A stretch of DNA of 42,061 nucleotides, from the NCBI GenBank assembly GCA_021813585.1, contig JAKAJV010000070.1, forward strand, positions 1-42,061, given 5' to 3'. This DNA is from Bacteroidota bacterium (GTDB lineage Bacteria; Bacteroidota; Ignavibacteria; Ignavibacteriales; Ignavibacteriaceae). The notes beneath the pieces are model-generated. The model made no database searches. It was given only the letters and a program-made list of their open reading frames with translations, and was not told the origin of the DNA. Below, piece by piece: positions 1-42,061 of this stretch. Numbering within the stretch: the stretch's first letter is position 1; each line of letters opens with the position of its first letter. The position numbers were made by a program, and so were the translations under genes.

Positions 1-154
1 AGGAGTAATCCCTTAATCACGGTATAGTTTTTAACTTACCTAGAGTAAGATCGATCTCTCATCCGTCAAGCCAGATTTTTTTATATCCAAAATTAAATCA
101 ATTTTATTAACAATTTTAACATACGAGTGTAAGAAGTTCTAAGTTACAGTAGCA

Positions 155-1090
155 TTATTTAATTACTCTTGGCCCTACCTTGTTTATTTTGGAAATATAA
201 ATATCGCCGGCAATTTCAATCCCGGTCAATATTTTTTTCATTTCTGTTCCGGCCTTTTCGGCAATCTTTCTGGATGTGCTGAATGCAAAGATTGAGGGGC
301 CGGAGCCGGAGATGCTGCATCCCAGTGCGCCTGCTTTAATAGCAGCTTCTTTAATGTCATCAAAGCCCGGTATTAAAATTGATCTGACAGGCTCAACAAT
401 CCCGTCGTGCAGCGACCTGCCGATAAGCTCGTAATCGCCGCTCGTTAATCCGGCAACAAGACCGGCAACATTTGCCCACTGCTTTACTGCTTCGGAAAGC
501 AGCACCTGCTTGCGCAATATTTTTCTTGTATCGGCGGTATTAATTTCAATATGCGGATGGAGAATGGTGCAGAATAAATTGGCCGGGGTTTTTATGTTTA
601 TAACATCAAGAGGGCTTACGCTACGAACGATAATAAATCCGCCCATCAAGCATGCCGATACATTATCGGCATGAGGGGTGCCGCCGCAAGTTAGTTTTTC
701 TCCCTCAAGTGCAAACGGCAAAAGCTCCTTTCTGCTTAAAGGCGAGTCAAGCATTTCATTTAAAGCAAATACGCTTGCAACTGCGCTTGCGGCGCTAGAG
801 CCCAACCCGCTTCCAAGGGCCATCTTCTTATGGATTTCAATTTCAACTCCTTTATTAAAACCCAGATGCTCGACAAAAGACATAAGCGAGACTCCCGCTG
901 TATTCCTTGAAGAATCTAAAGGAAGCCTGCCGCCGTCTCCAGTAATTTTTGAAATCTTTACGCCGGGCTTTTCTTTTATCCTGAGAATTACCTCGTCGCC
1001 GGGCCAATCGATTGCAAATCCCAGTACATCGAAGCCGCAGCTAACATTTGTTACGGAAGCAGGTGCAAAAACCTTAATTTCTTTTTTCAT
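155..1090 (-). CDS. thrB: Homoserine kinase
   Basis: Phosphorylates homoserine with ATP to O-phosphohomoserine, the last step before threonine synthase; cytosolic. At 311 aa it has the usual length of GHMP-family homoserine kinases. The N-terminus reads VFAPASVTNVSCGFDVLGFA, the phosphate-binding loop ALGSGLGSSAASAVA lies at about residues 91-105, and the C-terminal GHMP motif GCSISGSGPSIFAF is near residues 258-272. It is the third gene of a minus-strand thrA-asd-thrB cluster, 56 nt after asd, so it is probably transcribed from the attenuated thr promoter. thrC is not in the window and may follow beyond the left edge. The start ATG at 1090 is directly in front of the conserved N-terminus. 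Function is very secure from motifs plus context. Confidence 0.95.
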   Translation of the reverse strand: MKKEIKVFAPASVTNVSCGFDVLGFAIDWPGDEVILRIKEKPGVKISKITGDGGRLPLDSSRNTAGVSLMSFVEHLGFNKGVEIEIHKKMALGSGLGSSAASAVASVFALNEMLDSPLSRKELLPFALEGEKLTCGGTPHADNVSACLMGGFIIVRSVSPLDVINIKTPANLFCTILHPHIEINTADTRKILRKQVLLSEAVKQWANVAGLVAGLTSGDYELIGRSLHDGIVEPVRSILIPGFDDIKEAAIKAGALGCSISGSGPSIFAFSTSRKIAEKAGTEMKKILTGIEIAGDIYISKINKVGPRVIK

Positions 1091-1146
1091 GTTTTTTATT
1101 ATGAACGGGGCTATCGAAAAATAGTCCCGCTCTTATATTTTAATTG

Positions 1147-2193
1147 TTAGATATATCCTTCGGCTTTCATCAGCTCGGCGCAGAGCAGCGCGCCGCCGGC
1201 AGCGCCGCGGTTTGTGTTGTGAGAAAGTACGACAAATTTATAATCGAATATGGGATCTTCCCTTAGTCTGCCGATTGATACGGCCATGCCTTTATCCAGG
1301 TTCCTGTGAATTCTCGGCTGCGGATACCTGTCTTCTTCAAAATAGTAAATTGGTCTTAATGGTGCAGTAGGAAGATTAAGCTTCTGCGGCTCTGCGGAAA
1401 AATTCTTCCACGCTTTTTTTATCTCTTCAATAGACGCTTTCTTTTTTAATTTAACCTGAACGCATTCGGTATGGCCGTCAAGCACGGCAACTCTATTGCA
1501 CTGTGCGCTTATCTTTATTTCATTATTAATAATTTTATCTCCGTCGAATCTCCCTAATATTTTCAAAGGCTCTGTTTCTAGCTTTGGTTCTTCACCGGAA
1601 ATGAAAGGAATAACGTTGTCTACTATATCCAGACTTGCTACTCCCGGATAGCCGGCGCCTGACAGTGCCTGCATGGTTACAACGTTTACTGCTTCCAGGC
1701 CGAAATTATCTTGCAGAGGCTTTAATGCGAGCACCATTCCGATTGTCGAACAGTTTGGGTTGGTAACAATGCATCCGCCGTTGTAGCTTTGAGCTTTAAC
1801 AAGCTTAAGGTGGTCTGCATTTATTTCCGGCACGAGCAGCGGAACATCCTTATCCATACGGTGGTTTTTAGAATTAGAAACAACATAGTATCCCTTCTTG
1901 GCAAATGCTTCCTCTATTCCGCCTGCAACGCTTGAATCCAATCCCGAAAAAACCAATCTGCTTTCCAGATAAGGCTCGCATTCTTTTACTTTAAGGCCGG
2001 CAACATCATCGGGAAGCGGAGTTGAGAGAATCCAATTTACTGCGTCCTTATATAATTTGCCGGCGGATTTTTCGGAAGCTGCAACTTCGGTTACCTGGAA
2101 CCACGGATGGTTTGAAAGCAGCTCTATGAATTTTTGACCGACACTGCCGGTTGCGCCGAGAACCCCTACCGGAATTTTAGATTGTGATGACAT
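1147..2193 (-). CDS. asd: Aspartate-semialdehyde dehydrogenase
   Basis: Reduces aspartyl-4-phosphate to aspartate semialdehyde with NADPH, the branch-point precursor of threonine, methionine, lysine and diaminopimelate. The 348-aa protein starts with a Rossmann motif (GATGSVGQ, residues 13-20). The catalytic cysteine is C148 in NPNCSTIGM and the base is probably H241 in LDGHTECVQV. The PNCSTIG form and the length point to the archaeal/fungal-type branch of the family rather than the enterobacterial type. It sits between thrA and thrB on the same strand. The gap of about 214 nt to thrA is filled with short repeats, so an internal promoter cannot be ruled out. Confidence 0.95.
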   Translation of the reverse strand: MSSQSKIPVGVLGATGSVGQKFIELLSNHPWFQVTEVAASEKSAGKLYKDAVNWILSTPLPDDVAGLKVKECEPYLESRLVFSGLDSSVAGGIEEAFAKKGYYVVSNSKNHRMDKDVPLLVPEINADHLKLVKAQSYNGGCIVTNPNCSTIGMVLALKPLQDNFGLEAVNVVTMQALSGAGYPGVASLDIVDNVIPFISGEEPKLETEPLKILGRFDGDKIINNEIKISAQCNRVAVLDGHTECVQVKLKKKASIEEIKKAWKNFSAEPQKLNLPTAPLRPIYYFEEDRYPQPRIHRNLDKGMAVSIGRLREDPIFDYKFVVLSHNTNRGAAGGALLCAELMKAEGYI

Positions 2194-2204
2194 TTCTTCT
2201 TCCT

Positions 2205-2402
2205 TATTTGTTTAAATTCTATAACTAGTCATATGTCTTAATAGGGTTATACGAAAGACAATAAACGTATAGACGAAAGACGTTAAACGTTAAGACCTAA
2301 GATGGTAAACATTGAAACGTATAAACAAATTTCCATCATCTATTCCTTATCTTTCATTTATACGTCTCTTCGTTTATCCGTCTCTTCGTTTATCCGTTTC
2401 TC
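2205..2402. repeat. Degenerate short repeats between asd and thrA
   Basis: The spacer holds two and a half tandem copies of the 16-nt unit CGTCTCTTCGTTTATC (2363-2378, 2379-2394, then a partial copy). About 110 nt to the left is a related sequence in the opposite orientation (ACGAAAGACAATAAACG, then AGACGAAAGACGTTAAACG, about 2250-2290). Together they could fold into an imperfect long hairpin. No open frame of note is present. The pattern looks like a degenerate interspersed element rather than a regulatory site, although it lies inside the thr operon. Confidence 0.6.
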
Positions 2403-2407
2403 GCCAG

Positions 2408-4864
2408 CTAACTTAAATAATTCGCCGTTCTTATAACATCGGCAAAAACTCCTGCTGCGGTTACATCCGCACCGGCTCCGGGGCCTTTTATTACAATCGG
2501 TCTGTCCTGGTAGTGGGAAGTAGTAAGGGCTAAAATGTTGTCGCTGCCTGCCAATGAATAAAACGGATGGTCTTTACCTACTTCCTGCAGGGAGATTTCT
2601 GCATTGCCGTTTTCGAGCCTGGCTATATATCTTAATGCACTGCCTCTTGCCTCGGCAGTCATTCTTTTAGACTCAAAATCTTTATCGAATTCCTTTAGCT
2701 TTTTGAAAAAGTCTTCAACCGAATTTATTTTTCTTGCCTGGACTGGCACAAGGTTCTGCACCTTTATGTCTTTCAATTCTAAAACCAATCCCGTCTCGCG
2801 GGCAAGTATAAGAAGTTTTCTAGCTACGTCGGTTCCTTTAAGGTCTTCTCTCGGGTCCGGTTCGGTATAGCCTTTTTCTTTTGCTTCCCTAACAATTTCG
2901 CTAAAAGCTTTATTGCCGTTAAATGAATTGAAAATGTAGCTGAGCGTACCGGAAAGAACACCCTCTATCTTCAGTACTTTATCGCCGCTGGAGACCAGGT
3001 CTTTAAGCGTGCTTATAATCGGCAGCCCGGCTCCTACGTTGGTCTCGTATAAGAATCGTACGTTATGTTTCAAAGCCGAATGCTTAAGCTGCTGGTAATA
3101 TTCGTAGCTGCCGGAGTTGGCTTTTTTGTTGGGAGTAACAATGGAAATACTTGAATCCAAAATTTCACTGTACCTTGCAACAACATTATCGCTCGCAGTG
3201 CAGTCGATAAATATACTGTTGGGAAGGTTCAGTCTTTTCATCTCGTCGATAAAATCGTCAAGGTTGGTCTTAGTGCCGCAGTCGAACAGTTTCGTTTCCC
3301 ATTCAACCGGCTCAATGCTGTCCCGGTCGATAAGCATTTTTCTGCTGTTGGCAAGACCTATAATCTTTACATTCAATAGATATTCTCTTGCAAGGAAATC
3401 GGATTGATGGCATAGCTGTCTTAGCAAAGTTCCGCCGATAAGCCCGGTTCCTACAAGATAGAGATTAACTGTCTTTGCTATTGACAGGAAGAACGCATCG
3501 TGCAAAGCATTCAGAGCCTTCGCTTCATTTTCCTTATTAATAACTGCGGAAATATTAAGCTCCGACGAGCCCTGTGCAATTGCAACAATGTTTATTCCGT
3601 TGCGCCCGAGTGCCTGGAAAACCCTGCCAGATATGCCTGGAGTCTTCCGCATATTTTCGCCTACAACTGCTATTATGGAAAGGTCGCTTTCTATTACCGG
3701 CTCGTTTACCAGCTTCTCTTTTATTTCGTAGTATAATTCCTGTTGAATAGCCTTCTTTGCTAATGCGGCAACCTTAGGTAGAACGGCGATACATAAGGAA
3801 TGTTCCGAGGAAGCCTGTGTAATCAAAATAATATTTATTCGTTTGCCGGCTAGTGCCGAGAATATTCTTTGCGCAATTCCCGCCACACCTACCATGCCGC
3901 CGCCCTGAACTCTGAGCAGCGCAATTTCATCAATCGATGATATGCCTTTGATTGAAAAATTGTGAGTATTGCTTTTGCCGTTAATTAGCGTTCCCTCGAA
4001 CGAAGGATTAAAAGTATTTTTAATTCTTATGGGAATTTTCTTTTCCAGTGCGGGCTGCATTGTAGGCGGATGAATAACCTTAGCGCCGAAGTGCGACAGC
4101 TCCATAGCTTCTTCATATGTCATGCTCTTAAGCGGGAAGGCCTTCTTCACTTTTTTAGGATCGGCGGTTAGCACGCCGTCCACGTCAGTCCATATTTCAA
4201 TTTCCTTTGCCTTAAGAGCGGCGCCGAAAATTGATGCCGAATAATCCGATCCGCCCCGCCCTAATGTTGTAGTTTCGTTATTTGCCGTAGAAGCAATAAA
4301 GCCGGTAATAATTTGAAGCTTATCATGGTTTTTAAAATAGCTTTTAATGTTCTTATATGTAGCCTCAAGGTCTACTTTCGCGCTGCCGAAAGTTTCATCG
4401 GTTTTAATCAGCAGCCTGCTGTCCAGGTATTCGCAGTCTAACTTCGAGTCCTTAATTGCATTTGAAATTATAAATGCAGATAATCTTTCACCAAAGCTCA
4501 AGATTAAATCCTGGGTCCTTGGAGAAATTTCTTTTACAAGATGCACACCGTGCAGCACGTCCTCAAGTTCATTTAAACTTAGTTTTAAAGAAGCCAGTAC
4601 GCTGCTTTGAGTTTTAACTGCAAGTACTTCCTTAGCCGTGGAAATGTGCCTATCTTCCAGCCTCTTAAATAATTCCAGGTAAGCCGGGTTACCTTCCGCA
4701 GCTGTCTGGCTCATTTTCAACAACTCGTCGGTAACTTTTTGGAAAGCAGAAAATATAACCGCGATCCTTTTATTCTCTTTCAAAGACGCCCTTATAATTT
4801 CAATTACGTTTTTTATTCGCTCGGTATTGCCGACCGAAGACCCGCCGAATTTTAAAACCTTCAT
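2408..4864 (-). CDS. thrA: Bifunctional aspartokinase / homoserine dehydrogenase
   Basis: Catalyses both the first step (aspartate phosphorylation) and the third step (aspartate semialdehyde to homoserine) of threonine synthesis. The 818 residues divide into an N-terminal aspartokinase (KVLKFGGSSVGN at residues 2-13; TTLGRGGSDYSA near 200), two ACT-type regulatory domains at about 310-460 and a homoserine dehydrogenase from about 465 (NLYLVGTGLIGGTLLRQL) to the end. The length matches E. coli ThrA (about 820 aa). The ACT domains suggest allosteric feedback, probably by threonine. The gene is preceded by a complete transcription attenuator with a Thr-rich leader peptide (4899-5103), so it is probably controlled by charged tRNA-Thr as well. 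The attenuator terminator ends 34 nt before the start codon. Confidence 0.96.
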   Translation of the reverse strand: MKVLKFGGSSVGNTERIKNVIEIIRASLKENKRIAVIFSAFQKVTDELLKMSQTAAEGNPAYLELFKRLEDRHISTAKEVLAVKTQSSVLASLKLSLNELEDVLHGVHLVKEISPRTQDLILSFGERLSAFIISNAIKDSKLDCEYLDSRLLIKTDETFGSAKVDLEATYKNIKSYFKNHDKLQIITGFIASTANNETTTLGRGGSDYSASIFGAALKAKEIEIWTDVDGVLTADPKKVKKAFPLKSMTYEEAMELSHFGAKVIHPPTMQPALEKKIPIRIKNTFNPSFEGTLINGKSNTHNFSIKGISSIDEIALLRVQGGGMVGVAGIAQRIFSALAGKRINIILITQASSEHSLCIAVLPKVAALAKKAIQQELYYEIKEKLVNEPVIESDLSIIAVVGENMRKTPGISGRVFQALGRNGINIVAIAQGSSELNISAVINKENEAKALNALHDAFFLSIAKTVNLYLVGTGLIGGTLLRQLCHQSDFLAREYLLNVKIIGLANSRKMLIDRDSIEPVEWETKLFDCGTKTNLDDFIDEMKRLNLPNSIFIDCTASDNVVARYSEILDSSISIVTPNKKANSGSYEYYQQLKHSALKHNVRFLYETNVGAGLPIISTLKDLVSSGDKVLKIEGVLSGTLSYIFNSFNGNKAFSEIVREAKEKGYTEPDPREDLKGTDVARKLLILARETGLVLELKDIKVQNLVPVQARKINSVEDFFKKLKEFDKDFESKRMTAEARGSALRYIARLENGNAEISLQEVGKDHPFYSLAGSDNILALTTSHYQDRPIVIKGPGAGADVTAAGVFADVIRTANYLS

Positions 4865-4898
4865 AATTGCCCTATTCTTAGTTTTCGATAGTTAGTAT

Positions 4899-4934
4899 AA
4901 AAAAAACCGGCTCCATCTTCTGAAGCCGGTTTTC
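4899..4934 (-). terminator. thr attenuator terminator (3:4 hairpin)
   Basis: On the minus strand a 10-bp stem AAAACCGGCT/AGCCGGTTTT (4924-4933 with 4903-4912) closes an 11-nt loop and runs into eight U residues (4906-4899), a textbook intrinsic terminator. It lies between the leader peptide stop codon and the thrA start. Its 5' arm (4920-4931) can pair instead with sequence at the leader stop codon. Confidence 0.9.
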
Positions 4935-4971
4935 AATTTCTTATTATAAAATTTACACAACCAGGCTTCAG
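4920..4971 (-). promoter_or_regulatory. thr antiterminator (2:3 pairing)
   Basis: Minus-strand CTGAAGCCTGGTT (4971-4959, overlapping the leader stop codon) pairs with AACCGGCTTCAG (4931-4920): 12 base pairs with one bulged U. This consumes the 5' arm of the terminator. Region 2 can also pair with leader codons 9-12 (AACCGGTTTC, 5029-5020) as a 1:2 hairpin. The three mutually exclusive pairings reproduce the logic of the enterobacterial thr and trp attenuators: stalling on Thr codons masks region 1, frees region 2 and prevents termination. Confidence 0.85.
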
Positions 4972-5054
4972 CCTCCGGGCATACCAGTCGGGGTGGTAGT
5001 GGTGGTGGTAGTTATACAAGAAACCGGTTTATATGTAAATTTTTTGTTCTTCAT
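4968..5054 (-). CDS. thrL: thr operon leader peptide, Thr-rich
   Basis: A 28-codon frame directly upstream of thrA. It starts MKNKKFTYKPVSC, continues ITTTTTTTPTG and ends MPGG. Nine of 28 residues are threonine, seven of them consecutive (codons 15-21, ACT and ACC), preceded by one rare ATA isoleucine codon. The stop codon TGA lies inside the antiterminator arm, as a ribosome-sensing attenuator requires. There is no clear Shine-Dalgarno sequence, which is common in this bacterial group. The peptide itself probably has no function; its translation reports the supply of charged tRNA-Thr. The name follows the E. coli analogue; sequence homology is not claimed. Confidence 0.88.
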   Translation of the reverse strand: MKNKKFTYKPVSCITTTTTTTPTGMPGG

Positions 5055-5071
5055 AATCTTAAAATCAACGG

Positions 5072-5103
5072 CAAAACTAATATTTAATTTTTCCTTTGTC
5101 AAA
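5072..5103 (-). promoter_or_regulatory. Promoter of the thr operon
   Basis: On the minus strand TTTGACA (5103-5097) is followed by TAGTTTTG (5079-5072). This fits both the sigma-70 -35 hexamer TTGACA and the Bacteroidetes -33/-7 form (TTTG, spacer, TAnnTTTG), with 20 nt between TTG and the -7 box. Transcription would begin near 5066, about a dozen bases before the leader start codon. Confidence 0.7.
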
Positions 5104-5206
5104 CTTTTTTTATCCGCCAATGTATTTTATTTCAATTATTTGGTTAATGCTTTTTAATTATCGGAATTTCTGTTTATTATTTTAGCATTAGTTATCTTTA
5201 CAAAAA

Positions 5207-7381
5207 TTATTTGATCAATAACATTTTCTTTACGGCAGTAAAATTTTGAGATTGATTAAGAGGATTTATTACGTTAAGCCTGTAAAAATATACACCGCTT
5301 GCCAAATCCGATGCATTAAAGTTGACTCTATAATGTCCCGGAACCATTTGGGCATTAACGATGGTTTTAACCTTTCTGCCCAATATATCGTAAATGCTTA
5401 TTGTTACATGCGAAAGTTTTGGAATATCATACCTTATTGTCGTTGCGGGATTGAACGGATTGGGATAATTCTGCCACAGTTTAAATGACCCCGGCGAAGT
5501 TTGTAACCCGGTTTGTTTTACGGATAAAACAATATCTCTCAATGGCATTTGCCAAATACCCTGAAAATTCCCAACAAAAACACTTGAATCGTTTACATAA
5601 ACAGAAGAAATAATCGATTCAAGGTTTCCACCTAATTTATTCCAGCTGTCACCATTGTTAGTAGACACATATAAATAAGTCCATGGAGCTGTAAAAATAT
5701 CCGAAGCATAAGCGAATAAAGAAAATGCCGCTCCGCCATATTTAATAGACCAATTTCTATCAATTATCCAGGTTTTACCATTATCCGTAGAACGAAAATA
5801 ACCACCTGTCGTGTCTACAATACCGGCATCCCCATTTGACAAAAACAGAACCCCGTTTGCCGATACGATACCTGTTTGCCCGTTGAAATATCCGGTATAA
5901 TAGAAATTATTTATCTTGTTCCAATTTTCGCCATTGTCGGTAGAGAGATACATACCATTCTCAAATACTGCGAAAACGCTGGAATCTACGATGGATAAAG
6001 CGGGTACACTTTTGGGCATACTGTTACTTGCAACCCTCCAGTTTGTACCATTATCCAAAGAAATAAAAATGCCGTTGTTAACCGTGGAAACGACAAGGTT
6101 AGGTCCGCTTTGAACAATATCTAACGGATGGAGCGTGTCCATAATTCCACCATTTATTGATTTCCAGTTATCCCCGTTATTTGAAGACACAAATATACCG
6201 CTGTCCGAAGTGGCTGCATATAATCCGGAACTTGTTGCAGTAAGATTTGGATTTACTTTTGTTACTAAGCCGCTGTCCTTAGCAGCCCTCCATGTAGTAC
6301 CATAGTCTGTGGAAAAAAATATCGGTGAACCATTAATTACGGCAAAGACCTTTGGTCCCAAACCGGTTATGGAACGTACTTCATTACCTACAGTTCCCTT
6401 ATTCTCAGCTTCCCAGTTCGCCCCATTATCTATTGATAAGTACACTCCGTTGTCTGTGGCAGCATAGAGATTTGTACCGCTGGTTTTATTAGGACCGGAT
6501 GCAATAGAAAATACCTGCTTGGGATATATAGGCAATCCGCTTGCTGCATTTGTCCAGCTTGCACCATTGTCCGTAGATTTGTAAACTCTTTTAGTTGTTC
6601 CTAAAAAAACATCTGAATCAGCTACTATTATAGAAAAGATGCTTGTGCCAAAACTTATCCCATTATTATCAGTTTCCCAGGAATACCCGTTATCAGTCGA
6701 CCTGAACATGCCGCCCGGTGTTCCGACAAATATGAATGAATTGTATGACGCTATACAATTAATAAACTGCAAAGAATTTAATGCATCGCCACTAATAGTA
6801 GTCCACTTATTCCCGTTATTTGTAGAAAAAATTAAGCCGGAAGACGTACATGCAAATATAGTATCTCCTTTAACACCAATTGCTTCAACCAGGTTTTGAA
6901 AATCTCCCAGTCCGCTGTCTACTGCCGTCCAGCTAGCCCCATAATTTTCGGAACGAAATATTCCGTTTTGAAGCGTACCTGCAAAAATAATTGTATCTTC
7001 AACCGCAAGAGACGTTATGTAATAACTCATAGAGGAATCCAGCATTGTCCAGGTAGCTCCCATGTCTGATGAAACTATAACACCGGCAGCAGTTCCGGCA
7101 AAAATAGTTGAATCAATTGATACAAAACAATTAGTAATGCTGCTGGTAACGCTTGCCCAGTCGGCACCATAATCTGTAGAACGATTTATGCCCGCAATAG
7201 TTCCCGAGAATACATATGAACCCACAGCTGTAACAGCATGTACTTCCCAGCCGGTTGGTCCGAGGTTAACACGTCTCCATTGGGCACCAACTTTTATGGT
7301 TGCTAATAATATTATTACGGTTAAAAAAATAATTTGATTACTAAATTTATACCCTGTTATATTCTGTAAAGCAAAACACAT
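5207..7381 (-). CDS. Secreted beta-propeller (Asp-box repeat) protein with type IX sorting domain
   Basis: A large exported protein with at least 13 copies of the Asp-box-like motif S-T-D-N-G-x-x-W (for example STDNGASWTNA, STDNGENWNKI), typical of sortilin/sialidase/YCF48-type beta-propellers. The last 100 or so residues are a canonical type IX secretion sorting domain: NYPNPFNPATTIRYDIP, then YDILGRKVKTI and LASGVYFYRL. The start chosen here (7381) gives a signal peptide (MCFALQNITGYKF, then a hydrophobic stretch ending VGAQ) and follows a GGGGGTG sequence; starts at 7393 and 7456 are also open. It is expected on the cell surface or outside. The substrate or partner is unknown. It is monocistronic, divergent from the PA14 gene and convergent with nothing. 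Confidence 0.85.
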   Translation of the reverse strand: MCFALQNITGYKFSNQIIFLTVIILLATIKVGAQWRRVNLGPTGWEVHAVTAVGSYVFSGTIAGINRSTDYGADWASVTSSITNCFVSIDSTIFAGTAAGVIVSSDMGATWTMLDSSMSYYITSLAVEDTIIFAGTLQNGIFRSENYGASWTAVDSGLGDFQNLVEAIGVKGDTIFACTSSGLIFSTNNGNKWTTISGDALNSLQFINCIASYNSFIFVGTPGGMFRSTDNGYSWETDNNGISFGTSIFSIIVADSDVFLGTTKRVYKSTDNGASWTNAASGLPIYPKQVFSIASGPNKTSGTNLYAATDNGVYLSIDNGANWEAENKGTVGNEVRSITGLGPKVFAVINGSPIFFSTDYGTTWRAAKDSGLVTKVNPNLTATSSGLYAATSDSGIFVSSNNGDNWKSINGGIMDTLHPLDIVQSGPNLVVSTVNNGIFISLDNGTNWRVASNSMPKSVPALSIVDSSVFAVFENGMYLSTDNGENWNKINNFYYTGYFNGQTGIVSANGVLFLSNGDAGIVDTTGGYFRSTDNGKTWIIDRNWSIKYGGAAFSLFAYASDIFTAPWTYLYVSTNNGDSWNKLGGNLESIISSVYVNDSSVFVGNFQGIWQMPLRDIVLSVKQTGLQTSPGSFKLWQNYPNPFNPATTIRYDIPKLSHVTISIYDILGRKVKTIVNAQMVPGHYRVNFNASDLASGVYFYRLNVINPLNQSQNFTAVKKMLLIK

Positions 7382-7501
7382 AAACACCCCCATAATAGAT
7401 TGTATTCTTAAAAATATATTATGCAAAACAAAAGATAAAGACAAGTACCCCCCCATAAAAAATTTAGTTATTGCTTTAAATCAAAAAGAGTAAAAATAGG
7501 C

Positions 7502-7607
7502 TTGACAGAAAAATATTTATTGAACTCTATCCTATGACATAAGACTAGGTGTCTTTAATTCTAAAAATTTAATTTTTCTTTTTTTGAACTAATTTGATTT
7601 AATTTTG
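7502..7607 (+). promoter_or_regulatory. Possible promoter elements before the PA14-domain gene
   Basis: TTGACA occurs at 7502-7507 without a good -10 box. TAATTTTG at 7600-7607 matches the Bacteroidetes -7 consensus TAnnTTTG but has no well-spaced TTG. If the second element is used, a TTG start codon at 7605 would fall inside the promoter, favouring the GTG start at 7647. Weak evidence. Confidence 0.25.
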
Positions 7608-7646
7608 TTTACTGTAAGAGCAAAGCAATTAAAGCCAGAGCTAAAA

Positions 7647-8315
7647 GTGAAAAACTACGCCGTATTAATTTTTTCAGTTTTGTTTGCGTCCTTTATTATT
7701 GTCTCAACATTTGCGCAAAGCACAAAATGGAAGCCGGTATCCGGGCATATAATATCCAAGTGGTCAAAAGATGTATCTACCGAAAAAGTACTGCCGGAAT
7801 ATCCTAGACCGCAAATGGTAAGCAATATTGTATCAGAAAAATTTACTAAAACAGAGTATATGAAAGCTGATGATAATATTCCTAATTTATCTAATGGAAT
7901 CGAGTTTAAATATTATGAGGGCAAATGGGATTCACTCCCGGATTTCCAAACTCTTCATCCGTTAAAAACCGGCATTGTTAAAAATTTCGCGCTTAATTCA
8001 ATCAAACATACTGAAAATTTTTACGGCATTGAATACAGCGTTTACATAAAAATTCCTGCTGAAGGAATTTATACGTTTTATACAACTTCCGATGACGGTT
8101 CGAAATTATTTGTTGACGGCAAAGTTATTGTTAACAACGACGGGCTTCATGGTGATGTTCAACAATCCGGTGAAGCCGCACTTGAAAAAGGATTTCATAA
8201 AATAAAATTACTATACTTTCAAGGACAAGGAGGGTATTCTCTCAATGTAGACATGAAGGGGCCGAGTATTAAAAAAGAAGAAGTGCCTTCCCGGTTGCTA
8301 TATTACACAAAGTAG
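7647..8315 (+). CDS. Secreted PA14-domain protein
   Basis: A protein of about 222 residues with a signal peptide (hydrophobic stretch to VSTFAQ) and a PA14 domain. The diagnostic part is GIYTFYTTSDDGSKLFVDGK in the second half, followed by HKIKLLYFQGQGGYSLNV. PA14 domains are beta-barrel modules that often bind carbohydrate, known from glycosidases, adhesins and anthrax protective antigen. Here the domain occupies most of the mature protein, with no enzyme domain attached. I chose the GTG start because it gives a compact signal peptide (MKNYAVLIFSVLF); an upstream TTG at 7605 adds 14 residues. The gene sits alone between the divergent type IX-secreted protein and the ilv leader. Its ligand is unknown. 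Confidence 0.75.
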   Translation: MKNYAVLIFSVLFASFIIVSTFAQSTKWKPVSGHIISKWSKDVSTEKVLPEYPRPQMVSNIVSEKFTKTEYMKADDNIPNLSNGIEFKYYEGKWDSLPDFQTLHPLKTGIVKNFALNSIKHTENFYGIEYSVYIKIPAEGIYTFYTTSDDGSKLFVDGKVIVNNDGLHGDVQQSGEAALEKGFHKIKLLYFQGQGGYSLNVDMKGPSIKKEEVPSRLLYYTK

Positions 8316-8432
8316 ATGAATATTAACAAAAAATAATTCTGCATATTTATTCCGTTCATTTAAATAAAATGCCTTCCTATATTAAAGAATTGTTATCTTA
8401 TCACAATTAAAATGATAATAAGAATTTATTAC

Positions 8433-8461
8433 TTGACAAAATACTAGTTAAGCCTTATTTT
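8433..8461 (+). promoter_or_regulatory. Promoter of the ilv-leu operon
   Basis: TTGACA (8433-8438), a 17-nt spacer, then TATTTT (8456-8461). The layout, starting TTGACAAA and with 20 nt between TTG and the -7 box, is the same as at the thr promoter. Transcription would start near 8467, which excludes a TTG start codon at 8460 for the following small gene and favours its ATG at 8484. Confidence 0.65.
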
Positions 8462-8483
8462 GGAAACCAATAAAAATACAATT

Positions 8484-8648
8484 ATGAACAACGCAAAGAA
8501 AAATAGAGTGGATAATTTAGCTGCCGTAAAAATACACGGCAGTAAAGGCGTTGTTGTGAACGAATCGGTGAACATCCTTTCTTTGGATATCATTCTAGGG
8601 ATTTCGATTACTATTAGCATTCTACTAGGAATTATTATTCTAGGCTAA
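8484..8648 (+). CDS. Putative Ile/Leu/Val-rich leader peptide of the ilv-leu operon
   Basis: A 54-codon frame (MNNAKKNRVDNL...) ending IILGISITISILLGIIILG. Sixteen of its last 25 residues are Ile or Leu, and a VVV run sits further upstream, so it samples all three end products of the operon that follows. The rare Leu codon CTA is used four times near the end, as leader peptides often do. Nine bases after the stop a strong hairpin begins whose arm excludes a second hairpin. The position, directly after a good promoter and before ilvB, fits transcription or translation attenuation. Alternative: a small single-span membrane protein, because the C-terminus is hydrophobic enough to cross a membrane. 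The lack of a classical U-tract terminator keeps this below certain. Confidence 0.62.
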   Translation: MNNAKKNRVDNLAAVKIHGSKGVVVNESVNILSLDIILGISITISILLGIIILG

Positions 8649-8986
8649 TAGATAATGGTCAATCCTAAATCAAACAAAAAACAAAATAAAATACTAACTA
8701 AGATTCGGGATTGACCGGAACCCGATAAATTATGTCTGAAGATTATGTTTTAATCTTTCAGAGGCTGTAGTGAGATCAGTATTTAAATATTCCGGCTATC
8801 AAAAATCTTCCAAAAGAAGCAGCATAGTCTTAGCGTCTCTCACCAAAAGTGTTGTAGTAACTATACAACATCTCACCAAAGTCTTCAATTTTATGATTCA
8901 ATACGTTTGTATTGGCTACATAATAATTCTAAATATTTGAAGTAAGTTTTAACTTAATAAATAATTGTTGTAAGAAAGGATCATAT
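8649..8986 (+). promoter_or_regulatory. Structured leader region of the ilv-leu operon
   Basis: This 338-nt gap holds no gene but many possible RNA structures. A 15-position stem (8657-8671 with 8702-8716, one mismatch and one G-U) starts just after the leader stop. Its 3' arm overlaps a second hairpin (8705-8709 with 8721-8725). A third stem pairs 8735-8745 with 8751-8762. Further on GGCTAT/ATAGTC (about 8793-8829) encloses CTTC/GAAG. Two direct copies of TCTCACCAAA flank a hairpin GTTGTA/TACAAC (about 8837-8880). No run of U follows any stem, so termination would have to be unusual or Rho-dependent. The ilvB ribosome site AAAGGA is at 8975-8980. Confidence 0.5.
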
Positions 8987-10705
8987 ATGAGAACCCCCAA
9001 GCATATGTTGTCTGGTGCAGATATTTTTTTCGAATGCTTAAGACGGGAAAAAGTTGAATATATATTCGGCTATCCCGGAGGCGCAGTGCTAAAGCTGTAC
9101 GAAAAGCTCTACGACGTGGATCATTTGAAACATATTCTGGTAAGGCACGAGCAAGGCGCTGCCCATATGGCCGAAGGATATGCCAAGGCAACTGGTAAGG
9201 TAGGAGTGGTTCTGGTTACCTCTGGGCCTGGTGCAACCAATACAGTTACCGGTATTGCAGATGCTTACATGGACTCGGTCCCGATCGTTGTTTTCACCGG
9301 CCAGGTTGCAACACATTTAATCGGCAACGATGCATTTCAGGAAGCCGACATAGTAGGCATTACCCGCCCTATTACAAAGCATAACTTTCTTGTAAGGGAT
9401 GTTAAAGAACTCGCAACGATTATCCGCAAAGCATTCTTTATTGCTTCTACCGGCAGACCCGGCCCTGTACTGGTCGATCTTCCAAAGGATGTAATAAATT
9501 CGGTGTGCGAATTTGAATACCCCGAAAAGGTTGAACTGCGCGGCTACAAACCCACTTTCCTCGGTCATCAAAACCAGATTAAGAAAGCGGCGGATATTAT
9601 TAAAAACGCAAAGAGACCGCTACTTTATGTGGGCGGCGGAGTTTTAATGTCCAACGGCGAGCGTGAACTGCGCCTGTTTGCAAAGGAAAGTAACATCCCT
9701 GTTACAATGACTCTTCAGGGCCTCGGCGCTTTCCCGGGCAACGACCCGCAGTCCCTGGGCATGCTGGGAATGCACGGTACGTATTACGCCAACCAGGCTG
9801 TAAACAACTGCGATGTGCTGGTTTCCTTAGGTGCCCGCTTTGATGACCGCGTAACGGGTAAGGTAGATTCGTTCGCAACAAAAGCCTATAAGATTCATGT
9901 TGATATAGATCCGACTTGCATCGATAAAAATGTTATCGTCGATCTTCCGATTGTAGGCGATGTAAAGCACGTACTGGCAGAGCTTGCATCCGAAATGAAC
10001 GGACAGATGGACCTTGAAGATTGGTGGGCGCAAATAAACGCGTGGCGGGAAGAGTGTCCGCTTAATTATGAAAAGAATGACGGCAAATTAAGATCTGAAT
10101 ATATAATTGAGAGGATATCGGAGAAGACCAAAGGCGAAGCAGTTGTCGTCTCCGATGTTGGCCAGCACCAGATGTGGGTTGCACAATATTATAAGTTTAA
10201 CAATCCCCGCTCCCATCTTACAAGCGGCGGCCTGGGCACAATGGGATTTTCACTGCCGGCTTCAATAGGAGCGGCTTTCGGAGTTAAGGATAGGACGGTT
10301 ATTTCCATTAGCGGCGACGGCGGTTTCCAGATGAACATACAGGAATTGATTACTGCCGCTTACAATAAGCTTCCCATAAAATTTATTATTATCAACAACA
10401 GCTTCCTTGGAATGGTAAGGCAGTGGCAGGAGCTGTTCCATGCGGAGAAGTACAGCTTTACAGATCTTTCCGCCAGCAATCCAAATTTTTTAAAAGTCGG
10501 CGAGGCTTTCGGCTTAAAGTCGTTCTCAACAAACAATCCGGCTGAAGTTGACGATATACTTGACGAGGCTTTATCTTACAACGACGGGCCGGTTTTAATC
10601 GAATTCAAAGTTGTAAAGGAAGATATGGTATTTCCGATTATTCCTTCCGGCGCAACAATAAAAGAAATGATGACAAAGCGTTTAGACCCAAAGGAGATGG
10701 TTTAA
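8987..10705 (+). CDS. ilvB: Acetolactate synthase, large (catalytic) subunit
   Basis: Thiamine-diphosphate enzyme joining two pyruvates to 2-acetolactate (valine/leucine), or pyruvate and 2-oxobutyrate to 2-aceto-2-hydroxybutyrate (isoleucine). At 572 aa it is full length. The catalytic glutamate is E55 in RHEQGAAHMAEGYA, the central FAD-binding domain is present, and the TPP motif GDGGFQMNIQEL lies in the last third. The ATG at 8987 is preceded by AAAGGA at a spacing of 6 nt. It is the first large gene of an eight-gene branched-chain operon, and three bases separate it from its regulatory subunit ilvN. Confidence 0.97.
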   Translation: MRTPKHMLSGADIFFECLRREKVEYIFGYPGGAVLKLYEKLYDVDHLKHILVRHEQGAAHMAEGYAKATGKVGVVLVTSGPGATNTVTGIADAYMDSVPIVVFTGQVATHLIGNDAFQEADIVGITRPITKHNFLVRDVKELATIIRKAFFIASTGRPGPVLVDLPKDVINSVCEFEYPEKVELRGYKPTFLGHQNQIKKAADIIKNAKRPLLYVGGGVLMSNGERELRLFAKESNIPVTMTLQGLGAFPGNDPQSLGMLGMHGTYYANQAVNNCDVLVSLGARFDDRVTGKVDSFATKAYKIHVDIDPTCIDKNVIVDLPIVGDVKHVLAELASEMNGQMDLEDWWAQINAWREECPLNYEKNDGKLRSEYIIERISEKTKGEAVVVSDVGQHQMWVAQYYKFNNPRSHLTSGGLGTMGFSLPASIGAAFGVKDRTVISISGDGGFQMNIQELITAAYNKLPIKFIIINNSFLGMVRQWQELFHAEKYSFTDLSASNPNFLKVGEAFGLKSFSTNNPAEVDDILDEALSYNDGPVLIEFKVVKEDMVFPIIPSGATIKEMMTKRLDPKEMV

Positions 10706-10708
10706 TTT

Positions 10709-11221
10709 ATGAAGCATACAATTTCCGTTTTAGTTGAAAATCAGTTCGGTGCCTTCAACCGCGTTGCTACAATGTTTAGCGGTAAAGGCTTTAACATTCA
10801 CAGCATCTCGATTGGCGAGACGGAAACCCCAGAGGTATCTAGGATGACCATAGTTACCGAGGGAGAGGACAAGATAATGGAACAGGTAGTTAAGCAGCTT
10901 AACCGTCTGATAGATACGATTAAGGTTGTCGATCTTACAGGCCAAACCAGGGTAGAAAGAGAGCTAGCTCTTATTACCGTATTTTACCAGAAAGGAACGC
11001 GGGCAGAGCTGATAAGCATCTGCGATATTTTTAGGGGAAATGTGGTTGATATAAATAACAAGACAATTACACTTGAAATTACAGGCCCGCCCGATAAAAT
11101 TGATGCGGTTGTTAATGTGCTGGAGCCTTTCGGAATAAAGGAAATGGCCCGCTCAGGCACTGTTGCATTAAAGCGCGGCGAGCAGTTAAAACTCGATAAA
11201 AATTTAGTCACTCAACAATGA
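10709..11221 (+). CDS. ilvN: Acetolactate synthase, small (regulatory) subunit
   Basis: A 170-aa protein with an N-terminal ACT domain ([19 protein letters not shown], residues about 4-75) and a C-terminal ALS small-subunit domain ([20 protein letters not shown]). In this family it stimulates the catalytic subunit and confers feedback inhibition, usually by valine. Length and motifs match the IlvH/IlvN family. It lies 3 nt after ilvB and 10 nt before ilvC, consistent with coupled translation and a stoichiometric complex with IlvB. Confidence 0.95.
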
Positions 11222-11231
11222 AGGAAATAAT

Positions 11232-12248
11232 ATGAAAGTTTATTATGATTATGACGCTTCACTAGACCATCTAACCGGCAAGAACATCGCCGTATTAGGT
11301 TTCGGCAGCCAGGGGCATGCCCATTCATTAAATTTAAAGGAAAGCGGCTGTAATGTTTGCGTGGGTCTCCGGCCTGAAAGCGATAAATGGAAAAAAGCCG
11401 AGAATGCAGGCTTAACTGTCAAATCAATTCCCGATGCAGCCGAATGGGGCGATGTTATTATGGTACTTCTTCCGGATCAAAATCAAAAAGAAGTTTACGA
11501 TAGGGACATTGCGCCGCATTTGAATCCCGGCAATACACTCGCTTTTGCTCACGGGTTTAATATCCATTACAAGCAAATCGTTCCGCCTGCCGACGTTAAT
11601 GTAATGATGATCGCTCCCAAAAGCCCTGGTCACCTTGTAAGAAGAACCTACCTTGAAGGAACCGGAGTTCCCTGCTTGATAGCGGTTCATCAGGACCCTA
11701 GCGGCAAGACCAAGGAACTGGCACTGGCCTGGTCTAAAGGAATCGGCGGGACAAAGGCCGGAGTTATAGAAACGAATTTTAAAAATGAAACCGAAACAGA
11801 TTTGTTCGGTGAGCAGGCTGTACTATGCGGCGGCTCTGCCGAGCTGATTAAAGCGGGATTTGAAACTCTGGTTGAAGCAGGCTACCCCCCGGAACTTGCT
11901 TACTTTGAATGTATGCACGAAATGAAGCTGATAGTTGACCTTTATTACGAAGGCGGCCTTTCACGCATGAACTATTCGGTAAGCGATACTGCCGAGTACG
12001 GCGGGATGACAAGAGGCAGCAGGCTTATTACGGCGGAGACCCGGAAAGAAATGAAAAAAATTTTAAGCGAGATTCAAAACGGCGAGTTTGCAAATGAATG
12101 GCTGAGCGAGTACAAAGCCGGGCAGCCTTTAATGCAAAAGTTAAGAAAAGAAAATAGCGAGCACGAAATAGAAAAAGTAGGCGCTAAGCTTAGAAGCATG
12201 ATGAGCTGGCTTTTTAAAAAAAGCTCTAAAGAAGAGGTCGGTGTATGA
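11232..12248 (+). CDS. ilvC: Ketol-acid reductoisomerase
   Basis: Isomerises and reduces acetolactate to 2,3-dihydroxyisovalerate, and the isoleucine analogue likewise; Mg2+ and NAD(P)H dependent. The 338-aa length marks it as a class I (short) enzyme. The Rossmann motif GFGSQGHA lies at residues 23-30. Metal and substrate motifs are [26 protein letters not shown] and [11 protein letters not shown]. The following leuB start codon overlaps the stop codon by 4 nt (ATGA). Dihydroxyacid dehydratase (ilvD), the next enzyme, is not in the window. Confidence 0.97.
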
Positions 12249-13342
12249 ATTACAAAATAACGCTGCTTCCCGGAGACGGCATAGGCACCGAGGTTGTAAG
12301 CGCTGCGGTAAAGGTAATGAAAGCTGCGGCGGAAAAGTTTAACATTACCTTTTCGTTTAATGAACAGCTTATAGGCGGATGCTCTTACGACAAGCACGGT
12401 ACTCCTTTAACCGATGATGCATTGAGCGTATGCTATGATTCCGATGCTGTACTGCTGGGTGCGGTAGGTGGATACAAATGGGAAAGTCTTCCGCAGCATT
12501 TGAAGCCCGAAGCTGCGCTGCTTAAGCTTAGGAAAGCTCTCGGCCTTTTTACAAATATCCGTCCAGCTAAAGTTTATACGCCGCTGCTTTCTGCTTCTAC
12601 TCTAAAACCGGAAGTGCTGGAAGGAACGGATATTTTGATTTTCCGGGAGCTTACCGGCGACGTTTACTTCGGCGAGCCGCGCGGCTACGACGAGGAAAAA
12701 GGCTGGAACACTATGGTTTATACAAGAGAGGAAGTAGTAAGAATAGCAAGGAACGCATTCGACGTTGCGATGAAAAGAAGCAAGCGCGTAACTTCGGTAG
12801 ATAAAGCTAACGTACTAGATTGTTCACAGTTCTGGAGAAAGGTAGTTCACGAGGTTCATAAAGATTATCCCGAAGTAACGTTGAACGATATGTACGTTGA
12901 TAATGCGGCTATGCAGATCGTCCGCAACCCAAGGCAGTTCGACGTTATACTTACTCAGAATTTGTTCGGCGATATATTGAGCGATATTGCCGCGATGATT
13001 ACCGGCAGCCTGGGAATGCTGCCTTCGGCAAGCCTTGGTACCAAGTACGCTCTTTACGAGCCGGTACACGGCAGCGCACCCGATATTGCCGGGCAGGGAA
13101 AGGCTAATCCTCTTGCAACAATTGCTTCGGTTGCTATGATGTTCGCCTATTCTTTCCAAATGAATAAGGCTGCCGACTTAATTTACGATTCGATAAATAA
13201 GACTTTGGAGGCCGGATACAGGACGGCAGATATTTTTTCTCCCGGTACTATTCTGGTTTCAACTGCACAGATTACAGATACGGTTATTGAAAACTTTAAT
13301 CTAATTTTCGACGAGCAGGCTTTAGGCGTATTTACTCTATAA
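12245..13342 (+). CDS. leuB: 3-isopropylmalate dehydrogenase
   Basis: NAD-dependent oxidative decarboxylation of 3-isopropylmalate to 4-methyl-2-oxopentanoate. In organisms using citramalate the same enzyme also converts 3-methylmalate to 2-oxobutyrate. At 365 aa it has the normal length. Motifs are [14 protein letters not shown] at the N-terminus, [14 protein letters not shown] and the family signature [19 protein letters not shown] (catalytic metal-binding aspartates). It overlaps ilvC by 4 nt. It is followed by a 127-bp inverted-repeat element before leuA, so leuA onward may be separately modulated. Confidence 0.96.
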
Positions 13343-13366
13343 AAAATTTCCGGTTTGATTTGACAT

Positions 13367-13493
13367 TATGAGTTCACTCTAAAAAGCCAAAATAACTATG
13401 ATGTCATTCCCACGAAAGTGGGAATCTATTCTGAATAAGAGGTTTTTTAGATTCCCGTTTTCACGGGAATGACCTTTTTAGAGTGGACTCATA
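13367..13493. repeat. MITE-like inverted-repeat element between leuB and leuA
   Basis: A 127-bp element bounded by 20-nt terminal inverted repeats with one mismatch (TATGAGTTCACTCTAAAAAG at 13367-13386; complement at 13474-13493). Inside are two hairpins of the same type: ATTCCCAC gaaa GTGGGAAT (13406-13425) and ATTCCCGT tttc ACGGGAAT (13451-13470). It has no coding content. Whether it also works as an RNA structure in the operon transcript cannot be told from sequence. Confidence 0.75.
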
Positions 13494-13556
13494 TTATGAA
13501 AATCGAAATATAAGGAATAATTAATAATTCAATGGTTTAAAAGAAAGGTTACTAAA

Positions 13557-15152
13557 GTGGATAATAGAGTTATAATTTTTGATACAACATTGAGAGACGG
13601 CGAACAATCGCCCGGTGCTTCGTTAAATGTGTACGAAAAATTAGAGATTGCCCGCCAGCTTGAGAAGCTAAATGTAGACGTTATAGAAGCCGGCTTCCCG
13701 GTTTCTTCACCTACACAGTTTGAAGCCGTGCAAAGAATTTCCGCGGAAGTTAACGCAGTTATTGCAGGACTTGCAAGAGCTAAGGAAATCGATATCAAAG
13801 CCGCTTACGATGCTCTTAAAGAAGCAAAGCGGTTTAGGATTCACACCTTCATCGGCACTTCCGATATTCACATACTTGGAAAATTCGGAGATGAGCGCTA
13901 CGGAAAATCTTTGGCCGATAAGCGCAAGACCATTGTAAAGATGGCTCAGGATGCGGTTGCTTACGCAAAGTCTTTTACTTCCGACGTAGAATTCTCTGCC
14001 GAAGACGCCGGCAGAACCGATATCGAATTTTTATCGGAAATAATAGAAGCCGCTATAGAATCCGGAGCCACTACCGTTAATATTCCGGATACAACGGGAT
14101 ATACTTTCCCGTGGGAATTCGGGAATAAAATTGCCGACCTGAGGAAGCGCGTTAAGAATATAGATAAAGCAATCATCAGCGTGCATTGCCACGATGACCT
14201 GGGACTGGGTGTTGCTAATTCTTTAAGCGGAATTGAAAACGGCGCTCGACAGGTTGAATGCACTATTAACGGTATAGGCGAGCGCGCAGGCAACGCCTCG
14301 CTGGAAGAAATTGTCATCGCACTTAAAGTAAGAAAGGACATTTGTAAATATTACACCAAGATTAACACTGAAGAAATTTATAATACCAGCAAAATGGTTT
14401 CTTCTTTTACCGGCATCATCGTCCAGCCGAACAAAGCTATAGTGGGCGAGAATGCATTTGCGCACGAGTCCGGCATACACCAGGACGGCGTACTTAAGAA
14501 CAGGCAGACGTATGAAATAATGACGCCGGAAAGCGTAGGAGTTACAAAAACCAAAATTGTTCTCGGAAGGCATTCGGGAAGGCACGGATTGAAGTCGCGC
14601 TTGCACGAGCTCGGTTACAGGGTATCCGATAAAGAGCTGCAGGTAATCTACGATCAGTTTGTGGCGTTGGCAGATAAGAAGAAAGAAGTGTTTGATGATG
14701 ACCTGCGTATATTGATGGGAGACCAGGCTTTAGCCAGCAACCAGGAACGCTACGAGCTAGATTATATTCACGTAACTATGGGAACTACTTCTATTCCTAC
14801 TGCAACCGTAAGGATAAAGATCGGCGATGACTTTATACAGGAATCCGCAACGGGAGACGGTGCTGTTGATGCGACATTCAACGCCATCGAACGAGCGCTG
14901 GATATTTCTTCGAAACTCGAATCTTATAACGTCCGCTCGGTTACTTCCGGCAGGCAGGCAATGGGCGAGGTTATCATTAGAATTCGAGAGCACGAGCATT
15001 CATTTACCGGCCGCGGCGTTTCTACCGATGTAATTGAAGCAAGCGCCAAGGCCTATATTCAAGCATTAAATCAAAGACAGTTGTACCTGGAAATGAAAGA
15101 GGAAGAAGACAGCTTTAATCGTTCATTATCCGATTTATCACAAGCAGTATAG
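13557..15152 (+). CDS. leuA: 2-isopropylmalate synthase
   Basis: Condenses acetyl-CoA with 2-oxoisovalerate, the committed step of leucine synthesis. The 531-aa protein has the catalytic TIM-barrel (FDTTLRDGEQSPGASLN near the N-terminus; VHCHDDLGLGVANS with metal-binding histidines; INGIGERAGNASLEE) and the C-terminal LeuA regulatory domain (residues about 390-510) that normally binds leucine. The start codon is GTG at 13557, supported by the conserved N-terminus and AAGAAAGG upstream. It is homologous to the cimA product at the end of the operon, but the QSPG form after DTTLRDGE and the DVIEAGFPVSSP motif mark it as the isopropylmalate enzyme. Confidence 0.95.
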   Translation: MDNRVIIFDTTLRDGEQSPGASLNVYEKLEIARQLEKLNVDVIEAGFPVSSPTQFEAVQRISAEVNAVIAGLARAKEIDIKAAYDALKEAKRFRIHTFIGTSDIHILGKFGDERYGKSLADKRKTIVKMAQDAVAYAKSFTSDVEFSAEDAGRTDIEFLSEIIEAAIESGATTVNIPDTTGYTFPWEFGNKIADLRKRVKNIDKAIISVHCHDDLGLGVANSLSGIENGARQVECTINGIGERAGNASLEEIVIALKVRKDICKYYTKINTEEIYNTSKMVSSFTGIIVQPNKAIVGENAFAHESGIHQDGVLKNRQTYEIMTPESVGVTKTKIVLGRHSGRHGLKSRLHELGYRVSDKELQVIYDQFVALADKKKEVFDDDLRILMGDQALASNQERYELDYIHVTMGTTSIPTATVRIKIGDDFIQESATGDGAVDATFNAIERALDISSKLESYNVRSVTSGRQAMGEVIIRIREHEHSFTGRGVSTDVIEASAKAYIQALNQRQLYLEMKEEEDSFNRSLSDLSQAV

Positions 15153-15171
15153 AATAAAGGATACAAAAAAA

Positions 15172-16467
15172 ATGGCAATGACTATAACAGAAAAAATATT
15201 ATCGAAATCCTCCGGCAGAAAACGAGTTGAACCGGGAGAAAATATTTGGCTGAATGTTGATGTGCTGATGACTCACGATGTATGCGGGCCGCCGACTATC
15301 GGCATCTGGAAGCGAGAATTCGGAAGCGATGCGAAAATTTGGGATAAGGACAAGCTCGTAATTTTTCCCGATCATTATATCTTTACTAAGAATCCGCAGG
15401 CTAACAGAAACGTTGAGATACTAAGACAGTTTGCAAGCGAGTACAAGGTGGATAATTACTACGACGTAGGTACCGAAAGATATAAAGGCGTCTGCCATAT
15501 TGCTCTGGCAGAAGAAGGCTATAACATACCGGGTACTGTTTTATTCGGCACAGATTCGCACACATGCACTTCCGGTGCATTCGGAATGTTCTCTACCGGC
15601 GTAGGCAATACCGATGCTGCGTTCATATTAGGCACAGGTAAGATATGGGAAAAAGTTCCCGAGTCGTTAAAGTTTACATTCGAAGGTGAGCTTCCGCCTT
15701 ATATAACCGCAAAGGATTTAATCCTGCAAGTACTAGGTGATATTACTACGGACGGCGGAACTTACGGTGCACTGGAGTTCGACGGCGAGGGAGTATTCTC
15801 TTTACCGGTAGATGAACGGATGACGCTTACAAACATGGCAATTGAAGCAGGTGCGATGAACGGAATAATCGCTGCCGATTCTGTGATAGAAGCTTATGTT
15901 AAAGAACGAGCAGATAAATCATTTGAAATTTTTAAAAGCGATCCTGATGCACAATATAAGGCTAAATATCGTTATGATGTTTCCAAAATGGAGCCTCATT
16001 TAGCTAAGCCCCACAGCCCGGATAATCTTGATCTGGTTAGAAATGTACATGGAACCAATTTAACCAAATGTTATATCGGTTCGTGCACAGGCGGCAAGCT
16101 GAGCGATTTCAGATCGGCTGCTAAAATAATCTTCGGCAGCAAAGTTAAAGTACCAACCTTTATAGTACCGGCAAGTACTTCGGTTGCGCGTCAACTGGAA
16201 GAAGAGACAATCAGCGGTGTTTCCTTAAAGCAGATTTTTGAAGATGCCGGATGCGAGGTTGCAAAGTCATCTTGCGCAGCCTGCCTCGGCGGTCCATCGG
16301 ATACAGTCGGCAGAGCCAAAGACGGCGAGGTAGTTATTTCTACAACCAACAGAAATTTCCCCGGCAGAATGGGAAGCAAAAAGTCTTCTGTTTATTTAGC
16401 TTCGCCATTAACCGTTGCGGCTTCTGCCTTAACAGGTGTAATTACGGATCCGAGGGATTTTATGTAA
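15172..16467 (+). CDS. leuC: 3-isopropylmalate dehydratase, large subunit
   Basis: Aconitase-family iron-sulfur enzyme that isomerises 2- to 3-isopropylmalate with LeuD; in the citramalate route the pair also isomerises citramalate to 3-methylmalate. The 431 residues and the N-terminus (MTITEKILSKSSGRKRVEPG) put it in the archaeal-type/HACN-like large subunit group rather than the longer LeuC of about 465 aa. The 4Fe-4S ligands are visible: C305 in GSCTGGK, C368 and C371 in SSCAACLGG. It starts 19 nt after leuA. A 125-nt structured gap separates it from leuD, which is unusual for this pair. Confidence 0.94.
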   Translation: MAMTITEKILSKSSGRKRVEPGENIWLNVDVLMTHDVCGPPTIGIWKREFGSDAKIWDKDKLVIFPDHYIFTKNPQANRNVEILRQFASEYKVDNYYDVGTERYKGVCHIALAEEGYNIPGTVLFGTDSHTCTSGAFGMFSTGVGNTDAAFILGTGKIWEKVPESLKFTFEGELPPYITAKDLILQVLGDITTDGGTYGALEFDGEGVFSLPVDERMTLTNMAIEAGAMNGIIAADSVIEAYVKERADKSFEIFKSDPDAQYKAKYRYDVSKMEPHLAKPHSPDNLDLVRNVHGTNLTKCYIGSCTGGKLSDFRSAAKIIFGSKVKVPTFIVPASTSVARQLEEETISGVSLKQIFEDAGCEVAKSSCAACLGGPSDTVGRAKDGEVVISTTNRNFPGRMGSKKSSVYLASPLTVAASALTGVITDPRDFM

Positions 16468-16476
16468 CATCAGTTT

Positions 16477-16552
16477 GCACCCAGCCTGCCATTCTTATCC
16501 GGATGTTTGGGTTTGAACATCCCTCTCTTACACCGGGAGGGATTAAGGGTGC
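16477..16552 (+). promoter_or_regulatory. Alternative hairpins between leuC and leuD
   Basis: GCACCC (16477-16482) can pair with GGGTGC (16547-16552) and enclose two hairpins: GGATGTT/AACATCC (16501-16507 with 16516-16522) and ATCCCTC/GAGGGAT (16519-16525 with 16537-16543). The two inner hairpins share bases 16519-16522, so they exclude each other. No U tract follows. It could be a degenerate repeat, an mRNA processing site or a switch setting the leuC:leuD ratio; the sequence alone does not decide. Confidence 0.4.
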
Positions 16553-16592
16553 TTAAAAATAAATTTTTATAGAATATGGAGAAAAAGTTTAA

Positions 16593-17153
16593 ATGGAAAA
16601 AATTATTAAAGGCAAGGCATTCGTTCTGGGAAACAACATCGATACCGATCAGATTATTCCGGCAGAGCACCTGGTATACAGCCTAACCGACCGGGAGGAA
16701 TCGAAGAAGTACGGTCACTTCGCTCTTTCCGGCGTACCTATTTTCCAGGCGGGTTTACCGGAGGGCGGTAAGCATTTTATTGAAGGCGAAAACTTTCTTT
16801 CGGATTATAACATTATTATCGGAGGCTCTAATTTCGGCTGCGGCTCGTCTAGAGAACACGCGCCGTTTGCACTTCAGGTTGCCGGTGTTAAGGCGGTTAT
16901 TGCAGAATCCTATGCGAGAATTTTTTATAGGAATTGTGTCGACGGCGGATTCCTGCTGCCATACGAATCAACAACGAAATTAAATGATCAAATAAGAACC
17001 GGCGACGAGTTGGAGCTTGACGTTCAGGCAAATACAATTAAAAACTTATCTACCGGCAAAACTTATTCTCTCCGCTCACTGGGAGATATTCTCCCAATTA
17101 TAGAGGCAGGCGATATATTCAAATATGCAAGGCAGGCTGGAATGATAGCTTAA
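16593..17153 (+). CDS. leuD: 3-isopropylmalate dehydratase, small subunit
   Basis: The swivel-domain partner of LeuC. The 186-aa protein begins IIKGKAFVLGNNIDTDQIIPAEHL and carries the family motif GGSNFGCGSSREHAPFAL in the middle. With LeuC it forms the isomerase acting on isopropylmalate and, given the nearby cimA, probably on citramalate. The ATG at 16593 comes 14 nt after GGAG, a rather long spacing. It is followed by a 203-nt palindrome-rich gap and cimA. Confidence 0.95.
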   Translation: MEKIIKGKAFVLGNNIDTDQIIPAEHLVYSLTDREESKKYGHFALSGVPIFQAGLPEGGKHFIEGENFLSDYNIIIGGSNFGCGSSREHAPFALQVAGVKAVIAESYARIFYRNCVDGGFLLPYESTTKLNDQIRTGDELELDVQANTIKNLSTGKTYSLRSLGDILPIIEAGDIFKYARQAGMIA

Positions 17154-17220
17154 AAACTTTTACTCTTGTTCTTACTCCTAATCTTAATCTAATTTTTAAA
17201 TGATCAAGAGCAAGATTATG

Positions 17221-17306
17221 CCTGCCTGCGGTAGGCAGGATTAAGAATTTCGCCTTAGGCGGATCTCCACCTGAGGCGGATGAGCCTCTGGCTCAAGCTT
17301 TTGGCT
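17221..17306. repeat. Cluster of small palindromes between leuD and cimA
   Basis: Several short palindromes sit side by side: CCTGCCTGCGGTAGGCAGG (17221-17239), CGCCTTAGGCG (17251-17261), an imperfect CCACCTGAGGCGG (about 17267-17279), TGAGCCTCTGGCTCA (17281-17295) and AGCTTTTGGCT (17296-17306). Close relatives occur in the tmRNA gene (40999-41028) and in the duplicated region at 41761-41780, so they appear to be members of a dispersed family. Confidence 0.7.
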
Positions 17307-17356
17307 GAAAGATTAAAACTATTGTGTAAAGATTTAAAAATATTTTTTATAAAAAC

Positions 17357-18958
17357 ATGGTAAATGCAATGAACAATCTAATAGAACTCTTTGATACAAC
17401 GCTTAGAGACGGTACCCAGGGTGAGGGAATAAACCTTTCCGTGCAAGATAAATTATTAATAGTCCAGAGACTTGACGAGTTCGGCATAGATATTATTGAG
17501 GGGGGCTGGCCGGGAAGCAACCCCCGCGATGAAGAGTTCTTTCAAAAGGTTAAGGGATTAAATCTTAGCAATGCCAGGGTTTGCGCTTTCGGTTCAACTG
17601 CGCGTTCCTTAAACAATATTGAAGGCGATCCTAATCTTGTGGCCATGCTGAAGGCCGAGACGCCGGTTGTCTCAATATTCGGGAAGGCCTGGCGGCTGCA
17701 TTCATCAAAAGGGCTCGGTATTTCCGATGATGAAAATGAGGAGTTAATTTTTAAATCGGTCGAGTTCATGAAACGGAACGGCAGGCACATCGTTTATGAT
17801 GCAGAACATTTTTTTGACGGATACAAAGAAGACAAGCAGTTTGCATTAAAGATGCTGCGGTCTGCAGAAAAAGCCGGTGCAGATGTTCTGGTACTTTGCG
17901 ATACCAACGGCGGGACGATGCCTCACGACGTTTACGATATTGTTACGGAGCTAAAAAATCATTTATCAGCTCCGGTAGGAATCCATACTCACAACGACTC
18001 CGAGCTGGCGGTTGCCAATACAATCGCGGCGGTACAGGCTGGTGCGGTTCATGTTCAAGGAACAATTAACGGAGTGGGCGAGAGATGCGGAAACGCCAAC
18101 CTGTGCAGTATTATTCCTAATCTTTTGCTAAAGCTGGATAGGCAGACAAGGCAAAAAGTAAATATAGAACATTTAACGTCGCTGTCTAATTTTGTATTTG
18201 AGTTGATGAACCTTACCCCGAATACGAGGGCTGCATTTGTAGGCAATTCGGCATTCGCGCATAAAGGCGGAATTCATGTTAGCGCAGTACTAAAAGACAG
18301 CAAGATGTATGAGCACATAGAACCTCATGTTGTTGGCAATAAACAGCGCGTGCTGGTTTCGGATCTTTCGGGCCAGAGCAACATAAGGTATAAGGCAAAA
18401 GAGCTGGGTATCGATTTATCCGAGCATCAGGAACTAAGCAAGAAACTGGTAAATTATATTAAGTCTCTTGAATATGAAGGATTTCAGTTTGACGGAGCGG
18501 AGGCTTCATTCGAGCTGCTTTTACGTTCCGAGTTGAACGAGTTTACCCCATTCTTCAACGTGCTGGACTCTAAAGTAAATGTTATGTATGATAATAAAGG
18601 AACATCTCGAGCGGAAGCCGTATTAAAGATTGAGGTTGACGGCGAGATTGAACACACTGCATCCGACGGCGACGGACCGGTTAACGCACTTGATAATGCA
18701 CTTCGGAAAGCTCTGCTAAGGTTTTATCCTGAGATCGCATTAATCAAGCTTGTGGATTATAAAGTCCGTGTATTAAACGAAAAAGCCGGCACAACCGCAA
18801 AAGTTAGAGTTATGATTCAAACTGCCGACGGTACGGAAACATGGAGTACAGTGGGTGTTTCCGAAAATATTATTGAAGCGAGCTTTCAGGCTTTAAGCGA
18901 CAGTATAAATTACAAACTGTTTAAATTTCAAAAAGAAAAACAGCGGCTTACTGCATAA
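17357..18958 (+). CDS. cimA: (R)-citramalate synthase
   Basis: Condenses pyruvate and acetyl-CoA to citramalate, the first step of the threonine-independent route to isoleucine. The 533-aa protein has the DRE-TIM barrel (ELFDTTLRDGTQGEGINLS; GGWPGSNPRDEEFF; GIHTHNDSELAVANT; INGVGERCGNANL) and a C-terminal LeuA-type regulatory domain. The RDGTQGEG and EGGWPGSNP forms are those of the CimA group, not LeuA or homocitrate synthase. In context LeuCD and LeuB would finish the conversion to 2-oxobutyrate, which IlvBN then uses. It is the last gene of the run; the end of the operon transcript is not clearly marked. Confidence 0.93.
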   Translation: MVNAMNNLIELFDTTLRDGTQGEGINLSVQDKLLIVQRLDEFGIDIIEGGWPGSNPRDEEFFQKVKGLNLSNARVCAFGSTARSLNNIEGDPNLVAMLKAETPVVSIFGKAWRLHSSKGLGISDDENEELIFKSVEFMKRNGRHIVYDAEHFFDGYKEDKQFALKMLRSAEKAGADVLVLCDTNGGTMPHDVYDIVTELKNHLSAPVGIHTHNDSELAVANTIAAVQAGAVHVQGTINGVGERCGNANLCSIIPNLLLKLDRQTRQKVNIEHLTSLSNFVFELMNLTPNTRAAFVGNSAFAHKGGIHVSAVLKDSKMYEHIEPHVVGNKQRVLVSDLSGQSNIRYKAKELGIDLSEHQELSKKLVNYIKSLEYEGFQFDGAEASFELLLRSELNEFTPFFNVLDSKVNVMYDNKGTSRAEAVLKIEVDGEIEHTASDGDGPVNALDNALRKALLRFYPEIALIKLVDYKVRVLNEKAGTTAKVRVMIQTADGTETWSTVGVSENIIEASFQALSDSINYKLFKFQKEKQRLTA

Positions 18959-19115
18959 CGCGGCAGGCCGCAATTCAAAATTAAAAATGAAAAATTAAAA
19001 ATTGAAGACACTTAAAATATTTTGACATAAAAAATCCCGAAGGGATCACAATGTGACAAAGATTTAAGCGGCAATACCATATACGTTTTTAGGATCATTA
19101 AAAAGAGATAGAGCA
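18959..19115. repeat. AT-rich repeats between cimA and the nitrilase gene
   Basis: The gap contains GCGGCAGGCCGC (a tight palindrome at 18960-18971), an A/T repeat (ATTAAAAATGAAAAATTAAAAATT, about 18978-19001) and ATCCCgaagGGAT near 19035-19048. No open frame or convincing terminator is seen. TTGACA at about 19022 lacks a good -10 partner. Confidence 0.4.
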
Positions 19116-19877
19116 ATGGAAATAGGTCTTGTTCAATACAATCCAATCTGGGAGGACAAAGGAAAGAATAAAGAGAAATTGAATTCTATATTATCCGGTA
19201 TTCCCGGCAAGGAAAGGATTTTAATATTTCCGGAAATGACCTTAACCGGTTTTACCATGAAAGCTTCGTTATATGCAGAACCGATGAACGGTGAGAGCTT
19301 TGAATATTTTTCAGAAATTGCAGGTAAATATAATTCCGATATACTGGCCGGATTGATAGAAGCAAAAGACGGTAAATTTTTTAATTCTCTAATTCACATA
19401 GATTCAAGAGGAAAGTTAATCTCGGTCTACAGGAAAATCCATCCGTTCTCATATTCAACAGAAGACAAACATTACTCCCGCGGAACAGAAACAGTAATTA
19501 CCCGTGCCGGCGATTTTAAAATCGGTTTATCAATCTGCTATGATTTAAGATTCCCCGAATTGTATAGATATTACGGTAAAGAAAGAGTTGAGCTAATTGT
19601 TGTAATTGCAAACTGGCCGATAACAAGAATTGAACATTGGCGGACATTGTTAAAGGCGAGAGCCATTGAAAATCAGTGCTACGTTGCAGGAGTTAATAGA
19701 GTCGGTAAAGATCCAAAACTAATATATAATGGTTACAGCAGTGTATATGACCCGATGGGCAATGAAATTATTACTAACGCTGATGATGAGAAAATACTAA
19801 CTGCGGAAATCTCCAGCTATAATGTTAAGGAAGTTCAAAATAATCTCCCTTTCCTTAACGACATTTATCTGATCTAA
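19116..19877 (+). CDS. Carbon-nitrogen hydrolase (nitrilase/omega-amidase family)
   Basis: A 253-aa nitrilase-superfamily amidase. The Glu-Lys-Cys triad is visible: E40 in IFPEMTLTGF, K107 in YRKIHPF and C141 in SICYDLRFPELYR. The latter motif and the length resemble the omega-amidase (Nit2/YafV) branch, which hydrolyses 2-oxoglutaramate or 2-oxosuccinamate formed by glutamine or asparagine transaminases. The location between the branched-chain operon and gltBD is compatible with recovering ammonia or 2-oxoglutarate from transamination products, but that is inference. Substrate is not established by sequence. Confidence 0.85.
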   Translation: MEIGLVQYNPIWEDKGKNKEKLNSILSGIPGKERILIFPEMTLTGFTMKASLYAEPMNGESFEYFSEIAGKYNSDILAGLIEAKDGKFFNSLIHIDSRGKLISVYRKIHPFSYSTEDKHYSRGTETVITRAGDFKIGLSICYDLRFPELYRYYGKERVELIVVIANWPITRIEHWRTLLKARAIENQCYVAGVNRVGKDPKLIYNGYSSVYDPMGNEIITNADDEKILTAEISSYNVKEVQNNLPFLNDIYLI

Positions 19878-19899
19878 TTATTATTATCATAAAATTTTG

Positions 19900-20004
19900 A
19901 TGCAATTATATGCAGGGACAATTGCAATTATTTCATGCGTGAAAAATATTTTTAGGCAATTGCATTAAAATTACTTGATAAATTCTTAAATAAAATTATA
20001 TTTC
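19900..20004 (+). promoter_or_regulatory. Candidate promoter and operator repeats of gltBD
   Basis: TTGATA (19975-19980) and TATATTTC (19997-20004) with 19 nt between TTG and the -7 box approximate the -33/-7 promoter seen at the thr and ilv operons. Upstream the core CAATTGCA recurs in part three times: ATGCAATT (19900-19907), CAATTGCAATT (19919-19929) and CAATTGCAT (19957-19965). These could be sites for a nitrogen- or glutamate-responsive regulator; no known consensus was recognised. Confidence 0.4.
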
Positions 20005-20097
20005 TTAAACTTTTTTATAGTTTTTATGTTAATGCCTAAAATAATTAAGATTTCCAAAAATGTTATTTCTACTACCTTTTACTGGAGGAGTGAATAA

Positions 20098-23000
20098 ATG
20101 ATTACTGATGCAATGGGCGATTTTGAAAAAAGAGAATTTGAAGATATTATGGACGTTAATAAGAATTCCGGCATGTATAATGCCTTGATGGAACACGATG
20201 CCTGCGGCATGGGATTCGTTGCGAATGTGAAAGGAAGGAAATCCCGTTCAATTATTGAGAAAGGTCTGGATATATTAAAAAATCTTGAGCACCGGGGCGC
20301 AGTTGGTGCCGATCCGGAAACGGGAGATGGCGCCGGAATATTAATCCAGATGCCTGATGAATTTATGAGGAAAGCTGCCGCTGAAAATAAAATTAAGCTT
20401 CCGGCTGAAGGTAAGTACGGTGTGGGTATGATGTTCCTTCCGCAGAATGCAATTCTGAGGAAAGCCGCAGAAAACATCGTTGAGAAAATTGTTATTGATG
20501 AGAACCAAAAATTCCTCGGCTGGAGGGATGTTCCTGTAGATCCATCGGTACCGGGCAGAGGTGCAAAGAATACCCAGCCGTTTATAAGGCAGTGCTTTGT
20601 AGGTGCAAATAAAAGCGTAGAAACCCGGGATGAATTCGAAAGGAAACTATATCTAATTAGAAGGATAATCGATCACCGAATTCGTGTTGAACTGAAGTGC
20701 GATAGAAGTAAATACTACGTCCCGTCTTTTTCTAGCAAGGTTTTAATTTATAAAGGAATGCTGCTTGCCGATCAGATAAAAAAATTCTACAAAGACTTAA
20801 ACGATCCCGATATGAAATCTGCTATGGCGATGATTCATATGAGATTTTCAACCAATACTTTTCCGACATGGGATCTGGCCCATCCATTCAGAATGATAGC
20901 TCACAACGGTGAAATAAACACACTGAGAGGAAATAAAAACTGGATGGCCGCAAGACAGGAAGTTATGGAATCCCCTTATTACGGGAAAGACTTGAAGCGC
21001 ATGCTTCCGATTATTATGGACGGCCAAAGCGATTCAGCAACATTCGACTCTGTGCTTGAGCTTCTGATAATGGGCGGGAGAAGCCTGCCTCATGCGATGA
21101 TGATGATGATTCCCGAAGCCTGGTCTAAAAACGATTTGATGGACCCAGACAGGAAAGCATTTTACGAGTACCATGCTACAATGATGGAACCTTGGGATGG
21201 GCCTGCTGCCGTAGTGTTTACAGACGGAACTATTATTGGTGCTACTCTGGATAGAAATGGTCTTAGGCCGTCAAGGTATGTTGTAACTAAAGACGACCTT
21301 GTCGTTCTCACATCCGAGGCGGGAACTTTTAGCGTAGATGCAGAAAACGTTGCCAAGAAAGGGAAGCTTCAGCCGGGAAAAATGTTTATACTCGACTTGA
21401 AGCAGGGTAGAATTATTGACGATGAGGAAGTAAAAAAAGAAATAGTAACAAAAAAACCTTATCAAAAATGGATAAATGAAAATATGATCAAGATGACGCA
21501 TCTGCCGACTCCGGATTATATTTATAATGCGGATTTTAGTACGCTGCACATGCGGCAGAGAATATTCGGATATACCAAAGAGGACCTTTTCCAGGTTATG
21601 CTGCCTATGGCGCAGAATGGACAGGAAGCCGTTGGCTCGATGGGTACCGATGCGGCGCTTGCGGTTTTATCCGAGCTGCCTCAAATGTTGTTCCGGTACT
21701 TTAAACAGCTCTTCGCTCAGGTAACAAATCCTCCAATTGATGCGATAAGGGAAGAGCTGGTAATGGAGTTAACTACTTACGTAGGACCTGAACAAAACTT
21801 ACTTGCTGAAACTCCGCTGCATGCTCACCGCCTGGAACTAGAGCATCCGCTCCTTTCAAATTCGCAGCTGGAAAAGATAAGGCATATTGCAAAAGGTCAT
21901 TTCAAATCTATTACAATTCCATTGCTATTCAATCCCTACGTGCGGCACAATATGCGCGAAAGGCTCGATCAGATATGCACTGAAGCGGTAGACGCAGTAA
22001 AGGCAGGAAATTCGCTTATTATTTTATCGGATAAAGGCGTTGATAGAAATTGTGCCGCTATTCCTAGTCTGCTGGCTACTTCCGGTGTGCACCACGCATT
22101 ATTAAAAGCCGGATTAAGAACGCGGACAGGAATTATTCTTGAAAGCGGAGAGCCGAGAGAAGTGCATCATTTCGCCTTGCTATGCGGTTACGGTGCCAAT
22201 GCAATTAATCCGTATGTTGCTTACGAAACAATTGCATTCTTATCCGAGAACGGATTTTTACCCGACGTTAAAGATTATAAGACAGCTAAATCGAATTTTG
22301 TTAAAGCAGTAAGCAAGGGCCTATTTAAAATTTTCAGCAAGATGGGAATTAGCACCCTGCAATCTTATTGCGGCGCCCAAATATTCGAAGCGGTTGGTCT
22401 TGATACGGAGATAGTTGAAAGCTATTTTACCGGTACACCCACACGCATTGAAGGCTTAAGCCTTGAGATGCTTGAGGAAGAGACAATAAGAAGGCACAAG
22501 CATGCTCTCGATCCACAGATCGATCAAAGCACACTTGATGTGGGCGGACTTTATAATTATAGACGGGACGGCGAGCACCATCTCTGGAATCCTCTGACTA
22601 TTTCCAAACTCCAGCTAGGCACTAGAGGAGGGAACTATAAAACTTTTAAGGAATATACCGGATTAATAAATAACCAGAATAAGAAGAGAGTTACACTTAG
22701 GAGTCTTTATGAGCTTGATACGAGCGGGCATAAGATTCCGATTGAGGAAGTAGAGCCTGCCTCCGAAATTGTAAAAAGATTTTCGACCGGTGCTATGAGC
22801 TTCGGATCAATATCCCGCGAAGCTCATACTTCGCTTGCCGTTGCCATGAACAGGATTGGAGGGAAATCCAATACAGGTGAAGGCGGAGAGGATTCCGAAA
22901 GGTTTATTCCCTTACCTAGCGGCGACAGTATGCGTTCTGCAATAAAACAAGTTGCATCTGCCAGGTTTGGAGTTACTGCAAATTATCTGGTTAATGCAGA

Positions 23001-24705
23001 CGAACTGCAGATAAAAATGGCACAGGGTGCAAAGCCGGGTGAAGGCGGGCAATTGCCGGGCTTTAAAGTCGATAAGATAATAGGAAGAATAAGACACAGC
23101 ATTCCGGGTGTAACTCTTATAAGCCCCCCGCCTCATCACGATATTTATTCGATTGAGGATTTGAAACAGCTTATCTTCGACCTAAAAAATATTAATCCGA
23201 AAGCCAGAGTTAGCGTAAAGCTGGTATCGGAGGTGGGCGTAGGAACAATTGCTGCCGGAGTTGCCAAGGCACATGCAGACCACATCTTAATCAGCGGGCA
23301 CGACGGAGGGACCGGCGCCAGCCCAATCTCTTCAATCCAGTATGCAGGAACTCCATGGGAGCTTGGCCTGAGCGAGGCACACCAGACTCTTATGCTTAAC
23401 GGATTGAGGGACAGAGTATATCTTGCAACCGACGGCCAATTAAAAACCGGCAGGGATGTTGTAATTGCAGCTTTGCTTGGGGCCGAGGAATTCGGGTTTT
23501 CAACTGCACCGCTTGTTACCCAAGGCTGCATTATGATGCGTAAATGCCATCTTAATACCTGCCCGGTAGGAGTGGCTACCCAAGACCCTGAATTAAGAAA
23601 GAAGTTTACCGGCAAGCCTGAATACGTAATAAACTTTATGTTCTTTATTGCGGAAGAAGTGCGCGAGCTAATGGCTGCAATGGGATTCAGAACATTCGCC
23701 GAAATGATAGGACAGACTGATAAAATTATTCCTACAAGATTAAACGACCACTGGAAAGCGCGCGGCATTGATCTGACTAAACCGTTGTTCAAGCAGACGC
23801 CGATTTATGAGACAAGCCAGCATAGAACCCGGGAACAGAACCACGGTCTTGATAACCAGCTTGACCTGGAGTTTATTAAGCTGGCGCAGCCTGCTATAGA
23901 AAACGGGACACCGGTTTATATTAAGAGCCGGATAAGGAATATTAACCGCACTGTAGGAGCCATGCTTTCCGGCGAGGTTGCTAAACGCTACGGTGAAGAA
24001 GGCCTGAACGAAGGGTTGATAAAAATTGAATTAAGAGGAACGGCCGGACAAAGCTTCGGGGCCTTCCTTGCAAAAGGAGTTGAATTGAATCTTACCGGCG
24101 AATCGAATGATTACACAGGCAAGGGGCTTTCAGGCGGCAGGATAATAGTTAAAGTGCCGCCCGAGGTTACATTCGATCCTTCCGAAAATATTATTGTAGG
24201 CAACACTTGCTTGTACGGCGCAACTAGCGGGCAGGCATATATAAACGGAGTAGCCGGCGAAAGGTTCGGCGTAAGAAATTCCGGTGCGTACGCAGTTATT
24301 GAAGGCGTGGGTGACCACGGCTGCGAGTATATGACCGGCGGAAGAGTAGTAGTCCTTGGTAAAACAGGACGAAACTTTGCCGCGGGGATGTCCGGCGGTG
24401 TTGCATATATTTGGGACCCTGAAAAATCGGCAAACAAATATATCAATCACGAAATGGTTGATGTTGAATATCTAATTTACGATGAAGACATTGCGGAAGT
24501 ATTTGATATGGTTCAAAAGCATTACGAATATACCGGTTCCCGGAGAGCCGGATATATCCTAAAAAATTGGGGGCATGAAAAAGACAACTTCTGGAAAATA
24601 ATTCCGGGCGAGTACAAGAAGGCGCTTGCAAAGCTGGCTAAAGAAAAAGAGACTGTTACTTCCGAAAAGACTGTAACCGAATTTGCGGAGGTTGCCAATG
24701 GGTAA
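20098..24705 (+). CDS. gltB: Glutamate synthase, large (alpha) subunit
   Basis: Transfers the amide nitrogen of glutamine to 2-oxoglutarate, giving two glutamates. The 1535 residues show an N-terminal class II amidotransferase domain, a central domain, an FMN/3Fe-4S synthase domain ([35 protein letters not shown] with C-x5-C-x4-C) and a C-terminal beta-helix (GXXGXXXG type repeats). The nucleophile is C36 in EHDACGMGF, so a propeptide of 35 residues must be removed, normal for this family. The start ATG follows a strong GGAGGAG. The stop overlaps the gltD start by 8 nt. Confidence 0.97.
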
Positions 24706-26158
24706 GCCGACCGGATTTAAAGAATACAAGAGAGCATCGCTTCCTAAAGAGCCGGCAGCGCAGAGAGTGCAGCACTTCAAGGAATTCGAGCACCGTTTCA
24801 GCCGGGAAGAAGCTAGAATACAGGGCGCCCGGTGTATGGACTGCGGTATACCTTTCTGCCACGGCGATACCGGCTGCCCGGTTCAAAATTATATTCCGGA
24901 ATGGAATGACTTGATTTACAAGAATCATTGGAAGGAAGCTTTAGACAACCTTCAATCGACAAATAATTTTCCTGAGTTTACAGGCAGGCTTTGCCCCGCA
25001 CCCTGCGAAACAGCCTGCGTACTAGGTATAAACGAACTGCCCGTTACAATAAAGGCCAATGAAAGGACGATAATTGATAAAGGCTTTGAAGAGGGCTGGG
25101 TGAATCCCAGGATGCCTCACGTATTGACGGGGAAGAAAGTAGCCATTGTCGGTTCCGGGCCGGCAGGATTAGCTGCTGCGCAGCAGCTTGTAAGAGCCGG
25201 CCATTCGGTTACCGTCTTCGAAAAGAACGACCGTATAGGCGGATTACTTAGGTACGGCATTCCGGATTTTAAATTAGAGAAGCACATAATAGACAGAAGA
25301 CTTGAGCAAATGACTATTGAAGGTGTTGAATTTAAAACCAGAGTGAATGTGGGTGTGGATATACCCGCTAAAGAATTGATAAATAATTTTGATGCGGTTG
25401 TTTTAGCCGGAGGCTCTGAAAAACCGAGAGATATAAATATTCCAGGAAGGGACTTGAAAGGCATTCACTTTGCGATGGACTTTTTGCCGATGCAGAATAG
25501 AGCGAACGCCGGCGATGAAGTAAGTAACCGTATTACTGCTGCGGGAAAAGATGTTGTTGTTATCGGCGGAGGTGATACCGGCTCTGACTGCGTTGGCACT
25601 TCCAACAGGCAGGGCGCTAAATCCGTTACCCAAATTGAACTGCTTCCGGTTCCGCCAAAAGACAGGCCGGATAGTACACCCTGGCCTTATTGGCCGATGA
25701 TTCTTAGGACTTCTTCCAGCCATGAAGAAGGTGTGGAGCGGAAGTGGAGTATAAACACAAAAGCATTTACGGGCAACGATAAAGGTGAAGTTACTGCACT
25801 TAAGTGTTCACATGTTATGTTTGAAGATGGAAAGATAGCTGATATCCCTGGAACCGAGTTTGAGTTGAAAGCCGATCTTGTTTTAATTGCCGCCGGGTTC
25901 GTTCATCCGGTTCACGAAGGGATGATAAATGAACTGAAAGAGTTTGGTCTTGAGCTGGATGCGAGAGGTAATGTTAAAGCGGAATTCGGCGACATGAAGG
26001 AAGCGCATCATACCAGCGTAAATAAGGTCTTTGCATGCGGCGACATGCGCAGGGGTCAGTCTCTTATTGTATGGGCTATTGCAGAAGGGAGAAAGTGTGC
26101 TGCCTCGGTTCATAATTTCCTGATGCAGGAAGCCGCAGTTGAAGAAAATGCGGTATAA
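24698..26158 (+). CDS. gltD: Glutamate synthase, small (beta) subunit
   Basis: FAD- and iron-sulfur-containing NAD(P)H oxidoreductase that feeds electrons to GltB. The start at 24698 gives 486 aa, is preceded by GGAGG at a good distance and overlaps the gltB stop codon by 8 nt. The N-terminal cysteine clusters [16 protein letters not shown] and CPAPCETAC ligate two 4Fe-4S centres. An FAD motif ([17 protein letters not shown], about residue 145) and an NAD(P)H motif ([15 protein letters not shown], about residue 283) follow. Complete and typical. Confidence 0.96.
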
Positions 26159-26420
26159 AAGAATTATTGACTTATGATTTGACATTTTCAATTTAAAATT
26201 GTGTACCCTTCAGTAAAAAAACTTGAGCAAGTCTAATTTCAATAGAAGCAAAAGAACTTCAGTCTACGGAAAGAAAAGTACCTCAAATTAACCGGCTCTA
26301 GTTCTTTGGCATTCAACTTGATTTATTGCTTGTCTAAAAAATAAAAACGGGTATATTTAAAAAAATACCCGACAAATCGATAATATATTGAATGAAATTA
26401 GAATTTATTTAAAAGGTAAA

Positions 26421-27986
26421 ATGATTAGATCGGTAATATTTTCGCTATCGGTAATTTTTACGCTTATATCCGTCAGTTGTTCGGAATTTCCCACACAGGT
26501 AGTTGCACCGCAGTGGGATGTAGACCTGAATGTACCGGTAATTAACAGGTCGTACTCAATGAGTGATATTTTAAAGCCGCAGCATTACATTTCGATTCAG
26601 CCAGAGGCCTCCGGCGACAGTATTTATTTATTCCAGTCAGATGAATATACTCAGAGCGTAAGCATTGGTAATTTTTTACAGGTAACCGAACCGGTCTCTG
26701 TAAAAAACGTTCCGGTACTGGTAGGAAAAACAACTCCCGATACCGTCTATATTCCTTTGCCCGAAGGCGCCGAGCTCGATTCCGCAGTTTTTGAAAACGG
26801 CTTTTTTGCAATCCACGTAACCAATCCTTTGATTGCAGACGTTAGTATTTCTTTAACAATGCCGGGAATTACCAAGCCGGACGGTTCGGTATTTAATATA
26901 ACCCAGAATATCGGTGCGCTCGGCAGCGATTCGGCAGCTTTTAATTTTAACGGCTGCAGGTATGTTATCCCCCCTAATCAACCTTCTTATTACCGCAACA
27001 GCTTCCAGGTAATTGTTAAGTCTTCTTCTTCTTTGCTGCTGTCTTACGTAACGATGGATTTATATCTGTCTGATTTTATATTTAAATCAGTATCGGGCAG
27101 GCTTCCTTCCAAAACTCTGGATTCGAAACCGATGTCTTACGATTTGAATATAGGAACAGCGGCCGACTACCAGGGTAAAGCGTTTCTAAAAGAAGCGACA
27201 CTAAATTTAAGTGCAGAGTATTTATCTCCCGCCAGCAGGCATTTCGGGCTGCTTATAAAAAATCTCAATATAACAGGAATACGGAAAGACGGCTCAACCT
27301 TGGCGTTAACCGACAGCACCGGCAGCCCGAACCTTACATTAACGCTTGCCAACGGATATCTTCAAAAAACATTTAATGAAAAGAACAGCAACATAAATTC
27401 GTTTATCAGCTTTCTGCCGGACGCGGTTACTTTGAACGGCCAGTATGTAATGAATCCGGACAACAACGAAGGTACTGCAACCAATATCGACTCCGTAAAA
27501 ATAAACGCTAACTGGTCTACGAAAAGTTATCTATCGGTTTTGAAATCTACCGTTACCGATACTTCAAGCTTATCGGGCATGACTTCATCGGACAGAGACA
27601 AAATTAGGAATGCAATGTCCGTTGATCTTGTTCTTAATATTCAGAACGGGATACCCTTAACTACCTGGCTTAAGGCAACATTAACCGATGCGAATTTTAA
27701 TCCTCTGTTCACCGTAATTACCGACGGCGGGGAAGACTCTCTTTATTTTCCCGGCGCTGCAATCGATCAAAACGGCGAAGTAACAAACCCGGCGACAACG
27801 GTAACCACAGTTAAGCTGGATTCGGCCCAGATAGAAAAGTTTTCCCGTGCCTATTATGTAATTTATGATGTAAGCGTGCAGACCAAGCAAGCCTCGCAAC
27901 ATCCGCCGCCGGTTGTTGCAATACGCCCCGAGGATAAAATAAACATTCAGGCCTACGGTGCAGTTAAATTTAGAGTGAATAAGTGA
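26421..27986 (+). CDS. Hypothetical lipoprotein, beta-rich
   Basis: Not recognised as a named family. From the ATG at 26421 (AAAAGG 5-10 nt upstream) it is 521 aa with a signal peptide MIRSVIFSLSVIFTLISVSC; the cysteine after SVS makes it a probable lipoprotein. The mature part is rich in Ser, Thr, Asn and beta-branched residues with repeated patterns such as GTATNIDSVKINANWS, suggesting stacked beta-sandwich domains. No catalytic motif was seen. Its stop codon lies just before the start of the next gene (an outer-membrane barrel), with overlap or a few bases between them, so the two are probably co-expressed and may work together at the outer membrane. Confidence 0.7.
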   Translation: MIRSVIFSLSVIFTLISVSCSEFPTQVVAPQWDVDLNVPVINRSYSMSDILKPQHYISIQPEASGDSIYLFQSDEYTQSVSIGNFLQVTEPVSVKNVPVLVGKTTPDTVYIPLPEGAELDSAVFENGFFAIHVTNPLIADVSISLTMPGITKPDGSVFNITQNIGALGSDSAAFNFNGCRYVIPPNQPSYYRNSFQVIVKSSSSLLLSYVTMDLYLSDFIFKSVSGRLPSKTLDSKPMSYDLNIGTAADYQGKAFLKEATLNLSAEYLSPASRHFGLLIKNLNITGIRKDGSTLALTDSTGSPNLTLTLANGYLQKTFNEKNSNINSFISFLPDAVTLNGQYVMNPDNNEGTATNIDSVKINANWSTKSYLSVLKSTVTDTSSLSGMTSSDRDKIRNAMSVDLVLNIQNGIPLTTWLKATLTDANFNPLFTVITDGGEDSLYFPGAAIDQNGEVTNPATTVTTVKLDSAQIEKFSRAYYVIYDVSVQTKQASQHPPPVVAIRPEDKINIQAYGAVKFRVNK

Positions 27987-27994
27987 GGCGGGGT

Positions 27995-29881
27995 ATGTTT
28001 AAATTGATTAAGAAAAATTTTAGCAGACCAGTTTACCCGGAGTTGCTAAATTGGAGTAATGGAGTATTGGATTCCTTTAAAACTAAATCTAAGAATTTAT
28101 TTCTCAGATACTGGATACTTGATTCTCGATACTGGATAACAAATCGAGTATCCAGTATCAAGCATCGAGTATCTTTAATCAAAAATTGCAAATATCTTTG
28201 GCTGGAGTATTGGAGTATTGGAATAATAAACGAAAATCATCACTCTTCCGAAATAATTCCACTACTCCATTATTCCAGCCAAATGTATTTGAAATTCTTT
28301 TTAACGATGCTTGATACTGGATTCTTGATACTCGATTTTCTGTACGGCATCGAGAATCAAGAATCCAGTATCCAGAATCTACGAGATAAATTCTCAGATT
28401 TTAGTAAGGAGGAATCCACTACTCCATTATTCCATTCTTCCAATATTCATACATTCCCTAAGCTGCGCAATATAATTTTGGCATTAATTATTTTATGGCT
28501 TACTCCAAGTATTGTTTTTGCCCAGTATGGCTCCAGCGGATTAACCGACGCTCGAAGCATCGCGATGGGAAACACATATAATGCCGATGCGCGCGGAGTT
28601 TATTCAATCGGATTGAATCCTTCGGGACTTGCATTTCTTAAAGAATACTCAGTTGAGTTTTCCACTGTTCTTCCGATGCCAGGCGCTTCTGTTTCAACAG
28701 GCACCGATTTTTTATCACTGAATGATTTCAATTATTTCTTCGGCGGGGTAAACGGCCAGCCCAGGTACCTAGATGACAACGACAAAGAAAAGTTGAATTC
28801 CGTTTTTGAAAACGGCGGCGACGCTTTTGTGAATGCCTCGTTTAATCTTCTTACTATATGTTACAAACCTTCGTCGGATGTGGGAACTTTCGCATTTTCC
28901 ATAAATGATGCCGTAGCCGGATGGCTCCGGTTTCCAAATGCGCTTTCAAGTTTAATCTTGTACGGCAACCAAACCGGCAAAGTGTATAACCTAAGCGGTG
29001 TAAGCGTTAATTCGTGGTGGATAAGAGATTACTCGTTATCTTACGCGAGGGAATTTCCCGGCATTGGTGACGACGCTGCCGACAAGCTTTACGCGGGAAT
29101 TACATTAAAGCTTGTGCATGGCCTGGCTTACTCTGTTAGTCAAGAAGGCTATGGTTATTTATCCACAGGCGCAAACAATCAATTAACTGCAGTATCGAAT
29201 AATAAAATTACTACTGCTTTTTCCGATAATCTGGGTGTTAAATACAGCTTTGATACAACAAGCCGGTCTGCAAGCTTTAGTTTGTTCCCGTCCCCGGCAG
29301 GCACAGGGTTTGGTGCAGACTTAGGTTTAAATGCATCATTCGGAAAAGAATGGGATGTATCTCTTGCGGTTACCGATTTGGGAAGCATTACGTGGGATAA
29401 AAACACAGCCGTAATTTCTTCAAACGGGCAATATACCGTTACCGATTTAACCGACAGCAACCAGCTTGACTCCCTTAAAAATAAGTTTACCGGGCAAACC
29501 GACAGCACCGGGAACTTTATTACCGGCCTGCCGACTGCATTTAGGCTGGGTGTTTCTTACCGCGCCGGATTAGACGACGGCGACTTTCCCGGCAGTCTTC
29601 TTTTGGCTTTAGACGTCAACCAGGGATTCAACAACCAGCCGGGTAATTCCGTTAAGACAAGAATATCTTTCGGCGCTGAATGGAAGCCCATGAATTGGAT
29701 ACCGTATTTTAGAACCGGGTTTTCATTCGGCGGTCTTACCGGTTTTCATTGGGCATTCGGCATCGGCATAGATGCATCTATTGTAAATATTAATTTCGGT
29801 ACAATGGATATGCAGTCTGTCTTTGCGCCAGGGTCTTCAAAACAGTTCTCTATAGCTTTTGATTCGTACTGGAAACTATAA
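27995..29881 (+). CDS. Outer-membrane beta-barrel protein (PorV/FadL-like) with repeat insertion near the N-terminus
   Basis: The body of this protein, from AQYGSSGLTDARSIAMGNTY to the terminal SIAFDSYWKL, resembles PorV/FadL-like barrel proteins of Bacteroidetes/Ignavibacteria (ARSIAMGNTYNADARG... GLNPSGLAF). The frame starts MFKLIKKNFSR with GAGG upstream. Before the expected signal peptide (IILALIILWLTPSIVFAQ, around residues 160-180) about 130 codons are made of interspersed inverted repeats (28051-28442). The frame stays open through them. The signal peptide would therefore be internal unless translation starts again downstream, for instance at a TTG inside the hydrophobic stretch. Function may be impaired, or a new start may be in use. 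Function beyond outer-membrane location is unknown. Confidence 0.65.
   Translation: MFKLIKKNFSRPVYPELLNWSNGVLDSFKTKSKNLFLRYWILDSRYWITNRVSSIKHRVSLIKNCKYLWLEYWSIGIINENHHSSEIIPLLHYSSQMYLKFFLTMLDTGFLILDFLYGIENQESSIQNLRDKFSDFSKEESTTPLFHSSNIHTFPKLRNIILALIILWLTPSIVFAQYGSSGLTDARSIAMGNTYNADARGVYSIGLNPSGLAFLKEYSVEFSTVLPMPGASVSTGTDFLSLNDFNYFFGGVNGQPRYLDDNDKEKLNSVFENGGDAFVNASFNLLTICYKPSSDVGTFAFSINDAVAGWLRFPNALSSLILYGNQTGKVYNLSGVSVNSWWIRDYSLSYAREFPGIGDDAADKLYAGITLKLVHGLAYSVSQEGYGYLSTGANNQLTAVSNNKITTAFSDNLGVKYSFDTTSRSASFSLFPSPAGTGFGADLGLNASFGKEWDVSLAVTDLGSITWDKNTAVISSNGQYTVTDLTDSNQLDSLKNKFTGQTDSTGNFITGLPTAFRLGVSYRAGLDDGDFPGSLLLALDVNQGFNNQPGNSVKTRISFGAEWKPMNWIPYFRTGFSFGGLTGFHWAFGIGIDASIVNINFGTMDMQSVFAPGSSKQFSIAFDSYWKL
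28051..28442. repeat. Nested inverted repeats inside the barrel gene
   Basis: Outer arms GTAATGGAGTATTGGATTCC (28056-28075) and its near-complement at 28411-28430 (18 of 20) enclose further inverted pairs: GATACTGGATACTTGATTC against its complement around 28098-28172, GGCTGGAGTATTGGAGTA against TCCATTATTCCAGCC around 28199-28284, and GATACTGGATTCTTGATAC against GAATCAAGAATCCAGTATC around 28311-28372. The words (TACTCCATTATTCC, GATACTGGAT) resemble those of the element at 29934-30064. Confidence 0.75.
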
Positions 29882-29933
29882 ATTAAAAACGGATTAAGGC
29901 TAATGCCTACAGATGAAGATTGAACTAAATAAC

Positions 29934-30064
29934 ACACCTTACGCAAACATTACTCATTGGAGTACTGGAATGTTGGAATAATGTCCGAAGGACTCCTTTG
30001 GAGGAGTAAATTGGTCAATTCCATTACTCCGACACTCCATTACTCCAGGGGTTGCGTAAGGTGT
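29934..30064. repeat. MITE-like element with 13-bp perfect terminal inverted repeats
   Basis: ACACCTTACGCAA (29934-29946) and TTGCGTAAGGTGT (30052-30064) bound a 131-bp element. Inside, GGAGTACTGGAATGTTGGAATAAT and ATTCCATTACTCC-type words form inner inverted arms. An open frame running through it is repeat-derived and was not called. Size and layout resemble the 127-bp element between leuB and leuA, but the terminal sequences differ. Confidence 0.75.
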
Positions 30065-30146
30065 CTAAATAAGTTTGACTTTCACCTCGTCAAAAGATTA
30101 TTTTTAGTCCGGGTATTTAAAATTAGCAGAAATTTATGGGGGTACT

Positions 30147-30320
30147 ATGAAAAACGGTCCATTGCTTCTTTGTTCATTGCTGATACTCGTACTTACCGGC
30201 TGTTCATCAACCTACACTATAAAAGATTTTCCTTCCAAAGAAAAATTTTATGAAGACTTTAATAATATTTTTAATTGTTTCAGCTGCCGCTTACTCGCAG
30301 GAAGTGAACAGCAAGAATAA
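30147..30320 (+). pseudogene. Probable 5' remnant of a lipoprotein gene
   Basis: Starting at 30147 a 57-codon frame encodes a clear lipoprotein signal (MKNGPLLLCSLLILVLTGCSS, lipobox LTGC) followed by TYTIKDFPSKEKFYEDFNN and then a short unrelated tail to a stop at 30320. The last 71 nt overlap the start of the next frame. The good signal followed by an abrupt tail suggests the front part of a longer gene whose remainder was deleted. A GGGGG run lies 5-10 nt upstream. It could also be a small functional lipoprotein. Confidence 0.5.
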
Positions 30321-30528
30321 TATAATATATGCCGAGCTATTGGGAAACGGAATTTATTCTTCACTTAATTATGAAACCACATTCACAATAGCGCCTACAG
30401 CCGCAATTGGTTACCGTTACAGTCCTAAAGACGGAGGATTTTTCCTGAGCGCCGCATTAGATATATTCCCCGAACCGGCAGGGAAAATATTTCCCTGGGG
30501 CGGCCTGGGTCTGGGTTATAGTTTTTAA
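30250..30528 (+). CDS. Small exported barrel-like protein, probably internally deleted
   Basis: A 92-aa product with signal peptide MKTLIIFLIVSAAAYSQ. The mature part begins NNIIYAELLGNGIYSSLNYE and ends IGYRYSPKDGGFFLSAALDI ... PWGGLGLGYSF, with the terminal aromatic residue of an outer-membrane strand. Proteins of this appearance are usually nearly twice as long; here only first and last strands seem present, so a central deletion is suspected. Its start overlaps the truncated lipoprotein frame, which suggests that one deletion event joined both. Function unknown. Confidence 0.5.
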   Translation: MKTLIIFLIVSAAAYSQEVNSKNNIIYAELLGNGIYSSLNYETTFTIAPTAAIGYRYSPKDGGFFLSAALDIFPEPAGKIFPWGGLGLGYSF

Positions 30529-30648
30529 ATTTGATGCGATCAAAAGTTTTAGCTATTTGAAATTAAATATGCTAAATTGAATTTAGGTTGTAATAATAAT
30601 CTCCCTTTTAACACGGGGCTATTTTATAAATAAATCAGCGGGGTAAAA

Positions 30649-31212
30649 ATGAAAATACTATCGGCCTTCTTTTTGTTAGCATCTTTCCTTTTAATAGTGT
30701 CACCGCCGGTCTTAGGCCAGGCAGCATTAAGCAAGGGCTCATATTCTATAGCGGGTACGCTCATGTATTCTTCAAATTCTTCAAGCGATAATTTCAACCA
30801 CACTTTCCAGGATAACTATCTTACTTTCTCTCCGCAGTTCGTATCGTTTGTTGCCGATCATTTTTCAATCGGCGGATTTATAAATTATTCAAACTCCAGT
30901 CACTTTATAAATGATAATCATGTAAATACCATGTCGAATTTATCCTTTGGTCCCTTATTCCGTTATTACTTCTATTCGGAAACAGTAATTCCTTTTATAG
31001 AAACATCATTCAGTTATTACATACCCGATACGGAAACCGGCAACTCTTCCAATCTTTACGGAATTAATTTGAAGGCAGGCATAGATTACTTTTTATCCGG
31101 CAGCATTGCAGTCGAGCCTTCGTTTCAATACAGCTACGAGCTATACAGCTCAAGCGATGCAACCATAAATGAATTTACCGTTAACATCGGAATAAATTAT
31201 TTCATCTTTTAA
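30649..31212 (+). CDS. Outer-membrane beta-barrel protein, paralogue 1
   Basis: A 187-aa exported protein with a signal peptide ending VLGQA and a mature part of alternating beta-strands (SYSIAGTLMYSSNSS; SIGGFINYSNSSH; ITVNIGINYFIF-like end). The last residues INYFIF end in phenylalanine as expected for insertion by the BAM complex. It shares the layout and many residues with the next gene (GSYSIAGTLMYSS against GVYSIGGSIQYSS; LSGSIAVEPSFQYS against LSGSVALEPSVSYN), so they are tandem duplicates. No enzymatic motif. Probable small 8-stranded barrel; role unknown. Confidence 0.7.
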   Translation: MKILSAFFLLASFLLIVSPPVLGQAALSKGSYSIAGTLMYSSNSSSDNFNHTFQDNYLTFSPQFVSFVADHFSIGGFINYSNSSHFINDNHVNTMSNLSFGPLFRYYFYSETVIPFIETSFSYYIPDTETGNSSNLYGINLKAGIDYFLSGSIAVEPSFQYSYELYSSSDATINEFTVNIGINYFIF

Positions 31213-31250
31213 TGCATCCGTAAGATAAGGGCGGATAAGGGAGTTTTAAA

Positions 31251-31838
31251 ATGAAAAAAATTATTGTTCTTTTTATACTCAGAGTTCTTTCTCCGTGTCT
31301 TTTAAATGCATTTGCGCAGGATGCACTTAACAAAGGTGTATATTCTATAGGAGGATCGATACAGTACAGTTCCCAAAAGCAAAATAACGGTTACGTAACT
31401 ATTACTACAAACACCGGGACCATCGCTCCCCGGTTTGTTTATTTTATCGCAAGCCATATCTCACTAGGCGCAGCAGTTAGCTATAACTATTATTTTTACA
31501 GGGAGCCCGGATATTACAACGGCGACAGGGTGACTAATACTTCTTACATTACTATGGGGCCCTCAATAAGATATTATTTTAACGTGAAGAAATTTATTCC
31601 CTTTCTGGAAGCTTCATTTAATTATGGAATTTATTGGCTTCACTTTGATAGTAATGAGCATGTTTATAATTACGGCATAAAAGGAGGAGCTGAAATTTTC
31701 CTTTCGGGCAGCGTGGCGCTCGAACCGTCCGTAAGTTATAACCACATAAGATATACACAGGAACTTTATAATTTTACCGCTGTTCAGAATACGAATACAA
31801 TTACTGCTGGGATTGGGATAAACTATTTTATTTTTTAA
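31251..31838 (+). CDS. Outer-membrane beta-barrel protein, paralogue 2
   Basis: A 195-aa protein with signal peptide ending NAFAQ, a mature start DALNKGVYSIGGSIQYSS and the C-terminal signature GIGINYFIF. It is a diverged tandem paralogue of the gene 38 nt upstream, with the same strand pattern and C-terminus. Tyrosine and asparagine are abundant, as in surface-exposed barrel loops. It is likely co-transcribed with its neighbour. Specific function cannot be assigned. Confidence 0.7.
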   Translation: MKKIIVLFILRVLSPCLLNAFAQDALNKGVYSIGGSIQYSSQKQNNGYVTITTNTGTIAPRFVYFIASHISLGAAVSYNYYFYREPGYYNGDRVTNTSYITMGPSIRYYFNVKKFIPFLEASFNYGIYWLHFDSNEHVYNYGIKGGAEIFLSGSVALEPSVSYNHIRYTQELYNFTAVQNTNTITAGIGINYFIF

Positions 31839-31878
31839 TAACATTTAATTTGGGCTTTTTACGAATTCAAAAAAATAA

Positions 31879-32445
31879 ATGAAAAAGATATTTTATTTGA
31901 TAGCTGTATTATCTCCATTACAAATTTTTTATGCTCAACCAAAGGCCGGTATTGGTTGGGGATTATCGGCAGATTTTTGCTGTATGTCTGAAGAAAAAGA
32001 ATCATCCTCAGCCTACGAAATACTTCCGGCTCCGGAACTGAGCCTATTTGCGGATTACTATTTTAATATACATGCCGGTATAGGCGTTTATGCTGGCTAT
32101 GTTTTACTGGCTGATAACTGGGACGGTCCGGAAGCCGGTTTTAATTTTAAATACCGGATAATAAAAAAATTTTTAGTCTCCGCAGGTTTAAGTTATAATT
32201 CAATATCAGGCGGCACGGACTTTCCGGGGAATTTAACTCCATCACTATATAAAAGAGATTTTACCTTCCTTAACATAGGAGGTGAATATTTACTTTCCGA
32301 CAAGGTTTTTATAGAGTTGGTTTATTCAAAGCCGCTTAATCGTGATGCAATTTTCGGGCACAGCCATCCGGATTATCCGGATACTGCAGTTGATTTATTT
32401 AAACTGGTTGGAAGACTAAAGCTCGGCATCGGCTTTAACATTTGA
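31879..32445 (+). CDS. Outer-membrane beta-barrel protein
   Basis: A 188-aa exported protein (MKKIFYLIAVLSPLQIFYAQ signal). The mature part begins PKAGIGWGLSADFCC and contains YFNIHAGIGVYAGYVLLADNW and KFLVSAGLSYNSISGGTDFPG, ending KLKLGIGFNI-like. It has a beta-barrel character but is not an obvious close paralogue of the two genes before it. An adjacent Cys pair near the mature N-terminus is unusual for this type. It is the last gene of the plus-strand envelope cluster; a repeat-rich gap follows. Confidence 0.65.
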   Translation: MKKIFYLIAVLSPLQIFYAQPKAGIGWGLSADFCCMSEEKESSSAYEILPAPELSLFADYYFNIHAGIGVYAGYVLLADNWDGPEAGFNFKYRIIKKFLVSAGLSYNSISGGTDFPGNLTPSLYKRDFTFLNIGGEYLLSDKVFIELVYSKPLNRDAIFGHSHPDYPDTAVDLFKLVGRLKLGIGFNI

Positions 32446-32831
32446 TTGTAAAAATTTATGAAACGAATTTCTATTTGTACTAAAAATTTTTCTCCCTTTA
32501 GTAAAGGGAGATGTCGACGGAGTCGACAGAGGGAGTTAAAAATCCAAGCTTTATTTCAAAGTTAATTTTACCCATCAAAAAGAATTGAGCAAATAGTTCT
32601 GCTCATAAAGATTAATGTAGATATAAAAGTATATCAAGATTTTCTAATTGAAGATTTATTGGAACAAATCCTTCGTCACCCGCCAGGCGGGTGCCACCTC
32701 CTTCACTAAAGGAGGATTTGTATTTGTAATTTTCTCCCTTTAGTAAAGGGAGATGTCGACGAAGTCGACAGAGGGATTTGAAAATCTAAGCTTTATTTCA
32801 AAATCAATTTTACCCATCAAGAAATTTTTAA
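32446..32831. repeat. Repeat-filled gap with 90-nt direct repeats
   Basis: This gene-free gap contains two 90-nt direct copies (32489-32578 and 32731-32820, no length change, a few substitutions). Each starts with the palindrome CTCCCTTTAGTAAAGGGAG and contains a second, TCGAC..GTCGA. Between them is a nested inverted repeat: AAATCCT ... AGGATTT (about 32663-32719) enclosing CACCCGCCAGGCGGGTG and CCTCC..GGAGG. The right copy ends 12 nt before the lptG-like stop codon. Hairpins here may serve as terminators for the convergent genes. Confidence 0.75.
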
Positions 32832-33914
32832 TTACCTTGAGACCCTGGGAATGTTAATCAGCGCTGCGGCCAGAAATACCAGGTTGGAAGACCATGCTGT
32901 AAGCAGCGGGCTTAATGCACCGTTCTTTCCGAATGCCAGACTTATCTGCATAAATGCCAGGTAAATAAACGTTACTAAAATATTAACTCCTACCTGAACT
33001 GCCAATCCGCCTCTGCGCTTGTTTGCCGAAATCGGCAGACCGAATAGCACAACAATAAGGCTTGCCATCGGAAAAGAAAATCTTGAATAGTATTCTATCA
33101 AAGTGCTTGTAGGATCAGTACCCGCCCGCTTTTGGGTCTCTATATATTTAGTAAGCTCAGTAAGATTCATCTCCTCCGGCTTAATCTGCTTGGTTAATAA
33201 TTCTGCGGGAGTAAAATTCAAATCGCTAATTTTAAGAGTTGAAAAATATTTAGCCGTCTGCTCGTTGTTATTAAAAGTACGCTCAATCCCGTTGCTTGCA
33301 ATCCATACATGACTAACGGTATCGTAAGTCATACTGGCTGCATCAATCCTAGAGACCATTTTAACCAGATCGACTTTGTCAAAGTTTTCGATGCTTACCC
33401 GTATTGCCTGGTTCCGGTTGCTGTCGAAGAATTCAATGCTTACTATTCTTGTCTTTGAGTCCTGAAAATAAATATTGCTGCCTAAAAAATTGTAGTTCGA
33501 GTTTAAGTATTTGTGCTCGAGATTTTCCTTTGTTTGGTTGGCTAGCGGGACAATATACCCGGCGAAATATATTGAGAGAATGCTGATAAAAAAAGTAGTA
33601 ATTAAAAACGGCAGCATAAACCTGTATAAACTAACGCCGCTTGCTTTAATTGCCGTTAGCTCGCTTAAGTTGGATGCCTTGCCTGCGGTAAATAATGCTG
33701 CAAACAACACGGCTACAGGTGTCATCAATTTTATTATATCCGGACTGAATACGACGTAATAGTGAAGAATGATAATGAACGGAACACCCTGGTCAAGAAA
33801 GCTTCCGATGTTGTCTACCATGTTAATAACAACGAATATCAACGTGAAGGCAACCAGGCCGAAGATTATCGTCTGCAGAAACTGTTTGATCAAATATTTA
33901 TCAAGTATCTTCAT
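32832..33914 (-). CDS. lptG: LPS export permease, LptG/LptF family
   Basis: A 360-aa inner-membrane protein of the YjgP/YjgQ family. It begins MKILDKYLIKQFLQTIIFGLVAFTLIFVV, has three N-terminal membrane segments, a periplasmic beta-jellyroll region (about residues 140-265) and three C-terminal segments (SLIVVLFGLPISANKRRGG is the typical motif before the fifth). With a second permease and the LptB ATPase it extracts lipopolysaccharide from the inner membrane. Its start codon directly follows the stop of the upstream permease (TGA ATG), so the pair is translated together. Assignment as G rather than F rests on gene order and length and is tentative. Confidence 0.85.
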   Translation of the reverse strand: MKILDKYLIKQFLQTIIFGLVAFTLIFVVINMVDNIGSFLDQGVPFIIILHYYVVFSPDIIKLMTPVAVLFAALFTAGKASNLSELTAIKASGVSLYRFMLPFLITTFFISILSIYFAGYIVPLANQTKENLEHKYLNSNYNFLGSNIYFQDSKTRIVSIEFFDSNRNQAIRVSIENFDKVDLVKMVSRIDAASMTYDTVSHVWIASNGIERTFNNNEQTAKYFSTLKISDLNFTPAELLTKQIKPEEMNLTELTKYIETQKRAGTDPTSTLIEYYSRFSFPMASLIVVLFGLPISANKRRGGLAVQVGVNILVTFIYLAFMQISLAFGKNGALSPLLTAWSSNLVFLAAALINIPRVSR

Positions 33915-35312
33915 TCAGCTCTCTTCCCCGGAATCTGTATTCCAGATAGTGTCTGCGCCAAAGCTAAGCCATTGCTTGGGAATTAATTTTCTTAGGAAAT
34001 TGAAATTTATCTGGACAGTTTCCTGAACTGTTTTAGTAGTTAAAAGAAGCCCGATTATCGAAAGCAAAATATTAGCCGACCACATTCCCCAGAAAGGAGT
34101 AATGATATTTCTGTCGGCAAGCTTTTCTCCGGCAATTAAAAAAGCCCAGTATACAACAAAGAAAAACAAGCTTATGCTTGCGGCAACTCCGAAGCCGCCT
34201 TTCTTAACCATTACCCCCAGCGGTGCACCAATTAATATAAACACGATGCACGCAACAGGCAGGGCATATTTTTTATGTATCTCAACCATATAGGAATTAA
34301 GCTGATCCTGCACCGATTCTTCCATTCTAAAATTGGATAGAACTATATTTTGCGCAGTCCTAATTTTTTCCAGCGCCCTCGTATAAATTATGTCGCTTTT
34401 ATTAAGTTTATTAATCGGGTAAGATGCGAACGGGTTCTGGCCTTCAGCAAGCAGATACTTATTAGTAACTCCGGAAAGGCTTTTCACAGAGCTTTGCTTC
34501 AACTGCCTAAGACTATCCGCAATTAGGGCCATCGCCTGGGTGCTTAACTCCCTGTCTCCTCTCGGGCCGCCGGGCGCCGACTGCTGGAAGGAGAACTGGT
34601 CGGCATTCATGGTTATTCTGTGCTTCTTAAATATCAGCTTCCTGTACAGGTCGCTCTGGTTGTTACTCGACTCGTGGATCTCGCCGTTCCACAAATCCAT
34701 AATAAGCTTCGACTGATCCTTGGAGAAATAAATTTTTCCTTTCTGAGCGGTAACAATATCTACTCTTCCCGGGTCGGTGTTGTCGTATATTACTACATCC
34801 TCAAGCTCACTGTCGGATTTTTTTATTCCTCTTACAAGAATTGCATAGTTCGAAACTTCCTGGGAGAAGACGCCCGGCTCTAAAGAAAGTGTGGGCTTCT
34901 GCCTGGAGATATCCTCCATCAGCAGCTTAGCATGATGGTTTGCGTCCGGCAGTACATCGTTATTGAATAAAAATAAAAGATAGCCCAGAACAATGCTTGC
35001 AATAAACGGTGCTGCCATCATTTTGTATAAGCTTACTCCGGAGGATTTCATTACGGTAATTTCATTGTTCTGAGACAGATTGCCGAAGGCCATAAGTGTA
35101 GCTACCAGTACCGCCATCGGAACCACTAGTACAACCATCCACGCCAGGTTAAATGCGATCAGCTTTAATATTACCCATAAGCCAAGCCCTTTTCCAACAA
35201 GCCTGTCTGCAAACTTCATTAAAAACTGAAGCAGGAAAATGCATATCAATGTAACCATTGAAAAAATAAAAGGCACTACATGGTTTCGAAGTATATATCT
35301 GGATAAAATCAT
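33915..35312 (-). CDS. lptF: LPS export permease, LptF/LptG family
   Basis: The 465-aa partner permease. N-terminus MILSRYILRNHVVPFIFSMV with three membrane segments, a long periplasmic domain (about residues 135-350) and three C-terminal segments (ALPVACIVFILIGAPLGVMVKKGG is the family motif). It is longer than the E. coli protein (about 366 aa); the excess lies in the periplasmic part, including a Gly/Pro-rich SAPGGPRGDREL stretch, as often in this phylum. It abuts the second permease without a gap. The start ATG at 35312 has no good ribosome site, and the region upstream is AT-rich. LptB and the bridge protein genes are not in the window. Confidence 0.85.
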   Translation of the reverse strand: MILSRYILRNHVVPFIFSMVTLICIFLLQFLMKFADRLVGKGLGLWVILKLIAFNLAWMVVLVVPMAVLVATLMAFGNLSQNNEITVMKSSGVSLYKMMAAPFIASIVLGYLLFLFNNDVLPDANHHAKLLMEDISRQKPTLSLEPGVFSQEVSNYAILVRGIKKSDSELEDVVIYDNTDPGRVDIVTAQKGKIYFSKDQSKLIMDLWNGEIHESSNNQSDLYRKLIFKKHRITMNADQFSFQQSAPGGPRGDRELSTQAMALIADSLRQLKQSSVKSLSGVTNKYLLAEGQNPFASYPINKLNKSDIIYTRALEKIRTAQNIVLSNFRMEESVQDQLNSYMVEIHKKYALPVACIVFILIGAPLGVMVKKGGFGVAASISLFFFVVYWAFLIAGEKLADRNIITPFWGMWSANILLSIIGLLLTTKTVQETVQINFNFLRKLIPKQWLSFGADTIWNTDSGEES

Positions 35313-35466
35313 GGAGTGAATATATAAAAGCCGCTAGAGTTTAACAAGACAATGCCGATGATATATAAACTTGTTTATTTTAATTATATTTGAAACAGTT
35401 ATGATTGAGCTTTAGAAGAGCTTGGTTATTTTTATAATTTATTTTAAAACACCATTACCGTTTGCA

Positions 35467-36489
35467 TTGGAAAAATTTAAGATCATTTTATTGTGCTTTA
35501 TTCTTTTAATTACGCCGGGCTGCAAAAAAGAAGTCCGCATTACAAAGCTCCAAATTGAAAAAGATAATAATTACCCGCGCTGGCTTAAAAGCGGAGACTA
35601 TCAAACGGATCAGACTTCCGGGAATGTTTATATAGGAAGAGACGGCAGAGGCTTGAAGACTTTTTTACTGGCCGACGATATCGGTAAAATTCATCATCTT
35701 AAAATTGAAGACGACACTGTCTTCCATCTTTCTGCGGTTTACTTGGGAGATGATGTGCGCAATTATTTAAAGGATTTTCCCAAGGGCGACTTTGAAGAAA
35801 TTACTTACGATAAGTATGCCGGCTCGGTGTATCTTTCAATTGAAGGAGACGGTCTCGACTATAATAAGTTTGTCGGAATATATAAAATAATCTTTAAGAA
35901 TAACGATATCTTTGCCGATACATTAACCGGCATAGTTAAAATGAACTTTTCTCCATCTTCTTTGTTCTATAAATATACAAGGGATAATATTGGCTATGAA
36001 GGCCTGGCCGTAGACAGAAACTATTTTTATCTGGGACTTGAAGGATTTGAGGATGAAGGCGTATTCGCAGACAGCACGCTTATATTTATTGCCGATAAGA
36101 ACAGCCTGAAGATAATAAAGGAGATAGATACAAAGCCTTATAATATTTTTACCGCATGCGGTTTGTACTCAGACCGGGATAATTCGATTTTCGGAATAGA
36201 CAGGAATGCCAAAAAAATATTTCACATAAAGTTCAATAAAGACCTCGATGTTGAGTCGGTAGAAGAGACAAATCTAAAATCGGCAATACCTTCTTATCCT
36301 TTATTTTCTTATGTTGCATCATTGGAATCTATAACAATAGACGACGAGAATAATATATACCTGGTTGACGATCCGTGGAAGGCTTATTTTATACCCTCGG
36401 ATGACGTTCTGAAAAAACTTGACGAAAACACAGTTCAAAATTTTAAGGATTTTGTTCCTGTTATTTTTAAATACAAACTAATAAAATAA
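35467..36489 (+). CDS. Predicted lipoprotein, possibly a beta-propeller
   Basis: From the TTG at 35467 (alternative 35422) it is about 340 aa with lipoprotein signal MEKFKIILLCFILLITPGC (lipobox TPGC). The mature part has repeating strand patterns: GNVYIGRDGRGLKTFLLADD, YEGLAVDRNYFYLGLEGFED and DRDNSIFGIDRNAKKIFHIKF. These resemble the EGLA...D motif of phytase/SdiA-regulated-like propellers. No catalytic residues could be pinpointed. It precedes an M20 peptidase by 13 nt, so the two are probably one transcript. TATATTTG at 35386-35393 could be a -7 promoter box, but no -33 element is correctly spaced. Confidence 0.55.
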   Translation: MEKFKIILLCFILLITPGCKKEVRITKLQIEKDNNYPRWLKSGDYQTDQTSGNVYIGRDGRGLKTFLLADDIGKIHHLKIEDDTVFHLSAVYLGDDVRNYLKDFPKGDFEEITYDKYAGSVYLSIEGDGLDYNKFVGIYKIIFKNNDIFADTLTGIVKMNFSPSSLFYKYTRDNIGYEGLAVDRNYFYLGLEGFEDEGVFADSTLIFIADKNSLKIIKEIDTKPYNIFTACGLYSDRDNSIFGIDRNAKKIFHIKFNKDLDVESVEETNLKSAIPSYPLFSYVASLESITIDDENNIYLVDDPWKAYFIPSDDVLKKLDENTVQNFKDFVPVIFKYKLIK

Positions 36490-36502
36490 AAGGAGTGTAT
36501 CA

Positions 36503-37867
36503 TTGCAGGAAGTAATTAATTTCATTGTTAATAACCAAGACTCATACATCGCGGAGCTTAAAGAATTTTTAAGGATCCCGAGTATAAGCACAACCCCCGA
36601 AAACAGGGGAGATATAAAACTTGCTGCAGAATTTGTGGCGGCAAAATTAAAGAACGCCGGAATGAGTCGCGTAGAAATAATGGAAACAGAAGGCCACCCG
36701 CTCGTTTATGGCGAATGGCTCGGCGCTCCGGGCAAACCGACAGTACTTATTTACGGACATTATGATGTTCAGCCTGTTGACCCAATCGAATTGTGGACTG
36801 ACCCTCCGTTTGAACCTGTTGTAAGAGATGGTAAAATTTATGCAAGAGGGGCTACCGACGATAAAGGCCAAATATTTATGCATATTAAAAGCGTGGAGTC
36901 TTTCTTTAAAGTTGAAGGAAGCCTGCCTCTGAATGTAAAATTTATAATTGAAGGCGAAGAAGAGATAGGCAGCCACAACCTGGAGGTTTTTATCAGCAAT
37001 AATACTGAACTTCTTAAATGCAATGCGGTGCTGATATCCGATACGGCTCTATATGATGAAGGAGTTCCTACTTTAACATACGGCTTGCGAGGACTTGCAT
37101 ACATGGAAGTTGAAGTTACCGGGCCGAACAGGGACCTTCATTCCGGAACCTTCGGCGGAACAGTCGGAAATCCTATAAATGTGCTGGCAATGATGATCGC
37201 AAAGCTGCATGATAAAAACGGCCGGGTAACAATACCGCATTTTTACGATGAAGTTTTGAAACTGACAAAGAAAGAAATAATAAATATTAAGAATTTAAAG
37301 TTATCGGAAAAGAAATATGCTAAAGAGTTGGGTGTTGCCGAGCTTGAAGGCGAAAAAGGATTTTCAACATTGGAAAGGATTTGGGCAAGGCCTACCCTGG
37401 ACTGCAACGGAATTATAGGAGGCTTTACAGGCAAAGGAGCCAAAACCGTTATACCTTCCAAAGCTTCGGCAAAAATTAGTATGCGGCTTGTCCCTAACCA
37501 GGATCCGAATAAGATAGCGAAGCTTTTTGCAAAGCATATAAAAGCAATCGCACCAAAATCCGTTAAAGTGAATGTTACGAATCTTCACGGCGGACTGCCG
37601 GCATTAACTCCGTTGGAAGATAAAGCCACAGTTGCGGCAGCTAGTGCATTGGAAAAAGCATTCGGCAAAAAAACAGTATTCATCCGGGAAGGCGGATCGA
37701 TACCGATTGTAACAGAGTTTTCAAAGAAACTGAAAGCTCAGGTAGTTCTTATGGGTTTAGGTTTGAATACCGAAAATCTTCACTCCCCGAACGAGCATTT
37801 TAACCTAAACCATTTTAAACTGGGAATTATAAGCTCGGCTTATTTTCTGAAAGAATATTCATTATAG
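36503..37867 (+). CDS. M20-family dipeptidase/peptidase
   Basis: A 454-aa zinc metallopeptidase of the M20/CPG2-type dipeptidase group. Metal-site motifs are YGHYDVQPVDP (H86, D88), GATDDKGQ (D119) and EGEEEIGS (catalytic/metal glutamates 152-154). The lid domain has DLHSGTFGG, and HSPNEHF near the C-terminus supplies the last ligand. The QPVDP...W...DPPFEP pattern is that of cytosolic carnosinase-like peptidases. No signal peptide, so cytosolic. The start is TTG at 36503, supported by AAAGGAG upstream and the match of the N-terminus. Substrate: small peptides; exact specificity unknown. Confidence 0.92.
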   Translation: MQEVINFIVNNQDSYIAELKEFLRIPSISTTPENRGDIKLAAEFVAAKLKNAGMSRVEIMETEGHPLVYGEWLGAPGKPTVLIYGHYDVQPVDPIELWTDPPFEPVVRDGKIYARGATDDKGQIFMHIKSVESFFKVEGSLPLNVKFIIEGEEEIGSHNLEVFISNNTELLKCNAVLISDTALYDEGVPTLTYGLRGLAYMEVEVTGPNRDLHSGTFGGTVGNPINVLAMMIAKLHDKNGRVTIPHFYDEVLKLTKKEIINIKNLKLSEKKYAKELGVAELEGEKGFSTLERIWARPTLDCNGIIGGFTGKGAKTVIPSKASAKISMRLVPNQDPNKIAKLFAKHIKAIAPKSVKVNVTNLHGGLPALTPLEDKATVAAASALEKAFGKKTVFIREGGSIPIVTEFSKKLKAQVVLMGLGLNTENLHSPNEHFNLNHFKLGIISSAYFLKEYSL

Positions 37868-37956
37868 TATGTCTTAATCTTAGATTGATAAGCAAAAAGT
37901 AAGATTCAGAGCAGTAATTTTTTAGAGGAGAAGTAATTTTTAGCCGTTATATTAAA

Positions 37957-38005
37957 TTATGCCGCCGCAGGTTTGGTAAATAACCAAGAAATCCCGGCGG
38001 CATAA
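37957..38005. other. Large hairpin upstream of a lipoprotein gene
   Basis: TTATGCCGCC (37957-37966) and GGCGGCATAA (37996-38005) form a perfect 10-bp stem around a loop that itself contains TTGGT/ACCAA. It follows the peptidase gene and is trailed by TAGTTGTTTTAG, so it may be an end-of-operon terminator, or a member of the genome repeats. Confidence 0.45.
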
Positions 38006-38080
38006 TAGTTGTTTTAGCAGGTGAAATGAAAATTAATTTTGGTCGGGAAATTATTTCATAATTTCGATGGAACAGGATAT

Positions 38081-38935
38081 ATGAAGAAATTAGCTCTGTT
38101 TTTATTAATTATATTCGCTGCCGCTATATTTTACTCTTGCGGGAAAAAAGGCGGTGAAGCCACTACAACTCCCGGTCAGGAAGCTGCATACTCTCCGAAT
38201 AAGGATGCCGACATACAGCAATATAATCTTGGTGTAAAGGAAAGACAAGCAGGGCAGCGCAGTCCTTATGATACACTTTCATTAATTTCATACGTAATCA
38301 GTAATTATCCTCAAGGCTCATACCTTGTGGATTTTGATAAGACCTTAACCTTCAATGTTCCAAAGCCTGCCGTAATTTATTTAAATGAAAGCGACGGGCT
38401 TTATGTACTTGCAGTTATAGCCCGATCCAAGCCGGGCGAAAGATTAATTGAGCCTAAAAATGTTGTAGGCTACGACCAGAGCTTTATCAACCTGGACAGT
38501 ACAAAGCTGGGTACCGCTTTCTTCTATCTTACTTTGTTTAAATGCGAGAATAGTTCCTTTACCCGCGTTTGGGAAGACCCTATTCCCGACCACGGCGGAT
38601 TTAACAGAATGTGGATGGATAAATGGGATTACAACGGCACTCCTTTTGTCAGAATAGACTTCCATTACGCCAGAGGGATTGGACACATCGACTACAATTA
38701 TTTCTTTATAAACGGCCTTACCCAACTGCCGCATCTGCTTATGACTTATAAAGGCATCGACTTCCAGAGGACTATAGCTAACGTAAACAACGATAAATAT
38801 CCCGATTATTACGAATACCTCTATTACAATTTGCCGGATAGAATCTATGCAAAAGATTCAATTGCCTTTGTATGGGATGTTAAAGACAGCGTTTACGTTA
38901 ATACCAGGAACCACAGGCAAACCAGGCCGTACTAA
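38081..38935 (+). CDS. Hypothetical lipoprotein
   Basis: About 284 aa from the ATG at 38081; an upstream TTG at 38039 adds 14 residues in front of the signal peptide and is less likely. The signal MKKLALFLLIIFAAAIFYSC ends in a lipobox-like FYSC. A flexible linker (GKKGGEATTTPGQ) follows and then a globular domain rich in Tyr, Asp and Asn (VWEDPIPDHGGFNRMWMDKWD; NDKYPDYYEYLYY). The last motif (N-x-D-x-x-PDYYEY) looks like a calcium-binding or FG-GAP-like loop, but this is weak. No homologous family recognised. Confidence 0.65.
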   Translation: MKKLALFLLIIFAAAIFYSCGKKGGEATTTPGQEAAYSPNKDADIQQYNLGVKERQAGQRSPYDTLSLISYVISNYPQGSYLVDFDKTLTFNVPKPAVIYLNESDGLYVLAVIARSKPGERLIEPKNVVGYDQSFINLDSTKLGTAFFYLTLFKCENSSFTRVWEDPIPDHGGFNRMWMDKWDYNGTPFVRIDFHYARGIGHIDYNYFFINGLTQLPHLLMTYKGIDFQRTIANVNNDKYPDYYEYLYYNLPDRIYAKDSIAFVWDVKDSVYVNTRNHRQTRPY

Positions 38936-39057
38936 GTTTTCAGTCCTAAAGATTTACGCACAATACCGGTGATAACACCGCTTACCGCGTCCGTAGCAAG
39001 CATGACTTCTAGTTTTTTTTTCTTATCTTTACCGCAGAAAAATTTATTTGTTTTCAA
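38932..39057 (-). CDS. Possible 41-aa small protein
   Basis: A minus-strand frame with a TTG start reads MKTNKFFCGKDKKKKLEVML then ATDAVSGVITGIVRKSLGLK plus a last Thr. The second half is less AT-rich than the flanks and forms a plausible amphipathic helix, which is why I list it. There is no clear ribosome site. An internal ATG at 39003 would give a 23-aa form. It overlaps the end of the preceding plus-strand gene by a few bases. Low confidence. Confidence 0.22.
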   Translation of the reverse strand: MKTNKFFCGKDKKKKLEVMLATDAVSGVITGIVRKSLGLKT

Positions 39058-39096
39058 TCAACGACTAATTAAAAAATAAATTGTTAGGAGATGTTC

Positions 39097-39201
39097 ATGC
39101 AATCTCTTAAATATGCCCCGGCTTATGCCAAGCCGGTGGATTTCGTTTATGCAGGCTTAAATTTTCGTATTATTTTTAGAGGAAGAAATGTTCGATACTG
39201 A
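39097..39201 (+). CDS. Possible 34-aa upstream ORF overlapping ygfZ
   Basis: ATG at 39097 follows AGGAG (39086-39090) at ideal spacing, one of the better ribosome sites in the window. The frame reads MQSLKYAPAYAKPVDFVYAG and continues to a stop at 39201, 14 nt inside the next gene in another frame. It contains a hairpin CCGGCTT/AAGCCGG near its middle (about 39118-39136). It may be a translationally coupled upstream ORF. No homology recognised. Confidence 0.35.
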   Translation: MQSLKYAPAYAKPVDFVYAGLNFRIIFRGRNVRY

Positions 39202-40291
39202 TGTAAAAGTAAGCCCTATTACACAATATTTTGAAACTCTTGGCTATAAATATGATTTTATAAACGGTAAAAAATTAATAAAGGTATTCACTTCCCAGGA
39301 AGAAGAGCTTAATACTTTGTATAAAGGCGTCGGCTTAAGAGATATTTCCGGCAGCGGTATTCTGGAATTAAGCGGCAAGGACTCGCTGGATTTTTTGCAC
39401 CGTATATCTACAAATAAATTGAAAGACCTTTTACCCGAATCGACTGCGAAGACAATCTTTACAAATGAAAAAGGAAGATTTATAGATGCTGCCGTTGTAA
39501 TGAATTTCGGCGACCATCAAATACTTATAAGCAGCAGCGAGCATAAACAAAAAATTACAAACTGGATTAGCAGGTACATTATTTCAGATGACGTGAATAT
39601 GAACGCACCGGAAAATAAGTACGTTCTCTTCGAGCTTCTAGGGCCGCAGGCTGACTCTTTTATTACGCTTGTTTGCGGCAATATGGTAAATGAAATAGAA
39701 GAAAATAAATTTAAAGCTGTTAAATCGGACGGTATTATCTTTTTCTTAATAAAAATGCGGGACAAAGCCGGCCATCTTAAATTCTTGATTCTTGCAGATC
39801 CTGAAAACGGACTAAACCTTGTAAAGTATATGGTTAACAATAAAGGGCCGTTTGATTTTAATCTTATTGGTGAAGACGCTTATAACTGCTATAGAATATT
39901 TACGGGAATTCCATCTGCACCGAACGAAATAAATACTGATTATAATCCGCATGAAGCCGGACTGCTGGACTTTGTAAGCTTCTCAAAGGGATGCTATATC
40001 GGTCAGGAAGTAATAGCCAGGCTGGATACTTACGATAAGGTTCAAAAATTTTTGAGAGGGATTACCTTCAGCGAGCCTGCAGAACAGAACGGACTTTACG
40101 ATCTATTCGACGGGCAAGGCAATGAAGCCGGCAAAATTACTTCTACATGCTATTCTGAAAAAAACAAACAGAACATCGGTCTGGCCTATGTTAAGAAGTC
40201 ATTCCAGGAAGATGGAACCGAACTGTTTGCAAAAGATGCAAACGGAAAAAATATAAAGGTAACAGTTAAAAGCTTTCCGTTTAAGAAATGA
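39188..40291 (+). CDS. ygfZ: Folate-binding protein YgfZ / GcvT-like
   Basis: A 367-aa aminomethyltransferase-fold protein. The defining motif KGCYIGQEVIARLDTYDKV (K-G-C-Y-x-G-Q-E) marks the YgfZ/IBA57 group, which uses tetrahydrofolate to help assemble or repair certain iron-sulfur proteins, rather than the glycine cleavage T-protein. The N-terminal part (LRDISGSGILELSGKDSLDFLHRISTN) fits both groups. GAGGAAG precedes the ATG. The stop overlaps the next start by 4 nt. An iron-sulfur maintenance role fits the 4Fe-4S enzymes LeuC and GltBD nearby only in a general way. Confidence 0.88.
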   Translation: MFDTDVKVSPITQYFETLGYKYDFINGKKLIKVFTSQEEELNTLYKGVGLRDISGSGILELSGKDSLDFLHRISTNKLKDLLPESTAKTIFTNEKGRFIDAAVVMNFGDHQILISSSEHKQKITNWISRYIISDDVNMNAPENKYVLFELLGPQADSFITLVCGNMVNEIEENKFKAVKSDGIIFFLIKMRDKAGHLKFLILADPENGLNLVKYMVNNKGPFDFNLIGEDAYNCYRIFTGIPSAPNEINTDYNPHEAGLLDFVSFSKGCYIGQEVIARLDTYDKVQKFLRGITFSEPAEQNGLYDLFDGQGNEAGKITSTCYSEKNKQNIGLAYVKKSFQEDGTELFAKDANGKNIKVTVKSFPFKK

Positions 40292-40836
40292 AGATTTATA
40301 CTAAAACAGGCGATAACGGCGAGACCGGATTGTTTGGAGGAGAAAGGGTCCCGAAAAATTCACCTAGGATTGAAGCGTACGGTACGGTTGACGAGCTTAA
40401 TTCTTCAATAGGACTTGCATTAACGGAGGCGGTGGACGGTGAAGTAAAAGAGCTGTTATTAAAATTACAGAACGAGCTGTTTACACTCGGTTCCGACCTT
40501 GCAACTCCTGAGAATGAGAAAAATAAAAAGCTTAATGTGGCAAGGGTGCCCGAGAAGTTTTATATTGAAATTGAAAATGCGATCGATCATTTTGAAAGCA
40601 AGCTTAAGCCGTTAAAGAATTTTATTCTGCCCGGCGGATCCAAAAGTGCTGCACTGCTGCATGTTTGCCGAACAATTTGCCGCAGGGCAGAAAGAAGAGT
40701 TGTGGAATTAAAAAAGCATGAAGATGTTAACGATAATATCATTATATTCCTTAACAGGATATCGGATTTATTATTCGTACTTGCACGTTATGAAAATTCG
40801 GTTTCCAATGTTCCCGATACGAAATGGAACATCTGA
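40288..40836 (+). CDS. Cob(I)alamin adenosyltransferase, PduO type
   Basis: Transfers adenosyl from ATP to cob(I)alamin to make coenzyme B12. The 182-aa protein carries the ATP-binding N-terminus KIYTKTGDNGETGLFGGERV, then RIEAYGTVDELNSSIGLA, and the helix motif VCRTICRRAERRVVEL with conserved arginines. It overlaps ygfZ by 4 nt (ATGA), so both are translated together. No cobalamin riboswitch is visible upstream. Complete. Confidence 0.93.
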   Translation: MKIYTKTGDNGETGLFGGERVPKNSPRIEAYGTVDELNSSIGLALTEAVDGEVKELLLKLQNELFTLGSDLATPENEKNKKLNVARVPEKFYIEIENAIDHFESKLKPLKNFILPGGSKSAALLHVCRTICRRAERRVVELKKHEDVNDNIIIFLNRISDLLFVLARYENSVSNVPDTKWNI

Positions 40837-40863
40837 AAACCGAAAAAGTTTAAAGCTTAAAAT

Positions 40864-40891
40864 TTGTTCTTTTATTTATTGGACCTAAAAT
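40864..40891 (+). promoter_or_regulatory. Candidate promoter of the tmRNA gene
   Basis: TTGTTC (40864-40869), a 16-nt spacer and TAAAAT (40886-40891) would start transcription near 40898, giving a precursor with a 5' extension of about 30 nt to be removed by RNase P. Moderately good match. Confidence 0.4.
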
Positions 40892-40928
40892 ACTTAATCC
40901 GATAAACTACCTACTACCTACTAATTCC

Positions 40929-41317
<389 letters not shown>

Positions 41318-41325
41318 GTCTTCGT

Positions 41326-42008
41326 TTTGAGCGAAGCTAAAAACGAAGACTGCAGCGGCGTATCCCGATTTATCGGGAGAAGCCGTGCTAAATTTCCTGT
41401 AAGATTTACTTCGCTCAAAACTACGCCCCGGCAGGCCAAAAATAAAGGGAAGGAGAATAAAATGTATTACTACGTTTACATTTTAAAAAGTATAAATTAT
41501 CCGGAGGAACATTACATAGGATTTACAGAGGATTTAAAAGGCAGACTAAAAAAACACAATGAAGGGGGCTCGCCGAATACAACAAAACATAAACCATGGA
41601 AAATAAAGAATGCCATTGCTTTTGATGATAAAGAGAAAGCGCAACGGTTTGAAAAATATTTGAAGAGTCACTCAGGGCGGGCATTTGCCAAGAAGCATTT
41701 TTAATGATATTTAAGCCTTTGAGCGAAGCTAAAAACGAAGACTGCAGCGGCGTATCCCGACCTGCCTGCGGTCAGGCAGGTTTATCGGGAGAAGCCGTGC
41801 TAAATTTCCTGTAAGATTTACTTCGCTCAAAACTACGCCCCGGCAGGCCAAAAATAAAGGGAAGGAGAACAAAATGTATTACTACGTTTACATTTTAAAA
41901 AGTATAAATTATCCGGAGGAACATTACACAGGATTTACGGACGATTTAAAAGCCAGACTAAAAAAACACAATGAAGGGGGCTCGCCGAATACAACAAAAC
42001 ATAAACCA
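41326..42008. repeat. Tandem duplication carrying a GIY-YIG gene and its leader
   Basis: Segment 41326-41596 is repeated at 41718-42008. The copies are nearly identical through the leader (TTTGAGCGAAGC ... GGAAGGAG) and the first 45 codons of the gene, then diverge. The second copy carries 20 extra bases (41761-41780), the palindrome CCTGCCTGCGGTCAGGCAGG, placed in the loop of a CCCGA/TCGGG hairpin. Within each leader TTTGAGCGAAG and CTTCGCTCAAA form a long-range inverted repeat. Confidence 0.9.
41462..41704 (+). CDS. Small GIY-YIG nuclease-domain protein
   Basis: An 80-aa stand-alone GIY-YIG domain (UPF0213/YhbQ-like): MYYYVYILKSINYPEEHYIG has YVYIL in place of GIY and YIG kept, followed by FTEDLKGRLKKHNEGGS with the conserved Arg. 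The C-terminal glutamate that binds metal is probably in RFEKYLKSHSGR. The start ATG follows AAGGAG at good spacing; an open extension upstream reads through the repeat and was not used. The family includes UvrC-like and homing endonuclease domains; the function of these mini-proteins is unsettled. It is located right after the tmRNA in a duplicated segment. Confidence 0.8.
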   Translation: MYYYVYILKSINYPEEHYIGFTEDLKGRLKKHNEGGSPNTTKHKPWKIKNAIAFDDKEKAQRFEKYLKSHSGRAFAKKHF

Positions 42009-42026
42009 AGATTTACCCGAAAATAA
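41874..42026 (+). pseudogene. Truncated second copy of the GIY-YIG gene
   Basis: The first 45 codons match the upstream copy except for I19T, E23D and G27A, then the frame changes to RFTRK and stops after 50 codons. The catalytic C-terminal half is missing, so it should not fold into an active nuclease. It has the same AAGGAG ribosome site. The break follows codons for TKHKP, where the two repeat copies diverge. Confidence 0.8.
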
Positions 42027-42061
42027 TTCAATGAGGAGGGTTTTAATATAATAGAATAAAA

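Follow-up and report, generated by a model that had tools for sequence, protein, structure and literature searches.

A predicted threonine attenuator before thrA-asd-thrB in Ignavibacteriales and its probable recoded copies before other amino-acid genes

The window, that is, the whole stretch of 42,061 nucleotides analysed here (contig JAKAJV010000070.1 of assembly GCA_021813585.1, Ignavibacteriaceae), carries thrA, asd and thrB on its minus strand. The three genes are preceded by a short open reading frame (ORF) with a run of threonine codons, and an intrinsic terminator stands between this leader and thrA (Table 1). The next gene upstream lies on the same strand and ends at 5207. The first-pass annotation had described a promoter, a leader, alternative stems and a terminator at this place, and all of them were found on the minus strand. 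The stop codon of the leader, TGA at 4970-4968, falls within region 2 (4971-4959). Pairing of regions 2 and 3 recovered the proposed antiterminator of 12 pairs with one bulge, formed by CUGAAGCC(U)GGUU and AACCGGCUUCAG. The terminator stem (4934-4902) has 14 pairs and a loop of 5, with eight U at 4906-4899. The 28 codons of the leader include nine for Thr, one for Ile and one internal Met, the latter four codons before the stop.

Table 1. Coordinates of the leader element and of the genes that follow it in the window.
Feature	Coordinates	Strand	Sequence and basis
Promoter, putative	5072..5103	-	TTTG 5103-5100, N20, TAGTTTTG 5079-5072; Bacteroidota -33/-7 type
Leader peptide ORF, 28 codons, MKNKKFTYKPVSCITTTTTTTPTGMPGG and stop	4968..5054	-	Sequence; Thr-rich leaders at the equivalent place in relatives
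Control codons 15-21, an uninterrupted run of seven Thr codons	4992..5012	-	Sole such run in the genome
Region 1	5020..5043	-	Core AACCGGUUUC 5029-5020, outer arm 5043-5032; partner is region 2 with the bases that follow; folds, lineage-matched pairing
Region 2, CUGAAGCCUGGUU, containing the stop codon	4959..4971	-	Sequence, pairing
Region 3, AACCGGCUUCAG	4920..4931	-	Forms the antiterminator with region 2 or the terminator with region 4
Region 4 and U8 tract, intrinsic terminator	4899..4915	-	Sequence, terminator scan
thrA, bifunctional aspartate kinase/homoserine dehydrogenase, regulated gene (predicted)	2408..4864	-	NF006959, 1083 bits, cut-off 726
asd, aspartate-semialdehyde dehydrogenase	1147..2193	-	TIGR00978, 459 bits, cut-off 301
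thrB, homoserine kinase	155..1090	-	NF002288, 386 bits, cut-off 194

The putative promoter fits the Bacteroidota -33/-7 consensus (TTTG-N20-TAGTTTTG) taken from passages of PMC7366714. Two strict matches to this promoter type were found in the 42-kb window, both strands included, and among 22 leaders of relatives a match was present in 11 (strict) or 15 (loose). A sigma-70 scan of the window did not list the leader promoter. When the region was compared with the DNA of its own genome, 10 other matches were obtained, all of them at query positions 7-210, a stretch that takes in the last part of the upstream gene and the bases just past it, before the promoter.

Two further features were observed on the plus strand. 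A tmRNA gene at 40929-41317 was the window's only Rfam match above the cut-off. At 8484-8648, an ORF of 54 residues ending in LDIILGISITISILLGIIILG and a stop stands before an operon led by ilvB. It gave no Pfam match; it was matched in 11 of the 13 genomes of the genus and re-read by script in nine of these 11 loci. In eight of the nine, an ilvB motif lies 416-549 bases beyond the ORF. The stem GGTCAATCC/GGGATTGACC follows the ORF, with no U tract directly after it. The ORF is a candidate for a branched-chain leader or a small membrane protein.

A run of seven ACN codons was found at a single place in the 4.54-Mb genome and nowhere in the reversed control. The RNA from leader to terminator folds with -46.1 kcal/mol, compared with -29.1 kcal/mol (sd 3.7) for shuffled sequences (z = -4.6), and none of 200 shuffles was as low. 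When the terminator was left out, z was -1.1 and 26 of 200 shuffles were equally low. The alternative 1:2 hairpin that had been proposed is present in the full-length fold; with such a z value its stem is not significant from the window sequence alone, and its support comes from the relatives.

The element recurs in the order. ThrA matches were obtained in 75 of 164 genomes (E <= 1e-200), and by script a Thr-rich leader followed by a terminator was identified upstream of thrA at 22 loci, which belong to families f1, f2 and f3. Five more loci, in which the U tract is short or interrupted, were recognized by eye (L082, L083, L100, L117 and L153), while two doubtful ones (L187 and L224) were excluded from the counts. 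Ignavibacteriales-type loci with the arrangement upstream of thrA number 27, and one ThrA clade of 28 contains 26 of them. Reading by script of the DNA before thrA at 30 other loci of the order (L154-L183) gave no such leader; the leader scripts are weak on broken U tracts, and further such leaders may have escaped. Three loci (L015, L020 and L071) have less than 110 bases of upstream sequence. In the window's genus, a model built on the thrA elements and spanning regions 2-4 (R1) matched in 12 of 13 genomes; in the remaining one (G003) only 92 bases of contig precede thrA.

In a FastTree tree of ThrA with 124 rows, the clade of 28 has a support of 95. Two of its members (L032 and L080) lack the element, and two loci outside it (L027 and L097) carry it. 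The presence and absence of the element required 5 changes on this tree, compared with a mean of 25.5 after shuffling. As far as sequences can tell, this shows an element inherited within one ThrA clade and not a lone case. The first-pass annotation had suggested either wide conservation or convergent evolution; conservation was found within the order, at the 27 loci. One of the outlying copies, a Thr6 attenuator before thrA (L097), is on a contig of a metagenome-assembled genome (MAG) labelled Patescibacteria. Its ThrA groups with KSB1 sequences on long branches, and the MAG is perhaps a mislabelled bin.

An alignment of the regions upstream of thrA from related genomes had been proposed as a check. 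The Thr run was found to be conserved and the covariation was positive, in the 2:3 and 3:4 stems mainly in one column, as most of their other columns vary little. Region 2 is misaligned by MAFFT because of its bulge, and the 2:3 pairs were counted by duplex folding. Over the 26 loci with a common region 3, one 2:3 pair was C-G in 13 and U-A in 12. The matching 3:4 pair was G-C in 14, A-U in 5 and an A-C mismatch in 7. RNAalifold reported double changes in two of 11 terminator pairs.

Pairing was also evaluated by an alignment-free test, in which each lineage's strand was paired with the partners of other lineages. For 20 representatives, the 1:2 duplex reached -15.7 with its own partner and -13.7 with swapped ones (p 0.0012), and the 2:3 duplex -16.2 and -13.9, respectively (p 2e-5), values to be read with the relatedness of the leaders in mind, since related leaders are not independent. 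Shuffling of region 1 gave a combined p of 1.5e-5, single leaders reaching p <=0.05 in six of the 20. An earlier swap among nine groups, Bacteroidia included, gave p values of 0.0017 (1:2), 1e-4 (2:3) and 1e-4 (3:4).

The ORF, the stems, their conservation, the lineage-matched pairing and the geometry are computed features, and leader, terminator and alternative stems recur in the relatives. The classical ribosome-mediated threonine attenuator that had been proposed is the best-supported reading of them: the element very likely attenuates transcription of thrA-asd-thrB by sensing charged tRNA-Thr. Such a prediction implies that the promoter would be active, the leader translated, ribosomes stalled on it, transcription terminated after it and the operon responsive to threonine. 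With ample threonine, the ribosome would reach the stop codon and cover region 2, so that regions 3 and 4 pair as the terminator. A shortage of charged tRNA-Thr would instead stall the ribosome on the Thr codons, where it would block the 1:2 stem, either by covering region 1 (codons about 7-16) or by sitting between the two arms (later codons). Region 2 would then pair with region 3 and transcription would continue into thrA. If the leader were not translated at all, 1:2 would form first and termination would follow.

The geometry was modelled with an assumed footprint of the ribosome, reaching 15 nt upstream and 12 nt downstream of the first base in the A-site codon. In ORF coordinates, the core of region 1 spans nt 26-35 and region 2 nt 84-96, and the stop codon starts at nt 85. 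With this footprint, a ribosome at the stop codon covers nt 70-97, the whole of region 2, which agrees with the earlier claim. The other half of that claim, that a ribosome on codons 17-21 covers region 1, did not hold: with the A site on these codons the footprint begins between nt 34 and nt 46, and nearly all of region 1 lies outside it. Under the same assumption, overlap with region 1 occurs with the A site on codons about 7-16; at codon 15, for instance, the footprint extends over nt 28-55 and takes in most of region 1. On codons 17-21 the ribosome would sit between the two arms and should thereby prevent 1:2 as well.

In a masking model of the window leader, again with an assumed footprint, 2:3 kept 11-12 pairs at every Thr codon and was reduced to 6 pairs (-0.6 kcal/mol) at the stop codon. 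Among 13 leaders, 0-7 pairs of 2:3 were left at the stop. Three of them (L022, L026 and L068) lost 2:3 at the last Thr codon, L097 lost it stepwise and L021 held 1:2 at the first Thr codon. When regions 1-3 were folded alone, without a ribosome, 2:3 was preferred in 11 of the 13 leaders, which means that termination by default requires 1:2 to be formed ahead of 2:3.

The search of 160 genomes of the order with R1 also found elements before other genes. Two stand before metY (O-acetylhomoserine sulfhydrylase), namely L276 in G030 (71.7 bits) and L278 in G028 (70.1 bits; protein TIGR01326, 690 bits). Their leaders are rich in Met and end in AMSMWMCMMIPLGS and AMWMCMIMMFPQGS, respectively, followed by the stop. 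In G454, a Thr leader precedes thrB-thrC (L279, 66.4 bits) and a weaker match with Thr and Met codons precedes a homoserine dehydrogenase gene, hom (L287, 47.7 bits), whose protein matches the homoserine dehydrogenase half of NF006959, below the whole-protein cut-off. Two more weaker matches were L301 in G432 (41.3 bits), where Thr and Met codons precede a homoserine dehydrogenase named by eye, and L289 in G427 (44.0 bits), with five Cys codons before cysK; the latter gene is a fragment that matches cysteine synthase below the whole-protein cut-off. Eleven weak R1 matches (L288, L290-L295 and L297-L300) were read, and none had a leader fitting the next gene.

The identity of these elements was controlled over the stretch from before the stop codon to the terminator, with 300 shuffles per pair. 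The metY and thrA elements were 67-71% identical (shuffles <=63%), L287 before hom and L289 before cysK 85% (shuffles <=63%), and L279 before thrB-thrC and L067 79% (shuffles <=64%); in each case none of the 300 shuffles was as good. The coding parts of the leaders were 13-31% identical between metY and thrA, and 59% between L287 and L289. Such high identity of the scaffold, together with differing codons, makes the elements look like recoded copies of one scaffold. It is likely, as judged from these comparisons, that in Ignavibacteriales one attenuator scaffold was copied and recoded for Thr (thrA, thrBC), Thr and Met (hom), Met (metY) and Cys (one cysK). The window element would then be the threonine member of a small aspartate/sulfur amino-acid family.

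The identity control narrowed this claim to the copies that it supports. Leaders with a run of three Cys codons (CCC) before cysK were not supported as copies of the thr scaffold, as 134 of 300 shuffles were as good for L302 against L009 and 45 of 300 for L308 against L009. The metY leader L355 was likewise not supported as a copy, with 300 of 300 shuffles as good against L332.

Surveys of metY and cysK were carried out in the same 160 genomes. For metY, matches were obtained in 69 genomes and 30 loci were read. A SAM-I riboswitch precedes metY at 27 of these (8 of 11 and 19 of 19 in two batches), and the three loci without it (L332, L333 and L355) are exactly those with a Met-rich leader and a terminator. 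L332 and L333 are the two metY scaffold copies, and L355 has a different terminator, four Met, four Cys and no likeness to L332. At metY, metabolite riboswitch and leader-peptide attenuator appear to replace one another. The window's own genome gave no metY match at E <= 1e-120.

For cysK, 72 genomes had a match and 30 loci were fetched. A CCC leader with a terminator was found at eight of them and none at 16, and the script could not read the other six. The window's genus accounts for seven of the eight, one of them being the window's own genome. There, on contig C112 (7564-8577; L296, L302), the CCC leader MFKCCCYILKFLLMDDAA and a terminator precede a cysK that is over the cut-off. This element scored 35.8 bits with R1, has a weak 2:3 pairing (-8.7 kcal/mol) and is not recognisably the thr scaffold. 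A search for His runs returned only a His-rich protein tail and no his leader.

The control residues were evaluated by counting codons in the three frames of the 27 leaders. ACN codons were found 178 times in frame and 41 and 18 times in the other frames. For ATG, start codons left out, the counts were 54 in frame and 7 and 1 in the others, and for Ile codons 33 in frame and 48 and 37. Internal Met occurs in 26 of the 27 leaders. Twelve representatives contain 27 Met, compared with 8.2 (sd 2.5) in shuffled sequences (0 of 500 as many), and Ile was not raised. The second enriched residue across the clade is Met, not Ile. A response mainly to threonine with only one Ile codon, as had been predicted, fits the 9 Thr and 1 Ile of the window leader; for the clade, the residue that comes second is another one.

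The frame-specific ATG and the Met-rich scaffold copies before metY and hom also bear on a different reading, in which threonine and methionine would be sensed about equally. We consider this unlikely for the window, whose leader has 9 Thr against a single internal Met, and the counts over the clade come from related leaders and are not independent. Besides ThrA, the window's own genome encodes one further aspartate kinase.

Alternatively, the locus could hold a constitutive terminator and a chance short ORF, which would end transcription from the upstream gene or trim the thrA mRNA and sense no threonine. In favour of this, no other element approaches the terminator in stability, and the upstream gene ends nearby on the same strand. 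Such an explanation is nevertheless very improbable, given that the genome has no second Thr7 run, that ACN and ATG are concentrated in one frame over 27 leaders, that region 2 pairs with region 3 in a manner matched by lineage and that the codons track the downstream gene in the scaffold copies. A ligand-binding leader (a riboswitch or a protein-bound RNA) with an incidental ORF, to which the well-conserved sequence of region 3 and the surrounding terminator could point, is hardly credible, as no Rfam family scored above its cut-off at the attenuator, region 1 shifts its position along the leader between relatives and the codon content is frame-specific and tracks the gene.

The attenuator predicted here places a complete threonine system in an uncultured lineage with Bacteroidota-type promoters. 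More surprising than the thr attenuator itself appear to be the scaffold copies with Met and Cys codons before Met and Cys genes. If true, the recoded copies are nature's own codon-swap experiment, and they allow a direct test of how attenuators change their amino acid, with the same RNA and different codons and gene. Neither a methionine version of leader-peptide attenuation nor a report joining Ignavibacteria with attenuation and leader peptides was found in the open-access literature searched.

The first-pass annotation had stressed the occurrence outside the proteobacteria. This occurrence is real, and it is less surprising than stated. Passages of a transcriptome study of Flavobacterium psychrophilum (PMC9723704) report strong clues for leader-peptide attenuation in the same phylum, with leader peptides before amino-acid biosynthesis operons as here; those passages name neither thr nor elements. 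Outside the order, an Ile/Thr-rich leader with a terminator was found before thrA in 5 of 49 regions (4 of 4 in f22 and 1 of 1 in f27), so that such leaders occur in some Bacteroidia. These leaders and the clues in the passages of PMC9723704 suggest that leader-peptide attenuation is not new to the phylum. A similar ORF was observed beside thrA in G288 (f22). At three f37 loci (L052, L060 and L063), Ile/Thr-rich ORFs end some 100 bases upstream of thrA; no terminator was found there, and their thrA may be under another control mode. As for the cysteine leaders, passages of PMC1262725 describe short ORFs with Cys runs before cys operons of Actinobacteria, where no conserved terminator was seen. 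The cysK leaders found here resemble them in the Cys-run ORFs before cysteine genes, and differ from those described there in having a terminator after the leader.

RF00506 (Thr_leader) was the best-ranked Rfam family at the window element. The match is full-length, with Thr codons and terminator aligned, and reaches 24.1 bits (E 0.016), below the gathering score of 55 that separates members of the family. As a probe of distribution the family was rejected, as E <= 0.1 gave 249 of 296 genomes of the phylum and most of the inspected loci lacked thrA or a Thr leader. Above the cut-off it matched in one of the 296, in a Thr/Gly-rich repeat, and no thrA start was found in that locus. The window element would work like Thr_leader though it is not a member by cut-off.

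In the thr system of Escherichia coli, the ribosome stalls on a run of threonine codons and thereby switches the thr genes. The window shares with thrL-thrABC a Thr-rich leader peptide directly before the fused aspartate kinase-homoserine dehydrogenase gene, the same logic of stop codon, antiterminator and terminator, and thrB in the operon. In contrast to E. coli, Ile is not enriched as a second control residue, asd stands between thrA and thrB, the promoter is of the Bacteroidota type and no thrC is present at the 3' end within the window. Vitreschak is said to have predicted, in 2004, attenuation by Thr, Ile and Met for thrA of Pasteurellales, as well as attenuators in Bacteroidetes/Chlorobi. 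The elements described here resemble these predictions in both respects, with Met codons in the thrA leader and attenuators outside the proteobacteria.
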